This document shows positions 1 through 64,000 of a stretch of DNA of 64,000 bases, piece by piece; positions within the stretch are counted from its first letter, which is position 1, and each line of letters begins with the position of its first letter. The stretch lies in the NCBI RefSeq assembly GCF_023702635.1, contig NZ_CP098455.1, positions 2,356,001 to 2,420,000 of the forward strand. The letters are read 5' to 3'. The position numbers and the translations under genes were made by a program. A model generated the notes under the pieces. That model did not search any database and had not been told where the DNA came from. It saw nothing but the letters and a program-made list of their open reading frames with translations. The stretch is from Spongiibacter taiwanensis (GTDB lineage: Bacteria > Pseudomonadota > Gammaproteobacteria > Pseudomonadales > Spongiibacteraceae).

Positions 1-1
1 T

Positions 2-1843
<1,842 letters not shown>

Positions 1844-1907
1844 TGACGGCGTAGTCGGGCGTCGGACGCTGGGAGGGGTAGATGGTGAGTCGTGGGCTGC
1901 GAGAGCT

Positions 1908-2131
1908 GAACGCTAGACGGGAGACGGAAGACGCTAAGAATTGCGGCTTTGCCGCTATTGCCGCTATTGCCGCTATTGCCGCTATTGCCGCTTTGTGCGA
2001 CTTCGTCGCACTCGCTTCTATTCCGCCGAGCTCTAATAAAGCGCAGCGAAGCTGCGCCCGCTTTTGCGTCTTCCGTACCCAAAGCACTCGCTCCGCTCGC
2101 GGGGCAGGCTCTCTCCCGTCTAGCGTTTTGC
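1908..2131. repeat. Dispersed inverted-repeat element, copy 1 (thiC-thiO gap)
   Basis: The left arm begins GAACGCTAGACGGGAGACG (1908 on) and ends AGACGCTAAG. The right side has the inverted inner part CTTTTGCGTCTTCCGT (2061-2076) and, after about 34 bp of other sequence, the inverted outer part CTCTCCCGTCTAGCGTTTTG (2111-2130). The inside holds a 9-bp tandem array. Similar arms occur at 38.8, 40.3-40.8 and 48.4 kb. No coding content is credible here: the open frames translate to simple repeats. It may be a MITE-like or REP-like element; its origin is unknown. Confidence 0.7.
1951..1995. repeat. 9-bp tandem repeat GCCGCTATT
   Basis: Four perfect head-to-tail copies (1951-1986) followed by a degenerate fifth (GCCGCTTTG), with a further degenerate unit before (GCGGCTTT). 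It lies inside the inverted-repeat element between thiC and thiO. A 9-bp unit keeps every frame open, which creates artificial Ala/Ile-rich open frames on both strands. Confidence 0.85.
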
Positions 2132-2156
2132 TTTCCCCACTGGCAGGTGCCCACTA

Positions 2157-3233
2157 ATGGCACCCGCGTCCGACCTCCGACGTCCGACCTCCGACGACTT
2201 CGCCATCATCGGCGCCGGCTTGCTCGGCCGCTTGCTCGCCTGGCGCCTCCTCGAACAGGGCCACACTGTCACCTTGTTCGAAAAGGGCAGCCGCGCGGGG
2301 GAGCTGAGTGCTGCCCGGGTGGCGGCGTCGATGCTGGCGCCGTTTACCGAGGTGGTGAGTGCCGAGCGGCGGGTGTTTGACTGGGGCCTGATGGCGCTGG
2401 ACTGGTGGCCGGGTGAGCTGGCGCGGCTTGCCGAGCAAAGCGGCGTGTCGATTCCGCTGGGCTGCGACGGCAGTATTGTGGTGGCCCATGAGCTGGATAA
2501 ATCCAGCATGCAACATTTTATGCAGAGCCTGGCGGCCAAGGTGCCGGAGCATATGGACGCGGTGCAGCCATTGGATCAGGCAGGATTGGCGGCGCTGGAG
2601 CCTGAATTGGCCCAGCGCTACCACGGCGGTATCTACCTGTCCCGTGAAGGTTATCTCGATAATACCGCGCTGCTGACCGCATTGAATCTCGCCATTGAAA
2701 CCCGGGGCGGGAAATGGGTTGAGCACACGGCGGTAACGAAGGTCACTGCGGGGGCGGTCACCTGGGGTGATCAGCATGACAACTTTGACTGGGTCATTGA
2801 TACCCGCGGCCTGGGTGCCAAAGCGGATATCCCCGGCTTGCGCGGTGTGCGTGGCGAAGTGCTTTGGGTGCATGCGCCAGAGGTCAATTTGAGCCGTCCA
2901 GTGCGCCTCATGCACCCGCGCTACAAGCTCTATATTTCACCCCGGCTAAATCACCGCTACGTGATTGGCGCGACCGAGATAGAGAGTGAGTCGATGGCGC
3001 CGGTAACGGTGAGATCCAATTTGGAGTTGTTATCGGCCCTGTATAGCGTGCACAGTGGTTTTGCCGAGGCGACCGTGGAGCACAGCTACGCCCATTGCCG
3101 CCCGGCGATGCCCGACAATATGCCGGTGGTGGATTGCCAACCGGGGTTGCTGCGAGTGAATGGATTGTATCGCCACGGGTATTTGCTTAGCCCGTATGTG
3201 GTGGAGGCGGCGCTGGCCGCAATGGCCAGTTGA
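2157..3233 (+). CDS. thiO: Glycine oxidase ThiO (FAD-dependent)
   Basis: Oxidises glycine to iminoglyoxylate, the glycine-derived part of the thiazole ring. An N-terminal Rossmann motif (FAIIGAGLLGRLLAWRL, from about residue 15) binds FAD. The C-terminal block (HCRPAMPDNMPVVD, then RVNGLYRHGYLLSPYVVEAAL) is typical of ThiO/DAAO-type amine oxidases. The 358-residue length is normal. The start is odd: the only start codon before the FAD motif is the ATG at 2157, and the next codons are two tandem copies of a 14-bp repeat, so about nine N-terminal residues are repeat-derived. thiS and thiG follow; thiF is not in the window. Confidence 0.9.
   Translation: MAPASDLRRPTSDDFAIIGAGLLGRLLAWRLLEQGHTVTLFEKGSRAGELSAARVAASMLAPFTEVVSAERRVFDWGLMALDWWPGELARLAEQSGVSIPLGCDGSIVVAHELDKSSMQHFMQSLAAKVPEHMDAVQPLDQAGLAALEPELAQRYHGGIYLSREGYLDNTALLTALNLAIETRGGKWVEHTAVTKVTAGAVTWGDQHDNFDWVIDTRGLGAKADIPGLRGVRGEVLWVHAPEVNLSRPVRLMHPRYKLYISPRLNHRYVIGATEIESESMAPVTVRSNLELLSALYSVHSGFAEATVEHSYAHCRPAMPDNMPVVDCQPGLLRVNGLYRHGYLLSPYVVEAALAAMAS
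2167..2194. repeat. Two tandem 14-bp copies inside the thiO 5' end
   Basis: CGTCCGACCTCCGA is repeated exactly at 2167-2180 and 2181-2194, within the first codons of thiO. Related GGACGTCCGACG sequence occurs after the hydrolase gene at about 60.55 kb. Confidence 0.8.
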
Positions 3234-3295
3234 TGTGGGTAGCTGCCTCTTATGCTGACGGGTTCATCGAATGACGGGGTTCCCGAAATTTCGCC

Positions 3296-3418
3296 ATACC
3301 CGCGAACGCGGGTATCCAGTACATTGCTGACGTAGCTGAGTCTATGGATGCCCGCGTTCGCGAGCATGACGACATAAAAATTATTCCGGACAGCAGTGCG
3401 TCTGCGCGGGAATGACGT
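3296..3418. repeat. Cluster of GC-rich palindromes between thiO and thiS
   Basis: ATACCCGCGAACGCGGGTAT (3296-3315) is a perfect inverted repeat. ATGCCCGCGTTCGCGAGCAT (3348-3367) is a near-perfect one in a similar sequence context. A third partial unit (ATTCCGGACAGC ... GCGGGAATGACG) runs to about 3417. These look like the short ATTCCCGCG...CGCGGGAAT-type dispersed repeats common in proteobacterial intergenic DNA. They fill most of the 235-bp gap in the thi cluster and could affect mRNA stability. Confidence 0.7.
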
Positions 3419-3468
3419 TTACGCAACACGGGGTTAGCCCCAAATGATTATCTTGGGTTAAACGAAGA

Positions 3469-3672
3469 ATGATTTCTGTCAGTGTGAACAACGAGGTGCA
3501 AGAGTGTGATCCCGCGCTGCCGCTGGAAAAATTGCTGGCGCAGTGGGGCTTCACCCAGGAAAAAGTCGCGGTCGCCGTGAACGGTGATTTTGTGCCCCGT
3601 TCTCGCTATGGCGAGTTTCAATTGACCGCCGGGGATGAAGTGGATGTGCTGGCTCCGGTACAAGGGGGCTGA
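3469..3672 (+). CDS. thiS: Thiamine biosynthesis sulfur carrier ThiS
   Basis: A 67-residue ubiquitin-fold protein ending in the diagnostic Gly-Gly (DVLAPVQGG). The C-terminus is adenylated and converted to a thiocarboxylate that donates sulfur to ThiG. Its length and position directly before thiG support the call. The stop lies 10 nt before the thiG start, so the two are surely cotranscribed. The adenylating partner ThiF is not encoded in this window. Confidence 0.95.
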
Positions 3673-3682
3673 AGGAGAAACG

Positions 3683-4471
3683 ATGGCAGATACGTGGACA
3701 CTCTACGGCCAAATCTTTAGCAGTCGTCTGTTGGTTGGCAGCGCCCTCTATCCCTCCCCGCAGGTGATGCAGGAGGCGATCAAGGCTTCCGGCGCGGAGA
3801 TTATTACCGTGTCGCTGCGTCGGCAGTCGCCGGAGCAGGGTGGCGGCGCCAGCTTTTGGCAGCAACTGAAAGCGCTGGATAAAACCCTGCTACCCAACAC
3901 GGCGGGCTGCCACTCAGTGAAAGAGGCAGTGACGCTGGCGGAGATGAGCCGCGAACTGTTTGAGACCGACTGGCTAAAACTGGAAGTGGTCGGCGATGAT
4001 TACAACCTCCAGCCAGACCCCATGGGCACCGTGGAGGCGGCCGAGAAGCTGATCAAGGCCGGGTTCAAGGTCTTCCCCTACTGCACCGATGATCTGGTGA
4101 TCTGTCAGCGTCTTCGGGATGTGGGCTGTCAGGTATTGATGCCCTGGGGCTCGCCGATTGGCACCGGCCGGGGGCTGATGAACCCCTACAATCTGCAAAC
4201 CATCCGCGAGCGCATTCCCGAATTGCCGCTGATTGTCGATGCAGGCATTGGCAAACCTTCCCATGCCGTGCAGGCCCTGGAGCTGGGTTACGACGGTATT
4301 CTATTAAACACCGCCGTGGCCCAGGCCAATGATCCAATCATGATGGCTAAGGCTTTTAAAGGCGCAACTGAGTCTGGTCGTCAGGCGCGACTGGCGGGGG
4401 CAATGCCCGAGCGCCAGACCGCGTCGCCGTCAACCCCCACACTGGGGATGCCATTCTGGCACCAGCAGTAG
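3683..4471 (+). CDS. thiG: Thiazole synthase ThiG
   Basis: Forms the thiazole phosphate ring from deoxyxylulose-5-phosphate, dehydroglycine and ThiS-thiocarboxylate. The TIM-barrel blocks are intact, with the Schiff-base lysine expected at Lys99 ([11 protein letters not shown]) and the phosphate-binding stretches [12 protein letters not shown] and [12 protein letters not shown]. The start is the ATG at 3683, preceded by GAAGGAG at 3671; an upstream in-frame start at 3635 would overlap thiS and adds non-homologous residues. The 262-residue length is normal. Its substrates come from ThiO, ThiS and Dxs (all here). It converges with the phosphatase gene 24 bp downstream. Confidence 0.96.
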
Positions 4472-4495
4472 CAGGGGCTTACGGTCACCACCAAA

Positions 4496-5440
4496 TTACT
4501 TCAGGTAAAGCTCGCGCAGGCGGCTGAGATCGTTGTCGCTCAAGCCGACTTTCGCCTTCAGATAGCCGTCCACTGAGCCGTAGTCCTGCTGAATTTCAGT
4601 CAGGGCCAGGCGAATGTAAGGCGTGCCATCTTCGGTGATCAGCGGCTGGGGCTGGCGAGGTTTGTCGCCGTCACTGTAGCGCAGCATCATTTTGGCAAAG
4701 CTGTTGGTTTTTGCCGCTTCTTTCAGGTCGACGTCGCCGCGCTCAATCTCAGGGCGCCGGTATTGCGTGGACAGCAGATAATCCTGCTCGACCACCTCTT
4801 TGGGTACGCCCAGGGTGGTGAGCAACAGGGCAGAGGCAAAGCCGGTGCGATCCTGGCCAGCGGAGCAATTTACTACCACCGCGCCGTCGCCCTTGAGCAG
4901 CTCGTTGAAATACAGCGCCATTTGCGGGGCCAGGCTATCGGGCAGGGTGTAGTACAGGTCACCCAGCTTGAACTTTTCCGCTGCGCCCGCTGCTTGCCGG
5001 GCCTTGAGAAAGTCGGCCATTTTGTAACTGTGCTGACGGTAGGCGATGCTGTCGTCGTGGGTTACCCAGTGGTTGGGGTAAAGGGCCAACTCCTCGTCGG
5101 AGCGCAGGTCGACAACAGCTTGAAAATCGAACTGCTCAAGGTAATGCTCGTCTTTTGCCGTCAGACCGGTCATTACCCCCGAGCGGAACAGCACGCCACG
5201 GCGCACGGTTTTGCCGTCCTGGGTTTGATAGCCGCCCAGGTCGCGAAAGTTGCTGCCGCCTTCCAGTGGCAGTAAACGCTCCTGGCCAGCAGGGGTGGTC
5301 AGGGTCAGTTTGGCACTTGCGGTGTGCTCGGCGGTAGCCGGCGCGGCCATAGCCAGTGGCGCCATGCTCAGGCCGATGGCCGCGGCGAGGCTTGCTGCAG
5401 TGAGTTTGGTTGCGTCGCGCAGCTGTGCAAAAGATTTCAT
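4496..5440 (-). CDS. Exported tyrosine/serine (dual-specificity-like) phosphatase
   Basis: A 314-residue protein with a signal peptide (about residues 1-33, hydrophobic run ending MAMAA-like) and the Y_phosphatase3 layout: the NFRDLGGY motif at 64-71 and the P-loop NCSAGQDRTG with Cys192 and Arg198. The usual His before the catalytic Cys is Asn here. It should remove phosphate from a phosphoester in the periplasm; the substrate is unknown. It lies 66 nt downstream of a TonB-dependent receptor on the same strand, so it probably acts on whatever that receptor imports or releases. Family assignment is good, substrate unassigned. Confidence 0.85.
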   Translation of the reverse strand: MKSFAQLRDATKLTAASLAAAIGLSMAPLAMAAPATAEHTASAKLTLTTPAGQERLLPLEGGSNFRDLGGYQTQDGKTVRRGVLFRSGVMTGLTAKDEHYLEQFDFQAVVDLRSDEELALYPNHWVTHDDSIAYRQHSYKMADFLKARQAAGAAEKFKLGDLYYTLPDSLAPQMALYFNELLKGDGAVVVNCSAGQDRTGFASALLLTTLGVPKEVVEQDYLLSTQYRRPEIERGDVDLKEAAKTNSFAKMMLRYSDGDKPRQPQPLITEDGTPYIRLALTEIQQDYGSVDGYLKAKVGLSDNDLSRLRELYLK

Positions 5441-5506
5441 TATGTTGTTACTCCTGTGTTGGTTGGTCCCCCCGGCAGAGAATGCATCCTGCCGGGGGAT
5501 AAGGCC

Positions 5507-7993
5507 TTAGAAGCTCACCCGCATTCCGATCAGGTAGCGGCGGCCATAGCTTTCCGACTGGTTGATGGTGCCGTTGCCGGCGTAGCGTACGTCGGTTTCA
5601 TCGGTGAGGTTGTTCACGTTCAGGTAGATGGAGATCACCGCGCCTTCTAGTTCCAGCGGCAGCTCGTAGCTGATGGACAAATCGACCCGTTCCTGCTCGC
5701 CCCATACTTCGCTGGGGTCCTCAATGGGCGATACCCACTCGTCCCGGTACTGGTAGTTGATCCGGGCCGACAGGCCAAAATCTTCATAGAACAGCGACAG
5801 GTTGTAGATCAAATCCGAGGTGCCGGGCAGGCTGGCCTTGCTGCCGTCGAGCAGCTCAAATTCGCTGTCCAGGAAGGTGGCATTGGCGCTGATACCAAAA
5901 CCCTGTAACGCCGGGGTGAGATCAACGGCGTGGCCGACAAAGTTGACTTCAACGCCGCTCATTTCGCCGTTGTCGCCGTTGACTGCGCCCGAGTAAGTCC
6001 ACTGTTGACCAGCGAAGGCAGGGAGGTAAATGCCGGCATCAATGGTCGACTCCGACGAGTAAATGACGTTGTCGATTTCCCGGTAGAAGGCGCCCACCGA
6101 GAAGATACTGGCGGGGGCGAAGTACCACTCCAGGGCGGTGTCGATGCCCATGGCTTCTTCCGCTTCCAGGGTGGGGTTGCCGCCACGGATCTGCTCGTTG
6201 TTGACATCCACTGCCGCAGCGGCGCGCCACTCTTCATAGTTGGGGCGGTTCACCCCAGTGGTGCCGGAAACCCGCAGCTTCAGGTCTTCCTGCAAATTAA
6301 TATTCAGGTGGACAGAGGGCAGGGTGTGGTTGAAGTCATCGCTGACGCTGATCCGCTCGCCGTTGATGGTGCCCTTGCTGCTGTAGTCGGTCTGCTCGAA
6401 GCGTACGCCGGTGACCAGGTTACCCCAGTCAAAATCAGTGGTGACCATGGCATAGACGGCGAGAATCTCCTCGTTGATGGATACTAGCGCGTCATCTGCC
6501 GGGTTGATCGGCGCCAGCCCGGCTTCTTCCCAGGCCCGGCGCAGGCCCTTGTTGTCGTATACGGTGCCGCCGATGGTGTTGGTGGTGTTGCTGTCCCAGG
6601 GTTGGCCGGTGTTGAAGGAGTCGATATCGATACTGTCGGGGAAGGGGCCGACAATGGGAGTGAGGACAAAGCCGTCGGCGTCCCGGCTGTCGCGCTGGGC
6701 GCCCAGGCGCAGTGTGGCGTACTGGTTGAACCACTCGATACCGCGCTCGGCGTCGACCTTGAATTTAAAGCCGTCAATTTCCAGGGCATTGCCGTAGTTG
6801 ATGCCGATGGTGGCGGGGTAATCGATGCCGGACAAATCCTGATCGAGGGTGAGGCGCGGGTCTTCAATATCGCGCAGGTCATAGTCGGCGTTGGCGCTGC
6901 CGGCGACGCTGCGAATAATCGGCAAATCGGTGGTGTTTTCGGTCTCGCTGCCGTTGACCCGGGTTTCCAGCCGCCACTTGCCAATTTCAAAGTCGGCGCC
7001 GAGGGTGTTGCTCAGGGTGGAGTTTTTGTACTGGCCGTATTCCAGCAAGCGGGAAACCGACACGGCCTGATTGGTATTGCTGACCCCGGCCTGGGGAGTG
7101 TCCATGGCAAAGACAAACTGGTTGCGTTCTTCGTTGTCGACGAACTCGCTGTACAAGGTGCTCAGGAACAGGCGCTGTAAAAAGCCGTCACCGCTGTATT
7201 CCAGGGTGCCGCCCCAGGCGCTGTCTTCCCGCTTGACCTTGTAGCTGCGGAAGTCCAACTCGTTGACCACCAGTTCACCGTTGGCGTCCCGCTCCAGGTC
7301 GTATTCCCGGTTGTCGGTCACCTGCTCCCGGCTGTTTTCCGAGCCAAACAAGACAAAGCCAACGTTGTCATTGGACCAGGAGGTGCGCAATCCGTACTTC
7401 TCGATGTCGCCATCGCCCAGCTGCTGCTCACCCATGCCGATGTCGCCGGAGAAGGTCCAGCCCTCTTCGGCAAAGGGGCTGAAAGTCTGGATATTGATAA
7501 AGCCGGCCACCGCCTCGCCTGGCATGCTCGGCAAGACCGCTTTGTTGGCCTCAATGCGGCTGGTAATGACCGAGGGGAAGCTGTCGAAGCGCGGGGTGCG
7601 GCCATTTTCTGCGCCGGGCACATCGATGCCGTCAAAGGCGATGCTGGTGTAGCGGAAGGGCGCGCCGCGGAAGTTGATATACCGAGCCTGGCCCTGGTCC
7701 CGCTCGATAGCCAGCCCCGGCAGGCGGCCCAGGGAGTCGGCCAGATTCTGGTCGGGGAAGCGGCCGATGGTATCGGCGGAGATAATATCGACGTAGTTGT
7801 CGGCCAGTTTCTTGGCGTCGAAGGCCGCCTGTTGGCTGTCGCGAATCGGCGCGGCAGTGACGGTGACAAATTCCATCTTGGCGCCGGCTTCGTCGCCCTC
7901 GGGTGGCGTTGTTTGCGCCAGCGCGGCCACGGGTAGGGACAGCGTCGCAATCGCCAGGCTAAGCGATTTGCGCCTTCCTTTGGGGAAGTTCAT
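5507..7993 (-). CDS. TonB-dependent outer-membrane receptor
   Basis: An 828-residue receptor with a signal peptide (about 1-26, ending VAALAQ), an N-terminal plug (ADTIGRFPDQNLADSLGRLP, then NFRGAPFRYTSIAFDGIDVP) and a C-terminal beta-barrel ending in Phe (YLIGMRVSF). The plug wording matches the Xanthomonas/Caulobacter-type receptors that import carbohydrates or other complex nutrients rather than siderophores. The start is the ATG at 7993 with TTAGGAG upstream; a longer in-frame start at 8041 lacks this. The gene sits between the two regulatory-looking genes upstream and the exported phosphatase downstream, all on one strand. The ligand is unknown; a phosphorylated compound is a guess from context. 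Confidence 0.92.
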   Translation of the reverse strand: MNFPKGRRKSLSLAIATLSLPVAALAQTTPPEGDEAGAKMEFVTVTAAPIRDSQQAAFDAKKLADNYVDIISADTIGRFPDQNLADSLGRLPGLAIERDQGQARYINFRGAPFRYTSIAFDGIDVPGAENGRTPRFDSFPSVITSRIEANKAVLPSMPGEAVAGFINIQTFSPFAEEGWTFSGDIGMGEQQLGDGDIEKYGLRTSWSNDNVGFVLFGSENSREQVTDNREYDLERDANGELVVNELDFRSYKVKREDSAWGGTLEYSGDGFLQRLFLSTLYSEFVDNEERNQFVFAMDTPQAGVSNTNQAVSVSRLLEYGQYKNSTLSNTLGADFEIGKWRLETRVNGSETENTTDLPIIRSVAGSANADYDLRDIEDPRLTLDQDLSGIDYPATIGINYGNALEIDGFKFKVDAERGIEWFNQYATLRLGAQRDSRDADGFVLTPIVGPFPDSIDIDSFNTGQPWDSNTTNTIGGTVYDNKGLRRAWEEAGLAPINPADDALVSINEEILAVYAMVTTDFDWGNLVTGVRFEQTDYSSKGTINGERISVSDDFNHTLPSVHLNINLQEDLKLRVSGTTGVNRPNYEEWRAAAAVDVNNEQIRGGNPTLEAEEAMGIDTALEWYFAPASIFSVGAFYREIDNVIYSSESTIDAGIYLPAFAGQQWTYSGAVNGDNGEMSGVEVNFVGHAVDLTPALQGFGISANATFLDSEFELLDGSKASLPGTSDLIYNLSLFYEDFGLSARINYQYRDEWVSPIEDPSEVWGEQERVDLSISYELPLELEGAVISIYLNVNNLTDETDVRYAGNGTINQSESYGRRYLIGMRVSF

Positions 7994-8127
7994 GGTGATG
8001 CTCCTAATTTGGGTTGGGTGGCTACTGCGCCTCTCTGTCATCTGCCAGCCGCTTGGCTGTGCTGGGGCGCTTGAACCGGATCAATGTTGGGGCTGCTGGG
8101 TGTCTTCAGCGGGGGTCATTTTGGTGA

Positions 8128-8167
8128 GGGGAAATGTCTGGGGGATGACAGAGACATCTATTTCCCC
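8128..8167. promoter_or_regulatory. Inverted repeat upstream of the TonB receptor
   Basis: GGGGAAATGTCT (8128-8139) pairs with AGACAT-CT-ATTTCCCC (8152-8167), a 2-nt bulge interrupting the right arm, around a 12-nt loop. It lies in the 185-bp gap between the transducer stop and the receptor start, about 135-175 bp upstream of the receptor ATG. No T-run follows on the minus strand, so an operator is more likely than a terminator. Confidence 0.45.
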
Positions 8168-8178
8168 CTCGGGGATGT

Positions 8179-9366
8179 CTATTTTTGGCGGTCTGCACGG
8201 GTGTTGGCCGGCAGCATAATTTGTGCGGGTGAAAGGGCCAGTCGATATTTGGATCGGCCGGTCTGGAGGTCCCGCTCGGCCTCGAATAAGAAGGGCTGTG
8301 CCAGGCCCTCGCCCAGCGCCTGAACCAGCTCGTCCTTTACCTTGCTGCGGTTCTGGTCGAGGGTCTTGGCGCGCAGGCCTTTCTCGCTGAGATCATTGAT
8401 GGCTTTGTGGTGGCCGCCATGATCCAGCATCAGTTCGATCAAATCCTGATCGTGGCGGCGGTCAGGGCGATTGGCAGGTGGATTCACAAACCAGCCGCCG
8501 TCGGCATCGGCCTGTTTGCGCAAACGGGCATACCAGAGGTAGTACATAAAGGGTGTTGCAGGTAGCCGAATGGCGACACCGTGGACCACCACCGTATTGG
8601 TGTCTGGCTGAAAACTGAGTTGCGCCGGTGCGTTGCATAAGGTCAGCGCGGCGCCCAGGTTGTCTGGGTGTTGTGCCAGTGCCACAGGCAGCCAGGCCAG
8701 GCTCTGGTCGTCGGCCAGACCGCCGGAGGCCAGAATCGTCAGCGCCTGCTGAAGTTGAACCGTGTCATGGTTGAGTAATACCGCCAGGGCCTTGCGCTGG
8801 CAGGGGTTGAGGCCTGGCACCAGTTTGACCGCCGCCAGAGCCTGGGTGTGGCCAGTACCCTGCGATTTCATTCGCGACAGACAGCGCTGCTGCAGTGGCG
8901 ACAGCGGCGGTTGCACGACGCTGGCGAGCAGCGCGACGCCCAGCAATATCAGGGCAGGCAGACTGAGTTGCCACCACTGCGGATGGCAGCGCAGGCCCAG
9001 GGTAAGGGATTCATCCCGTTCCGGTAGCGACCAATTTAGCTGGAGGTGGCGCTGGGGGGAAAATGACAGCGGAAAGGGGGTGCCCCGCAGCTGGATCAGT
9101 GCCGCTTGGCATTGGCCGATGGGGCTAAGGGGGGATTTGGGTGTCAGCCGGGCCAGGTCCTCGTTGATTCGGGTTTGCAGGTACTGGTTTACCTTTTGGA
9201 GGTCGTGGGAATTTACCCCGGAGCGAATAATGCGTTCAGTGAGCGGCGCCTGCAGTTGTTGGTGGAGGTCGGCGGTGAGCCGGTTCAGTGACATCACATA
9301 ACAAGCGGCTGACAGCATGAGGCCGCAGGGCAGCGCCGCCAACAGGGTTCTTTGCCAGCGTTTCAT
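8179..9366 (-). CDS. Two-TM membrane protein with winged-helix-like C-terminus (putative transcriptional transducer)
   Basis: A 395-residue protein of no family I recognise with certainty. TM1 spans about residues 8-26, a roughly 105-residue presumed periplasmic region follows, TM2 spans 132-151 (LSLPALILLGVALLASVV), and the rest should be cytoplasmic. The last ~120 residues have the rhythm of an OmpR-type winged helix: VHGVAIRLPATPF, then a helix NRSKVKDELVQALG, then a hairpin with GRSKYRLAL. It overlaps the upstream binding-protein gene by 4 nt (ATGA), so the two products are probably made together. Reading: the partner senses a ligand outside and this protein carries the signal to DNA, perhaps the receptor promoter. 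The DNA-binding role is inferred only. Confidence 0.55.
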   Translation of the reverse strand: MKRWQRTLLAALPCGLMLSAACYVMSLNRLTADLHQQLQAPLTERIIRSGVNSHDLQKVNQYLQTRINEDLARLTPKSPLSPIGQCQAALIQLRGTPFPLSFSPQRHLQLNWSLPERDESLTLGLRCHPQWWQLSLPALILLGVALLASVVQPPLSPLQQRCLSRMKSQGTGHTQALAAVKLVPGLNPCQRKALAVLLNHDTVQLQQALTILASGGLADDQSLAWLPVALAQHPDNLGAALTLCNAPAQLSFQPDTNTVVVHGVAIRLPATPFMYYLWYARLRKQADADGGWFVNPPANRPDRRHDQDLIELMLDHGGHHKAINDLSEKGLRAKTLDQNRSKVKDELVQALGEGLAQPFLFEAERDLQTGRSKYRLALSPAQIMLPANTRADRQK

Positions 9367-10217
9367 GGGCAGCCCCCCTCAACCAACGGGATGGGCGCCT
9401 GATCGAAAACCGGCTGAAAAACGTTCAGGGCCCGGATAATATCGCAGACCGCCGGGTCGCCGAGCAGGTCTGCGCGCAAGAACCAGCTGCCCGAGGGCAC
9501 GTCTTTAGCCAGCGGGGTGAACACCACGCCCCCTTGATCGGGGACCAATACCGGGTTTCTGGCACTGGAGATGATATCGACCTGACCCTGTTCGAAAGCG
9601 TCATAGAGGGCAGCGATACTGGAAAAATACTGAATTTGGGTGTTATCCAGATCGATATTGGCCGAGCGCAGGGCATTCATCGGTTGCAGAAAGTAGGTCT
9701 GGCTGTGCTGGTCCAAGGACAGGCCGACCCTTTTTCCGGCAAAATAGGTGTCGTTCATGGCAACCGGTGTTTTGCGGCTCAGCCAGTACAGGGTGTAGCG
9801 GGGGCTATCCAGAATGGGTTGGTAGTACTGATACACCTCGGGCAGCAGGCCTTCTACTACGTGGCGGCGGTTCCAGATTAATTGGTAGTTGCCCTCGAGA
9901 ATATCCTGGGCCTTCAGGTAGCCCCGGGGATGCCAGCTGATCTCGACGCTGGCGTATTGCTCGCTCAACAGGGCGGACTGGCACAGGGCTTCTGCCAGCG
10001 CGATGGCGTAGGTGGGGGTCAGGGTCAGGACGCGAAAGGCCGCGTCACTGTCGGTATTGGCCACCTCACAGCGATAGCTGACGTAGTCCTGTAAGTTGAT
10101 GGCTTTAAAACTGTTTTTTGACAGGGCCCAGGTCGCGAGCAAGGGCAGCGCGGCCATTGCGGCGAGAATCAGGAAGTAGTGCCAGCGGCGCTGGGTAACG
10201 AGGGGGAGCGGGAGCAT
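9363..10217 (-). CDS. Membrane-anchored PhnD/phosphonate-binding-like protein (putative sensor)
   Basis: A 284-residue protein with one N-terminal TM segment (about 12-30) and a type 2 periplasmic-binding-protein-like body: RVLTLTPTYAIALAEAL, a central AGKRVGLSLDQHS strand and a late AALYDAFEQGQVDIISS block as in PhnD-type phosphate/phosphonate-binding domains. There is no clear signal-peptidase site, so it is probably anchored with its domain in the periplasm. No ABC permease or ATPase lies nearby, which argues for a sensing rather than a transport job. It is the first gene of a 4-nt-overlapping pair with the two-TM protein. The fold assignment is moderate. Confidence 0.6.
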   Translation of the reverse strand: MLPLPLVTQRRWHYFLILAAMAALPLLATWALSKNSFKAINLQDYVSYRCEVANTDSDAAFRVLTLTPTYAIALAEALCQSALLSEQYASVEISWHPRGYLKAQDILEGNYQLIWNRRHVVEGLLPEVYQYYQPILDSPRYTLYWLSRKTPVAMNDTYFAGKRVGLSLDQHSQTYFLQPMNALRSANIDLDNTQIQYFSSIAALYDAFEQGQVDIISSARNPVLVPDQGGVVFTPLAKDVPSGSWFLRADLLGDPAVCDIIRALNVFQPVFDQAPIPLVEGGCP

Positions 10218-10502
10218 GGACGGCTTAACGACTTAAAAACGTCATGCTAACGCCGCTGCTTTACGTTTTGATGAATGCAAGCATTTGCTGGCAAAGATCG
10301 GCTGATTTGGGTCTTTTCCTGTGAATATTGTTAAAAGTCAAAATCCGGTTGACCGCGTTAGCGCTATTCCGGCGATTTTAGTATAAGGAAGGGTCCGGCA
10401 GCCCCCGTGGCGCGGGATCTTCGAGAGGGATGGGCCCCGGCGCGGGCCTCCGATGAATACAGCAAGAGATGGCTGGTAAACCAGTTGTTTCGGGGTTTGG
10501 GA

Positions 10503-13500
10503 ATGAGCGACAAGCAAGAGCAACCGGTCGAGCAAACAAAGGATATTGTGGTGGATGATGCCGCCGAGGGCGAGCTGATCGAGCACGATGGTCCGATGGA
10601 GGATGATCCGAATGACGACAGCTATGACGGTGGCTTGATCGTTGTTGGGGTTGGCGCCAGTGCCGGTGGTCTGGAGGCGCTGCAAGACCTGGTGGCAACC
10701 ATTCCCCCCGATATAGGGGTGGCCTTTGTGGTTGCCCAGCACTTATCGCCGGTGCATAAGAGTAAGTTCGTTGAAATCCTGTCCAAGCATGCCCAGATCC
10801 CCATCGTGCAGGCCGAAGATGGCGCCCAGCTCCGCGTTAATGAAATGGTGATTTGCCCGCCCGGGTTCAATATTGAGGTGATCAAAGGGGATCGTGTAAC
10901 GCTGTCGCGGAAGGTGGACCCGCGAGTTTCACCGGTGCCATCGGTGGACCAACTGTTTGAATCCATTGCCACTGTGAAAGGTGAGCGCAGCATTGGTGTG
11001 GTGTTGTCCGGTACCGGTACCGACGGCACGATTGGCCTGCGGGCGATCAAGGCGGAAAACGGCTTTGGTATGGTCCAGGACCCTCGTACCGCCCAGTATA
11101 ACGGCATGCCTAACTCGGCCATTATCACCGCAAATATCGATTTGGTGATGAAGGTGGAGGAAATTGCCGCCCAGATCATTGCCATTGTCACCCCCCGTAA
11201 TTTCAAGGTGGCCGCTGGCGTCGAGCTGGTGCCCAGCGAAGCCTATGTTGAAATTCTCAAGCAGCTGAAGTCATTGAGTGGCGTGGACTTTAGTCTCTAC
11301 AAGGAAAAAACGCTGATTCGTCGGATCGACCGGCGGATGACCTCCCTGCGGCTGAAGGATGCCCAAGAGTATTGTCGCTACCTCTCGGAAAACACCAAGG
11401 AAATTTCCTTGCTGATGAGCGACCTGCTTATCGGGGTGACCTCCTTCTTCCGGGACAAGGATGCCTTTCTCGAGCTGCGTTCAGAGCTGCAGAAATACAT
11501 CAAAGATTGCGAACACCAGGTGCTGCGTATTTGGACGCCGGGCTGTTCTACCGGTGAGGAGCCTTACTCCATTGCCATGATCATCGACGATATTCTCGGC
11601 GAAGATCGGGACGAGTGGGCGGTGCAGATCTTTGCCACCGACATCGATCCCAAGGCCATCGCCTTCGCCCGGGAGGGGGTCTACTCTTCTTCCGTGGTGA
11701 AGAATGTGCCCGAGGAGTACCGCCGCAAATACTTTGTCAGCAAGGGCAGTCAGTACGAGGTGGTGCGCTTCATTAAATCGTCGGTGCTGTTTGCCAATCA
11801 CGATCTCAACCGTGACCCGCCGTTTATCCGCACCGACCTGATCAGCTGCCGCAACCTGATGATCTACTTCAAGCCCGAGTTGCAGCTGCGTACCTTCCAG
11901 GTATTCCACTACTCGCTGAACTTTAACGGCATGCTGTTTTTGGGCAGCTCCGAGTCGCTGTCGTCGAGTCTGAACAATTTCAAAATCGTGTCCAAACGGC
12001 ACAAGATTTACAAAAGCCTGTATGCCGACAAGAAACTGCCGTTGGACACCATCTACAAGACCAAAAATGACGAGCGCATTGTTGGCAACAAGCTCGCCAA
12101 ACCGGTGTTCGACAGCCCCCGCAGCATGACTCGTATCGAGAGCCTGGTGGCCGGGGTGGACATGTTCCGCAAGCTCATTGTGGAAGGTTTAGAAAACACC
12201 AAGATTCTGTACCCGGTGATCATCAACGAATCCAACGATATTGTGTATATCCACGGCGAAAACCCGGTGTTGATTCGGCCGGTCGGGGTGCCCACCAACA
12301 ACATTCTTAAAAGTGTCGAGTCGGAGCTGGCGATCCAGATTCGCGAGGTGCTGCATCGCTTGAGCGCAGAGGATGAGTGGGCCTCTACGGCCTACGTTGC
12401 TCTCAAGGATACAGACAAGCCAACCTACGTACGTATCTTTGCAAAGAATGCCCACTGCCCCTTACCTATCGGCCGGGTCGTGGTGCTGTATTTCCAGCTG
12501 GAAACCGAAGACAGTTTGCCTGTGAGAATTCTGGAAGGCAGCGATGGTTCCAATCAGGCGCTGATGGAGCAGAAGCGGATACTGGCGCAGACCGAATATC
12601 AGATGCAGACGCTGATTGAGGAGCTGGAAACCTCCAACGAAGAAATGCAGGCGATGAATGAGGAGCTGCAAAGCTCCAATGAAGAGCTGCAGAGTTCCAA
12701 CGAGGAGCTGGAAACAACTAACGAAGAGCTGCAGGCGACAAATGAAGAGTTGCAAACGGCCTACGGGGAAATTCGCGCCGCCTACAATCAGAAGCTGGAA
12801 AGCCAGTCCACCCTGGAGACAATGAAGGAGGCTCTGGAGGAAAGTAACAGCCTGCTTGAAGAGTCCAGCCGAATTGGCAAGTACGGCTCCTGGAGCTGGG
12901 ATCTGGAGACCCGGCGTTTCAAGTGGAGCAAGGGTTTCTGTCGCATCTTCGGCATTGAGGCTGATAAGGAAGACGCGTCCTACGAGCGGTTTATCAATAT
13001 CGCTATTGATGATGACCGCAAGCGGATGGAAAACTTTATCTCTGATCTCATTCTTGGCAAGACCAAGAAGCCCATGTTGATCAAAGCGCTGGATAGTAAA
13101 GAGCGGGAGCTCGATATCTCAGTTGCCGCCTTCACTTATCTCAATGATCTCGGCCAGACGACCAAGATCATTGGGATCGTGATGGATATCTCCGAGAAAG
13201 TGTCCTACCAAGACGAGAGCAAGCTGCTCAAGAGCCGGATTGATATTCTGCTGAATAACAGCTTCAGCGGGTGTTATGTGCTGGAGGTGGACACCATGAA
13301 AATAGTGAACGCCAACGAGATATTCCGCGACACGCTGGGGATAAAAGAAGAAGAGCTTGATCAGTATGATGAGGTTAAGTTCTTTGAGTTGTTCACCAAG
13401 GAAGCCAAGGATACCTTCCTGGAAATGATCATTACCCAGATGAACGCCGCCTTGGGCACCAGCTTGAAGATTCAGTATGAAATGCGCACCACCGATGGCC

Positions 13501-13604
13501 GACTGCTGAAAGTCGACGCCCGCCACTCGGTGTTCAGTCGCGATGGCCGCAATAACAAGGCAAAAACCATTCTGGTCAACATTATGCCGGTTGCCGGGAG
13601 TTAA
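10503..13604 (+). CDS. CheB-CheR-PAS hybrid signalling protein
   Basis: A 1033-residue soluble protein. A CheB methylesterase domain (about 45-225) has the Ser in [12 protein letters not shown], a His in VAQHLSP and an Asp in [11 protein letters not shown] CheR methyltransferase follows (about 240-500; [18 protein letters not shown] binds SAM). Then comes a linker with a long coiled coil of [11 protein letters not shown]-type heptads (about 680-760) and two PAS-like domains to the end. Most relatives continue into a histidine kinase; this one stops after the second PAS. No other chemotaxis gene is near. The start at 10503 (MSDKQEQ) is preferred, but an in-frame GTG at 10407 would add 32 residues. 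Confidence 0.9.
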
Positions 13605-13893
13605 CATCCCGGCCGTACCCGGAAAACCTCTCGGCCTCCGGCGGGTATCTTGAGCCTTGCCGAAGGAAATCTGCCTTCACGTCGTCGACACTCAGTCTCA
13701 TTAAAGCAGTCAGCGCGCTGATGGCCCGCTGCGTCTCTGCCGGGACTTTCGCAAGCGCACGTGCACTCGCCTTTGCAAACGCCTCATATCAAACGAGCTG
13801 ATTCTTTAATGCGCGTCTTCTGGTGCATGAAAGTAACAACCAAAGGGCGCATCAAACCGGCCGGGCGGGATTGATGTGCTGGGGGAGGTTGGT
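13605..13893. other. Intergenic 289 bp without a recognised feature
   Basis: Lies between the end of the CheB-CheR-PAS gene and the end of a small minus-strand gene. No convincing open frame, terminator hairpin with T-run, or member of the dispersed repeat families was seen. Confidence 0.5.
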
Positions 13894-14139
13894 TCAGGCA
13901 CGAATGGTCAAGTTGTGGGACAGGTTGACTGAGCCGTCCTCTTCGAGCACGGCAAACTTCTGCTGATCGGCGCTTTCCACCACAATCGTGGGTGTTTGAA
14001 ACAGGGGGCGGCGAATAAACTTTAGTCGGTAGCCAAAGCTTTGAATTTGCTCCAGGGTGGCCATCTGTAGAGTGTTAAGCAGCATGGCAGGGTTTTCTGG
14101 CACTGGGGGCAAGCGGTCCCGGCGTTCTTGGGTGTGCAT
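13894..14139 (-). CDS. Small conserved-looking hypothetical protein
   Basis: An 81-residue soluble protein, not recognised. The start at 14139 (MHTQERRD) has AGGAG at a good distance; a longer in-frame start at 14193 lacks one. The body reads TLEQIQSFGYRLKFIRRPLF, then QTPTIVVESADQQKFAVLEEDGS, a short beta-rich unit. There are no cysteines, signal peptide or membrane segment. It stands alone between signalling genes. The coding call rests on the ribosome site and codon use. Confidence 0.65.
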   Translation of the reverse strand: MHTQERRDRLPPVPENPAMLLNTLQMATLEQIQSFGYRLKFIRRPLFQTPTIVVESADQQKFAVLEEDGSVNLSHNLTIRA

Positions 14140-14496
14140 CGTTATCTCCTGACGTCCATGCGCTGGAAGTGAGAGTGAAGAAGGGTGAAGCATGTTGCTT
14201 TATGGCTATCGCTCTAACAATCAGTGTTAACCGCATTAAACCTAGACTGACGACGCCACGACTTTACCGTACCGCTGATGCTTGTAGGCTGTCTACCCTT
14301 GGGTGCTGCATATTGCAGATTTGATGAGAAATATCAGAAAAGCAGTACTGAAAGATTGTGAAGTAACTTTTTCATTATGTCGCGATAATGCGAAAAAATA
14401 AGTTATGTAGTGAGCAAGGTATATTGCCTAAATATAGTAAAAATATGTGTTTTCTCGGTGCGGCTTAATTTGTGTGGTGATAATCGTCAGAGGAAG
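14140..14496. other. AT-rich intergenic region with a long imperfect palindrome
   Basis: About 357 bp, clearly more AT-rich than its neighbours. At 14368-14397, TTTTTCATTAT and ATAATGCGAAAAA form an inverted repeat around GTCGCG. Flanked by T on one side and A on the other, it could end transcripts on either strand or be a protein site. No gene is credible here. Confidence 0.45.
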
Positions 14497-14982
14497 TCAC
14501 TTGCTCGAAAATAAATCGGCTTCAATGGCGGAAATAATTGGGCTGAATTCACGCCAATTTTTTTCATTCAGCTCAGCAAGATTTTTGTGGGCGTCGAGAA
14601 TGACCTGGGCGGTGGTGGTGTCGTCTGCTACGCAGCTTGGTAACTCCTGATCGGGTATCGGCAAGCTGGGGTCGTGGCGAAGCAGGATAAAAACCCTGTC
14701 GAAGCCCATGCTTTCGAGGGTGCGATTAATATCGGGGTTCGTTGAGAATATGGGTGTTTTGTGATGGTAATGGCTGTTGATGTGATTGCTGATCTTCGCC
14801 AGCATACCCAGACCCGTGCTGTCGATAGCCGAGGCGCCGGTCAGATCAATCAGTACGTTGCTCACGTCCGGGTCAGAAAAGATGTCATCCAGCAACTCGC
14901 TTAGCGCCGTGCATTCGGTGAAGCGCATCTCGCCCAGTAGGCGCAGAATCAGAGTGTTATTGATTTTGGCAAATCGAATCAT
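14497..14982 (-). CDS. STAS-domain anti-sigma-factor antagonist
   Basis: A 161-residue protein with a STAS domain over about residues 1-105. The block NVLIDLTGASAIDSTGLGML carries the serine (DST) that is phosphorylated in SpoIIAA/RsbV-type antagonists. A C-terminal tail of about 50 residues follows. Its start overlaps the end of the upstream response-regulator/PP2C gene by 26 nt, the usual pairing in which the PP2C protein dephosphorylates the STAS partner. The kinase/anti-sigma factor that would complete the switch is not in the window. Confidence 0.88.
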   Translation of the reverse strand: MIRFAKINNTLILRLLGEMRFTECTALSELLDDIFSDPDVSNVLIDLTGASAIDSTGLGMLAKISNHINSHYHHKTPIFSTNPDINRTLESMGFDRVFILLRHDPSLPIPDQELPSCVADDTTTAQVILDAHKNLAELNEKNWREFSPIISAIEADLFSSK

Positions 14983-16177
14983 TGCTGAGCCTTTTTATCA
15001 GTAAAAGGGTGAGGTCATCGGGGAGTGCAGGGCCGTCCTCTATTAATCCCAGTCTATCGCAAATGGCGCTGATCCCCTGTGGCGCGAGTCGGGCCAGGTC
15101 CAGCATGGCCGCTTCCTTGTCGCTCAGATGCTGTTGTGGGAGGGCATCAAAAATGCCGTCGGAGGACAACAGAACAAAACCGCTATTGCCGAGGTGAATG
15201 TCGTTGTTGGGATACTCAGCATCGGCAAACAGGCCGAGTGGCGGGCTGGCGTAGCCTTCAAACTGGCAGTGATCCCCAGTACCGACAATGGCCTGGGGAT
15301 AGTGGCCGGCGCTGGCATAGCTCAGCTCCCCGGTATCAATATTGAGGCGGCCGTAGAACAGGGTCAGGTGTTTGCTCACGCCGCTGCTGACAAATTGTGT
15401 ATTGAGGCTGCTCAAGGTCGCGCTGGGGTTGTGCAGGCGCTTGTCGCTGCCCTGCCAGCAATCCTGCAAATAACGCTGGAAGGCATTCTTCAACATGGCG
15501 GTGATCAGGGCGGAGGAAATGCCATGCCCGGACACGTCGGCCAGATAAAACCCGGTGTGGCAGTGGTCGATGGCGAAGTAATCAATGAAGTCGCCACTGA
15601 GAGCGCTGGCGGGTTTGATGAAATAGTCCAGCTGCATGGCGCCGAAGCGACGACCTTTCTCCGGGAGCAGCTCAAATTGCAGGGCTTGTCCGGCGGCTTC
15701 GTCATCCTCTCTTTGGCGCAATGCCTCTGACAGTCGCTGATTGGCGGCTTCTAACTCCCGCTGATGGTGCAGCTTGTCGCGGCGCAGTTGGGCCCGCTCC
15801 AGCGCCAGCCCCACAGAGTGCTCGAGCACCTCCAGGTCGGTGACGGGCTTGGTGACGTAATCCCAGGCGCCCAGTTTCAAAGCCTGTATCACATCGCCCA
15901 TATCGCCTTTGCCGGAGATGATGATAAACGGCAGGGATGGGTGGTCGCGGGTGACCTTGGCCAGCAGTTGCAGGCCGTGCATGCCCGGCATGTTCAGGTC
16001 ACACAGGGCCAGATCGGGTTGCTTCTGGGCAATCAGGGTCAGGGCCTCGGCGCCGCTGCAGGCCTCAGTTACCCGGAACCCGCTTTGCTCAAACCAGGCA
16101 GCCAAAGACTCTCTTACCGGATCATCGTCGTCGATGATCAGCAGGTGGGCGGCATGTTCGAGCCTGTTATTGGACAC
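14957..16177 (-). CDS. Response regulator with PP2C (SpoIIE-type) phosphatase output
   Basis: A 406-residue protein with a receiver domain (about 10-130: acidic LLIIDDDDP, phospho-acceptor Asp60 in LALCDLNMPGM, Lys in VTKPVTDL). A coiled coil follows (about 135-170), then a PP2C/SpoIIE phosphatase (about 180-400: GDFIDYFAIDH, YLADVSGHGISSALITAML, LSSDGIFDALP). Unlike HsbR-type proteins it has no C-terminal HATPase domain. The GTG at 16177 with ACGGGAG upstream is the best start; a TTG at 16198 is the longer option. It probably dephosphorylates the overlapping STAS protein when its receiver is phosphorylated. Confidence 0.88.
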   Translation of the reverse strand: MSNNRLEHAAHLLIIDDDDPVRESLAAWFEQSGFRVTEACSGAEALTLIAQKQPDLALCDLNMPGMHGLQLLAKVTRDHPSLPFIIISGKGDMGDVIQALKLGAWDYVTKPVTDLEVLEHSVGLALERAQLRRDKLHHQRELEAANQRLSEALRQREDDEAAGQALQFELLPEKGRRFGAMQLDYFIKPASALSGDFIDYFAIDHCHTGFYLADVSGHGISSALITAMLKNAFQRYLQDCWQGSDKRLHNPSATLSSLNTQFVSSGVSKHLTLFYGRLNIDTGELSYASAGHYPQAIVGTGDHCQFEGYASPPLGLFADAEYPNNDIHLGNSGFVLLSSDGIFDALPQQHLSDKEAAMLDLARLAPQGISAICDRLGLIEDGPALPDDLTLLLIKRLSNDSICQNQ

Positions 16178-16331
16178 CGCGACTCCCGTAATGGCCAAGC
16201 TGCAGACTTCAATTTAGGTCTTGGGGCAGTTCCCGTCCAGCACTCTTGGTTGAGGCTGTGATCGAGCGCCAACTATGTGGAGCCCCGGCACGGGGGCTAT
16301 ACTGCCGGTATAGGATTGACGTAGAGGATGT

Positions 16332-17816
16332 ATGGCAACTCACAGTAAACCCATAGCCTGGAGCATCGCGGGTTCCGATTCGGGCGGGGGCGCAGGGATT
16401 CAGGCCGACTTGGCCACCTTTCACGACTTTGGTGTTCACGGCTGCACGGTCATCACCGCGATTACCGCGCAGAACAGTTTTACCGTCGGCCATGTTGCGG
16501 TGACGCCCCGGCGGGCGCTTGCCGCGCAGATCAATGCCCTCGACAGTGACCTGCAGGCCGATGCCATCAAGCTGGGTATGCTGGCCGACACCGATGTGGT
16601 GCAGATGGTCGCCAAGTACCTGGAGGATTATCAGGGTTTCGTGGTTTGCGACCCGGTCATGGTGTCTACCAGCGGCGGCAAGCTCATGGGGTCCGGCACT
16701 GCCGAACTGGTGATTGAAAAACTGCTGCCCAGAGCGGATTTGCTTACCCCCAATCTCGATGAGGCAGAGGTACTGCTCAACCGCAAAATTGACGGCCTGG
16801 ATGAAGTGGAGCGGGCGGCGGCCGACATTGTTGCCCTCGGCGCGCGCTCGGTGCTGATTACCGGTGGCCATCTGAGTGCCCGCAACAACCAGCGTCACGA
16901 CTACTGGACCGACGGTTTGGAAGGGTTCTGGTTGAGCGGCCCCAATATCGACACCCTTAATACCCACGGCACCGGCTGCACCCTGTCGTCAGCCATCGCT
17001 GCGCTGATGGCCCGGGGGTTTGAGCTGTTCGACGCGCTGGTGATCGCCAAGGCCTACATCAGCCAGGGTTTGCGCATGTCGGTGCAGCTGGGGGGTGGCC
17101 CCGGGCCGGTGGCCCATACCGGCTGGCCCCAGCAGTTGGCGGATTTCCCCTCCGTGCGGCGACATCTGCCCCAGAAAGGGGAAGCGCTGTTCTTTCCTGA
17201 TTGCGACGGCGAGCTGGGCTTGTATCCGGTGGTGGACTCGGCCGCCTGGGTTGAGCGGCTGCTCAAGTGCAGTGTGCAAACCGTGCAGCTGCGAGTGAAA
17301 GACAAAGAGGGGGAAGCGCTGACCGCTGAGATTGCTGCTGCGGTGGCGCTGGGTCGGCATTACCGGGCCCGGGTGTTTATCAACGACTACTGGCGTGAAG
17401 CCATTGCCGCCGGGGCCTACGGTGTTCACCTTGGCCAGGAAGATCTGGATCGCGCCGACCTCGCCGGCATTTCCCGGGCGGGGCTGCGTTTGGGAGTAAG
17501 CACCCACAGCTATTTCGAGGTGGCCCGCGCCCACGGCATTCGGCCCAGTTACATTGCCATTGGACCGATTTTCCCGACCACCAGTAAGCAAATGCCCTTT
17601 GCGCCTCAGGGTGTGGCCCAGTTACAGCGGTGGGTAAATATCCTGTCGCCTCACTACACCCTCACGGCCATCGGCGGCATCGATTTGCGCCGCACCCCCT
17701 CGGTGCTGGCCACCGGCGTGGGCAGCGCCGCGATGATCAGCGCCATCACTCAGGCCGACGACCCGGAGGCCGCGGTGGCAGAACTGATGGCCTTACACGA
17801 ATCCCCGCTCGTATGA
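16332..17816 (+). CDS. thiDE: Bifunctional HMP(-P) kinase / thiamine-phosphate synthase ThiDE
   Basis: A 494-residue fusion. Residues about 1-265 are ThiD, which phosphorylates hydroxymethylpyrimidine twice ([34 protein letters not shown], anion hole [16 protein letters not shown]). Residues about 285-490 are ThiE, which joins the pyrimidine and thiazole phosphates ([62 protein letters not shown]). All key blocks look intact. The gene is 12 kb from thiG, so the pathway is split. Its stop overlaps the start of the next gene by ATGA at 17813. Confidence 0.95.
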
Positions 17817-18490
17817 GCCGGGGCCAGAGCCGGCCCCGGCGCCTTGGCGTGGTTTCCTGGTGGGGGTTGCTGCTCGGTCTGTGGGCGTCGCCTCTGCTGG
17901 CCGGGCCCGACAGCGTGATGGTTCAGGGCTTGTTTAAAGACGCGGCTTTGTTGGAAATCAATGGTCAATCACGACTGATGAAGGTGGGTCAGCGCGATGC
18001 CAGTGGCCTGACGCTGATTGCCGCGGATAGTCGTTCAGCCACCGTGGAGGTGGATGGGCGGCGCATGCAATTGCAGCTCAACCGCCGGGTGGGCGGCCTG
18101 TACCAAACCCCGGCGCGACAGTCCCTGAGTTTGCAGCGCAACCTGCGCCGGGAGTATCGCGCGGCGGTGTCGATTAACGGACAGCGGGTCGATGCCATTA
18201 TTGATACCGGTGCGACCCTGGTGTCGCTCAGTGGGCGGCAGGCATCCGCCTTGGGTATTGTCTATCAGCAGGGGCGGGAGACCCGGGTGAATACCGCGTC
18301 GGGACAGGCCCGCGGTTATCTGGTGATGCTCGACCGGGTGGACCTGGCGGGGATGACGCGGCACCTGGTGCCAGCGGTGGTGGTGGAGGGAGATTATCCC
18401 CGGGAGTTGCTGTTGGGGATGAGCTTTCTCGAACATATGAACATGCGCGAGGAAGAAAATATTCTGACGCTGACCCCGCGCTACCCCTAA
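17813..18490 (+). CDS. Exported retropepsin-like aspartic protease
   Basis: A 225-residue protein with an N-terminal hydrophobic export signal (about 15-35, [18 protein letters not shown]). The C-terminal half is a retroviral-type aspartic protease unit: [20 protein letters not shown] contains the catalytic DTGA, and [12 protein letters not shown] is the second family block. Such single-domain proteins act as dimers and are widespread in Proteobacteria; their substrates are mostly unknown. The start is the ATG at 17813, translationally coupled to thiDE. A longer frame from 17630 would run inside thiDE and is rejected. Confidence 0.85.
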
Positions 18491-18560
18491 GGGCCGCCAA
18501 TGGTCGCCTGATCGCCCATGTGCTGATAAAATGCGCGACCGATTTATTTTGGAGATGCCC

Positions 18561-19145
18561 GTGGCGGTCCGGTTTGTAGAATCCTCCCAGCTTCCCACGC
18601 CCTGGGGCGTGTTCGATATCCATGGGTTCGAAGATGTCGAGGGTGGCAAAGAGCATGTGGTGCTGACCCTGGGTGACATCGGCGATGGTCAGCCGGTGCT
18701 GGCCCGGGTGCACTCGGAATGCCTGACCGGCGATGCGCTATTCAGCATGCGCTGTGACTGTGGCTCCCAGCTGCGTGGCGCCCTGGAAAAAATTGCCGAG
18801 GAAGGTCGCGGCGCGCTGTTTTACCTGCGCCAGGAGGGCCGGGGAATCGGTCTGCTTAATAAGATCCGCGCCTACAAGTTGCAGGATGCCGGCGCCGATA
18901 CCGTCGAGGCTAACGAGCAGCTGGGTTTTGGCGCCGATATGCGCGACTACAGCCTGCTCAAAGTCATGTGCAACCACTTGTCGATTCGCAAGGTGCGGTT
19001 GATGACCAATAACCCCCGTAAGGTCAACGCCTTGACCGATCAGGGTATTGAGGTCGTTGAGCGGTTGCCCCTCAAGACCGGCCAGAACCCCCACAATGCC
19101 AAATACTTGGCGACCAAGTCTGGCAAGCTCGGCCACTTGTTCTAA
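18561..19145 (+). CDS. ribA: GTP cyclohydrolase II RibA
   Basis: Opens GTP to the first pyrimidine intermediate of riboflavin. Zinc ligands are in [18 protein letters not shown], and the active-site region [22 protein letters not shown] is intact. With the GTG at 18561 (GGAG six bases upstream) the product has 194 residues, matching the usual 196. In-frame ATGs at 18555 and 18531 are closer to or before the ribosome site and less likely. A strong hairpin terminator follows at 19177. Confidence 0.94.
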
Positions 19146-19176
19146 CTAAGCCTTTTTCCAGCGCAGTCGTTTTGAT

Positions 19177-19206
19177 GAGCCCGCCCTTGGCGGGCTCTGT
19201 CGTTTT
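19177..19206 (+). terminator. Rho-independent terminator after ribA
   Basis: A 9-bp perfect stem GAGCCCGCC / GGCGGGCTC (19177-19185 and 19189-19197) with a 3-nt loop, followed by TGTCGTTTT. It lies 32 bp after the ribA stop. Confidence 0.8.
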
Positions 19207-19261
19207 CAGGCTTCGGGTTTGATCAGCCTGCCGGGCGGTGGGGCACGCCCCCCCGCTTTGC

Positions 19262-20338
19262 TCAACGTCCCAGGCTGGGGGTTAAACCCGCCGGTACGCG
19301 CGTTGTTGATGTGCCGGTAACCGCGCCTAGGCGGGCAAGCTGGCGATACACCCGCAGACTGTGGGCCAGGTAATCCTGTTGTGGTTGCCACGGCGCCAAC
19401 TCACCAGGGGTCCAGTTGGCCAGCTGTTGGCGCTCAACCAGGCCAGACTCCTGCAGGTATTCCAAGGCCCGGGCATGGCCTGAGCGTGGTTCGCTGTGGG
19501 CCGGCTGCAGGCTCACCACGGGGCGGTTCATGGCAATCGCCTCGGCCAACATGCTCATACTGTCTTCGCTGCAGAAAATCCGCTCACCGCCGCCCAGCAG
19601 CGCCTCAATGGGGGTGTTTGAAGGTTTGCTGCCGTCGATCAACAGGTCGCACACCGAGGCATCCAGGGTGTCTTGCAGCACCTGAAATGCCGCCTTGGGT
19701 GTGCGTCGTGAAGTGGTTACCAGCCAGCGAATCTGGTGTCGCTGCGCCAGTGCTTTCGCGGCGCTGGCCAAGTGCTGCCAGTCCTCTTCGGCGTACTGGT
19801 AGCCGCTGCCATCGCCGCCGATCAGCAAGGTCCATCGTGGCAAATCGCCAGGGACAAGGATGTGGCTGGCTTGCTGGCAGTGCTGCGGGCAGGCTTTGCC
19901 GAGGGGAATCAGGCTGGCCACGCTGTTGGCGGTTGCCGGGTTGCCCTGCAGGGTGACATTGGCACTGATTAAGCGTGAGGGAATGGCATAGGTGTTGCCG
20001 ATCACGGCATTTGGGGTTTGCCAGAGGCGGCTCAGGCTCACGTTAAGGGCCAACACGTTACCGCCAAAGGACACGATCAGGTCGGGCCGGCGATGGCGGG
20101 CATTGGCGCTGGCAAAGCGTTGGCGATAAAACAGCGGCAGCAGGCGCAGCAGGTTGCGGCATGGCAATTGCGCCCAGAGGCGCAGCAGCCGGTTGAGTAA
20201 TTTGAGCCGGGGCGACATGGCCAGCTCGGCGATCTCGGTGGGCTGGTCGTGCTGCCTGGCAATGAGCCGTGCCAAGCCCAGCGCCTGGCTGGCATGCCCT
20301 GCCTTTCCGTCGTGTAACACCAGAATGCGAAACGGCAC
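19262..20338 (-). CDS. ELM1/GtrOC1-family protein (putative glycosyltransferase-like)
   Basis: A 358-residue protein resembling the bacterial members of the mitochondrial-fission ELM1 family. The N-terminus is ILVLHDGKAGHASQALGLA, followed by DLIVSFGGNVLALN, LLIGGDGSGYQY and SEDSMSMLAEAIAMNRPVV. The late GG.GS and EDS blocks resemble nucleotide-sugar-binding parts of GT-B glycosyltransferases, and some relatives sit in polysaccharide loci. No substrate can be named. It lies after dxs on the same strand, separated by 174 bp that hold direct repeats and a hairpin, so it may have its own promoter. Confidence 0.75.
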   Translation of the reverse strand: MPFRILVLHDGKAGHASQALGLARLIARQHDQPTEIAELAMSPRLKLLNRLLRLWAQLPCRNLLRLLPLFYRQRFASANARHRRPDLIVSFGGNVLALNVSLSRLWQTPNAVIGNTYAIPSRLISANVTLQGNPATANSVASLIPLGKACPQHCQQASHILVPGDLPRWTLLIGGDGSGYQYAEEDWQHLASAAKALAQRHQIRWLVTTSRRTPKAAFQVLQDTLDASVCDLLIDGSKPSNTPIEALLGGGERIFCSEDSMSMLAEAIAMNRPVVSLQPAHSEPRSGHARALEYLQESGLVERQQLANWTPGELAPWQPQQDYLAHSLRVYRQLARLGAVTGTSTTRVPAGLTPSLGR

Positions 20339-20400
20339 CGTGGGCCTCCCTGTTTCCTTGGTGATTGCTCAAGGTAGCGTAGGCGGCGCCAGTGACGCTG

Positions 20401-20457
20401 GCGTAACAAGCCGGTGACGTTACGGTAACAAGCCGGTGACAGTCCGGTAACGAATCG
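20401..20457. repeat. Three imperfect ~22-bp direct repeats upstream of the ELM1-like gene
   Basis: GTAACAAGCCGGTGAC occurs at 20403-20418 and again at 20425-20440; a degenerate third unit (GGTAACGAATCGATGACG) begins at 20446. The period is about 22 bp, two helical turns. They lie 65-120 bp upstream of the minus-strand ELM1-like start, where iterated regulator sites could be. Confidence 0.65.
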
Positions 20458-20479
20458 ATGACGAAGAGGTAATATTTTG

Positions 20480-20505
20480 GCAGAGCGGGCAAAAGTCCGC
20501 TCTGC
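20480..20505 (-). terminator. Possible weak terminator after dxs
   Basis: A 9-bp perfect stem GCAGAGCGG / CCGCTCTGC with an 8-nt loop, 8 bp beyond the dxs stop. There is no T-run on the minus strand, so efficiency is doubtful; it may be an mRNA 3' end stabiliser. Confidence 0.5.
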
Positions 20506-20512
20506 CGGAAGG

Positions 20513-22429
20513 CTAGCCGGGCAGTGAGGACAGTAGCGGCGCCTGGCCGAGTTTGGTTTGCCGGCGGCGAATGCTGGCGGCAATGCCTTCGGCATCGAGG
20601 CCCACGGCGCTCAACATCTGTTTGTGCTTGCCGTGATCGATAAAGTCATCGGGCAGGCCCAGCTGCAGCAGGGGAAGGCAGATGTCCTGGCGATTCAGGT
20701 ATTCGGCCACAGCACTGCCCGCGCCGCCGGCGATGGCGTTTTCTTCCACGGTGACCAACAAGCTGTGGCGCCGGGCCATATCGTCAATGAGCGGGCCGTC
20801 TAGGGGCTTCACAAAGCGCATGTCGACCACCGTGGCATCCAGGCTTTCGGCGGCTTCCAGGGCCGCGCCCAGCAGCGTGCCAAAGCACAGGATGGCTACA
20901 TCCCGCCCTTCCCGGCGCACCACACCCTTGCCAATTTCCACCGGGGTCAATTCGGCCTCGATGGTCACTCCGGGACCGGTGCCGCGGGGGTAGCGCACCG
21001 CCGCCGGACCCGGGTAGAGGTACCCGGTGTGCAGCAGTTGCCGCGTTTCATTTTCATCGGAAGGCGCCATTACCACCATATTGGGGATGCAGCGCAGGTA
21101 GCTGAGATCAAAGGCACCGGCGTGGGTGGGGCCGTCTTCGCCGACCAGACCAGCCCGGTCTATGCCAAAGGTGACATCCAGATTTTGCAGGGCGACATCG
21201 TGGATCAGTTGATCGTAACCCCGCTGCAGGAAGGTCGAGTAGATCGCCACCACCGGCTTGAGGCCGTCGCAGGCCATCCCGGCGGCGAGAGTGACCGCGT
21301 GCTGCTCGGCGATGGCAACGTCGTAGAAGCGCTCGGGGAATTGCTCGGAAAAGGCGACCATGCCGGAGCCTTCGCACATGGCTGGGGTGATCGCGACCAG
21401 CTCGGGGCTGGCCGTGGCCTGGTCGCAAAGCCACTGTCCGAACACGTCCTGATATTTCGGTGAGGCGGGCTTCGGCGGGGCTTTGGCTTCGACCTTGGGC
21501 TCAATTTTGGAGATGGCGTGAAAACCCACCGGGTCTTGCTCCGCGGGCTCAAAGCCCTTGCCCTTTTGGGTCATGATATGAAGCATCTGGGGGCCGGGCA
21601 GTTCGCGCAGGTTGCGCAGGGTAGGCACCAGCATGTCCAGGTCGTGGCCGTCGATGGGGCCGATGTAGTTAAAGCCCAGCTCTTCAAACAGGGTCGCTGG
21701 CGACACCATGCCCTTCATATATTCTTCCAGCCGGGCGGCGATGCTGGTGGCCGGGCGGGGCAATTTGCTGAGCACGCTTTTGCCACCGCTGCGAATCTGG
21801 TTGTAGGTTTTGGAGGCCCAGATTTTAGAGAAGTAGGTATTCAGGCCGCCGGTGTTCTTGGAGATCGACATCTGATTGTCGTTCAGCACCACCAGCATGT
21901 TGGCGCCGGTGTGGGTGGCGTGGGTGATGGCCTCAAAGGCCATGCCGGCGGTCATGGCGCCGTCGCCGATAATCGCCACGTTGTGCCGATCGATGCCCTG
22001 CTGGCGGGCGGCAATGGCCATGCCCAGGGCGGCACTGATGCTGGTGCTGGAGTGGCCCACGCCAAAGGTGTCGTAGGGGCTTTCTTCCCGCTTGGGGAAG
22101 CCGGCCAGACCATTGGGCTTGCGCATGCTGTTCATGCGTTCCCGGCGGCCGGTCAAAATCTTGTGGGGGTAGCATTGATGACCCACATCCCAGACCAGGC
22201 GGTCCTCAGGGGTATCGTACACGTAGTGCAGGGCAATGGTCAGCTCGACAACACCGAGACCCGCGCCAAAGTGGCCGCCGGTCTGGCCCACGGTATACAA
22301 CAAGAATTCCCGCAGTTCTCGGGCGAGCTGTGGTAATTGGGCCTCGTCCAACTCACGCAGCTGGGTGGGGCTATCAATTGTGTCGAGCAGCGGAGTGACT
22401 GGCCGCTCGAGGGGAATGTCCCGGAACAT
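20513..22429 (-). CDS. dxs: 1-deoxy-D-xylulose-5-phosphate synthase Dxs
   Basis: A thiamine-diphosphate enzyme joining pyruvate and glyceraldehyde-3-phosphate, the first step of the MEP isoprenoid pathway; its product also feeds ThiG and pyridoxal phosphate synthesis. The 638-residue length is normal. Motifs include [15 protein letters not shown] and [13 protein letters not shown] (ThDP/Mg site), then [13 protein letters not shown] and the C-terminal transketolase domain. It lies 121 nt after ispA in the xseB-ispA-dxs order typical of Proteobacteria. Confidence 0.97.
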
Positions 22430-22550
22430 TGATACGTATAACCTGATCGCGTCAAAGGGCGGAATTGTAAACGAATTCGTCCACTATACACACGGTTGGT
22501 GGTTTTTGCCGACGGCGGCGCTATTTGGCCGCCTCAGTGGGTGAGCAGGT

Positions 22551-23465
22551 TCAGTGGGTACGGGCAACAATATAGTCGGCCAGTTTACGCAGTGGGTCGG
22601 CCTCCCGGCCAAATTCGGCCAGAGCGCCAATCGCATATTGGTGGAGATTGTCAGCCATGGCTTTGGCGCCTTCGAGACTGAGGAGCGCGGGGTAGGTGGG
22701 CTTGTTTCTGGCCAGATCGGCCCCTTGGGTTTTGCCCAGTACGTCGGTGTGACTTTCAATATCCAGAATATCGTCCTGCACCTGAAAGGCCAGGCCGATC
22801 GCCAGGCCATAATTATCCAGAGTGCGGCGCTGGGCCAGGCTGGCGCCACACCAGTGGGCAGCCATGAGGATTGCGCCGCGAATAAGCGCGCCGGTTTTTA
22901 GCTGATGCATCTGCTTCAGGGTGGCCAGATCCACCTGGGTGTTAACTGCGGCGAGATCGATGGCCTGGCCGCCCACCATGCCCCGGGGGCCTGCCGCGGC
23001 GGCGAGGGCGCTGATGACGGCAACCTGCCGCGCCGGGTCGCCCTGCAGTTCGGTGAGCAATTCAAAGGCACGGCATTGAAGGGCATCGCCAACCAGAATG
23101 GCGGTGGCCTCATCGAAGGCAATATGGCAAGTGGGCTTGCCCCGGCGCAGGTCATCATCGTCCATGGCGGGCAGGTCATCGTGAACCAGCGAATAGGCGT
23201 GCAGCATTTCCACTGCGCCGGCTAAATAATCAAGGCCCTCCCGCTGTGGCTGGCGCAGGGCGGCGGCGGTGGCGTAGACCAGGGTGGCTCGGACGCGTTT
23301 TCCGCCATTTGTCAGGCTGTACAAGCAGGCTTCATTCAGGCGCGCCAGTGCGGAGGCATCCCCGCCGGTGGCAAATTCGCTCTCGCCGCTCAAAAACAGG
23401 TCGGGAAGGCGCTGCTCAATATGGGTTTTACAATCCTGCAGGTAGCCGTCAACGCTATCGCTCAT
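22551..23465 (-). CDS. ispA: Farnesyl diphosphate synthase IspA
   Basis: Condenses dimethylallyl and isopentenyl diphosphates to geranyl and farnesyl diphosphate. The 304-residue length is normal. The first aspartate-rich motif is in VHDDLPAMDDDDLRRGKPT and the second in FQVQDDILDIESHTDVLGK. Its start overlaps the xseB stop by 4 nt (ATGA), and dxs follows, so the three genes form one operon. Confidence 0.96.
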   Translation of the reverse strand: MSDSVDGYLQDCKTHIEQRLPDLFLSGESEFATGGDASALARLNEACLYSLTNGGKRVRATLVYATAAALRQPQREGLDYLAGAVEMLHAYSLVHDDLPAMDDDDLRRGKPTCHIAFDEATAILVGDALQCRAFELLTELQGDPARQVAVISALAAAAGPRGMVGGQAIDLAAVNTQVDLATLKQMHQLKTGALIRGAILMAAHWCGASLAQRRTLDNYGLAIGLAFQVQDDILDIESHTDVLGKTQGADLARNKPTYPALLSLEGAKAMADNLHQYAIGALAEFGREADPLRKLADYIVARTH

Positions 23466-23695
23466 GACTTGTCGTCCAGATTCTGGCTGAGAATTTCGCC
23501 ATTCTTTTCGGTGAGGACTTTCACCTTCTGTTCGGCGTTGGCCAGTGCCTGTTGGCAGTCCCGGCTTAGCTGCATGCCCTTCTCAAAGGCTTGCAAGGAA
23601 TCCTCTAGGCTTAGCTCGCCCGATTCCATGCCTTTCACTAGTTGTTCCAGCTCGGCCAGGGCGCTTTCGAAATTAACGGTTTTGGCTTTGGCCAT
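23462..23695 (-). CDS. xseB: Exodeoxyribonuclease VII small subunit XseB
   Basis: A 77-residue helical subunit that associates with XseA in the single-strand-specific exonuclease VII. The body (NFESALAELEQLVKGMESG, then LEDSLQAFEKGMQL) is diagnostic. The ATG at 23695 has GGGAG upstream; an in-frame ATG at 23713 is less likely. It is first in the xseB-ispA-dxs operon. xseA is not in the window, as is usual. Confidence 0.95.
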   Translation of the reverse strand: MAKAKTVNFESALAELEQLVKGMESGELSLEDSLQAFEKGMQLSRDCQQALANAEQKVKVLTEKNGEILSQNLDDKS

Positions 23696-23858
23696 GGTGA
23701 TCTCCCGGGTCATTGCCGCCGGTTGCTGGCGGAGGCGCTATTCTATGGTTTGCTCTGGGTAATTGCATTACTGCGGCCGACAGATTGCCCGTGGGCGGGC
23801 GCCGGTGGAGCGTGTGGATTGAGTATTGTATGCTGCCAGCCCGGGTTGAGGCACGACT

Positions 23859-24398
23859 ATGGAGTATTCAGCGGTACTGGATTTTTGGTTTGGCGAGCTG
23901 CAGCCGGCAGATTGGTGGCGCAAAGATGCCGAGGTGGATCGCCGGATTGCTCGCCGCTTTGGCGAGGTGCACCGGGCGGCCGTGGCAGGAGAGTGTTATT
24001 TTTGGCGGCACAAGCCGCAGGGGCGCCTGGCGGAAATCATTGTGCTGGACCAGTTTTCCCGCAACGTCTTTCGCGATCAGGCGGCGGCCTTTGCCGCCGA
24101 TGGTCAAGCCCTGGTACTGGCTCAGGAGGCGATTCGGCTGGGCGCAGACCAGCAGCTTGAGCGCGACCAGCGGGCTTTTATGTATATGCCCTACATGCAC
24201 AGTGAATCCCTGGCCATCCAGCGGGCGTCGCTGTCATTGTTCGAGGGCTTGGGACAGCAGAACAATCTGGACTTTGCCCGGGCTCATTTTGCGATTATTG
24301 AGCGATTTGGGCGTTATCCCCACCGCAATGCGATTTTGGGGCGGGCCTCAACGGCGGAAGAGCTAGCCTTTCTTGAGCAGCCCGGATCGTCGTTTTAA
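23859..24398 (+). CDS. DUF924 family protein
   Basis: A 179-residue soluble protein. The opening VLDFWFGELQPADWW, the central VLDQFSRNVFRD and FMYMPYMHSESLAIQ, and the FGRYPHRNAILGR block identify the DUF924 family, which has a TPR-like helical fold and no assigned reaction. GAGG precedes the ATG at 23859. The next gene starts 7 nt after its stop, so they are probably cotranscribed. Confidence 0.9.
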   Translation: MEYSAVLDFWFGELQPADWWRKDAEVDRRIARRFGEVHRAAVAGECYFWRHKPQGRLAEIIVLDQFSRNVFRDQAAAFAADGQALVLAQEAIRLGADQQLERDQRAFMYMPYMHSESLAIQRASLSLFEGLGQQNNLDFARAHFAIIERFGRYPHRNAILGRASTAEELAFLEQPGSSF

Positions 24399-24405
24399 AG
24401 AGATA

Positions 24406-24975
24406 ATGAAGACCATGTTGAACAACAATTTGAATAACAAATGGATTGGGCGCGCGTTGCTGGCCCTGGTGTTTGCACTGGCGTTGCCGGTGGCGGCCGA
24501 CTGCGAGTATCCCAACAGTGAGCGTGGCACGCCGCCCCAGTGGTTGTGTGGCGAGCCGAGTTATGAGGGCTTTGCTTACCTGGCGGTTGGTGAGAAAAGC
24601 CGGATGCCCTCCATTTCACTGCAGAGCCGCCTGGCGGGTAAGGATGCGATGACCGGGGTGGTGAAGAAACTGCTGACTGCGGCGGCAGAGGATATTAGCG
24701 CCCAGCTCCCAGAGGGGGTAACCCCGTCGCTCGTACTGCCCAATGCTGAGGACTGGAAACGGGTGGCCCGCTTCAAAGGCATTAAAGTGGCAGACAAGAC
24801 CACCAGCCCAGTGCGAACGCTATATGTGCTGGCCGGTGTGCCCGAGGAAGCGCAAAGCGCTCTTGTCCAGCAGGCGCGCAGTGAAGTGTTAAAGAAAAAT
24901 CGCAAGGCGCTTAAAGCCGCCCTGGCAGAGCCCCAGTGGCTGGCTCTGCAGGAGTGGGTCAAACGCGGCGGTTAG
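24406..24975 (+). CDS. Exported hypothetical protein
   Basis: A 189-residue protein, not recognised. A signal peptide is clear (WIGRALLALVFALALPVAAD). The mature part has two cysteines near its N-terminus (DCEYPN and WLCGEPS), which could form a disulfide, then a mixed alpha/beta stretch ending in a basic helix. It starts 7 nt after the DUF924 gene and has AAAGAGA upstream of the ATG at 24406; an ATG at 24415 is an alternative. Function unknown. Confidence 0.75.
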   Translation: MKTMLNNNLNNKWIGRALLALVFALALPVAADCEYPNSERGTPPQWLCGEPSYEGFAYLAVGEKSRMPSISLQSRLAGKDAMTGVVKKLLTAAAEDISAQLPEGVTPSLVLPNAEDWKRVARFKGIKVADKTTSPVRTLYVLAGVPEEAQSALVQQARSEVLKKNRKALKAALAEPQWLALQEWVKRGG

Positions 24976-24991
24976 CCGCTACTGCCACAGC

Positions 24992-25453
24992 TCACAGCGC
25001 GGAGGTGCACTGGGGGCAGCGGCTGGCGGCAATAGAGATGGTCGAAATGCAGTGCGGGCATTCCTTGGTGGTGGGTTCTGCAGGTGCCTCGGGCGCGGGT
25101 GCCGCCTCTTCTTTTTCCCGCAATTTGTTGATGCCTTTGACCAGCATGAACACCGCAAACGCGACAATGACAAAGCTGATGACCGCGTTAACAAACAGGC
25201 CATAATTGATGGTAACCGCCCCGGCGGCTTTAGCATCGGCCACCGTCAGGTAGGGGCCGGGAGTCGCGCCCTCGCTGATGACCAGCATCAGGTTGGCAAA
25301 GTCGACTCCCCCAAGGGCCAATCCAATGGGCGGCATGATGACATCGCCCACTAGGCTTTTGACAATGGTGCCAAAGGCGCCGCCGATAATGATGCCCACA
25401 GCCATGTCGATAACATTGCCGCGCACGGCAAATTTTTTAAACTCCTCGAACAT
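24992..25453 (-). CDS. mscL: Large-conductance mechanosensitive channel MscL with zinc-ribbon-like tail
   Basis: A pentameric inner-membrane channel that opens on hypo-osmotic shock. The N-terminus [20 protein letters not shown] and TM1 ([20 protein letters not shown]) are classical; TM2 is about 72-95. The usual protein is about 136 residues. This one has 153 and, after a Pro/Ala/Glu linker, ends in CX2C-X10-CX2C (Cys132, 135, 146, 149), a probable cytoplasmic zinc ribbon. It stands alone and converges with the exported hypothetical gene. Confidence 0.95.
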
Positions 25454-25688
25454 TCGCTTCCCTCTTCGCTAATTTCAAACAGTGGTACGTCGCTTCTGCC
25501 ACCCTGTAAAGACCTTAACCCGATCTGGGATTTTTTTCCTGTGATGGGGTGCGGGTGGCTCAAATTGAGCAGCTGTGCGATCAATAGTACGATGCTTGGT
25601 GCACTGGCGACGGCTTACAGCTTGATAGTCTGCAGCAAGCGAATGCCCGCCAGGGCTGCCACAGATAACAATAATACGGATGGGTGAG

Positions 25689-26444
25689 ATGAGTGAAATT
25701 GCATTGATAACTGGCGCCTCCGCGGGTATTGGCAAGGCCTTTGCCATGCAGTTGGCGCCGCGATGCCAGTCGATGATTCTGGTCTCCCGGGATGCTGACA
25801 AACTCGATGGTGTTGCTCAGGAGATCCGCGCCATGGGGGTGGGGGTGAGCTGTATTGCCGGTGACCTGACCCAGCCCTTGGTGGTGGCGGAGGTGGTCGA
25901 GGCGGTTCGCCAGCGTGGGCCGGTGTCGATTCTGATCAATAACGCCGGATTTGCGACCCACGGCATGTTTGCCGAGTCGGATATCGACAGCCAGCTCGGC
26001 ATGGTCGATCTACACTGCAAAACCATGTTGTCGCTGACCCGGGCGGTGCTACCCTACATGCGCCAGCTGGGCAGGGGGCATATCGTTAATGTGGCCTCCC
26101 TGGGCAGTTTTTTCCCGATGAAATATGCCGTGGTTTACGGTGCCAGCAAGTCCTTTATGGTGGCGTTTTCAATGGGCCTGGCGCAGGAGGTGGGGCATGA
26201 GGGCATTGGTGTTCAGTGTCTGTGTCCTGGCTATACCCACACCGAATTCCACACCAGGCCGGCGGTGTCGCACTTTCATAAAAGCTCGGTGCCGGATCGT
26301 CTATGGTCTGATAGTGACGATGTAGTGAGTGCCAGTCTGGCGGCGATGGATCGGCCGGGAACGGCGGTGGTGGTGATTCCGGGGGAGGAGAATCTAGCCA
26401 ATGCGCGCTCTGCCCTGGAGGGCTTCTCTCGGGTGCTCAGTTAG
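25689..26444 (+). CDS. Short-chain dehydrogenase/reductase
   Basis: A 251-residue NAD(P)-dependent oxidoreductase. The cofactor motif TGASAGIGKAFA, NNAG, the catalytic Ser in IVNVASLGSFFP and the YGASK active site are all present. It resembles the DltE/YqjQ-like fatty-acyl or general oxidoreductase branch; the substrate is unknown. The start at 25689 follows GGATGGGTGAG; an ATG at 25680 adds three residues. It ends 4 bp from the convergent rnz gene. Confidence 0.88.
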   Translation: MSEIALITGASAGIGKAFAMQLAPRCQSMILVSRDADKLDGVAQEIRAMGVGVSCIAGDLTQPLVVAEVVEAVRQRGPVSILINNAGFATHGMFAESDIDSQLGMVDLHCKTMLSLTRAVLPYMRQLGRGHIVNVASLGSFFPMKYAVVYGASKSFMVAFSMGLAQEVGHEGIGVQCLCPGYTHTEFHTRPAVSHFHKSSVPDRLWSDSDDVVSASLAAMDRPGTAVVVIPGEENLANARSALEGFSRVLS

Positions 26445-26448
26445 CTCC

Positions 26449-27438
26449 TCAGCGAAGTTTTGCGTCGCCTAAAAATTCCAGGCGGCGATCCCGGGTTAAC
26501 TGCAAGCAGTCAAAATCCTTGGCCATATGAATTTGCCCGCTGAAAATCGCGGCGGCTTCGTTGCGAAGGTCGTCGATGCTGCGCTGGTTCTCGTTCAGGG
26601 TGTCGCCGAGGCGATAACGCTGGCTGAAGTGGGTCAGTATCAGGTTGGCCAAGCCTGCCTGCTGCGCAGTGCGGGCGACCATGGCAGCGGTGCTGTGCAT
26701 ATACTGGGGGCCGACTTTGGCCAGCACATCCTCGGTAAAAGTCGCCTCGTGAACCAGCAGGTCGGATGTTTCCAACGCCGATGCCAGCAACTCCGGCTGG
26801 TCGTTGTCGCCGCCAATAATGATCCGCCGCGCCGGCCAGGCGGGTTGCCGAACCTGATCGGCTAGTACCTCGGTGCCGTCGGCCAGTGGAATATTCTCGC
26901 CCTGTTGCAGCCAGTTCCAGTCCGGGCCCCGGGGCACGCCGAGGGTGTCGAGGGCCTGTTCGTCAAGATGAAAGGGCGGGATCTCGCTGACCTGATAGGC
27001 GAAGCAGGGCACCCGGTGGGACAGGGGAAGTGCGCGCACGTCGATACTGCCGTCCCGCCAGTGAAAATCGGCGGCATCACTGCGGACAAATTCCAGTGGG
27101 AAACGCAGCTCGCGGATATCCGTGTGGGTAAAGGCGGCCCGCACAAACTGCTCTATGCCATCGGGGGCGCACACGGTCAGCGGTGCCTTGCGGCCATTCA
27201 TGTTGGCGCTGGCAATCAGGCCGGGTAGGCCGTAGCAGTGATCGCCGTGAACGTGGGTGATAAAAATGGCCCGCAGGCGCGCGGCGCTGTAGCGGCTGTG
27301 CAGCAGTTGATGCTGGGTGCCTTCGCCACAGTCAAAGAGATACCAGTCGCGGCTATCGTCGTCGGCCAATGCCAGCCCGGTAACGTTGCGATAGGGCGTT
27401 GGGCTTCCCGCGCTGGTGCCAAGAAAAGTCAGTCTCAT
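26449..27438 (-). CDS. rnz: Ribonuclease Z
   Basis: A metallo-beta-lactamase-fold endonuclease that trims the 3' ends of tRNA precursors (also called ElaC). The 329-residue length is normal. The zinc motif THVHGDHCYGLPGL, the N-terminal FLGTSAGSPTPYRNV and the late LVHEATFTEDV and LTHFSQRY blocks are intact. A monocistronic minus-strand gene. Confidence 0.93.
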   Translation of the reverse strand: MRLTFLGTSAGSPTPYRNVTGLALADDDSRDWYLFDCGEGTQHQLLHSRYSAARLRAIFITHVHGDHCYGLPGLIASANMNGRKAPLTVCAPDGIEQFVRAAFTHTDIRELRFPLEFVRSDAADFHWRDGSIDVRALPLSHRVPCFAYQVSEIPPFHLDEQALDTLGVPRGPDWNWLQQGENIPLADGTEVLADQVRQPAWPARRIIIGGDNDQPELLASALETSDLLVHEATFTEDVLAKVGPQYMHSTAAMVARTAQQAGLANLILTHFSQRYRLGDTLNENQRSIDDLRNEAAAIFSGQIHMAKDFDCLQLTRDRRLEFLGDAKLR

Positions 27439-27501
27439 GTCTTCAGTTTACGGCAGCCTTGGGCAGAAATCCCCTGCTTTGGCTCGGGTTTTATTGCTCC
27501 C

Positions 27502-28206
27502 TCAGGCCTTTTGTTCCAGTTCTGACAGGGTCGCCAGCGTATTGGCGGAAGCCGGCGCCTGCAACATGGCTTCGATGCAATCGATCAAGTTGCCAGACAT
27601 AAAGGCCAGGGATTGGGGCAGATTGGCCGAGCTCAGGTTACGGCTTTTGCGAATCAGTTTGGTGTAGTCCGACAGGCTGTGAAAGACCAGTCCGTTCATA
27701 AAGAGCACCCGCTGGGTGGCCAGCGCGGTGGGCAGGGGCTGCAGTTGGGCATGTACGATTTTGGACAAGGTTGATTCCCGTTTGAGGCGAATAGCCTCAC
27801 TGTCCTGGTCCAGGTAGCCCAGGGTGTTATCGGTAATCAGCTCGGCGCTGATATGCACAAAGGCCTCGCCGCCATTGGGGTCGGCCAGCTTTTCCAGCAG
27901 GGGTTCCACCAGGGCGCGGGCAATCACCTGGCTGCGGGGAATGCCCTGGGATTGCAGATCGGCGACCAGCTGGGCTCGTGCGTCGTGGAGTCCGGGGTTG
28001 TGCTTGTCAAAAATCGCCTGAAGCAGGCCCGCCTTGTTGCCAAAATGATACTGCACCGCATTGCGATTGCTTTGCCCTGCCTCACGAGTGATGGTATTGA
28101 GGGAGACACCCTCGACACCATACCGGGCGAACAGGGTTTCCGCCGAGCTGATCAGCGCTTCTCGGGTGCGTTGACTGCGATTTTCCTTGTATGCCGCAAA
28201 CGTCAT
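27502..28206 (-). CDS. TetR/AcrR family transcriptional regulator
   Basis: A 234-residue protein with an N-terminal TetR helix-turn-helix (about 13-60: LISSAETLFARYGVEGVSL, then AVQYHFGNKAGLLQAI) and a ligand-binding C-terminal domain. It is divergent from the P450 gene; the shared 234-bp gap has two inverted repeats, so it most likely represses the P450 and itself. GGAAG precedes the ATG. The inducer is unknown. Confidence 0.92.
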   Translation of the reverse strand: MTFAAYKENRSQRTREALISSAETLFARYGVEGVSLNTITREAGQSNRNAVQYHFGNKAGLLQAIFDKHNPGLHDARAQLVADLQSQGIPRSQVIARALVEPLLEKLADPNGGEAFVHISAELITDNTLGYLDQDSEAIRLKRESTLSKIVHAQLQPLPTALATQRVLFMNGLVFHSLSDYTKLIRKSRNLSSANLPQSLAFMSGNLIDCIEAMLQAPASANTLATLSELEQKA

Positions 28207-28358
28207 AGTGCTTCCTTGCCAGATTGATGACCTGCACAGCGGTCACTTTCGATTACCGACATGTTGCTGCTTCCGAATATTCACCTACTTGAGGCTTTGG
28301 CCATTGTCTGTTCTGCTACGACTTTGGAAAAACGAGCAAGTTCTCAAAACTAAAATTA

Positions 28359-28386
28359 AACGCTATAGCGCTTGGCGGGTAGCGTT
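28359..28386. promoter_or_regulatory. Inverted repeat AACGCTA-N14-TAGCGTT
   Basis: Perfect 7-bp arms at 28359-28365 and 28380-28386 in the gap between the divergent TetR and P450 genes. It may be a second operator or part of the promoter architecture. Confidence 0.4.
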
Positions 28387-28395
28387 TTGTTGCAT

Positions 28396-28420
28396 TACTT
28401 ACTGTAGACATCAGTAAGTA
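28396..28420. promoter_or_regulatory. Candidate TetR operator before the P450 gene
   Basis: Perfect 9-bp arms TACTTACTG and CAGTAAGTA separated by 7 bp, centred about 33 bp upstream of the P450 start codon. The size and symmetry suit a TetR dimer, and the regulator gene is immediately divergent. Confidence 0.65.
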
Positions 28421-28440
28421 TTGCCTTTCTGGAGACCCTC

Positions 28441-29802
28441 ATGCCCCCGGTTCAGGATCAAGGCTACCGTTTGCGCAAGGACAACACGGCGCTAGACCAT
28501 ATTCCCGGTTCGTTTGGGCCACCTATTGTGGGCCACACCATCAGTTTGGTGAGGGATCTTCACGCTACCATCGATCGCCAGTATCAACAGTTTGGCCCGG
28601 TTTCCCGGTTCGGGCTGGCGGGCTTTAAAGGGGTATTATTGCTCGGGCCGGATTTGACCCAGGAAGTGCTGATGGACCCCGGCCGAAACTACTCGGCTGA
28701 GATGGGGTATCGCCGTTCCCTGGGCCGCTATTATCTGGGCTCGCTGCTACTGAGGGACAACGACGAACACCGGTTCCAGCGCCGCATGATGCAAACCGCA
28801 TTCAAGGCAGAGGCAATGCGCCAGTATATTTCGGTGATGGGGCCAATGCTCTCTGAGGCGCTGGAGGGCTGGCGAAAAACACCTGAAATGAGGTGTTTTC
28901 CGGCAATCAAAAAAACCTTGCTGGATGTGGCTGCCACCATCTTTGTCGGGATGTCGCCTGAGGGTGAGGAAGCGCGCAAAATCAATCGCGCCTTTACCGA
29001 TGTGGCCAATGGCATGATGGGGATCATCACCAAGGAACTGCCGGGCACCCGCCATGCCAAGGCTAAAAAACAGGAACGATTTCTGAAAGCCTTTTTTCAG
29101 AAGTTGATTGGCCAGCGCCGAGCCGGGACCGGCACCGATATCTTCAGCCACCTTTGCCGGGAGCGGGATGAATCCGGTGAGTATTTTTCTGATGATGATA
29201 TCTGCGTGCAGATGAGCTTTCTGCTGTTTGCCGCCCACGACACCACCACCAGTGCGCTGAGTCATGTGCTGTACTATCTAGGTCAGAATCAGGCGGTCCA
29301 GCAACGACTGCGCGATGAGGTGATGGCCTTCGACAAGACGCTTCTCGATGACAGCGACCTGGCCAGCATGCCGCTGGTGGAATGCGCGGTAAAAGAAGCC
29401 CTGCGTTTGCATCCGTCGGTGATGATCATGCAGCGCAGAACCATTGGCGAGTGCGAGCTGGGTGGCTTTGCTATTCCGGCTGATACCCTGCTTTTCCTGG
29501 CGCCCCAGCATGTTCATAAAATGGCTGAGTATTGGGATCAGCCGGAGCACTTCGATATTGATCGCTGGCGCCCGCCACGGGAGGAGCACAAGCGTCACCC
29601 GGCCAGCTTTGTCGGCTTTGGCGGCGGGGCCCACAAGTGCATCGGCATGCACTTTGCCATGCTGCAGAGCAAACTGTTTCTGCATCAATTCTTGCGCCGC
29701 TACCGTTTCCGCTTAGCGGATAATTTCAGCACCAAAATGCAGACAGTGCCCCTGCCCAAACCGGTGGATAACCTGCCAGTGGTGCTGGAGCCGTTGCCCT
29801 GA
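28441..29802 (+). CDS. Cytochrome P450
   Basis: A 453-residue soluble monooxygenase. The I-helix has AAHDTTTSALSH, the ExxR motif is EALRLHP, and the haem-binding loop is FGGGAHKCIGMHFA with the axial Cys. The N-terminal proline region (IPGSFGPPIVGHT) is normal and there is no membrane anchor. The overall wording is closer to CYP51/CYP120-like sterol or retinoid-type P450s than to CYP153 alkane hydroxylases, but this is only an impression. No ferredoxin or reductase gene is adjacent. GGAG precedes the start. Control by the divergent TetR protein is likely. Confidence 0.93.
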   Translation: MPPVQDQGYRLRKDNTALDHIPGSFGPPIVGHTISLVRDLHATIDRQYQQFGPVSRFGLAGFKGVLLLGPDLTQEVLMDPGRNYSAEMGYRRSLGRYYLGSLLLRDNDEHRFQRRMMQTAFKAEAMRQYISVMGPMLSEALEGWRKTPEMRCFPAIKKTLLDVAATIFVGMSPEGEEARKINRAFTDVANGMMGIITKELPGTRHAKAKKQERFLKAFFQKLIGQRRAGTGTDIFSHLCRERDESGEYFSDDDICVQMSFLLFAAHDTTTSALSHVLYYLGQNQAVQQRLRDEVMAFDKTLLDDSDLASMPLVECAVKEALRLHPSVMIMQRRTIGECELGGFAIPADTLLFLAPQHVHKMAEYWDQPEHFDIDRWRPPREEHKRHPASFVGFGGGAHKCIGMHFAMLQSKLFLHQFLRRYRFRLADNFSTKMQTVPLPKPVDNLPVVLEPLP

Positions 29803-29817
29803 ATGGGGCCGGAGACG

Positions 29818-30645
29818 TTAGCGGCCGTGATAGTCCAGTGACCAGCGGCCCTGACCATCCACGGCCAAAGCGTCGGCCAAGACAGGTAGCGCGCTTTTCA
29901 GCTGCTCAGCGAGCTTCCAGGGCGGGTTAATAACATACATGGCGCTGCCCACCATGCCGCCGCTGCCCAGCGGCGCAACGCTCAAACTGCAGTGCAGCCA
30001 GTTGTCGGGTGCAATGTCGGCGAGGGCGGCGGCCATGCCGATAGATTCGGGGCGGTCGAGCAGGGGATACCACAGCGCGTACACGCCACCGGCAAAGCGC
30101 TTGCGACTGTCGCGCAGACTTTGGCAGGCCTTTTGGTAGTCGCTTTTGATTTCAAAGGGCGGGTCCATCAATACCAATGCGCGGCGACTGGGTGGTGGCA
30201 ACAACCCCTTAATGCCGGCAAAGCCGTCACTCTGGTTGATTTTCGCCCGGCGATAAAAGCGCCGTTGCAGGGCGTCAGCGTCTTTTGGATGTAGCTCAAA
30301 CAGGTGGGCGCGGTCCTGGGGCCGAAGCATGGCGAGGGCGATTGCCGGGGAGCCGGGGTAGAGGTTGGGCTGACCTTGGCGGCATTGGGCGACCACTGCC
30401 AGATAACGCTGGATCTCAGCAGGGACAGGGTCTAGCGACGCGAGTCGGCCGATGCCGCCGTCAAATTCCCGGTTTTTTATTGCGAAGGTGCTGCCGAGGT
30501 CGTAAAGCCCTGCGCCAGCATGGCTGTCGAGATAGCTGATGGCCGTGTCTTTCTCCAGCATATGATCCAGGATAAGTACCTGGGTCAGATGCTTGAGCAC
30601 ATCGGCGTGGTTACCGGCGTGGTAACCGTGGCGATAACTGAGCAT
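29818..30645 (-). CDS. rlmJ: 23S rRNA (adenine-2030-N6)-methyltransferase RlmJ
   Basis: Methylates A2030 of 23S rRNA. The 275-residue protein begins with the diagnostic MLSYRHGYHAGNHADVLKH and has the N6-adenine methyltransferase motif LVLMDPPFEIKSDY. A SAM-binding block lies near YLDSHAGAGLYDL. It is followed on the same strand, 16 bp from its stop, by the convergent P450 gene end; fbp lies 66 bp upstream. Confidence 0.94.
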   Translation of the reverse strand: MLSYRHGYHAGNHADVLKHLTQVLILDHMLEKDTAISYLDSHAGAGLYDLGSTFAIKNREFDGGIGRLASLDPVPAEIQRYLAVVAQCRQGQPNLYPGSPAIALAMLRPQDRAHLFELHPKDADALQRRFYRRAKINQSDGFAGIKGLLPPPSRRALVLMDPPFEIKSDYQKACQSLRDSRKRFAGGVYALWYPLLDRPESIGMAAALADIAPDNWLHCSLSVAPLGSGGMVGSAMYVINPPWKLAEQLKSALPVLADALAVDGQGRWSLDYHGR

Positions 30646-30711
30646 GGCGGCCGATGTCTCTGCGGGGGCTTATTGCGGGTGGTTTATTCGTGGTGGCTTG
30701 CTCTTGATGGC

Positions 30712-31686
30712 CTACTCTTGATGGTAAGACACGCAGGTGGTTACTTCCTCGGCGGCGCCGAGAATGACGGGTACCCGTTGGTGAATATGGTCGGGCTGAA
30801 TGTCCAGAATCTTGCCTTCGGGAGTCCACACTTCGCCGCCGGCCTGCTCCACCAAAAAGCCCATGGGGTTGGCTTCATACATGAGTCGCAGCTTGCCAGC
30901 CTGCTCGGGTTTGCGGTCATCCCAAGGGTAGGTGAATAGTCCACCGCGACACAGAATCCGGTGAACATCGGCGACCATCGCCGCCACCCAGCGCATATTG
31001 TAGTTTTTGCCCCGTGGGCCGTCTTTGCCCGCCATCAGTTCGCCAATGTAGCGTTGCATACCGCTGGCCCAGTGACGCTGGTTGGACATGTTGACCGAGA
31101 ATTCGTTGGTATCGCTGGGAATGGCGACATTGCCAGCGGTGAGCAGGTAGCTGCCGCTGTCTGGGTCGAGGGTGAACATGGTGACACCCTTGCCGGTGCT
31201 CAGCACCAGCATTACCGAGGGGCCGTAGAGCACATAGCCCGCGGCCTTTTGGGCGCGGCCGGGTTGTAGAAACTCGGCCTCGGTTACTTCGCCGCTGCCA
31301 CTGGACTCCAGCACTGAAAAGATCGTGCCGACCATGCTGTTGATATCGATGTTGGAAGAGCCATCCAGCGGGTCAAAGGTGACCAGGTAGCGACCGTCGG
31401 TGTTGCAGGCCACCACCGATTCTTCTTCTTCGGAGGCCAGTCCGCGCACGGCCGGTAATTTAGCCAGCGCCGCTTTGATCAGGTCGTTGGCGATGACATC
31501 CAGCTTCTTTTGGTCCTCGCCCTGAACATTTTCGGCACCCGCAGCGCCCAATACCCCTGCCAACGCACCTTTGGCCAGAGCCTGGCTGATGGCAATGCTG
31601 GTGTCGGCGAGTTGCAGGACAACGGTTTGTAAGTCAGTGTCGATATCTTGTTGGGAGAGTGCTTCAGGGAGGCTGGGGTACGGCAT
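30712..31686 (-). CDS. fbp: Fructose-1,6-bisphosphatase class I
   Basis: Removes the 1-phosphate from fructose-1,6-bisphosphate in gluconeogenesis. The metal and phosphate motif [16 protein letters not shown] is intact, as are ASEEEESV and the late [16 protein letters not shown] and GGLFTYPWD blocks. The ATG at 31686 gives 324 residues, near the usual 330; upstream in-frame starts at 31719 and 31788 have no ribosome site and add unrelated residues. It complements the tkt-epd-pgk-fba cluster at 44-49.6 kb. Confidence 0.94.
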
Positions 31687-31817
31687 GCGGGGTGGTCCAA
31701 TTGGCGGGAAAAGTATCATTATGCCATCGGCTCCGGTGTTGGGACAGCCGCTTTGCAAAGGCCTCTGATCTGACCTAGGGTTTAGCAACCATGTTCAACG
31801 ACGAGAGGGAACTTGTC

Positions 31818-32075
31818 ATGAAGCTGACGCGAAGGATTGCGTTAATCGGGGTGCTGATGCCCCTGTCTTTGTGCGCCGCCGACTGGGATGATTGCAAGCA
31901 GCGCAAGCGTGAGGCGCTGCGCCTGGAACAGGGTCTTGGCAAGGGCAAAAAAGTGTCAGGCTACAGCAGCGGCGCGGCGATGAAAGCGCGCCGCCGTGAA
32001 CTGGAGCGTTGGCTGCGCAAAAATTGTCGCTATTATTCTAATCGTCTGCGGGATCTTGAACGGGAGAGTATGTAG
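31818..32075 (+). CDS. Small exported basic protein
   Basis: An 85-residue protein with a signal peptide (RIALIGVLMPLSLCAAD) and a mature part rich in Arg and Lys, with two cysteines (DDCKQRKR and RKNCRYY). GAGAGGGA lies upstream of the ATG at 31818. Not recognised. It starts 132 bp from the divergent fbp start and precedes an exported hydrolase gene by 51 bp. Confidence 0.7.
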   Translation: MKLTRRIALIGVLMPLSLCAADWDDCKQRKREALRLEQGLGKGKKVSGYSSGAAMKARRRELERWLRKNCRYYSNRLRDLERESM

Positions 32076-32126
32076 CTCCCCGCGACAAGCGCAGACCCGA
32101 TGAGATGATTCAAAAAGGATGACGTT

Positions 32127-32912
32127 ATGAAACTGTTCGATACCCGAGTTTTGTTCTCAGGGTTGCTCGCGATGCTGGTCGCGGTGGGCGCCCAGGCCGG
32201 TGTAAAAGAAAAAAAGGTGATGTTGCCCGATGGCCTCGGTAGCGGTGTGCTCTATTTGAGTGACAAAAAAGCAGCCAAGGGGCCGGCGGTGGTTGTGGTC
32301 CACGAGTGGTGGGGCTTGAATGATTACGCGCGTCAGCGTGCAAAAATGCTGGCTGAGGCGGGTTACAGCGCCATCGCCGTGGACATGTATGGCACGGGCA
32401 AGGTTGCCGATCACCCGAAAGATGCCACCGCATTTATGAATGCCGCCCTGGCTGAGCCCGAAAAAATGAACGCCCGTTTTGATGCGGCAATGGCAATTCT
32501 CAAAGACCAGAAAGGGGTGCAGGTGGACCAGCTCTATGCCATCGGTTACTGCTTTGGCGGTGCGGTGGTATTGAACCAGGCCCGCCGGGGTGTGGATCTG
32601 GCGGGTGTGGCCAGCTTTCACGGCTCGCTGGCGACGGAGAATCCGGCCAAAGCTGGCGAAGTGAAAGCGGAGGTGTTGGTTGCCACGGGCGGTGCTGACC
32701 CGATGGTTCCTGCTGAGCAGGTGGCGGCAGTGACCGGAGAAATGGCGGCTGCCGGAGTGAAGCTAACGGTGCTGAACTTCCCCCAAGCCAAGCACAGTTT
32801 CACCAACCCTGGCGCGACGGCAGTGGGTGAAAAATATGGCATGCCGCTGGCTTATGATGAGGGCGCAGATAAAGAAAGCTGGGCAGCGTTAATGAACATG
32901 TTGGCCAAGTGA
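32127..32912 (+). CDS. Exported dienelactone hydrolase family protein
   Basis: A 261-residue alpha/beta-hydrolase with a signal peptide (LLAMLVAVGAQAG). The triad of the dienelactone hydrolase family is visible: Cys in GYCFGGAVV, Asp in GGADPMVP and His in AKHSFTNPG; VVVVHEWWGLN is the oxyanion strand. Periplasmic location points away from the chlorocatechol pathway and toward an unknown ester or lactone. Confidence 0.9.
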   Translation: MKLFDTRVLFSGLLAMLVAVGAQAGVKEKKVMLPDGLGSGVLYLSDKKAAKGPAVVVVHEWWGLNDYARQRAKMLAEAGYSAIAVDMYGTGKVADHPKDATAFMNAALAEPEKMNARFDAAMAILKDQKGVQVDQLYAIGYCFGGAVVLNQARRGVDLAGVASFHGSLATENPAKAGEVKAEVLVATGGADPMVPAEQVAAVTGEMAAAGVKLTVLNFPQAKHSFTNPGATAVGEKYGMPLAYDEGADKESWAALMNMLAK

Positions 32913-32940
32913 GGCCGGTGGCCGTCAGAGAGGGATGTGA

Positions 32941-33240
32941 ATGGCAAAGACGTATAAGGTGGCGAAGAGCCCAGTGCATGGCAAAGGGCTGTTCGCCGCG
33001 AGAAATATCGACAGCGGCGAGGTGCTAGGCTATTGCAAAACCCGCAAGGCAAAGGAGGCGGGCATTCACACCCTCACCCTCGATGATGGCCGTTTGTTCG
33101 ATGTGACCTGCACCTTGAAGTACATTAATCACAGCAAGCGCGCTAACGTGAGTTACTACGATGATTTCTCGGTGGTGGCGCTACGCGATATCCCCGCCGG
33201 CGAGGAATTGCTCCACGATTATGGTGACGAGTGGAGCTAA
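32941..33240 (+). CDS. Minimal SET-domain protein
   Basis: A 99-residue protein that is essentially one SET domain. SPVHGKGLFAARNIDSGEVL is the N-SET strand pair, YINHSKRANVSYY is the NHS SAM-binding motif, and IPAGEELLHDYGDEW holds the catalytic Tyr region. SET proteins methylate lysines; short bacterial forms have few known targets. It starts 28 nt after the hydrolase gene and may be cotranscribed. It lacks pre- and post-SET parts. Confidence 0.85.
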   Translation: MAKTYKVAKSPVHGKGLFAARNIDSGEVLGYCKTRKAKEAGIHTLTLDDGRLFDVTCTLKYINHSKRANVSYYDDFSVVALRDIPAGEELLHDYGDEWS

Positions 33241-33248
33241 TCTGCCCG

Positions 33249-34457
33249 TTACCACCACTCCGCCAGGGCCACCACCACAAACAGCAATAGTCCCGCCAGC
33301 AAGAGCACGTTGCTGGCGATGCTATTGCGCCCGCCGCCGCTCAAGTAGCGGTTGTTGAGATACAGCAGGGTGAGCGCCAGAAAAGGCATAAAAAATGCGC
33401 CCGCCACCGAATACACCAGCACCAGCCATACCGGCTTACCAAACTGCAGCAGCAGTAGCGGCGGCACTGCCATGTAGAGTAAAAAGCCGCGATAGGCGCG
33501 CCCGCGGGTGTCGACCTCTCCGCGCGCTTCGCCCCGCTGGCGAAATTGCCGCAGGGTATCGGCAAAGAGATAGGGCACCCCCTGCCATACCCCGAGCATC
33601 GAACTGAACACCGCCGCCCAAAACCCCGCCAGAAACAGCCCGCGAAACACACTGCCCAGATTGGCACCGAGGCTATCGGCCATCGCCAACAAGATGCCCA
33701 AACCGCTGGCATCGGTCGGAGCGGCAGCGGCGGCCAGCAGCATGATGCCCATGGCAAACAACGCGGTGAGTGAATAGGCGGCGATCAGGTCGACCCGGGC
33801 CTGGGTAAGGTTGTCGGGTGAGCGCCAGCCCTTTTCGTTCATCCAGTGGCCGTAACATAGCAGGGTAAGGCTGCCACCCACCCCGCCCAGCACCGCCAAC
33901 ACCATGGTCAGACTGTCCTCGGGGAAGTGGGTTGGAAGCAGCGCTGGAAGAATCTCGATCTGCTCAAAATCGGTCGCTGCCACCGCCGTCAGAACGGTGA
34001 CAAACATCAGCCCGATAAGCACTTTCATTGCGGTTTCCAGCAGGGGGTAACGGCCGAGGGCAATCAGGCCTGCGGCGGCAAGGGTCTGAATGGCGGCCCA
34101 GGCGTTGATGCTCAATGCCGGAAACACGGTGTGAGCGGCCAGGCCGCAAGCAGCCATTAACGCCGCCGCGACGAGAAAGGCCCAAACAAGCAGGTAGAGA
34201 AAGAAATAACCCGCGACCCAGCGGGGCAGGTGCCGGTTCCAGCCGCTGAGCAGGCTGGTGCCGGTGCACAGTTGCCAGCGGGCCAGGCCTTCGTTCAAGC
34301 CAAACTTGATCAGTGCTCCCAGCGCCACCGCCCACAACAGGGCGCTGCCAAACTGGGTGCCGGCCGCTGCGGCCGTCACCATGTCCCCGGCGCCGAGGCC
34401 GGTGGCGGCGATGACAATGCCTGGCCCCAACTGTGCCAAAGTGCTCAAAGGTTTCAC
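33249..34457 (-). CDS. Nramp-like divalent metal transporter (divergent)
   Basis: A 402-residue inner-membrane protein with about 10-11 TM segments. The opening LGPGIVIAATGLGAGDMVTA aligns with TM1 of Nramp proteins, but the canonical DPGN metal motif is replaced by GLGAGD, and TM6 reads MLGVWQGVPYLFADTLRQ without the usual MPH. It therefore belongs to an Nramp-related branch that may not carry Mn/Fe by the normal site. It converges with the SET gene 8 bp away. Confidence 0.85.
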   Translation of the reverse strand: MKPLSTLAQLGPGIVIAATGLGAGDMVTAAAAGTQFGSALLWAVALGALIKFGLNEGLARWQLCTGTSLLSGWNRHLPRWVAGYFFLYLLVWAFLVAAALMAACGLAAHTVFPALSINAWAAIQTLAAAGLIALGRYPLLETAMKVLIGLMFVTVLTAVAATDFEQIEILPALLPTHFPEDSLTMVLAVLGGVGGSLTLLCYGHWMNEKGWRSPDNLTQARVDLIAAYSLTALFAMGIMLLAAAAAPTDASGLGILLAMADSLGANLGSVFRGLFLAGFWAAVFSSMLGVWQGVPYLFADTLRQFRQRGEARGEVDTRGRAYRGFLLYMAVPPLLLLQFGKPVWLVLVYSVAGAFFMPFLALTLLYLNNRYLSGGGRNSIASNVLLLAGLLLFVVVALAEWW

Positions 34458-34585
34458 GCTGTCTCTCTCAATGTCGGCTCAATGTCGGCTCAATGTGGGC
34501 TCAGCTTGCTGGGGTATAGTAGCATTTGCCTTATAGGCGGTTACCGTCGCCGCGTCGTTTATCAGTACAGGATGCCGTTCCGTAT

Positions 34586-35944
34586 ATGACCCATGACAGT
34601 GATCTCCACCGTTTGAAAACCGGCGCCATCTCCCGCCGTTGGGAGCTCTCCAAAGCGGGGTTCCGCTACGGCAGCCGAGCGCTGCGCGACTCCGTCATGT
34701 CTCGGCTATCGAGTGATGAAGATGCCGCCAGCCAGCGTCGCCGGGAGAACATCGATTTCTTTGTGGCGGAGCTGGGCCAGCTCAAAGGCAGTGTTGTCAA
34801 AATCGGCCAGATGATTGCGACCTACGGCGACTACCTGTTACCGCCCGAGGTGGTGGATGCCTTGCACAGCCTGGAGGACAGCACCCAGCCCATGTCCTGG
34901 CGGGCCATTGAAAAGGTACTCAAACAGGAGCTGGGCGAAGCGCGCCTGGCCGAGATGGACGTGGAGCCCCAGGCCCTGGCAGCCGCGTCGCTGGGTCAGG
35001 TGCACCGGGCTACCCTGCGCAGCACCGGCGACGCGCTGTGCATCAAAGTGCAGTATCCGGGGGTGGAAGATACTATCGATGCCGATTTTGGCGCGGTCAT
35101 GCGGCTGCTGAAGCTGTCTCGCCTGCTACAGTCCACCCGCAGTGCCGAGGACTGGTTCAGCGACATTCGCGAGCTGCTGCACAAGGAGGTCGACTACGAA
35201 CAGGAACGCCGAGACATGGATTTTGTGCGCGAGGCGCTCAAGGACGATTCTCGCTTTGTCGTGCCGCGCAGTTTTTCTGAATTCTCAACCCGGCGGGTGC
35301 TGACGATGAGTTATGAACCGGGTGTCAGCGTTGGCTCCGCCGAGGTGGCCGAGCTCAGCCAGGCCCGCCGCAATCGCCTGGGACAGGCCATACTCGACGA
35401 ATTTCTCACCGAGCTGTTTGTGTGGCGGCGCATGCAGACCGACCCCAATTTTGGCAACTTTCGGGTGCGCATCGATGAGGCTGGCGCTGCCGATCAACTG
35501 GTTTTGCTGGATTTTGGCGCCATGCGTTTGCTGCCCGAGGACTTTGCCGCCGAGTTTTGCGCGATGATGGTGGCGGCCTATCGCCGTGATCGGCAGGCCT
35601 TTCGTGACTACTCCATCAGTCTCGGGTTTATGAAGGCCCACTTTCCCGAGGAGGTGCTACGAAATTTTGTCGATATCGGTATCGATATCGCCGAGCCCCT
35701 GCGCCAGCCCGATGAGACCTTGCCGCCCCAAGCGATCAGCGCCGACGGGCTCTACGACTGGCGCCGCAGCCAGTTACCCAAGCGGGTTGCCAAGCGGGCA
35801 TTGGATGCCTCCATCAGCAAGTACTTTGCCCTGCCGCCCAAGGAGTTTTTGTACGTCATGCGCAAGTTAATGGGGGTGTATGCCCTTATTGCCCAGGCTG
35901 ACGCCCATTTTGATGGCGAGGCCTCGCTGAAGCCCTTTCTTTAG
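34586..35944 (+). CDS. ABC1/AarF/UbiB-family atypical kinase
   Basis: A 452-residue protein of the ABC1 (ADCK) family linked to ubiquinone synthesis and lipid metabolism. It has the KxGQ motif (GSVVKIGQMIATYGDYLL), the alanine-rich loop AAASLGQVHRA, the lysine in CIKVQYPGVEDTID, and the catalytic loop TDPNFGNFRV, then LLDFGAMR for DFG. There is no C-terminal membrane pair, unlike E. coli UbiB. The ATG at 34586 is preferred over 34526 because it begins at family-like sequence; neither has a strong ribosome site. Confidence 0.88.
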   Translation: MTHDSDLHRLKTGAISRRWELSKAGFRYGSRALRDSVMSRLSSDEDAASQRRRENIDFFVAELGQLKGSVVKIGQMIATYGDYLLPPEVVDALHSLEDSTQPMSWRAIEKVLKQELGEARLAEMDVEPQALAAASLGQVHRATLRSTGDALCIKVQYPGVEDTIDADFGAVMRLLKLSRLLQSTRSAEDWFSDIRELLHKEVDYEQERRDMDFVREALKDDSRFVVPRSFSEFSTRRVLTMSYEPGVSVGSAEVAELSQARRNRLGQAILDEFLTELFVWRRMQTDPNFGNFRVRIDEAGAADQLVLLDFGAMRLLPEDFAAEFCAMMVAAYRRDRQAFRDYSISLGFMKAHFPEEVLRNFVDIGIDIAEPLRQPDETLPPQAISADGLYDWRRSQLPKRVAKRALDASISKYFALPPKEFLYVMRKLMGVYALIAQADAHFDGEASLKPFL

Positions 35945-35990
35945 GCCGTTTTGGTAGGAGTGCATTGCCGCGATGCAAATGTTCTGGCAA

Positions 35991-36017
35991 TAAAAAAGGG
36001 GCCTGCAAGAGGCCCCA
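35991..36017 (-). terminator. Rho-independent terminator after yceI
   Basis: On the minus strand, GGGGCCT (36016-36010) pairs with AGGCCCC (36004-35998) around a 5-nt loop and is followed by six T residues. It lies 73 bp after the yceI stop. Confidence 0.85.
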
Positions 36018-36089
36018 AGATCGAGGGTATTAGGATGAATCACTTTCTTAGTGCCTGGGTGGGTACAAAAGTTCCTAGCCCCTGAAAAT

Positions 36090-36671
36090 TTACATCATCG
36101 ATTTTGCGATGCCTTCCACATCCAGGATCAGCTCAACGGTTTGTGAAGCCGGACCCAGGTCGTAGTCGATACCAAAATCCTTCAAGGCAATCTCGGTGGT
36201 GCCGGTGAAACCCTGGCGGTAACCACCCCAGGGATCCTTGCCGCCGCCCACTTCAGTCACATCAATGACGACCGGCTTGGTCACCCCGTGCAGGGTCAAA
36301 TTGCCTTCGAGCTTTGCCTTACCATCCGAAGTGGGGGTAAAGCGGGTGCTTTTAAAGGTCGCGGTGGGAAATTTGTCGGTGTGCAGGAAGTCTTTGCCGC
36401 GCAGATGCTTGTCCCGTTCGGCATGGTTGCTGTCGAGACTCGTGACGTCGATGGTGACATTGACTGACGACGCTTCGGGCTTGTCTTCGTCGTACACAAA
36501 GCTGCCTTCGAAGTCGTTAAAGCGGCCGTACAGCCAGCTGTAGCCCAAGTGTTTTATCCGAAACTGGATAAAGGCGTGGGCGCCCTTGGTGTCGATAGTG
36601 TATTCGGTGGCATGGAGCTGTGAGCTCAAGCCGAGGATCAATGCAAAGCCGAGAGCGGATAGGCGTTTCAT
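36090..36671 (-). CDS. yceI: YceI family periplasmic protein
   Basis: A 193-residue exported lipocalin-like barrel that binds isoprenoid-type amphiphiles. The signal peptide is about 1-21 ([15 protein letters not shown]). The mature start [18 protein letters not shown] and the late [16 protein letters not shown] match the family. It starts 12 nt after cytochrome b561 on the same strand, a common pairing. Confidence 0.93.
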
Positions 36672-36683
36672 GTGAAGCTCCTG

Positions 36684-37262
36684 TCAGGGTTTTTGAGGGT
36701 GGTTGGATTGCCGACGGCTCCGGCCCAGCATTTTGACCAGGGTGGTGCCGCCATCGAAAAAGTGGTGTTTAAGTGCCGCAGCGGCATGAACCGCTGCCAC
36801 CGCAATAAGTGCCCAGGCCAAGATCTCGTGGATTTCACCGGCAATATCCTCCTGGTTGGGCAGCCCCTGGATCAGCGCTGGTATCTCGAACCAGTCGAAC
36901 ACGCTGATGGCCCGACCATCCGCGGTGGAGATGAGATAGCCCGCCACCATGATCGCCAGCATCAGCACGTACAGTGATAGGTGCGCCGCGCTGGCGCTGA
37001 TCTTCTCCCAGGGATGCAGGTCGGGGTCGTGGGCGGGCTTGGGGTTGATCAGTTTCCAGACGATCCGAAACAGCAGCAGAGCGAGGAGGATCATCCCCAC
37101 GCTTTTATGAATGTAGGGGCCAAGGCGATACCACTCGTCGTAGTACGACAGACCGCGCATCCAGAGGCCCAAGGCGAACATGGCGACGATGGTCGCGGCC
37201 ATGCCCCAGTGCAGGGTAATGCTGACCCAGCCATAGCGACTCTCCGTGTTTTTCAATGGCAT
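36684..37262 (-). CDS. Cytochrome b561
   Basis: A 192-residue four-TM dihaem protein of the inner membrane. Candidate haem histidines lie in SITLHWGMAATIV, GPYIHKSVGMILL, EIHEILAWALIAVAAVHAAA. Such proteins move electrons between quinol or superoxide and periplasmic partners. It is cotranscribed with yceI; the yceI product may supply or store a quinone-like ligand, which is an inference from the pairing. Confidence 0.92.
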   Translation of the reverse strand: MPLKNTESRYGWVSITLHWGMAATIVAMFALGLWMRGLSYYDEWYRLGPYIHKSVGMILLALLLFRIVWKLINPKPAHDPDLHPWEKISASAAHLSLYVLMLAIMVAGYLISTADGRAISVFDWFEIPALIQGLPNQEDIAGEIHEILAWALIAVAAVHAAAALKHHFFDGGTTLVKMLGRSRRQSNHPQKP

Positions 37263-37447
37263 TGTCTGCGGGCTCCGCTGCGAGTAATAGTGCTCAGTAT
37301 AGAAAGATTTATTTGATAAAAAAGCGCAATTAGTCGCGCTAAAGCATCAGAAATGTTGATTGGTTTTGGCTAGGTAAAAACCCCTATACGCAAAATTGCG
37401 GCAGCGGTGTAGGGTTTTTAGATCTCGCAAGAGGAGAAGGGGCAGCC

Positions 37448-37720
37448 ATGCACGGAATCGCACAGGCCAGTAACAGCAAGCAAGCTTTGCGCAGCGGTGA
37501 TGATCTCCCGGTTGCCCCGCCGCGCAGTCGCCGGATAGTCGCCATTACCGCTCGGGACAAGGGTACTCGCTGGTATTTCAAAACCCGGGAAGGGGTGCTA
37601 GTAGGGTCCTTTGCCAGCGAAAGGGAAGCCGAAAACGGGGTGCAGGACTTTGTCGATTTCATGGTCACTGCCCCGGCGGAAATGCGGCAGCGCTATCTGG
37701 TTCATCTGTTAAGTCAATAA
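37448..37720 (+). CDS. Small hypothetical protein
   Basis: A 90-residue soluble protein. The central block RWYFKTREGVLVGSFASERE resembles small DUF-type proteins of marine gammaproteobacteria, but I cannot name the family with certainty. GAGGAGAAGG lies upstream of the ATG. There is no signal peptide. It is a single gene between cytochrome b561 and metF. Confidence 0.7.
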   Translation: MHGIAQASNSKQALRSGDDLPVAPPRSRRIVAITARDKGTRWYFKTREGVLVGSFASEREAENGVQDFVDFMVTAPAEMRQRYLVHLLSQ

Positions 37721-37903
37721 GATTCTGCAACTCGCTCAGCCCTCTGAGCTTGGGCCTGCCTTGGTCGTTACCAGGGGGTGGGATTCAAGGGAAGGGAAAT
37801 AAGTGGGCGATGCCCTTGTCTTTGCGTGGTTGCGATCGCCCAAGGGGCCCCAGCGTTGAGCCCCGATGAGGTGGCGGCCCATCAGGTCGCCACAGCTGTC
37901 AAA

Positions 37904-38728
37904 CTAGCGCTGTAATTCCTGCAGCATGCGTTTGACCGGTTCCACTTGGTTCATGGTGTAAAAGTGAATCCCGGGGGCGCCGCCTTCCATCAGAATCTGG
38001 CACAACTCCGTCACAAACTCCTCACCGAACTTGGTCACGCTCTCCTGATCATCGCCATAGCCGCTGAGCTTTTGAGTCAGCCAGCGGGGAATGTCGGCGC
38101 CGCAGTTTCGTGAAAACCGTGCCAGATTGGTAAAGTTAGTGATGGGCATAATGCCGGGATAAATGGGCTTATCGATACCGGCCTTTTCGCAGTCTTCTAG
38201 GAAGTAAAAATAGGCATCGGCATTGAAGAAATACTGGGTGATGGCGCTGTTGGCACCGGCATCCAGTTTTTGTTTCAGGTAGTCGATGTCCTTGGCATAG
38301 CTTGGCGCATCCGGGTGAATCTCCGGGTAGGCCGCCACTTCAATCTCAAAGTGATCGCCAGTGTGTTTGCGGACAAACTCCACCAGCTCACGGGCGTAAA
38401 TCAGCCGGGTGGCGCCCATGCCCGAGGGTACGTCGCCGCGCAGGGCAACCATGCGATCAACGCCCGCGTTTTTGTAGTCATTGATGAGTGACAGCACGGT
38501 CTCTTCATCGTCGCCACCAAAGGAGAGGTGGGGCGCCACCGACAGGCCCGCGGCCTTGGTTTCCAGCACAATGTTCTTGGTGTTATCCCGGGTGGAGCCA
38601 CCGGCACCGTAGGTTACCGAGAAAAAACTCGGGTCAAGTTCGGCCAGCTCGGCGCGAACCGTTTGTAATTTTTCCTTGCCTGCCGGTGTTTTCGGCGGGA
38701 AGAATTCAAAACTGAAGCGTGGGGACAT
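37904..38728 (-). CDS. metF: Methylenetetrahydrofolate reductase MetF
   Basis: Reduces 5,10-methylene- to 5-methyl-tetrahydrofolate, the methyl donor for methionine. The 274-residue TIM barrel has RFSFEFFPPKTPAGKEKL, the FAD-binding SVTYGAGGSTRDNT and the ALRGDVPSGMG stretch. It is the last gene of the minus-strand SAM-cycle run (regulator, metK, four-helix gene, ahcY, metF). Confidence 0.96.
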   Translation of the reverse strand: MSPRFSFEFFPPKTPAGKEKLQTVRAELAELDPSFFSVTYGAGGSTRDNTKNIVLETKAAGLSVAPHLSFGGDDEETVLSLINDYKNAGVDRMVALRGDVPSGMGATRLIYARELVEFVRKHTGDHFEIEVAAYPEIHPDAPSYAKDIDYLKQKLDAGANSAITQYFFNADAYFYFLEDCEKAGIDKPIYPGIMPITNFTNLARFSRNCGADIPRWLTQKLSGYGDDQESVTKFGEEFVTELCQILMEGGAPGIHFYTMNQVEPVKRMLQELQR

Positions 38729-38779
38729 GGTTGGGTCCTGTTGGTGTTCGTCTTGAGCTGCTAGTTGTGTCTAGCAGCT

Positions 38780-38930
38780 GAACGCTGGACGGGAGACGGG
38801 AGACGCAAAAGATGGCCCTTTACTGAAACTCTCTCCCGGAGGAGAGTGGGCAGAGTTGCGGCGGCGAAGCCGCATTTCTTTTGCGTCTCCGGAGCGCCGG
38901 GCGCCCGTCTCCCGTTCCGCGTCTCCCGTT
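38780..38930. repeat. Dispersed inverted-repeat element, copy 2 (metF-ahcY gap)
   Basis: The left arm GAACGCTGGACGGGAGACG, continuing to GACGCAAAAG (38780-38811), faces an inverted right arm beginning CTTTTGCGTCTCC (38878 on) with CGTCTCCCGTT copies up to 38930. The right end supplies the last bases of the ahcY stop region. The inside (about 66 bp) has its own short hairpins (CTCTCCCGGAGGAGAG and GCGGCGGCGAAGCCGC). It separates two genes of the SAM operon. Confidence 0.75.
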
Positions 38931-40323
38931 AGTACTTATAACTCTCCGGCTTAAACGGCCCTTCTACCGGCACGCCAATGTACTTAGCCTGTTGCTCGGT
39001 CATGCGAGTGATGACGCCGCCAAAGCCGCGCACCATTTCGGCGGCCACTTCTTCGTCGAGCTTTTTGGGCAGCACTTTCACATACAGCGCGGCCGCTTTG
39101 TCGGCGGCGGGCAGCTCGGCGAACTTCTGCTCCCACAGGTAGATCTGAGCCAGCACCTGGTTGGCGAAGGAGCCGTCCATAATGCGGCTGGGGTGACCGG
39201 TGGCATTGCCGAGGTTCACTAAGCGGCCTTCTGAGAGCAGGATCAGGTAATCGCCGCTGGCTTCGCTGCGAGCCACTTTGTGCACCTGGGGTTTCACTTC
39301 CTGCCACTGCCAGTTTTTGCGCATATAAGCGGTGTCGATCTCGCTGTCGAAGTGACCGATGTTGCACACCACGCAGCCGTTTTTCAGGGCTTTGAGCATA
39401 TTGGCGTCGCAAACATTTACGTTGCCGGTGGTGGTGACCAGCAGGTCTGTGTTCTGCAGCAGGGCGCGATCAACGCAGGCTTCGCTGCCGTCGTTCAAGC
39501 CATCTTTGTAGGGTGACACCACTTCAAAGCCGTCCATACAGGCCTGCATGGCACAGATGGGATCGACCTCGGTCACTTTCACAATCATGCCTTCCTGGCG
39601 GAGGCTGGCGGCGGAGCCTTTGCCCACGTCGCCGTAGCCAATGACCAGGGCTTTCTTGCCGGATAACAGGTGGTCAGTGCCGCGCTTGATGGCATCGTTC
39701 AGGCTGTGGCGACAGCCGTACTTGTTGTCGTTCTTGGACTTGGTGACGGCGTCGTTGACGTTGATGGCGGGCACTTTCAGGGTGCCGGCTTCCAGCATTT
39801 CCAGCAGGCGGTGAACCCCGGTGGTGGTCTCTTCAGAGATGCCGTGAATCTTGTCCAGCATCGCCGGATACTTCTCGTGCAGCACCAGCGTCAGATCGCC
39901 GCCGTCATCCAGGATCATGTTGGCGTCCCAGGGCTGACCGTCTTTGACGATGGTCTGCTCAATGCACCACCAGAACTCTTCTTCGGTTTCGCCCTTCCAG
40001 GCAAAGACCGGAATGCCCGCCGCCGCAATGGCTGCCGCAGCGTGGTCCTGAGTAGAGAAGATGTTGCAGGATGACCAGCGTACTTCGGCGCCCAATTCCA
40101 CCAGCGTCTCGATCAGCACGGCGGTTTGAATGGTCATGTGAATACAGCCCATGATCTTCGCGCCCTTGAGCGGCTGATCGGCTTTGTATTTTTCGCGCAG
40201 GGCCATCAGCGCCGGCATTTCAGTTTCAGCGATTTCAATTTCCCGGCGACCGTACTCGGCCTGGGACATGTCGGCGACTTTGAAGTCGGTGAAGGTGGTG
40301 GTTGCTGCGATTGCGGTAGTCAT
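38929..40323 (-). CDS. ahcY: S-adenosylhomocysteine hydrolase AhcY
   Basis: Cleaves S-adenosylhomocysteine to adenosine and homocysteine and so relieves product inhibition of methyltransferases. The 464-residue protein has the NAD motif [37 protein letters not shown], and the C-terminal family end [10 protein letters not shown]. The ATG at 40323 with GAGG upstream is preferred; a longer frame to 40371 runs into the repeat arm. Flanked by repeat elements on both sides. Confidence 0.96.
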
Positions 40324-40343
40324 AATAGGTGCCTCGTTTGCGT

Positions 40344-40811
40344 GACGCTGGACGGGAGACGGGAGACGCAAAAGCGCTCAGCCCCTAGCCCTGAGTCGAT
40401 TAATTAGAGCGGCAAGTTTTGCAAACACACGCTCGAGTTCTGGATGCCAATTTTGCTCTTGCTCTACGTAGCCGAGTTGTGTGGCGATGATCATTTGTGT
40501 TTCCAGCTCCGCCAGTGATCCTCTGGCAATAAATAAAAATCTCAAAAATTCTTTGTCTGGGTCTCGGACTGCGCCCTCGGCGATATTGCTCGGCACACTG
40601 ATTGCCGAGCGCCGCATCTGGCTAGTTAGCCCGAATCGCTCATCGTCCGGAAAACGGCTGCTTAGCTCATAAACCTGCTGAACTAATGCCATGGCATCCC
40701 GCCAAACATCCATCCTGATATGCCGCCGTTCCATGGCAGTCTCCTATTTAGTATCGGGTTCAAAGGCTGGTGTCCCGCCTTTGCGTCTACCGTCTCCCGT
40801 CCAGCGTCTCC
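40344..40811. repeat. Dispersed inverted-repeat element, copy 3, enclosing the four-helix-bundle gene
   Basis: The left arm GACGCTGGACGGGAGACG ... GACGCAAAAG (40344-40374) and the right arm CTTTGCGTCTACCGTCTCCC ... CCAGCGTCTCC (40779-40811) are inverted copies whose CAAAAG ends face inward. Between them lie 404 bp that are almost all the four-helix-bundle gene. This is the only copy in the window that carries a gene. Confidence 0.75.
40378..40734 (-). CDS. Four-helix-bundle protein (23S rRNA intervening-sequence protein family)
   Basis: A 118-residue all-helical protein. VWRDAMALVQQVYELSSRFP at the N-terminus, LTSQMRRSAISVPSNIAEG in the middle and FLFIARGSLAELETQMIIA are the family's signature. 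The founding members are encoded in intervening sequences of bacterial 23S rRNA genes; relatives include the accessory Avd protein of diversity-generating retroelements. Their exact function is unsettled; nucleic-acid binding is likely. TAGGAG precedes the ATG. It interrupts the metK-ahcY order and is bracketed by inverted repeat arms, so it looks inserted. Confidence 0.93.
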   Translation of the reverse strand: MERRHIRMDVWRDAMALVQQVYELSSRFPDDERFGLTSQMRRSAISVPSNIAEGAVRDPDKEFLRFLFIARGSLAELETQMIIATQLGYVEQEQNWHPELERVFAKLAALINRLRARG

Positions 40812-40830
40812 GGAGCGCCGGCCGCCCGCC

Positions 40831-42039
40831 TCACAACGCCGCCTTCAGCGCCTCCGCCTTGTCCGTCTTCTCCCAGCTAAACGCAGTGGCGGTCTCACTG
40901 CGCTGCTCGCCGCCTTCTTTAAAGGTGTAGGTGTGCTCATAGGGCTCGCGGCCAAAGTGGCCGTAGGCCGCCGTGGGTTGGTAAACCGGGTGGGCGAGGT
41001 CGAGCATTTTGGTAATGCCGTAGGGGCGCAGGTCGAAAACCTCGCGCACGGCGGCGATCAGTTTGTCGTCGCTGACTTTGCCGGTGCCAAAGGTGTTGAT
41101 CGAGATCGACGTGGGCTCGGCGACGCCGATGGCGTAGCTCACCTGAATTTCACAGCGGTCGGCCAGACCGGCGGCGACGATGTTTTTGGCCACGTAACGG
41201 CCAGCATATGCCGCGCTGCGGTCGACCTTTGAGGGGTCCTTGCCGGAGAAGGCGCCACCGCCGTGACGGGCCATGCCGCCGTAGGTGTCGACGATGATTT
41301 TACGGCCGGTCAGGCCGCAGTCGCCCACGGGGCCACCAATCACAAATTTGCCAGTGGGGTTGATGTGAAATTTGGTGCCGACGTGGAGCAGCTCGGCAGG
41401 CAGCACGTGCTTGATAATTTCTTCCCGCACGGCCTCATGGAGGACCCCCTGGGAGATATCCGGGCTGTGCTGGGTCGACAGCACCACGGCGTCGACGGCC
41501 ACGGGTTTGCCGTTTTCATAGCGCAGGGTCACCTGGCTTTTGGCGTCGGGACGCAGCCACGCCAGCGCGCCGTTTTTGCGCAGGTAGGCTTGACGCTCAA
41601 CCAGACGGTGAGAGTAGAACAGCGGTGCGGGCATCAGCGAATCGGTTTCGTTGGTGGCATAACCGAACATCAGGCCCTGGTCGCCGGCGCCCTGATCCTC
41701 GGGCTTGGCCCGGTCAACACCCTGGTTGATATCCACGGACTGTTTGCCGATGGCATTCAGCACCGCGCAGCTGGCGCCGTCAAAACCCACGTCGGAGCTG
41801 TTGTAGCCAATGCCGGTGATCACGTCGCGAATAATATCTTCCAGGTCCACGTAGCAAGAGGTAGTGACCTCGCCAGCGACAATGGCCATACCGGTTTTAA
41901 CCATGGTCTCCACCGCGACCCGGGCGTATTTGTCCCGGGCGATAATGGCATCGAGTACGGCGTCAGAGATTTGATCCGCCATCTTGTCGGGATGGCCCTC
42001 AGAGACAGACTCGGAGGTAAACAGGCTGTAGTCAGACAT
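40831..42039 (-). CDS. metK: S-adenosylmethionine synthase MetK
   Basis: Makes S-adenosylmethionine from methionine and ATP. The 402-residue length is normal. [31 protein letters not shown] and [19 protein letters not shown] are the substrate and phosphate motifs. The ATG at 42039 begins [10 protein letters not shown], and GAGGA lies upstream; a start at 42057 adds six residues. It lies 63 nt after the ArsR-methyltransferase gene. Confidence 0.97.
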
Positions 42040-42102
42040 GGTTGTCGCATTCCTCATTTAATTCGCCGGCCAAACACCGGGGCTAATCACTAGGGTTCGG
42101 TT

Positions 42103-43101
42103 TTAAGTATTACTGCCGGGTTTTACAAATTGTCGAACCTGCACCCGAAAGCCATTGAGCTGGGCGAGGTAAGCGGCGGGGCCTTCCTCAAATCCTGCCG
42201 ACTGGGCCCACTGGCTCAGGTCATCGGGTTCAAAGCCCAACCAGATATCGCCGCAGGCTTCCCGGGCCCAGCTCTGGTCGTGGTGACACAGCTCGGTAAC
42301 GCAAAAAATGCCGCCGCCGCGCAGCAGACGCCACACATCGGCAAAAATATCGCCGGGTGACGGCACGTGGTGGAGCACCATATTGGCGACCACGCAGTCG
42401 GCCTGACCCTCGGGCAGTTGCGGAGAGCTGCTATCCCCGAGCAGGGCTTCCACATTGGCTAGCCCCTGCGCTTCAATAAATGTGCGTGCCCGGCCCAGCA
42501 TCGATTCGGCATTGTCCAGGGCGATCACCCGGCGGTAGCGGGCAGCCAATGGAGCCAGAAATGCGCCCTCGCCGGGCCCAATTTCAATCGCTAATTCGCC
42601 CCCCCTGGGCTGCTGGCTGGCAAGCAACTCGGCGGTGCTGGTGCCGTACACATCAAAGTCGACCATCTGCTCCTGATGCTGGCGAAACTGGTCGGCATTG
42701 TCGGCAAAGAAGGCGCTGGATGACGCCGCCCGCTCTTTGAACACGGTCGCCAATCTTGTCTCTGTGTCGCTATCCAGGGCGATGTCATCAACATTGCTCA
42801 TCAGCGCGCTGTGCAATTCTGCCAGGGCCCCGGGCGGCGCCACGCTGCGCCGGTAAAACAAGCTATTACCTTCCCGCCGTTTGGTGACCAAGCCCGCGGT
42901 GGCCAGAATTTTCAGGTGATGGCTCATCCCTGACTGGCGGATGGCAAAAATCGAACACAGCTCCTGCACCGTGTAGGTGTCCTGGCTCAGCACCCGCAGA
43001 ATCTGCAGGCGCAGGCCGTCCGCAGCTGCTTTGCAAAAGCGCAGCAGAGCGTCGTTGTCGCCTTCATCCGCGACGGTAGTGGGCAGGGGGCTGCTTAACA
43101 T
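42103..43101 (-). CDS. ArsR-family regulator fused to a SAM-dependent methyltransferase (SahR-like)
   Basis: A 332-residue protein. Residues about 15-95 form an ArsR winged helix (VQELCSIFAIRQSGMSHHLK, then GLVTKRREGNSLFYRRS). Residues about 160-290 form a class I methyltransferase (LAIEIGPGEGAFLAPLAARY; CVVANMVLHHVPSP). The typical metal-binding Cys pair of ArsR is absent. It heads the operon with metK, ahcY and metF. Known proteobacterial SahR regulators are ArsR-type, respond to S-adenosylhomocysteine and repress these genes; this is the likely role. The start at 43101 is chosen because a longer frame to 43323 would translate through the operator palindrome. Confidence 0.85.
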   Translation of the reverse strand: MLSSPLPTTVADEGDNDALLRFCKAAADGLRLQILRVLSQDTYTVQELCSIFAIRQSGMSHHLKILATAGLVTKRREGNSLFYRRSVAPPGALAELHSALMSNVDDIALDSDTETRLATVFKERAASSSAFFADNADQFRQHQEQMVDFDVYGTSTAELLASQQPRGGELAIEIGPGEGAFLAPLAARYRRVIALDNAESMLGRARTFIEAQGLANVEALLGDSSSPQLPEGQADCVVANMVLHHVPSPGDIFADVWRLLRGGGIFCVTELCHHDQSWAREACGDIWLGFEPDDLSQWAQSAGFEEGPAAYLAQLNGFRVQVRQFVKPGSNT

Positions 43102-43125
43102 GCGGGGCAGTTTAACAGGGTAGAT

Positions 43126-43153
43126 GCCTATATCAAAATATTTTGATATAGGC
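43126..43153. promoter_or_regulatory. 28-bp perfect palindrome, candidate operator of the SAM-cycle operon
   Basis: Each 14-bp half reads GCCTATATCAAAAT toward the centre, with no mismatch and no spacer. It lies 24 bp upstream of the regulator's start codon, over the expected promoter. The ATATCAA/TTGATAT core resembles the SahR-type motif as I remember it. Autoregulation and SAH-responsive control of the whole operon are the likely roles. Confidence 0.8.
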
Positions 43154-43239
43154 TTGTTGGGGTTGAGTTGTTGTTTGTTGCCGCGATGGGCCCCGGCTAA
43201 CCGCCTGATGTGCATGCTGGAAAGGGTGAGCCGCTTTGA

Positions 43240-43370
43240 GTCTGGTAACGCTGGACCCCGGCTCGGGGCCGGGGTGACGACATTGGGGCGGAGGGTTTTC
43301 AGTCTTGTGACCAAGCATGTCATTCCGGGCGCGCTTTTAGCGACCCGGAATCCAAAGTGCGGAGGAGGTG
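43240..43370. repeat. Dispersed palindromic repeat (CATTCCGG family), copy near the phosphatase gene
   Basis: CCCCGGCTCGGGGCCGGGG (about 43256-43274) is followed by TCATTCCGGGCGCGC and GACCCGGAATCC (about 43320-43352), an inverted repeat. The same two parts, in related wording, occur twice at 60.6-60.85 kb. Non-coding. Confidence 0.65.
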
Positions 43371-43417
43371 ATGTTGGCTGGGCCTTGGCCCGTCCTCGGC
43401 TCGGGGGAAGGGCGAGC

Positions 43418-43855
43418 TTACAGGTACTTCAGCCAGTCGTCGGTGAATTTATCGATCTGCTTGTACACGTGGTCAAAGGCTTCCCGGCTTTTGCGATAGG
43501 GGTCGGGCACCTTTTCATTTTGCGACCACTTGCCCAGCAAAAAGGCCTTGCCGCTCACCTGAGGCGCGATCTCGCTGATGCCCTTCAGGTGCTCCTGCTC
43601 CATTGCCAGAATCAGGTCGGCCTCCATCAAAATGCTGGAGCGCAATTGCCGGGCGCGGTGCTCGCTGGCATCAATGCCGTGTTCAAGCAGAATTTTGCCG
43701 GCGGTTTCGTCAATGGGTTTATCGACCAGGGCGCCGAGTCCGGCGGAGTGGATGGTCAGCCCGGGCTTGCCCGCCAATTTGTGTTTGAACATGTATTCGG
43801 CGGTGGGGCTGCGGCAGATATTGCCGATGCAGACCAAAAGAATATTTTTGAACAT
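43418..43855 (-). CDS. Low-molecular-weight protein tyrosine phosphatase
   Basis: A 145-residue cytoplasmic phosphatase. The N-terminal P-loop VCIGNICRSPTAEYM has the CX5R motif, and the general acid is in KVPDPYRKSREAF. The wording is closest to Wzb/Etp-type enzymes that dephosphorylate tyrosine kinases of capsule export, though no such kinase or capsule gene is near. The ATG at 43855 begins MFKNILLVC; a frame to 43933 adds unrelated residues. Confidence 0.93.
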   Translation of the reverse strand: MFKNILLVCIGNICRSPTAEYMFKHKLAGKPGLTIHSAGLGALVDKPIDETAGKILLEHGIDASEHRARQLRSSILMEADLILAMEQEHLKGISEIAPQVSGKAFLLGKWSQNEKVPDPYRKSREAFDHVYKQIDKFTDDWLKYL

Positions 43856-44080
43856 CCAGACCAGGTCCTGAGCAATCCTTGGGAGGGGGTAATTTTCCCC
43901 GGCGGGGGAGCGGGGCGCAAGGGAATCCCCCAATTCGGTGGGGATTTCCGCCTATTTCCCGCCAGACGAGGATAAATGGCCATTTTTACGGTTCTGCTAT
44001 TTGCTGTCTTGGAGCCGGTAAGGGAAAATACCGCCTCTTTTATCACCCGCGATCTTTGACCAGTAAATCAGGAGCTCCCG

Positions 44081-46078
44081 ATGCCCTCTCGCAGCGACCT
44101 CGCTAACGCCATTCGCGCCCTCAGCATGGATGCCGTCCAAAAAGCCAACTCGGGTCACCCCGGCGCTCCCATGGGCATGGCGGATATCGCCGAAGTATTG
44201 TGGCGGGACTATATGCGACACAATCCTGCCAACCCCAGCTGGGCCAATCGGGACCGCTTTGTGCTGTCCAACGGCCACGGCTCGATGCTGATTTACTCAC
44301 TGCTGCACCTGACCGGTTATGACCTGTCCATTGATGACCTGAAAAACTTCCGCCAGCTGCACAGCAAAACCCCGGGTCACCCCGAATACGGCTACGCGCC
44401 GGGGGTAGAAACCACCACAGGCCCGCTGGGGCAGGGCATTGCCAATGCCGTGGGCATGGCGGTTGCCGAGAAAGTACTGGCCGCCCAATTCAATCGTGAC
44501 GGTCACGAGATTGTCGACCACCACACCTATGTCTTCCTGGGTGACGGCTGCATGATGGAGGGCATCTCCCATGAGGTTTGCTCACTGGCAGGCACCCTGG
44601 GTCTGGGCAAACTGATTGCCTTCTATGACGACAACGGCATTTCCATCGACGGTGAAGTGGAAGGCTGGTTCACCGACGATACCCCCGCCCGGTTTGCCGC
44701 CTACGGCTGGCAGGTGATCCCCGCAGTGGATGGCCACAACAGTGCCGAGGTGGCCAAGGCCATCGAGGCCGCCCGCGCTGAAACCGGCAAGCCCACTTTG
44801 ATCTGCTGCAAAACGGTGATCGGCAAGGGCTCGCCCAACAAGCAGGGTAAAGAAGAATCCCATGGCGCACCGCTGGGCAATGACGAAATTGTACTGACCC
44901 GGGAAGCCCTGGGCTGGTCCCACGGCCCCTTTGAGGTGCCAGAAGACATCTATGCGGGCTGGGATGCGCGTGATACCGGTGCCCAGGCCGAAGCCGCCTG
45001 GGATGAAACCTTTGCGGCCTATCAAGCGGATTACCCTGAACTGGCTGCCGAGTTCTTGCGCCGCACCCAGGGCCAGCTGCCCCCTGACTTTGACGCCCAG
45101 GCCCAGGAGTTTATCGCCCGCTGTCAGGACGAGGCCAAAGATGTGGCGACTCGCAAGGCCTCCCAGCTCTGTCTGGACACCTACGCTCAAATGCTGCCCG
45201 AACTGCTGGGCGGCTCTGCCGACCTGGCCGGCTCCAACCTGACCTTCTTCAAAGGCTACAAGGCCATCACCGCCGAGGATGCCAGCGGTAACTACCTGCA
45301 CTACGGTGTGCGCGAGTTTGGGATGTCGGCCATGATGAACGGCATTGCCTTGCACGGCGGCTTCATCAACTACGGCGCCACCTTCCTGGTGTTTATGGAA
45401 TACGCCCGCAATGCCGTGCGCATGGCGGCGATCATGAAGCAGCGCAGCATCTTTGTTTACACCCACGACTCCATTGGTCTGGGTGAAGATGGCCCCACTC
45501 ACCAGCCCATCGAGCAACTGGCCTCGCTGCGCGGCACCCCCAATATGTCCATGTGGCGGCCCTGTGATATGGCCGAGTCGGCAGTGGCCTGGAAGGCGGC
45601 GCTGGAGCGCAACGATGGTCCCACCGCGCTGATCTTCAGCCGCCAGGGCCTGCCCCATCAGCGCCGCAATGCAGCCCAGCTTGCCGCTGTGGCCAAGGGT
45701 GGCTACGTGCTGAGCGACTGCGACGGCGAGCCCGAGGCCATCATTATTGCTACCGGTTCCGAAGTGCAGCTGGCCATGGAAGCCAAAGGCAAGTTGCTGC
45801 AAATCGGCCGCCGCGTGCGCGTGGTGTCCATGCCCAGCACCGACACCTTCGATGCCCAGGACGCCTACTACAAAGAGTCGGTGCTGCCCAGCAACATTCT
45901 GGCCCGGGTCGCCATTGAGGCTGCTCACAAAGACTTCTGGTACAAGTATGTGGGTTTGGACGGTCGCATTATCGGCATGGACAGCTTCGGCGAATCTGCT
46001 CCGGCGGCGGCGTTGTTTGAGCACTTCGGCATCGACTCTGAGGCCGTGGTTGAAGCCGTCGAGGAAATGCTCAGTTAA
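44081..46078 (+). CDS. tkt: Transketolase
   Basis: A thiamine-diphosphate enzyme exchanging two-carbon units between pentose, hexose and erythrose phosphates. The 665-residue length is normal. [16 protein letters not shown], the ThDP motif [20 protein letters not shown] and [19 protein letters not shown] are intact. GGAG precedes the start. It is the first gene of tkt-epd-pgk-fba; its last base is the first base of epd. Confidence 0.97.
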
Positions 46079-47079
46079 TGTTGCGTCTGGCCATTAATGG
46101 CTACGGCCGAATCGGCCGCTGTGTTTTGCGGGCCCTGTATGAGTCCCCCCACCGGGATCACATGCAGATTGTGGCCATTAATGAACCGGCCGATTTGGCA
46201 ACCATCGCCCACCTGACCCGCTACGACAGCACCCACGGCCGTTTTTTTGGCAAGGTGGAGGCATCCGCCGGGGAGCTGCGGATCAATGGCGACACCATTG
46301 CCATCAGTCATCACGAGCAGCTTCAGGACATCGACTGGACCCGCCACAATATTGATGTGGTGCTGGACTGCTCCGGCACAATTGTTCGTCAGCAGGAGCT
46401 GGAAAAACACATCATCCAGGGGGCGCGCCACGTCCTGCTGTCTAATCCCGGCGAAGCGGGATTGCCCACTATTGTGTATGGCCTTAACCATCACGAGCTG
46501 AACGCCGAGGTGCGGGTGGTTTCCAATGCCTCCTGCACCACCAATGGCATTGCGCCGGTGATTGATGTGTTGCACCAGGCCTTTGGGGTGCGCCACGGCT
46601 GCATCACCACCCTCCACTCGGCAATGAACGACCAGCCGGTGCTCGACGGTTACCACCATACTGACCTGCGTAAAACCCGGGCGGCGGGCATGTCGATGAT
46701 CCCCGTTGATACCGGTCTGGCGGCGGGCATCGGGCGCATTCTGCCGGCCCTTGATGGGTGTTTTGAAGCCCGTGCCGTGCGTATTCCCACCCATAACGTG
46801 ACCGCCATGGAAATGAGTGTCACCCTGCGGGCGTCGGTGACCCAGCGCGATGTGAATGCCGCGCTGCAGATGGCGGCCAAGGGGCGGCTTGCAGAAATTC
46901 TCGGTTACAGCGACGAGTTGCTGGCTTCCTGCGATTTCAACCACGACCCCCGCTCATGTATTGTCGACGCGGGCGAAACCCGGGTCGCGGGGGATATGGC
47001 CAGCGTGCTGGTGTGGTTTGATAACGAGTGGGGTTATGCCAACCGGATGCTCGATGTAGTGGCACACTGGTTGCACTAA
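46078..47079 (+). CDS. epd: Erythrose-4-phosphate dehydrogenase Epd (GAPDH family)
   Basis: A 333-residue NAD-dependent dehydrogenase. The N-terminus INGYGRIGRCVLRALYES binds NAD, and NEPADLATIAHLTRYDSTHG is the Epd-type signature rather than that of glycolytic GAPDH. The catalytic Cys lies in SNASCTTNGIAPVI; the usual second Cys of CTTNC is Gly here. Erythrose-4-phosphate from transketolase would be oxidised for pyridoxal phosphate synthesis. A glycolytic GAPDH role cannot be excluded from sequence alone. It overlaps tkt by one base (TAATG). Confidence 0.88.
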   Translation: MLRLAINGYGRIGRCVLRALYESPHRDHMQIVAINEPADLATIAHLTRYDSTHGRFFGKVEASAGELRINGDTIAISHHEQLQDIDWTRHNIDVVLDCSGTIVRQQELEKHIIQGARHVLLSNPGEAGLPTIVYGLNHHELNAEVRVVSNASCTTNGIAPVIDVLHQAFGVRHGCITTLHSAMNDQPVLDGYHHTDLRKTRAAGMSMIPVDTGLAAGIGRILPALDGCFEARAVRIPTHNVTAMEMSVTLRASVTQRDVNAALQMAAKGRLAEILGYSDELLASCDFNHDPRSCIVDAGETRVAGDMASVLVWFDNEWGYANRMLDVVAHWLH

Positions 47080-47097
47080 ATTTGGTACCCAGGCCGG

Positions 47098-47128
47098 GAT
47101 TGCAAATGGCCGTCGTCTGTTTGCAATC
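47098..47128. promoter_or_regulatory. Inverted repeat between epd and pgk
   Basis: Perfect 9-bp arms GATTGCAAA (47098-47106) and TTTGCAATC (47120-47128), 13 bp apart, in the 127-bp epd-pgk gap. There is no T-run. It could be an operator for an internal pgk promoter or an mRNA processing hairpin. Confidence 0.5.
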
Positions 47129-47206
47129 TGATTTCGGTAGGCTGGCAGGCCGCCCGGAGCGCGGCAACAGATTGTTTAGAAAGAAAAATCTCATAGGGAA
47201 ACGAGT

Positions 47207-48373
47207 ATGACCGTTCTGAAAATGCGCGACCTTGACCTCGCTGGCAAGCGCGTCCTGATTCGTGAAGACCTCAATGTGCCGGTAAAAGGCGACACCATTA
47301 CCTCTGATGCGCGTCTGCGGGCGGCCCTGCCCACGCTGCAGCAGGCCTTGGCGCAGGGTGCCAAGGTCATTGTGATGTCACACCTTGGCCGCCCCACCGA
47401 GGGGGAATACGAGGAGCAATACTCCCTCAAGCCCGTCGCCAAGTACCTTTCAGAGGCGCTGGGGCAGGACGTAGCCCTTGTTGCCGATTGGCAACAGGGC
47501 ATTGAGGTAGCAGACGGCCAGTTGGTGCTGCTGGAAAACGTGCGCTTTAACAAGGGTGAAAAGAAAGACGACGAAACCCTGTCCAAAGCCTACGCGGCCC
47601 TCTGTGACGTGTTTGTGATGGACGCCTTTGGCACTGCCCACCGGGCCCAGGCCTCTACCCACGGCGTGGCCAAATTTGCCCCCGTCGCCTGCGCCGGCCC
47701 GCTGCTGGCCGACGAGCTGGAGAATCTGGAAAAAGCCCTGAAGGAACCCGCCCGGCCCATGGTCGCCATCGTGGCTGGCTCCAAGGTGTCCACCAAGCTG
47801 ACCGTGCTGGAGACCCTGTCCGAGAAAGTGGACCAGCTGATTGTCGGTGGTGGTATTGCCAATACTTTCCTCGCTGCTGCCGGCCACAATGTCGGTAAGT
47901 CGCTGTGCGAAAACGATTTGATTCCCCAGGCCGAGTCACTGATGGCCAAGTGTGAAATCCCCCTGCCAACTGATGTGGTGGTGGGCAAGAAGTTCGACGA
48001 GCACGAGCCCGCCAGCCTCAAATCCCTGGCGGATGTTGCCGACGACGATATGATTTTCGATATCGGCCCCGACTCTGCCGCCGCCCTGGCTGACATTCTC
48101 AAAGAGGCTGGTACCATCATTTGGAACGGCCCGGTGGGTGTCTTCGAATTTGATCAATTCGGCAGCGGCACCGCCGCCATTGCCGCCGCCATTGCCGATT
48201 CCTCCGCCTTCTCCATTGCCGGAGGCGGTGACACCCTTGCAGCCGTCGACAAATACGGCATTGCCGACAAGGTTTCCTACATTTCCACCGGCGGCGGTGC
48301 ATTTCTTGAGTACGTAGAGGGCAAGGTGTTGCCCGCGGTTGCGGTACTGGAAAGTCGGGCTGCGAACAAATAG
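47207..48373 (+). CDS. pgk: Phosphoglycerate kinase
   Basis: Interconverts 1,3-bisphosphoglycerate and 3-phosphoglycerate with ATP/ADP. The 388-residue length is normal. [64 protein letters not shown] and the late [13 protein letters not shown] are all intact. AGGGAAACGAG lies before the ATG. Confidence 0.97.
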
Positions 48374-48374
48374 G

Positions 48375-48434
48375 GAGACGCTGGACGGGAGGCGCCGCGA
48401 CAGTCGTAGCGTTTCCATCTCCCGTCGAGCGTTC
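48375..48434. repeat. Dispersed inverted-repeat element, copy 4 (pgk-fba gap)
   Basis: GAGACGCTGGACGGGAG (48375-48391) is opposed by CTCCCGTCGAGCGTTC (48419-48434), with a 27-bp inside (GCGCCGCGACAG...). It is the shortest member, a near-solo hairpin, placed between two genes of one operon, so it must be tolerated in the mRNA. The outer end AGCGTTCTGC matches the end of the 7-bp array at 61.1 kb. Confidence 0.75.
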
Positions 48435-48472
48435 TGCAAACTCACAACGGTATATACAAACAGGGACTTACT

Positions 48473-49537
48473 ATGGCACTTATCAGCATGCGTCAATTGC
48501 TGGATCACGCCGCCGAATATGGCTACGGCGTGCCGGCCTTTAACGTCAACAACCTCGAGCAGACCCGTGCAATCATGGAAGCGGCCCGGGCCACCAACAG
48601 CCCGGTGATCATGCAGGCCTCAGCCGGTGCCCGCAAATACGCGGGAGCGCCCTTTCTGCGGCACATGATTCTGGCGGCCATTGAAGAATTCCCCGAGATT
48701 CCGGTGGTGATGCACCAGGATCACGGCACTAGCCCCGCCATTTGCCAGCGCTCCATTCAACTGGGCTTCAGCTCGGTGATGATGGACGGCTCCCTGGGCA
48801 CCGATGGCAAAACCCCCACCGACTACGACTACAACGTGGACGTGACTCGCACCGTGGTAGAAATGGCCCACGCCTGTGGCGTGTCGGTTGAAGGTGAGCT
48901 GGGTTGCCTGGGCTCATTGGAAACCGGGCAGGCCGGCGAAGAAGATGGCGTGGGCGCAGAGGGCACCCTGAGCCACGACCAGATGCTCACCGACCCCGAA
49001 GAGGCGGCCGATTTCGTCTCTAAAACCGGTGTCGATGCCCTGGCCATTGCCTGCGGCACCAGCCACGGCGCCTACAAATTTACCCGCCCGCCGTCAGATG
49101 ACATTCTGGCCATTGGTCGCATTAAAGAAATCCACGCCCGCATTCCTGATACCCATCTGGTTATGCACGGCAGCTCCAGCGTGCCCCAGGACTGGCTGGC
49201 CATCATCAATGAATTTGGCGGCGAAATCCCCGAAACCTATGGTGTGCCCGTCGAGCAAATCGTTGAGGGTATCAAATACGGTGTGCGCAAAGTGAATATC
49301 GACACTGACCTGCGCCTGGCCTCTACCGGTGCCATTCGCCGCTTTATGGCCAAGAACCCCAGCGAGTTTGACCCGCGCAAATACCTGAAGGAAACCATCA
49401 CCGAAATGAAGGCCATTTGCGTAGCGCGTTATGAAGCCTTCGGCACCGCCGGCAATGCCAGTAAGATCAAACCACTGAGCCTGGAAGCCATGTTTGGTGA
49501 GTACGAATCTGGCAAGCTGGACCCGAAAGTGAAATAA
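48473..49537 (+). CDS. fba: Fructose-bisphosphate aldolase class II
   Basis: A zinc-dependent aldolase joining glyceraldehyde-3-phosphate and dihydroxyacetone phosphate, or sedoheptulose analogues. The 354-residue protein has the zinc motif [14 protein letters not shown], the [15 protein letters not shown] block and late zinc ligands around [12 protein letters not shown] and [11 protein letters not shown]. It resembles the long type (CbbA-like) used in gluconeogenesis or the Calvin cycle; no RuBisCO gene is present. It ends the tkt-epd-pgk-fba run. Confidence 0.96.
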
Positions 49538-49564
49538 ACCGAGTCAGCTACGGCTTATTTGTAA

Positions 49565-49592
49565 CGGTCGCCCTCGGGCGGCCGTTTTTTTT
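49565..49592 (+). terminator. Rho-independent terminator after fba
   Basis: The stem GGTCGCCC / GGGCGGCC (one G-T pair, 2-nt loop) is followed by G and eight T residues. It lies 28 bp after the fba stop and closes the sugar-phosphate operon. Confidence 0.9.
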
Positions 49593-50016
49593 GGCTGCGT
49601 TATGTGGCCGTGTTGGGTGATAAGATTGGCCAGCGATTCTCGGCTCTCACTGCAACTAATCTCGAAGTATTTTCTGCCCTGAAAGACTGTGGAATACTGA
49701 TTGTCGGAAAAACAGAAGTCGCACGGCAATGGCGATCTGTGTAGCAGCTAAACATGAATGGAAGCGAGAAAAGGCGAACACGACATGGACGTGAACTCCC
49801 CTCATCCTTTCGCTCTCCAATGACCGCTCCGAAGCCGGTGCGGGTCTGCTATCGTGAACGTTCCGCGGTTTTCCCGGCGCTGCAGTTGGCGAGCTAAAAA
49901 TGTTTAACCATTTTAGTGGGTTGGAAAAGGCCGAAACGAGGAGTGAAAATTATGATGACTTCACGCTAATAATTATTATGCGGCCGTTTGCCTCATTAAT
50001 GCGCGGTTAGTTTCTT
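49593..50016. other. Gene-poor region at the edge of an AT-rich islet
   Basis: About 420 bp with no firm gene. A 46-codon GTG frame (49604-49744) has protein-like composition (LGDKIGQRFSALTATNLEVF) and may be a gene remnant, with no recognised relative. At 49894-49916, CTAAAAATG and CATTTTAG form an imperfect hairpin. From about 49.88 kb the base composition turns AT-rich and stays so to about 51.87 kb. Confidence 0.45.
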
Positions 50017-50634
50017 ATGGATATCTGCATGATTTTAAAATGGTTACCGATATTCAAAGATGTAGTGCTGTCTCTTGCGGCGATGACTACTATGTATGTG
50101 GCCATTTATGGCTTGAATAAATGGCGAGAGGAACATCAGGGGAAAGTACGATTCGACGCTGCGAAAGAGTTGCTTTCGTCCATTTGCAGCGTAAGAAATA
50201 ACTTTGAAATCGTTCGTTCAGGCTGGCTGGATGCATCCGAGTTCCCATCAGAATATTCATCAAAGCATCCAAGCGAGAAATCAACGAAAGACAGGGCTGA
50301 CGCAACGTGGCACGTATACAAGAATAGGTTAGAGCCACTGATTGAAGCGATGAATTCTCTCGACACCACTCTGATTGAGGGTGAAGTACTGTGGGGAAGT
50401 GAAGTAAAAGAGCAGGGTCGTAAAATTAATGCGAGTTTTAACAGGCTTGTGCGCTCTATCAAAGAACTTATTACTGAAGAGTATCGTGGGATTGATAACC
50501 CCAGAGATGATGTAATCATAAGATATCGTCAAGATGTATCGGCAAGCCGTGAAGCTGAAGATGAACTTTCTTTGCAAATCCGATCATCGGTTAAGTACTT
50601 TGAAGAGCTTTTGGAACCTTATATTCGACGGTAA
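50017..50634 (+). CDS. Hypothetical one-TM protein in AT-rich islet
   Basis: A 205-residue protein of unknown family. One N-terminal TM segment (about 13-33, VVLSLAAMTTMYVAIYGL) is followed by a long, mostly helical and charged cytoplasmic part. Codon use is AT-rich, unlike the flanking genes. Its stop lies 6 nt before the attC-like site at 50640, just as in an integron gene cassette. No strong ribosome site was seen; an ATG at 50029 is an alternative start. Confidence 0.7.
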   Translation: MDICMILKWLPIFKDVVLSLAAMTTMYVAIYGLNKWREEHQGKVRFDAAKELLSSICSVRNNFEIVRSGWLDASEFPSEYSSKHPSEKSTKDRADATWHVYKNRLEPLIEAMNSLDTTLIEGEVLWGSEVKEQGRKINASFNRLVRSIKELITEEYRGIDNPRDDVIIRYRQDVSASREAEDELSLQIRSSVKYFEELLEPYIRR

Positions 50635-50639
50635 CGCAA

Positions 50640-50729
50640 TTAACAAGCGACTGCTGCAGCAACGCGATAAGGGTGCGTTGCTGGGACGGCATGCGCGTTG
50701 CTTCAATGTCCCTGAGTGAGGGCGTTATA
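50640..50729. mobile_element. attC-like recombination site (integron cassette type)
   Basis: It opens TTAACAAGCGACTGC and closes GAGGGCGTTATAT, the TAACAA...GGGCGTTA end format of Vibrio-type attC sites. The interior is rich in self-pairing parts: CAGCAACGC (50657-50665) pairs with GCGTTGCTG (50675-50683), AGCAACGCG can instead pair with CGCGTTGCT, and GGGAC pairs with GTCCC. It lies between the stop of one AT-rich gene and the start of the next, about 90 bp long. No integrase gene is in the window. The call is by pattern only. Confidence 0.55.
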
Positions 50730-50746
50730 TGGACTGAGAAATATCT

Positions 50747-51271
50747 ATGCTGCAAGAGATATATAAAAAACTTAAAAAAAGAAGCCCTAAATCAAAATTG
50801 TACATAGGAACAATTTTTGTAAACGAAAGAAGCAAGTTTAAGGCATTAATCGAATTAGATTCTTATAGCCAGTATACCCCAAATGATCTAGAGCAATGGA
50901 TAGTCGACCTTTTAGCGTTGCCGATGGAGCCGACCGAAGCCCTCGATGAGAATGCGGTTGTGCTTGATATTGCTGTTACCAAGTACCAAGTCGGCACCGA
51001 CATCATGCTTTGCAGTGACCCCCTGATTCCTCTCCTCTGGCGCCCAAGTGTTAAAACAAGAGTTCGTCTTCGCAGGCTAAGAGATGGTAAGGTTCTAGGT
51101 GAGTTCTCTGCGAAATCTACCATGAGCTGGCGAGAGTTCTTATCAAAAGCAATGAGCCTGAAGGCGTGGTTTTTGTTCAAGTCCTCTATACAGGAGGAAG
51201 ATATCCAGCGGCTTTTGGGTAAGGCATTACTTGATTCTCTACAATGGGCAAAGGTAAGAGTAAATTCATAA
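50747..51271 (+). CDS. Hypothetical protein in AT-rich islet
   Basis: A 174-residue protein, not recognised. The N-terminus is very basic (YKKLKKRSPKSKLYIG). A mixed alpha/beta body and a C-terminal helix follow. There is no signal peptide or clear TM segment. It begins 18 bp after the attC-like site and ends at a TAACAATCAAAGGC sequence that resembles the 5' end of another attC whose 3' end is missing, so it may be the last, damaged cassette. Codon use is AT-rich. Confidence 0.65.
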   Translation: MLQEIYKKLKKRSPKSKLYIGTIFVNERSKFKALIELDSYSQYTPNDLEQWIVDLLALPMEPTEALDENAVVLDIAVTKYQVGTDIMLCSDPLIPLLWRPSVKTRVRLRRLRDGKVLGEFSAKSTMSWREFLSKAMSLKAWFLFKSSIQEEDIQRLLGKALLDSLQWAKVRVNS

Positions 51272-51429
51272 CAATCAAAGGCAGGTCGGGGAATTTCGTG
51301 GCCTAGAGTATCCTCCCCCAAAAAGTAGTAGACGCCTATCTCAACGATAAATGGGTGACTCTGTTTCTGTAGGGTCTAACCCTTTTCCCCGGCAAGCAAA
51401 ATTGAAAAATTACTAGTAAGGAAATTTTG

Positions 51430-51870
51430 ATGAAAAAGTTTTTGATTTTTACGCTGTTCGCCTCTGTTTTGACTTTGCCGGGTGTGGCGATTGCTCAGTC
51501 TAATTCTTTAGGCGCCTGCATGGTTGATAGCCTGAATGGAAAGCAGAGAAAGCTGTTAGCAAAATGGATTTTTCTTTCGATGGCGTCGCATCCGGATTTG
51601 AAGCCCTATTCCAAAATTACAGATCAGGAAGTGATGGAAAGTGACCAGTATATTGGTGGGTTAATCACCAGCCTGTTGGTAGGGCAATGCCCGGAAGAGC
51701 TAAAGGAATCGAGTCAGGATGATCCACTGGCGGTTGAAAATGCCTTTGGGCTAGTGGGTCAGGTTGCTATGCGAGAGCTGATGGCAAACCAGGATGTTAT
51801 GAGGGCTATGGTGCAATATAGCGATTACACTGATCATGCGGCGATTGAGCGCGTGCTCACTACCGACTAG
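51430..51870 (+). CDS. Exported hypothetical protein
   Basis: A 146-residue protein with a signal peptide (FLIFTLFASVLTLPGVAIAQ). The mature part has two cysteines (GACMVDS and VGQCPEE) that may pair, and is mainly helical. AAGGA precedes the ATG at 51430. It is not recognised. It lies at the right end of the AT-rich islet, 37 bp before an oxidoreductase gene with normal composition. Confidence 0.75.
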   Translation: MKKFLIFTLFASVLTLPGVAIAQSNSLGACMVDSLNGKQRKLLAKWIFLSMASHPDLKPYSKITDQEVMESDQYIGGLITSLLVGQCPEELKESSQDDPLAVENAFGLVGQVAMRELMANQDVMRAMVQYSDYTDHAAIERVLTTD

Positions 51871-51907
51871 ATTTGACAAGTAAGCACAAGCTCCCAAGGC
51901 TCATACA

Positions 51908-52981
51908 ATGACATCACCCTTCGAACCGCTGTCCTTCAAATCTGGCCACGCCATGGCCAACCGCTTTATGCTGGCGCCGCTGACTAACCTGCAGAGCCAT
52001 GCCGATGGCACCCTGTCGGATGACGAATACCATTGGCTCACGATGCGGGCCCAGGGTGGTTTTGGTACCACCATGACCTGCGCGTCGCATGTGTCGCCGG
52101 AGGGCATGGGCTTTCCCGGTCAGCTGGGTTGCTTTGATGATCTGCATATTGAGGGCTTAAGCCGCCTGGCGGTGGGCATCAAACAGGCGGGTAGTCTGGC
52201 GTTGGTACAGCTGCATCATGCGGGTATGCGCGCCCATGCTTCGATTGACGGTAGCCCGCTTTGTCCCTCTGATCATGCCCAGTTTAAAGCCCGGGCGATG
52301 ACCCTCGCCGAAGTGCATACACTGCGGGATAACTTTATTGCCGCCGCTGAGCGGGTTCAGCGCGCCGGCTTTGACGGTATAGAGCTGCACGGTGCCCACG
52401 GCTATGTGCTTGCCCAGTTTCTGAGCCCGGTGATTAACCGTCGTGAAGATGAATACGGCGGCTCGCTGGAAAACCGCTGCCGTCTGCTGCTGGAGGTTAT
52501 CAGTGGTATCCGCGAACGTTGCGGGCCTGATTTTGTATTGGGCATTCGCCTGTCGCCGGAGCGCTTTGATATCGATATCGCGGAGATGCGGGTGTTGTTT
52601 CGGCAGCTGTGTGAGGACGGCAAGCTGGACTTTATCGATATGAGTTTGTGGGATGCGTTTAAAGAGCCCGAGGACACTCGTTTTAAAGGGCGCCCGCTGA
52701 TCGACTGGTTTGCCGAGCTGCCCCGGGGAGAAGTGCGCCTGGGGGTGGCTGGCAAAATCTATTCGGCGGAAGACGTGCGGCGCTGCCTTGCGGCAGGCGC
52801 CGATTTTGTGATGCCGGGGCGGGCTGCGGTTTTACATTTCGACTTTCCGCGCCAGATCAAGCGCGACCCTGATTTTCGTATGGCCAGTTTGCCGGTGACG
52901 GCCGCCTATCTGAAAGAGCAGGGTTTGGGCCCTGCCTTTGTCGACTATATGGCCACCTGGAAGGGGTTTGTTGAGGGGTAA
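51908..52981 (+). CDS. NADH:flavin oxidoreductase (Old Yellow Enzyme family)
   Basis: A 357-residue FMN-dependent TIM-barrel reductase. VQLHHAGMRAHA, GIELHGAHGYVLAQFLSPVI and NRREDEYGGSLENRCRLLLE are diagnostic of the family. It should reduce activated C=C bonds of enones or similar compounds with NAD(P)H. The substrate is unknown. The N-terminus ANRFMLAPLTNLQS holds the usual FMN contacts. A single gene converging with the PepSY protein gene. Confidence 0.92.
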   Translation: MTSPFEPLSFKSGHAMANRFMLAPLTNLQSHADGTLSDDEYHWLTMRAQGGFGTTMTCASHVSPEGMGFPGQLGCFDDLHIEGLSRLAVGIKQAGSLALVQLHHAGMRAHASIDGSPLCPSDHAQFKARAMTLAEVHTLRDNFIAAAERVQRAGFDGIELHGAHGYVLAQFLSPVINRREDEYGGSLENRCRLLLEVISGIRERCGPDFVLGIRLSPERFDIDIAEMRVLFRQLCEDGKLDFIDMSLWDAFKEPEDTRFKGRPLIDWFAELPRGEVRLGVAGKIYSAEDVRRCLAAGADFVMPGRAAVLHFDFPRQIKRDPDFRMASLPVTAAYLKEQGLGPAFVDYMATWKGFVEG

Positions 52982-53045
52982 TTAAGCTCAAAACTGCGCA
53001 TCGACTATCAAGCAGCCCATGGGCCACCCAGGAGAGCGCGGCCCA

Positions 53046-54326
53046 TCACTGTGATGCGCTGTACTCCATACCCGCTTCTTCCTGCCGGGCACGTTCAGCC
53101 CGCAATATGCGCGCCCGCCGCTTGCGCACCCAAATAATAATGCCGGTGATGCTGAGCATGGCTACCACCACACCCATAACTGAAATCAGTATCCGCCCCG
53201 GCAGGCCGAGTATGCGGCCGGAGTGGAGGGGAAACTGGGCCTGCACAAACAGGTCGGCGGCGGTGCCCTCCCAAGGGCGCCAGTCGCCCAGGTTTTCGCC
53301 GGTTTTTGAATCGATGTAAATGGCCTTGTGGCCAACACCGCCGGCGCCGTGGCCTTCTTCGGGAGTAAAAAACTCCAGCCGATAAATGCCAAATTCGATG
53401 GCGTGCCACAGGCTGCCCACAGGCTCGGTCCAGCCTTTCTGCGCTGCTTCCTGCTCGCCCAGTTCAATGGCGCGCTCAAAACCAAAGTTGGCCTGGATCG
53501 GATTGTGGTGGCCGGAAGGCGTGCGGCTGTCGATGGGGGTTGGGGTCACGTCAGACACCAGGCTCATGACAGGAAAGAAGACTTCACGGTACAGGTTTAG
53601 CGAAAAGCCGGTAAACGCGATGGTGAACAGCAGGACCCAGGTCCACAAACCAAAGGCCCGGTGCAGGTCAAAATTCAGTTTGTAGGAGCCGGCATTGCGG
53701 CGAATCTTCCAGGCAGGCGCCCAGCGTTGCCACCAGGATTTGCCCTTGCCTGCGGTGTCGCTTTCGCTGCGCTGTTTGCGCCTGTTTGGCAGGGTTAGAT
53801 AAAAGCCGATAAAGCAATCTATCGTCCAGATCAGAGCAACAACACCCAGCAGCAATACACCCCAGTGAATATCGTTGAACTCGGGAATGTGCAGGCTGAA
53901 GTGGAGCATGTACAGAAAGGACACAAAGTTTTCCCGGCTGACGGGCCACACCGCACCCCATTCACGCATGCCCAAAATTTCGCCGGAGACCGGATCGACG
54001 TAAATCTGATTGAAGCCGGGCTTGTACAACTCGCCGGTGTCGGGGTTTACCCGTGGCTCCACCCAGTAATAGTAGCTGTGGCCGGGTTCGGTGGCGGTTT
54101 CATAGTAGGTGACCTGCACCTGGGGAAATTGCGTTTCAACCTGGTGGGCCAGCGCGGTGGCGCTTTGGGGTGTGCCAGGTGTTGCGGCGTCGAGCAGGTG
54201 ACCGTTCAGCCATTCATCCAGCTCGTGATCCCAGGAGATGATCGCACCGGTTAAGCCGGTGACGATCAGAAACAGGGCGATACCTAAGCCAAGGTAGCGA
54301 TGGGCGAGGGTGAAGAAGCTGCGCAT
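53046..54326 (-). CDS. PepSY-associated TM protein (iron uptake reductase-like)
   Basis: A 426-residue inner-membrane protein with about four TM segments. The first (FTLAHRYLGLGIALFLIVTG) contains the family His, and two large periplasmic parts have PepSY-like wording (YYYWVEPRVNPDTGELYKPG; FQIYV-type strands). Relatives (PiuB/FsrB type) act with siderophore receptors, probably as ferric-siderophore reductases. It lies 93 bp downstream of the TonB siderophore receptor on the same strand. Confidence 0.88.
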   Translation of the reverse strand: MRSFFTLAHRYLGLGIALFLIVTGLTGAIISWDHELDEWLNGHLLDAATPGTPQSATALAHQVETQFPQVQVTYYETATEPGHSYYYWVEPRVNPDTGELYKPGFNQIYVDPVSGEILGMREWGAVWPVSRENFVSFLYMLHFSLHIPEFNDIHWGVLLLGVVALIWTIDCFIGFYLTLPNRRKQRSESDTAGKGKSWWQRWAPAWKIRRNAGSYKLNFDLHRAFGLWTWVLLFTIAFTGFSLNLYREVFFPVMSLVSDVTPTPIDSRTPSGHHNPIQANFGFERAIELGEQEAAQKGWTEPVGSLWHAIEFGIYRLEFFTPEEGHGAGGVGHKAIYIDSKTGENLGDWRPWEGTAADLFVQAQFPLHSGRILGLPGRILISVMGVVVAMLSITGIIIWVRKRRARILRAERARQEEAGMEYSASQ

Positions 54327-54369
54327 GGTGCTGATTCCAGGTCGTATGGGGTGTGACTAAACGCAAAAT

Positions 54370-54397
54370 GTCGGCGCTGCCTGAAGACAGCGCCGAC
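54370..54397 (-). terminator. Possible terminator or attenuator after the siderophore receptor
   Basis: A 9-bp perfect stem GTCGGCGCT / AGCGCCGAC with a 10-nt loop, followed on the minus strand by ATTTTGCG. The short T-run suggests partial termination between the receptor and PepSY genes. Confidence 0.55.
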
Positions 54398-54419
54398 CCG
54401 AGGTAAAGCGATCCCTGCG

Positions 54420-56504
54420 TTAGAGTTGCCAGGTCACCGACAGCTCGACATTGCGGGGGGCGCCGTAATAGCCCTGATCCCAGTAGAGGCTGTTGAGATA
54501 TTTCTCGTCGGTGACGTTGTCGATATTAATCGCAGCGGTGATCTTGTCGGTCAGCTGGTAGCTGACCAGCAGGTCCAGCACGGCGTAGCCATCCTGCTCG
54601 GCGCTATCGGTGGGAGTGGTCGTGTGCTCTTGCCATTTCACCACGCCGCCGATTTTCAGCTTGGGCATACCGGGAATGCGGTAAGCCGCCGACGCTTTGA
54701 TCATGTGCTCGGGAATGTAGGGTACGTCACCGCCGGTGGCATCTTCTACATTGACGTAGGTATAGCCGGCCGCCAGGTTCAGGCCTTCGCTGAACTGGCC
54801 AGAGAGTTCGACTTCGTAGCCTTCGCTCTCTTGGTGGCGCGGATCATAAGTGGCGGTGCCGTTGGGGTGGTCACCCACATACACGCCGTAGTTTTCAATT
54901 TCCGACTGAAAGGCGGCCAGGGTCAGGATCGCGCTTTCATTATTGAAGGACATTTTCACACCGACCTCGGTGCTCTCGCCTTCAATGGGGCCGAGGGGGC
55001 GCAGCTGAGGGTCGACAAACACCTGCGGTGAAAACACTTCGGAGTAGCTGCCGTAGGCCATCAGCTTGTCGGTGAGCTGATAGGTCAGGCCATAGAAGGG
55101 CACCGATTTGTCTGCTTGCTGACGGGCGTCGGCGCCGTAGTTCTGACCGGTTTGCTCATAGTCGGCCCGGCGGGTGCCCAGCAGGGCGGAGAGCTGGTCG
55201 GTGACGCTGATGCGGGTGGCGGCGTAAAAGGCGCGGTGCTCCTGCTCCACATCGCTGCCGCCGTTGTCGTCGACAAAGTCGGGGCGGGGGGTGTTGCCCT
55301 CGGCCCAATCGGCGCCCAGGGTGGGGTAGCCGGTGGCGAAGTTGACGAAGCCAGCGCCGGTGATCTCCACGTCGGCGCGGTTGTAGCCCAGCACCACTTC
55401 ATGATCGCGTCCGGCGGCTTCGACAAAACCGGAGATCGAGATATCCAGCATGTCGCGCTTTACCCCATTCAGGTAGCGGCCGGTGTAGGCGCTCAGACCG
55501 GTTTCGTCCCGGTTGGGTGAGCCGGCCACGTAGAACAGCTCGGATTCGATGTCGGTATCGGTGTAGGAGTACACCGCCTTGGCGGTCCAGCGATCGGTGA
55601 TTCTGTGCTGCAGCTCGACGAAGGATTGGTTTTCTTCGGTGTTGCGAAAGGCCCAGTCGGTGGCGCTGCTGGTGGACACGTCGTAGTTGGTTTGTTTGCC
55701 GTCGGCGTAGTTCAGTGGCAGGGCGCCCCAGAGAATGCCGTCGGCTTCGTTGTTGTCGTAACTGTGGCCCACCGTGAGCAGGGTGGCCTCGCTCAGGTCA
55801 AATTCCAGTACGCCGTAGAACAGGTTGGTACTCTCTTCCAGACGATCCAGATAAGACTCGCCATCTTCCGTGGCAACCACTACCCGGCCGCGAACCCCTT
55901 CGGCAAGGGCGCCGGAGGCATCGCCGTCCAGCCGGTAACCATTCCATTCATTGACGGACGCCCGGGCGCTGGCCTGCAGGGCCTCGTTGGGGCGCTTGCG
56001 CACAAAGTTAATGGTGGCGGAGGGGTTAGCCAGGCCGGTAACCAGGCCGGCGGCGCCTTTGACCACTTCGACTTTGTCGTAGATGGCGGTGTCTGACTGA
56101 CCCTGAACCAGACCAAAGGCGAAGGGGGTGCCTACACCATCGTATTGGAAGTTAACGATGTCGAATCCCCGGGCGGTGTAGTACGTGCGATGGGTTTCCA
56201 CCTCTTCCACGGTCACGCCGGGAGTGTAATCGAGAACGTCGTTGGCCTTGGTCAGCAGAAAGTCATCCATCTGGGCCCGGGAGACCGCAGTCACGGTTTG
56301 CGGGGTTTCAAAGATGGTCAGATCGAGCTTGGTGGCGGTATTGGTTTCGCCCTGCTCGCCGTAGACGTTCACGTATTCCAGCGCCGTTTGATCTGCGCTG
56401 CGAGTTGATTTCTGGTTGGCATCCTGAGCCAGAGTGGTATTGCCCAGGCCAAGGGAAATCAGCGTAATGGCCACGCTGAGGGGCGATGGAAAACGGGTTG
56501 CCAT
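54420..56504 (-). CDS. TonB-dependent siderophore receptor
   Basis: A 694-residue outer-membrane receptor with a signal peptide (VAITLISLGLGNTTLAQ), an N-terminal plug (FETPQTVTAVSRAQMDDF; DYTPGVTVEEVETHRTYY; ANPSATINFVRKRPNE) and a C-terminal barrel ending in Leu after a Trp (VELSVTWQL). It belongs to the ferric hydroxamate/ferrichrome-type siderophore class. The ATG at 56504 is taken; in-frame starts at 56519 and 56552 are longer. A Fur-like site lies about 90 bp upstream. The exact siderophore cannot be told. Confidence 0.94.
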   Translation of the reverse strand: MATRFPSPLSVAITLISLGLGNTTLAQDANQKSTRSADQTALEYVNVYGEQGETNTATKLDLTIFETPQTVTAVSRAQMDDFLLTKANDVLDYTPGVTVEEVETHRTYYTARGFDIVNFQYDGVGTPFAFGLVQGQSDTAIYDKVEVVKGAAGLVTGLANPSATINFVRKRPNEALQASARASVNEWNGYRLDGDASGALAEGVRGRVVVATEDGESYLDRLEESTNLFYGVLEFDLSEATLLTVGHSYDNNEADGILWGALPLNYADGKQTNYDVSTSSATDWAFRNTEENQSFVELQHRITDRWTAKAVYSYTDTDIESELFYVAGSPNRDETGLSAYTGRYLNGVKRDMLDISISGFVEAAGRDHEVVLGYNRADVEITGAGFVNFATGYPTLGADWAEGNTPRPDFVDDNGGSDVEQEHRAFYAATRISVTDQLSALLGTRRADYEQTGQNYGADARQQADKSVPFYGLTYQLTDKLMAYGSYSEVFSPQVFVDPQLRPLGPIEGESTEVGVKMSFNNESAILTLAAFQSEIENYGVYVGDHPNGTATYDPRHQESEGYEVELSGQFSEGLNLAAGYTYVNVEDATGGDVPYIPEHMIKASAAYRIPGMPKLKIGGVVKWQEHTTTPTDSAEQDGYAVLDLLVSYQLTDKITAAINIDNVTDEKYLNSLYWDQGYYGAPRNVELSVTWQL

Positions 56505-56594
56505 GATGAGTCTCGCCATTGGGTTGTAAAGAGATTGCAGGGGTAAACGCAAAGGATGTTGTTAGGAGCGGATTATAGGTAGTTAAAATCTAAA

Positions 56595-56609
56595 TGCAAA
56601 TCGTTATCA
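56595..56609 (-). promoter_or_regulatory. Candidate Fur box
   Basis: On the minus strand TGATAAC-G-ATTTGCA matches the 7-1-7 Fur pattern (TGATAAT-N-ATTATCA) at 11 of 14 positions, in an AT-rich stretch about 90 bp upstream of the siderophore receptor start. Iron repression is expected for this locus. Confidence 0.6.
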
Positions 56610-56708
56610 TTAAATAATTGCTTTCGAGGTATCCATTGGAGTCGGTTTTTGACCGGTAGCTGGTGGCCAGACGCCAGGTCGACAATCTGAATGCCCGGCT
56701 TCTTAGGT

Positions 56709-57170
56709 TGCTCCCTGATCCGTAGCAGCACGGTGGAGGGGGGCTGTGGGCATTGGCGCGGGGTTTGGTGGTGCTTTCGTTCGTGGGCTCTTCCGCTACG
56801 CGTCAGAGAAGGCGGTTTGGGTGGAGCCGAGGGTGTTTGGCTGGCGGCTGCAGGCCGAGCCGGCATTCGGCATGCCCGGCTTCTGGCGTCGTTTCCTGAT
56901 CCTTAGCCGCGCGGAGGAGAAGGGTCCACCGGGATTGGCAGCAGGTTTGTCGGTGGTGCTTTCGTTTGTGGGCTCTTCCGCTGCGCGTCAGAGATGATGG
57001 TTTTGGGGAGTGGGGAGTGGGCATTGGGGCCGATGCACGCTGCGGCGGTATTCGGTGAGCCATACCGCTCCGGTCGTTCCCTGATCCGTAGCAGCGCGGA
57101 GGAGAAGGGTCCACCGGCGTTGGCACTGGGTTTGGAGTTGGCGTTTTCGTTTATGGGCTCTTCCGTTGCG
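56709..57170. repeat. Three degenerate ~95-bp direct repeats
   Basis: Each unit starts near CCCTGATCCGTAGCAGCG (56712, 56892, 57077), continues with GGAGGAGAAGGGTCCACCGG in units 2 and 3 (degraded in unit 1), and ends with TTTCGTTTGTGGGCTCTTCCG-like sequence; the period is about 180 bp. Several Arg/Pro-rich frames cross the region but share no ribosome site or homology and are not real genes. Non-coding, origin unknown. Together with the AT-rich receptor upstream region it fills the 800 bp between the two minus-strand genes. Confidence 0.65.
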
Positions 57171-57256
57171 GGAGTGTGGGGATGTGCAGGGATATGGCGA
57201 TGAGCTCTTCCGGTGGGTGGCTTTTCCGGCGTTCGGCCATTCACCCAATAAGGCAC

Positions 57257-57284
57257 ACAAAAAAAGCCGGCCCGAGGGCCGGCA
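57257..57284 (-). terminator. Rho-independent terminator after the lipoprotein gene
   Basis: On the minus strand GCCGGCCC and GGGCCGGC form a perfect 8-bp stem with a 2-nt loop, followed by seven T residues. It lies about 22 bp after the lipoprotein stop. Confidence 0.9.
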
Positions 57285-57305
57285 TATTACAGGGTGGGTA
57301 AGTGA

Positions 57306-59426
57306 TTACTTCTGGCTGATCACTATGGACTCCGGTGCCACTGCGGCAACCGAGGCGCTGGGCGCCACGTTGCCAGTCAGGCTGGCGTCGGTGAGGAAGT
57401 TGCGCCACACCTGAATCGCCCCGCCGCCGTTGGCTTTCTCGGCAACGTAGAGGTCGGCACCGTCAAAGGCGATATCGACCGGGTTGCCGAGGCCGGTGGC
57501 GGGGCCGAATACCAACTTGCCTACTTCCACATTACCGCCTGCTGAGCTGGCGTTCTCAATGGTGAACAGGGCGCCGTCGGTGCTGAATGCGCCGCCTGCA
57601 CCTACCCCCACATCAGCGACGATTAGCGTGTCGGAGCGCTGGTCGTAACGGATGCCATGAAGGTTGGAGGCCAGTGCGCCAGTTGCCGTGGCCAGACCTG
57701 CACCACCCGATTGTGGGGTGATGGTGGTGCTCGGACCGTCGGCGCCCAGGTTGAGGGAGAAACCTTCATAGACATCGATGGTGCCATTGGTTTGGGCAAC
57801 GAACAGGGTATCGATGCTGGGGGCGTAGTCGCTATCCCAGGGGGTGCCGGTGCCGGGTAGGCTGGCAACGGGGGCCACATCGCCACTGTCGCAGGTGCTG
57901 AAAATTTCGATACCGCTGGTGCCGGTGTCCGACACCAGGAGCAAGCCCAGGTCGTCAGCAATCTCCAACCCCTTTGGCGTGATCAGGCCAGTGCTGGCGC
58001 CCTGAATAATCCGGTCCCGGCCCAGATCAAAGATCTCGCCGCTGCGGTCAGCGATGGCGCCGATGACTGCAATCCCGGGGTTGGCGGCGTCAAAGGCGAT
58101 ATAGGCATCGCCGTTCTGGTCGAGGACGATGTTTTCCAGGTCGGTTAATCCGCTGGCGCCAAGAGCATCAAACAGGGAGGCCGGGCTGGTCACGTTGCGG
58201 CTGATGCTGAAAGTCAGGCCGTCGGTGCCGGCACTGGGGTTGCTGGTAAACAGCAGCGAGTAGGGCACGCTGGTATCGGCCAGATCGGTGGCACCGGGTT
58301 TGCCCGGCCCAGCGGGTATGACGGCGATAGATTCGGGCTTGGTGGTGGCAAATACCACGTCGGGCGCGATGTCGCCGCCGGCGCTTTCAAAGATATTGCG
58401 GTAGATCAGAATGGCGTCGTTAGACTTTTCGGCAATGCGGACATCGCCGCCGTCCAGGAGCAGGTCCACCGGGTTACCCAGCAGGGTACTGGCACCGCTG
58501 ATGGTGACGCTGGGGGTGACGGCGCCGGTCGCGCTGCTGGCGTTTTCAAAGACGTACAGGCTGCCATCGGTGGCATCGGCAGCGGAGCCCACATCACTGA
58601 CCACTATGCGGTCGCCGGCCGCGTCGTAATCAATGCCATGGAAGTTGGTGGTAGCGCCGGCGGTGGCGGAGGTGAAGACCCGAGGCGTGGCGGCGCCGGG
58701 CAGGGTTTCCAGGAAGTCATCGTAGACGGCAACTGAGCCATCAACCTGGGCAACAAACAGGCGGTCGGCTTTGGCGTCGTAGGTGGTATCCCAGGCATTG
58801 GTACCGAGGGCGATTGTGGCCAGTGGGGCCTGGTCACCGGCGGCGCTGGCCCCGAATACCAGCAGGTTGTTGGCGGACACATTGGCGACCACGATCAGGC
58901 CGGCTTCATCAATGCGGGTGATCCCCTTGGGCGATGCCAGACCGGTATTGCCGCCGCTCAGGGTGAAGCTGGCGTCGCCAGTGCTGCGCAGCGGCGCGTT
59001 GCAGCTGGTGATCAGGCTGGCGGGCGCGCTGGCGTCTTGCGCCTGGACCAGGCGATTGGCGTGGTCGACTACAACGCCTTCATTGCCGCCCGTGCTGTAG
59101 CTATTGAGCAGGGCGAGGGATTCGTCCCGCACCCGGACATTGGTATCACCGCCACCATTGCTGGCCACGTAAATTGTTGCGGCGGGAAAGGCCGGTTGGC
59201 CGTCGGTGCCTGAGGGGCCGCGATCGCCGGCATCACCCTGGGGGCCTTGGGCGCCGGGACTGCCGTCGGCGCCGGCTGGGCCTTGCGGGCCGCGGTCGCC
59301 ATCATCACCATCGCTGCATGCAGAGAGGGCGAGTCCGGTGGTAAGCAGGGCGGCGGCGAAGAAGGTGCGATTGAAGGAGGGGCGAGAGAGTGGGGCTGGC
59401 TGGCTAACTTCCATATCTTGCTTCAT
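57306..59426 (-). CDS. Lipoprotein with collagen-like segment and duplicated beta-propeller
   Basis: A 706-residue cell-envelope protein. The signal ends in the lipobox LALSAC (Cys37). Residues about 38-78 are Gly-X-Y collagen-like repeats (GPQGPAGADGSPGAQGPQG). The rest is NHL/beta-propeller-like and made of two homologous halves of about 300 residues: each has a FHGIDYD/LHGIRYD block, a DGSLYVFENASSA/DGALFTIENASSA block, a GNPVDL/GNPVDI block, an AEKSN/AEKAN block and an APESI ending. A surface or periplasmic binding or adhesion role is likely. AGGTGA precedes the ATG. A terminator follows. Confidence 0.8.
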   Translation of the reverse strand: MKQDMEVSQPAPLSRPSFNRTFFAAALLTTGLALSACSDGDDGDRGPQGPAGADGSPGAQGPQGDAGDRGPSGTDGQPAFPAATIYVASNGGGDTNVRVRDESLALLNSYSTGGNEGVVVDHANRLVQAQDASAPASLITSCNAPLRSTGDASFTLSGGNTGLASPKGITRIDEAGLIVVANVSANNLLVFGASAAGDQAPLATIALGTNAWDTTYDAKADRLFVAQVDGSVAVYDDFLETLPGAATPRVFTSATAGATTNFHGIDYDAAGDRIVVSDVGSAADATDGSLYVFENASSATGAVTPSVTISGASTLLGNPVDLLLDGGDVRIAEKSNDAILIYRNIFESAGGDIAPDVVFATTKPESIAVIPAGPGKPGATDLADTSVPYSLLFTSNPSAGTDGLTFSISRNVTSPASLFDALGASGLTDLENIVLDQNGDAYIAFDAANPGIAVIGAIADRSGEIFDLGRDRIIQGASTGLITPKGLEIADDLGLLLVSDTGTSGIEIFSTCDSGDVAPVASLPGTGTPWDSDYAPSIDTLFVAQTNGTIDVYEGFSLNLGADGPSTTITPQSGGAGLATATGALASNLHGIRYDQRSDTLIVADVGVGAGGAFSTDGALFTIENASSAGGNVEVGKLVFGPATGLGNPVDIAFDGADLYVAEKANGGGAIQVWRNFLTDASLTGNVAPSASVAAVAPESIVISQK

Positions 59427-59591
59427 GAATTCACCTGTCGGTAAGAGTGTGGGTGTAGCGGTGGGTGAAGCTTTTCTGACTCATGCGCCTATTTTTGTGA
59501 TGTAGGCTAGTTGCCTACGTTGAGGGGCGGTTTTCGGTTTCGCGAAAGGTGAATTCAGTTAGCATGGACATTTTTTGGAGGGCGCGCGGGT

Positions 59592-60554
59592 ATGCTGTGG
59601 CCGGAAGGGATTGACCAGTTTTCGTTACCGGCGTTGCCGCACCTGTCCCGGGACAGCAGCCTTGTTCTGCTGCCTTGGGGACCGGCCTATGCGGCTTATT
59701 ATGGCCTGGACCTGGAAAAGGACTTTCCGGGTTTGCGCCATTATCTGGGGCAGTTTGACAGCGGTGGCCAGGCCATTGCGACTCAGGTGTTCAGTTTGCC
59801 CGACGCGCACAGCACAGCGTTTATCTACCACGGCTTTTACGATCATGTGGGCTTGTACAACAACGCCATTGAGTATTGCCTGCGTCATGGCTGCTCGGTG
59901 GTGGCGGCCGACTTGCCCGGTCACGGTCTGTCATCGGGGGAACGAGCGGCCATTGATGACTTTCTGACCTACCGACAGGTGTTGCGCGACACTTTTGACG
60001 CCATTGCCCCCTTTGATTTGCCTGCCCGGCGGGTGGCCCTGGCCCAGAGTACGGGCTGCGCGATTGTGATGTCCCATCTGCTTGATGGTGGCGCGGCCGA
60101 TTTTGACCGGTCTGTGCTGATGGCGCCCCTAGTGCGGCCGATGGATTGGTGGTGGGGCAAGCCCGCCCACAGTGTGCTCAAGTATTTCATCCACAGCCTG
60201 CCACGGAAGTTTGCCGACAACTCCGACGATCAGGCCTTTCTGGAATTCCTGCGGGAGCGAGATCCGCTGCAGCCCCGGCGTTTGCCCCTAAGTTGGGTTG
60301 GCGCTCTAAAGAAATGGCTGCCCTGGTATCACCGCCTCGACCCGGTCGATAGCCGAGTGCTGGTGCTGCAGGGTGACGCCGATGAAACTGTTGATTGGCG
60401 CTACAACCTGCCGGTAATTGCCAGCAAATTCCCAGCTCGCGAGCTGGTGATGGTGCCCGGTGCTCGTCACCACCTGGTGAAGGAAGGGGAGCGGTTTCGT
60501 GCCCAGCTGTGGACGGCCTGTGATGGGTTTTTGTTTGCTGAGACGGATGTCTGA
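59592..60554 (+). CDS. Alpha/beta hydrolase (serine aminopeptidase S33/lysophospholipase-like)
   Basis: A 320-residue soluble hydrolase. The nucleophile elbow is ALAQSTGCAIVMSHLL (A-Q-S-T-G), the oxyanion strand is AFIYHGFYDHVGLYN, the Asp is in VLVLQGDADETVDW, and the His is in VPGARHHLVKEG. This layout matches monoacylglycerol lipase-type hydrolases. There is no signal peptide. GGAGG precedes the start. It is divergent from the lipoprotein gene; the gap contains GTAGGC-tagtt-GCCTAC at 59502-59518. Confidence 0.88.
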   Translation: MLWPEGIDQFSLPALPHLSRDSSLVLLPWGPAYAAYYGLDLEKDFPGLRHYLGQFDSGGQAIATQVFSLPDAHSTAFIYHGFYDHVGLYNNAIEYCLRHGCSVVAADLPGHGLSSGERAAIDDFLTYRQVLRDTFDAIAPFDLPARRVALAQSTGCAIVMSHLLDGGAADFDRSVLMAPLVRPMDWWWGKPAHSVLKYFIHSLPRKFADNSDDQAFLEFLRERDPLQPRRLPLSWVGALKKWLPWYHRLDPVDSRVLVLQGDADETVDWRYNLPVIASKFPARELVMVPGARHHLVKEGERFRAQLWTACDGFLFAETDV

Positions 60555-60599
60555 CGTCGGACGTCCGACGCGGCGCCTCTGGAGGATTGCAGGCATCCG

Positions 60600-60849
60600 T
60601 CATTCCGGACGCGCCTCTTGCGATCCGGAATCCAGCGGGGTTTGAGTATGGAAGCAACTGGGCCCTGGCTCGGGGGGCGGGGCGACAGAGGTGGGATTTC
60701 GTCTTGAGGGCGACAAGGCCGTTGGGTTGTCGTCATTCCGGACGCGCTGTTTGCGATCCGGAATCCAGGGGGTTTGGGCATGGGAGCAACTGGGCCCCGG
60801 CTCGGGGGCCGGGGCGACGGAGTTAGGAGTTCGTCTTGGGGGCGACGCT
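60600..60849. repeat. Two ~117-bp direct repeats of the CATTCCGG family
   Basis: TCATTCCGGACGCGC ... GCGATCCGGAATCCAG starts at 60600 and again at 60733. Each is followed by GGGTTTG, GGAGCAACTGGGCCC-like sequence, a CGGCTCGGGGGCCGGGG-like palindrome and TTCGTCTTG. The copies differ at scattered positions. A related copy lies at 43.24-43.37 kb. Non-coding; it fills part of the 568-bp gap after the hydrolase. Confidence 0.8.
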
Positions 60850-60920
60850 GAATAGAGATTGGCGTTGAAATAAAAAAAGTGCGCTAAATGCTTGACATGC
60901 GCCGGTGCCAAATCATGCTC

Positions 60921-61116
60921 GTCTAGCGTCTAGCGTCTAGCGTCTAGCGTCTAGCGTCTAGCGTCTAGCGTCTAGCGTCTAGCGTCTAGCGTCTAGCGTC
61001 TAGCGTCTAGCGTCTAGCGTCTAGCGTCTAGCGTCTAGCGTCTAGCGTCTAGCGTCTAGCGTCTAGCGTCTAGCGTCTAGCGTCTAGCGTCTAGCGTCTA
61101 GCGTCTAGCGTCCAGC
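60921..61116. repeat. 7-bp tandem array, 27 perfect copies of GTCTAGC
   Basis: Perfect GTCTAGC units run head to tail from 60921 to 61109; the 28th is GTCCAGC, followed by GTTCTGC. The end (CCAGCGTTCTGC) matches the outer end of the dispersed inverted-repeat element, so the array may have grown from such an arm. It stops 6 bp before the stop codon of the minus-strand gene at 61123. Length variation between strains is expected. Confidence 0.95.
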
Positions 61117-61122
61117 GTTCTG

Positions 61123-61494
61123 CTACCCCACCGACGGCGGCGTCGTATTGGCCACCCACTCCCACCACTGGTGTTCACCCTCGGGTTTGTCTTTGTCCTG
61201 ACAGCGGTGCACGTTCCAGGTCACCAGATAATCCGGGTTGCTGATGCTGCTGCCATCGCTGGTGCGGTAGTCGCCCTTGGGAGCGATAAACCAGGGGGCA
61301 ACGGAGCTGGGCAGAGTGAATTCGTCGTCGTTGGCCTGGCGCAGGGTGATGCCATCTTTCACGGTCACCCGCACCACGGTGCCCGCCAGCATGCGTTGCT
61401 GGAGGGGCGCGCCGTCAACGTCGAAGTAGCTGAGGCCGACTACGGCGGACGAATCCATCAGGGCGGCCAGCTCGGGGCTGAGAATGTTGGCCAT
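61123..61494 (-). CDS. Conserved-looking hypothetical protein
   Basis: A 123-residue soluble protein, not recognised. It has a beta-rich look (AGTVVRVTVKDGITLRQA; FTLPSSVAPWFIAPKG) and a Trp-rich C-terminus (EHQWWEWVANTTPP). It starts 6 nt after the serA stop on the same strand, so it is cotranscribed with serA. There is no signal peptide. The 7-bp array begins just beyond its stop. Confidence 0.75.
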   Translation of the reverse strand: MANILSPELAALMDSSAVVGLSYFDVDGAPLQQRMLAGTVVRVTVKDGITLRQANDDEFTLPSSVAPWFIAPKGDYRTSDGSSISNPDYLVTWNVHRCQDKDKPEGEHQWWEWVANTTPPSVG

Positions 61495-61500
61495 AGCGGC

Positions 61501-62727
61501 TTAGAACAGAATCCGACAGCGGATGGTGTCTGGAATCTGGGACAGCTTTTGCAGGGCCAGATCACTGGAGGCCTGATCAATGTCCATTACCACATAACCT
61601 ACGGTGTCGTTGGTCTGCAGATACTGGCCGGAGATGTTGATCTGGTTCTCGGAGAAGATCTGGTTAATGGCGCTCAAAATGCCCGGCACATTGCGGTGAA
61701 CGTGCAGCAAACGGTGTTTGCCGGGGTGGGCTGGCAGGGCAACCTCGGGGAAGTTCACCGACGAGGTGGTGGTGCCGTTGTCGGAGTATTTCACCAGCTT
61801 GTCGGCCACTTCCAGGCCGATGTTTTGCTGGGCCTCGATGGTGGAGCCGCCCACGTGAGGCGTCAGGAAGACGTTGTCGAACTCGCGCAGTGGCGAAATA
61901 AATTCGTCGTTGTTGCTGCGCGGCTCTTCCGGGAATACATCAATGGCGGCGCCGGCCAGTTTGTTGTCGCGCAGTGCATCGACCAGGGCGGGAATATCCA
62001 CCACGGTGCCCCGGGCGGCGTTGATCAGAATGGCGCCGGCTTTCATTTGCGCCAGTTCGGCTGCGCCAATCATGTTCTGGGTGGAGGCAATTTCCGGCAC
62101 ATGCAGGGTGACCACATCCGAGGTGGCCAGCAGTTCTCCCAGGCTTACCTGAACCGCATTACCCAGCGGCAGTTTGTTGACCACATCGGTGAAGCACACT
62201 TCCATACCCAGACTCTCGGCCATCACCGACAGCTGCATGCCGATAGAGCCGTAGCCGATAATGCCCAGGCGCTTGCCGCGAATTTCATAGGAGCCCACGG
62301 CCGATTTCATCCACACGCCACGGTGGGCGGCGGCATTTTTCTCGGCCAAGCCGCGCAGCAGCAAAATGGCTTCGGCGATGACCAGCTCGGCCACGGAACG
62401 GGTATTGGAGAAGGGGGCATTGAACACGGCCACGCCGTGCTCAGTCGCCGCTTTCAGGTCAACCTGATTGGTGCCGATGCAAAAACAGCCGACGGCGATC
62501 AGTTTTTTTGCCTCGGCAAACACCTCTGCGGTGAGTTGGGTCCGCGAGCGAATGCCGACAAAGTGGGCATCGGCGATCTTCGCCTTAAGCTCGTCGTCGG
62601 GCAGCGCTTTCTGGTAATAATCGATATTGGTGTAGCCGGCGGCATGTAAGGCATCAACGGCGGACTGGTGCAGCCCTTCAAGCAGCAGGAACTTGATTTT
62701 TGCCTTGTCGAGGGAGGTTTTTGCCAT
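61501..62727 (-). CDS. serA: D-3-phosphoglycerate dehydrogenase SerA
   Basis: First step of serine synthesis; oxidises 3-phosphoglycerate with NAD. The 408-residue protein matches the E. coli type (410). The NAD motif is LGIIGYGSIGMQLSV, the catalytic His is in VFLTPHVGGSTIEAQ, and a C-terminal ACT domain (about 335-408, LLHVHRNVPGILSAIN) gives serine feedback. SerA proteins of this class also reduce 2-oxoglutarate to D-2-hydroxyglutarate, which explains the divergent dehydrogenase gene next to it. Confidence 0.96.
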   Translation of the reverse strand: MAKTSLDKAKIKFLLLEGLHQSAVDALHAAGYTNIDYYQKALPDDELKAKIADAHFVGIRSRTQLTAEVFAEAKKLIAVGCFCIGTNQVDLKAATEHGVAVFNAPFSNTRSVAELVIAEAILLLRGLAEKNAAAHRGVWMKSAVGSYEIRGKRLGIIGYGSIGMQLSVMAESLGMEVCFTDVVNKLPLGNAVQVSLGELLATSDVVTLHVPEIASTQNMIGAAELAQMKAGAILINAARGTVVDIPALVDALRDNKLAGAAIDVFPEEPRSNNDEFISPLREFDNVFLTPHVGGSTIEAQQNIGLEVADKLVKYSDNGTTTSSVNFPEVALPAHPGKHRLLHVHRNVPGILSAINQIFSENQINISGQYLQTNDTVGYVVMDIDQASSDLALQKLSQIPDTIRCRILF

Positions 62728-62765
62728 GGGAGAGATCGCTCACGGTGAGGTACAGTGAAAGCCGC

Positions 62766-62779
62766 CTATGATATCATAG
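62766..62779. promoter_or_regulatory. 14-bp palindrome between serA and the divergent dehydrogenase
   Basis: CTATGATATCATAG is a perfect palindrome, about 39 bp from each start codon in the 91-bp divergent gap. It is a candidate shared operator. Confidence 0.5.
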
Positions 62780-62818
62780 AACCCTTTCCCAAGTGCTATC
62801 CCGTGAGGCTTACCCACT

Positions 62819-64000
62819 ATGTCGGCCAGTTCTTCCTATTCCCCCGCAGACGCCATTATCGCGGCGCTTCAGGACATTGTCGGCAGCGATAAAGTGCGCG
62901 TTGATGAGGAGGTGCTGAGCACTCACGGACGCGACTGGACCAAGGCCTATTCGCCTGCGCCCACGGCGGTGGTTTTCCCTCGCACTCTCGAGGAAGTCCA
63001 GGCCATCGTCAAACAGGCCAATGCCCTGCAATTTGCCATTGTGCCTTCGGGTGGGCGCACCGGCTTGAGTGGCGGCGCGGTGGCGATGAATGGCGAAGTG
63101 GTGGTGTCCTTCGATTACATGAACCACATCAGCAACTTCAATCCCATTGACCGCACCGTGGTGTGTCAGGCGGGGGTGGTCACCGAACAGCTGCAAGAGT
63201 TTGCCACCGAACAGGGGCTGTTTTACCCGGTGGATTTTGCCTCGGCAGGTTCGTCGCAGATTGGTGGCAACATCGCCACCAACGCCGGGGGGATCAAGGT
63301 AATTCGCTATGGGATGACCCGGGACTGGGTAGCCGGCCTGAAAGTGGTAACCGGCGCTGGCGAGGTGCTCGATCTGAATCGTGGCCTGTTGAAGAACAAT
63401 GCCGGTTACGATCTGCGTCAGTTGTTCGTCGGTGCTGAGGGCACTCTCGGCTTGATCGTTGAAGCGACCATGCAGCTGACCCGGCCGCCCAAAGACCTGA
63501 CCGCCTTTGTGCTGGGGGTGAACGATTTTAGCGGCATCATGAATCTGTTTAACCGCTTTCAGGCGGAGATGGATTTGACCGCCTTTGAGTTTTTCTCTGA
63601 GCAGGCCCTGCAAAAGGTGATTGCGCACTCGGGTCTGGCGCGGCCCTTCCCGGATGCCTGCCCCTATTATGCGCTGCTCGAATTCGAACGCCTCAACGAT
63701 GCCACCGAAGCCCAGGCCATGGCGCTGTTTGGAGATTGCGTTGAGGAGGGGTGGGTGCTCGACGGGGTGATGAGTCAGAGCCTGGAACAGCTCGGTAACC
63801 TCTGGCGCCTGCGGGAGGATATTTCTGAAACCATCTCAAAATGGACGCCTTATAAGAACGATATCTCCACCGTCATCTCCAAGGTGCCGGACTTTCTGGT
63901 CGCGGTGGAAGAGCTGGTCAGTGCGGCCTACCCAAACTTTGAAATTATCTGGTTTGGTCACATCGGCGACGGCAATCTGCACCTGAATATTCTCAAGCCC
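62819..64000 (+). CDS. FAD-binding oxidoreductase, D-2-hydroxyglutarate dehydrogenase-like (3' partial)
   Basis: 394 codons are present and the frame is open at the right edge; the family is about 460 residues. The PCMH-type FAD domain has PTAVVFPRTLEEVQAIV, PSGGRTGLSGGAVA and SAGSSQIGGNIATNAGG; the C-terminal GlcD-type part begins near LGLIVEATMQLTRPP and continues to WFGHIGDGNLHLNIL. It should oxidise D-2-hydroxyglutarate (or D-lactate/glycolate) to the keto acid. Placement divergent from serA favours D-2-hydroxyglutarate, a by-product of SerA. TGAGG precedes the ATG. Confidence 0.92.
   Translation, partial: MSASSSYSPADAIIAALQDIVGSDKVRVDEEVLSTHGRDWTKAYSPAPTAVVFPRTLEEVQAIVKQANALQFAIVPSGGRTGLSGGAVAMNGEVVVSFDYMNHISNFNPIDRTVVCQAGVVTEQLQEFATEQGLFYPVDFASAGSSQIGGNIATNAGGIKVIRYGMTRDWVAGLKVVTGAGEVLDLNRGLLKNNAGYDLRQLFVGAEGTLGLIVEATMQLTRPPKDLTAFVLGVNDFSGIMNLFNRFQAEMDLTAFEFFSEQALQKVIAHSGLARPFPDACPYYALLEFERLNDATEAQAMALFGDCVEEGWVLDGVMSQSLEQLGNLWRLREDISETISKWTPYKNDISTVISKVPDFLVAVEELVSAAYPNFEIIWFGHIGDGNLHLNILKP

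Follow-up and report, generated by a model that had tools for sequence, protein, structure and literature searches.

Where TonB receptors are regulated, the control is mostly attributed to sigma/anti-sigma pairs, to metal repressors or to soluble regulators. A block of four minus-strand genes in Spongiibacter taiwanensis, at 4496-10217 of the window (the whole 64,000-nucleotide stretch of DNA that was analysed), raises the question whether a receptor and a phosphatase could be controlled by a membrane protein that acts on the DNA directly. In the list of open reading frames (ORFs) the block consists, in this order, of the genes of a binding protein (PBP), a transducer (TR), a TonB-dependent receptor (TBDR) and a phosphatase (PTP). 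An earlier note had proposed such a membrane-to-DNA switch from this gene order and from a 4-nt overlap of the first two genes; the ORF check confirmed the place and strand of all four as well as the overlap, which reads ATGA.

Table 1. Features of the PBP-TR-TBDR-PTP locus (window positions)
Feature	Position	Strand	Description
PBP	9363..10217	-	type II periplasmic binding protein of 284 aa with a membrane anchor; likely the ligand sensor
TR	8179..9366	-	transmembrane transducer, 395 aa
TR residues 246-388	8203..8631	-	OmpR-like winged helix, putative DNA-binding domain (model, fold search and profiles)
Operator site 1, AGACATC	8174..8180	-	putative; overlaps TR stop codon
Operator site 2, AGATGTCTCTGTCA	8146..8159	-	putative; 21 bp from site 1
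Candidate -10 hexamer, CAAAAT	8118..8123	-	receptor promoter; 36 bp from site 2 start
TBDR	5507..7993	-	828-aa TonB-dependent receptor of the TonB-Xanth-Caul type; the ORF extends to 8041
PTP	4496..5440	-	exported CX5R phosphatase, PF13350, 314 aa
P-loop CSAGQDR, PTP residues 192-198	4847..4867	-	from alignment of PTP loci

The four gene products

The receptor scored 460.9 bits with TIGR01782 (TonB-Xanth-Caul; cutoff 310, E 9e-138), and Pfam detected Plug and beta-barrel matches and no STN/secretin domain. These results agree with its description as a nutrient-type receptor. Judged by eye from its signal peptide and from an AGGAG upstream, the protein more likely starts at the ATG at 7993 than at the ORF limit. 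Cell-surface signalling was rejected as a mode of control, since the receptor lacks an STN domain and no sigma/anti-sigma pair occurs among the 22 neighbouring proteins scanned. This subset of the neighbours contained no histidine kinase or ABC permease either, as had been noted before, and on the latter ground an ABC uptake system was rejected. The phosphatase matched PF13350 with 197.9 bits (cutoff 22.2, E 3.4e-58); its CX5R loop did not vary among the 12 aligned loci and read CSAGKDR in a thirteenth. With a signal peptide recognized by eye, its identification as an exported CX5R phosphatase holds. When the class was surveyed with PTP at E 1e-45 in 369 genomes, only the S. taiwanensis genome itself was found.

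Hydropathy assigned to PBP one transmembrane segment (TM, about residues 15-33). Its predicted model (pLDDT 77.3) gave 569 fold matches in the PDB at E<=0.001, with TM-scores of about 0.4-0.55, which points to a bilobed type II PBP fold, and the term membrane-anchored binding protein is thus appropriate. 'Phosphonate-binding-like' found no backing in Pfam for the S. taiwanensis protein. The phosphonate-binding family PF12974 stayed below its cutoff in Pfam (12.4 bits against 27) and was matched at E<=0.1 by three of eight aligned PBP members (best 0.0043); in the fold search PtxB, HtxB, PhnD, ArrX and AioX appeared at E 1e-7 to 1e-6, amino-acid and sulfonate binders scored as well, and the best match was an arginine binder. 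For both PBP and TR, Pfam and NCBIfam returned sub-threshold matches only, among them B5 at E 0.016 and a pheromone model at E 0.043, which were taken as chance, and the sequence profiles of alignments A3 and A4 gave only chance-looking matches when compared with the PDB.

Four cysteines of PBP (Cys50, Cys79, Cys258 and Cys283) are invariant in alignments A2 and A4, and both PBP and TR diverge fast. It is conceivable, with a rather small probability, that PBP is a ToxS-like stabiliser of TR and that the periplasmic part of TR senses something else. Such a role would suit the fast divergence of the two proteins, and the overlapping genes and invariant cysteines recall ToxR/ToxS-like pairs as outlined in excerpts of PMC9214523. 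The predicted bilobed ligand-binding fold, however, argues for PBP as the ligand sensor, and sensors of the PBP type are known from AioX (excerpts of PMC5908839) and CBP (excerpts of PMC11856585).

TR was described in the earlier note as a two-TM protein with a winged-helix-like C-terminus, and both features were recovered, the first by hydropathy and the second in a predicted model. TM1 (about residues 7-25) is followed by a periplasmic part, TM2 (about 133-151), a helical linker (152-245) and the winged helix. Two further hydropathy peaks at 252-278, barely above the threshold in three loci, lie inside the modelled winged helix and were left out of the TM count. The model (pLDDT 86.8, mostly 87-97 in the C-terminus at about 246-388) has its structural elements there in the order seen in OmpR-type winged helices. 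In Foldseek the best PDB match of this part was the DNA-binding domain of AdeR, at E 0.25 and with unrelated chains close behind. Profile comparison by hhalign related it at 98.5% to the C-terminal end of NE0113/Csm6-type CRISPR proteins (TIGR02584) and weakly, at 28.9% over 38 columns, to the OmpR-family domains of the same genome (controls 0.1%). No Pfam or NCBIfam family, DNA-binding ones included, passed its cutoff on TR; Trans_reg_C (PF00486, the OmpR/PhoB winged helix) did not match, TR is not among the five PF00486 matches of the genome, and the likeness is at the level of the fold. Mean pairwise identity among eight TR sequences was 57% in the putative DNA-binding domain and 85% in its core, against 28% in the periplasmic part and linker. 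TR may combine hydropathy-predicted TM segments and a putative DNA-binding winged helix in one chain, and it is the sole candidate DNA-binding protein within the cassette.

Recurrence of the cassette

Among the 13 loci, which come from 12 genomes, 12 have the gene order PBP-TR-TBDR-PTP. The ordered loci are those of S. taiwanensis, eight congeners, Parahaliea and Cellvibrionaceae AOL6, and one of two Oceanobacter loci; at the other Oceanobacter locus (L025) the PBP-TR pair is joined by the phosphatase without a receptor. Since 12 of 13 loci agree while their flanks differ in several cases, the shared order is beyond chance. A PF13350 phosphatase adjoins the pair at all 13 loci and is its most constant partner, a receptor at 12, so that the survey of neighbours, suggested earlier as a check, found a receptor, a phosphatase or both wherever the pair occurred. 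The second Oceanobacter cassette was found later, by receptor similarity alone. The idea that Oceanobacter L051 represents an unlinked receptor regulated in trans was rejected, the locus being a second four-gene cassette. Near the cassette of Spongiibacter pelagi lies a metallophosphoesterase gene.

With the start codons chosen, the PBP and TR genes overlap by 4-10 nt in 12 of 12 loci, and both proteins are tethered to the membrane by TMs (TM1 of the AOL6 TR fell below the threshold used). Among 21 genomes of the family, TR, TBDR and a close PTP were present together in nine and were all absent from the other 12, three of which are less than 90% complete. A class survey of 369 genomes found full TR in the S. 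taiwanensis genome only; four further matches, in three genomes, were all NE0113-type CRISPR proteins and were confined to the C-terminal domain. A plasmid search with TR gave no match.

Conserved sites upstream of the receptor and binding-protein genes

TBDR is preceded by a conserved two-site motif, AGAYATC followed 20-21 bp on by AGAYRTCTYTKTCA. This putative operator is a new element described here. The exact form occurred in one copy in each of the nine cassette genomes, always between TR and TBDR, and in none of the 12 cassette-free family genomes; across these 21 genomes operator and TR co-occurred without exception. A palindromic form, at 0-1 mismatch, was found at receptors only (five genomes). 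In G016 an extra ORF separates TR and TBDR and the operator remains at TBDR, and a second Parahaliea TBDR-PTP pair, which has no TR, has no operator. As the pattern was drawn from the cassette loci, its presence there is given by construction, and the tests proper are its uniqueness, its absence elsewhere and the later Oceanobacter cassette. Two stray matches with two mismatches appeared elsewhere in the scan, the same number as with the reversed pattern. In a leave-one-out scan the omitted locus ranked first of 47,722-84,446 positions in 10 of 10 loci; these represent 10 of the 12 receptor promoters, the near-duplicates G004 and Z. marina being omitted and L025 having no receptor promoter.

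Could the operator be the site of another regulator, with the winged helix of TR not on it and the PBP-TR pair, for example, handing over ligand or controlling the phosphatase? The nearest relative that was found is the C-terminal wHTH of the CARF superfamily, for most members of which ligand binding not directly tied to transcription is proposed in the available part of PMC4012209, and TR exceeded no cutoff of a DNA-binding family. Against this stand the constant co-occurrence of TR with an operator that is unique per genome, the position of TR as the only DNA-binding candidate of the cassette, the conservation of the domain core relative to the sensor half, and the prediction, in the same part of PMC4012209, that NE0113 proteins regulate transcription. 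Such an alternative seems unlikely, and the C-terminal domain of TR is the candidate that would bind the operator.

A candidate -10 hexamer begins 36 bp beyond the start of site 2; all 11 promoters analysed have A2 and T6 at this offset, as against 5 of 11 at the next best one. The analysis covered 11 of the 12 receptor promoters, L057 having been found later; the hexamer is at the same offset in the later-found Oceanobacter cassette. The promoters of congeners share descent, site 2 is degenerate in three of the 12 promoters and was positioned there by hand, and in Parahaliea the 21-bp spacing was picked because the -10 then fits. The S. taiwanensis receptor promoter also holds one Pho-box-like match, with two mismatches.

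Inspected by eye, the receptor promoters have no good -35 at 17 bp, which suits an activator. The opposite reading, that TR is a membrane-bound repressor which leaves the two sites and the -35 region only when ligand-bound PBP releases it, appears improbable. Site 2 with its TTTGTCAC extension lies at about -48 to about -33 with respect to the -10 and could therefore block polymerase, but the lack of a good -35 favours an activator, and VtrA, ChiS and ToxR all figure as activators in the source excerpts, PMC11856585 among them. PhoB was rejected as the binder of the receptor operator, the repeat spacing being 20-21 bp and not 11, although the S. taiwanensis promoter does have the one Pho-box-like match named above. 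The earlier claim that the transducer controls receptor and phosphatase has gained evidence in the cassette-specific operator-promoter before the receptor gene, where TR is inferred to bind and activate.

Upstream of PBP, Pho-box-like sites were found in 10 of 13 loci. With at most three mismatches and at most 150 bp from PBP, they occurred in nine of 12 loci as compared with 11 of 106 control upstream regions, while the reversed pattern gave two of 12 and a second control pattern none of 12; in the thirteenth locus the plus strand of the whole 12-kb stretch was checked instead of the 150-bp rule, and the better site ends 2 nt before the ORF start used. Compared with shuffles, P<=0.05 was obtained in eight of 12 loci. 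The S. taiwanensis locus (P 0.73) has no such site before PBP, the best having five mismatches, nor do G016 (four mismatches) and G018 (six within 150 bp, three at 173 bp). PhoB is encoded in the S. taiwanensis genome.

The suggestion of a perhaps phosphorylated ligand is helped by the Pho-box-like sites of most loci, but not by the S. taiwanensis locus itself. A ligand without phosphorus, for example an amino acid, a sulfonate or a chelate, with another role for the phosphatase, has a limited chance of being correct. It would accord with the fold search, where amino-acid and sulfonate PBPs scored like phosphonate binders and an arginine binder came top, and with the missing Pho box before the S. 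taiwanensis PBP. The constancy of the PF13350 phosphatase, the Pho-box-like sites elsewhere and the metallophosphoesterase gene in S. pelagi speak against it, and the scavenged nutrient is probably phosphorus-containing, a phosphate ester.

A putative co-component regulator and its relation to known systems

Taken as a whole, the locus is best explained, and in our judgement this is fairly likely, as a self-regulated scavenging cassette with a PBP-TR co-component regulator that is nested under PhoB in most loci. PBP and TR together would form a co-component transmembrane transcription regulator. PBP would bind the ligand in the periplasm and then contact the periplasmic part of TR, and the signal would cross the two TMs to the cytoplasmic winged helix. 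Placed on both operator sites, which are separated by some two helical turns and lie directly upstream of the promoter without a good -35, the winged helix would activate the receptor and phosphatase genes. The receptor would take the ligand through the outer membrane, and PTP would dephosphorylate it outside the inner membrane. At most loci control of the sensor pair by PhoB would make an AND gate, with phosphate starvation and the ligand as its two inputs. The switch proposed in the earlier note is supported overall, while the binding of TR to DNA, its activating role and the nature of the ligand are the hypothetical parts of it.

We lean slightly towards a broader conclusion: that this is an independently assembled co-component class, made of a type II solute-binding protein and a two-TM transducer with a winged helix shared with CARF proteins, which serves one promoter per genome, is PhoB-nested in most lineages, and has an organic-phosphate receptor and phosphatase made only when phosphate is short and their own ligand is present. 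In a search of openly licensed texts, with most subscription journals outside its scope, no paper on such a PBP-TR pair was found. A membrane regulator with apparently one target is accompanied here by its receptor, phosphatase and operator, so that 6 kb of DNA contain the complete path from input to output. If the reading is true, co-component signalling would also exist in a form made of different components and in a setting other than virulence. The ligand of an orphan receptor could then be approached, and a CRISPR-type winged helix would be linked to nutrient control.

ChiS, of the ChiS-CBP system of Vibrio cholerae, has a hybrid histidine kinase as its ancestor, whereas TR lacks any kinase part; the PBP of the present locus, moreover, is membrane-anchored. 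The common element, in the excerpts of PMC11856585, is that a ligand-loaded periplasmic binding protein activates a membrane-embedded DNA-binding regulator of uptake genes. In AioX-AioS-AioR a PhnD-like PBP likewise serves sensing and not transport, but it signals via a histidine kinase and a response regulator (excerpts of PMC5908839), none of which was found at the PBP-TR locus. PUMA3 (VreA-VreI-VreR) of Pseudomonas aeruginosa is also a transmembrane signalling device under PhoB, but according to excerpts of PMC4971064 it employs an ECF sigma factor with its anti-sigma factor, together with a periplasmic protein that resembles a receptor. The NE0113/Csm6-type proteins (TIGR02584; PMC4012209, in part) share the C-terminal domain with TR; they are CARF proteins of CRISPR loci, whereas TR has TMs and no CARF domain match.

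The closest parallels are with VtrA/VtrC and ToxR/ToxS, as far as they are described in the excerpts of PMC9214523: the two genes overlap, one encoding a membrane protein that carries an OmpR-like winged helix (predicted in TR) and the other its periplasmic partner, which is anchored in the membrane; the sensor parts diverge fast; and a cysteine codon lies near the gene overlap. As in that superfamily, both products of the two-gene cassette are membrane-tethered, but the gene order is reversed, the sensor gene (PBP) coming first. Its regulators have an N-terminal OmpR-like HTH, a single TM and a periplasmic C-terminus, in contrast to the C-terminal winged helix, two TMs and helical linker of TR; its partner proteins are lipocalin-like, whereas PBP has a predicted type II PBP fold; and its targets are virulence genes, where PBP-TR would control a nutrient receptor and a phosphatase. 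The best reading is that PBP-TR works like the VtrA/VtrC co-component systems and is built of other parts, rather than being a member of their superfamily.

Gene content and distribution of the cassette

The four genes described in the earlier note, coding for a membrane-anchored periplasmic binding protein (PBP), a two-TM transducer (TR), a TonB-dependent receptor (TBDR) and an exported phosphatase (PTP), were all found at their places by an ORF check of the window. The 4-nt PBP/TR overlap claimed there was borne out; with the start codons chosen here it measures 4-10 nt in a set of 12 loci. The receptor, noted as nutrient-type, scores above the TIGR01782 cutoff, and the phosphatase is a clear PF13350 member with the CX5R loop that had been recognized. 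PBP and TR stay below the cutoff of every Pfam and NCBIfam family, and their aligned members gave weak Pfam matches at most. In the window and 11 other loci the last conserved PBP Cys codon lies a few codons from the TR start, overlapping the TR ATG in 3 of these loci; a conserved Cys codon near the gene overlap is described for ToxR/ToxS-like pairs (PMC9214523). The CheB-CheR-PAS neighbour of the cassette was the best match of no ORF in the stretches of 8 congeners.

Among 21 Spongiibacteraceae genomes TR is present in 9, and the same 9 carry orthologues of TBDR (identity 71-73% in the other 8) and close orthologues of PTP (E at most 1e-93), whereas the 12 genomes without TR, 3 of them <90% complete, have distant PTP relatives only (best 1e-38). 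The other 8 genomes with the cassette keep the gene order of the window; in several of them the flanks differ. A TR-alignment scan of 84,980 species genomes, which reaches only loci holding one of two peptide patterns, yielded 7 loci, 4 of them already counted (Zhongshania aliphaticivorans, Z. marina, Spongiibacter pelagi and a Zhongshania MAG) and 3 new. Parahaliea mediterranea and Cellvibrionaceae AOL6 have all four genes, and the Oceanobacter mangrovi locus (L025) has PBP-TR-PTP without TBDR. A TBDR search of the three new genomes added a further Oceanobacter locus (L057), where all four gene kinds are present and the phosphatase is only 35% identical to that of the window and has the loop CSAGKDR, and a second Parahaliea TBDR-PTP pair, which lacks TR and adjoins a TetR gene. 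Altogether the PBP-TR pair occurs at 13 loci in 12 genomes; in the survey of the pair that the earlier note had proposed, a PF13350 phosphatase adjoins it in 13/13 loci and a TBDR in 12/13. In L025 two half-sites 41 bp apart precede the phosphatase gene.

Coordinates of the features in the window and in stretches of relatives' DNA (L numbers)
Feature	Stretch	Position	Remark
PBP	window	9363-10217	minus strand
TR	window	8179-9366	minus strand
TBDR	window	5507-7993	minus strand
PTP	window	4496-5440	minus strand
PBP/TR junction	window	~9363-9375	conserved Cys codon
CheB-CheR-PAS protein	window	10407-13604	divergent neighbour
Extra ORF of genome G016, 159 aa	L011	8645-9124	opposite strand; between TR and receptor gene, operator on receptor side
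Second Parahaliea receptor-phosphatase pair, same type	L058	3661-7183	no sensor pair, no operator; TetR gene upstream
O. mangrovi, first version	L025	9120-12488	no receptor
O. mangrovi, second version	L057	3692-9556	
S. pelagi cassette surroundings	L021 (= L016 13649-18690)	1767-6808	metallophosphoesterase gene and further TonB receptor gene near cassette
NE0113/Csm6-type CRISPR proteins	L031	8468-9685	aligned with TR
	L032	879-2180	
	L033	78-1079	
	L034	2067-3212	

A two-site operator before the receptor gene

A conserved block lies between the TR and TBDR genes. Site 1 (AGAYATC, often within TTTAGAGAYATCTCTAAA) is followed after 20 or 21 bp by site 2 (AGAYRTCT) and then by a stretch resembling TYTKTCA. 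In 9/12 receptor promoters both sites conform strictly; Parahaliea, AOL6 and L057 have a degenerate site 2, which was placed by hand, the Parahaliea spacing being the one that fits a -10. In 11/11 promoters a -10-like hexamer (A2, T6) stands 36 bp from the site 2 start, whereas any other offset from 0 to 79 gave at most 5 of 11, and the L057 promoter, discovered afterwards, also has its -10 (CAGCAT) at the expected place. Site 2 thus falls at about -48 to -41, leaving no good -35, a geometry that, judged from sequence, would suit an activator beside polymerase.

Each of the 9 cassette genomes has a single exact copy of the two-site pattern, located between TR and TBDR; 0/12 family genomes without the cassette have one. 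At 2 mismatches two further matches appear elsewhere in the 21 genomes, as with the reversed control pattern (likewise 2). The palindrome at 0-1 mismatch is confined to receptors (5 genomes); at 2 mismatches one match is at a receptor and two are elsewhere, and its control pattern gave 5 strand matches in 3 genomes. In a leave-one-out matrix scan the true site ranked first in 10/10 loci. Where an extra ORF parts TR from TBDR (G016), the operator remains on the TBDR side. Because promoters of congeners share ancestry, these counts do not represent independent cases; those from Parahaliea, AOL6 and Oceanobacter come closer to independence.

The putative DNA-binding domain of the transducer

In the TR model (mean pLDDT 86.8) the chain runs from TM2 through a helical linker into three short strands, then helices, and closes with a beta hairpin at the C-terminus, a predicted order of elements as in OmpR-type winged helices, which agrees with the fold suggested earlier. 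Foldseek ranks the AdeR DNA-binding domain first, with probability 0.90 and target TM 0.57, though its E value is 0.25; BaeR (E 0.74), YycF (E 1.2) and CadC (E 2.7) also appear, among unrelated chains with similar E values. In profile comparisons the C-terminal domain alone aligns with four NE0113/Csm6-type CRISPR proteins (98.5%, E 2e-15), which in turn match five OmpR-family domains of the window's genome at 62.5%; TR matches these five domains weakly (28.9%, P 6e-4, 38 columns), and the controls PBP and PTP reach 0.1%. C-terminal wHTH domains are reported in most CARF families, and NE0113 proteins are predicted to regulate transcription (PMC4012209). This predicted winged-helix subtype is thus common to CRISPR accessory proteins and a membrane protein encoded next to a nutrient receptor gene. 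Among 8 sequences TR identity is 57% in the DNA-binding domain and 85% in its core, versus 28% in the sensor half.

Pho-box-like sites, proposed mechanism and known systems

With the Pho-box consensus CTGTMAY-N4-CTGTMAY, sites with <=2 mismatches were found within 150 bp before PBP in 7/12 loci versus 4/106 control upstream regions, and with <=3 mismatches in 9/12 versus 11/106, whereas two permuted patterns at <=3 mismatches gave 2/12 and 0/12. Against shuffles of the 200-bp regions, P<=0.05 was obtained in 8/12 loci. In the 13th locus (L057) the two plus-strand matches that score best in 12 kb (each with 2 mismatches) stand immediately ahead of the PBP ORF; the closer one ends 2 nt before the chosen start, so the true start may be further in. 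No such site precedes PBP in the window (best 5 mismatches), in G016 (4) or in G018 (6, within 150 bp). PhoB is encoded in the window's own genome. The Pho box is described as a pair of 7-bp direct repeats, with 4 bp of A/T-rich or similar sequence after each (PMC4971064). A Pho-box-like site with 2 mismatches lies 113 bp upstream of the S. pelagi metallophosphoesterase gene.

No plausible DNA-binding protein other than TR accompanies the operator; since, in addition, the DNA-binding domain of TR is conserved far above the sensor half and PBP overlaps TR, the pair would control the receptor-phosphatase unit as a co-component regulator. The PBP model (pLDDT 77.3) matches type II PBPs, including phosphite, phosphonate, phosphate and arsenic-oxyanion binders, and those of amino acids and sulfonates as well. 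The weakest part of the proposed mechanism is the class of ligand. We consider it fairly probable that this is a scavenging cassette, probably for a phosphorus nutrient, switched by PBP-TR through putative DNA binding. We lean, by a narrow measure, towards an independently assembled co-component class, combining a type II PBP with a two-TM C-terminal winged helix and PhoB-nested in most lineages. Both judgements are held down by the hand-placed site 2 in Parahaliea and the Pho-box position in L057.

A PBP and two-TM winged-helix pair at a receptor was not found as a combination in searches of an open-licence library. Two TMs alone are not new, as 17% of the transmembrane regulators in one survey have them (PMC10269533). 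With the co-component systems described in PMC9214523 the principle is common but the parts are not: PBP-TR has neither the HTH at the N-terminus nor the single TM nor the lipocalin-like partner reported there. For input through a binding protein, as proposed for PBP, the accounts of ChiS-CBP (PMC11856585) and AioX-AioS (PMC5908839) provide precedents.
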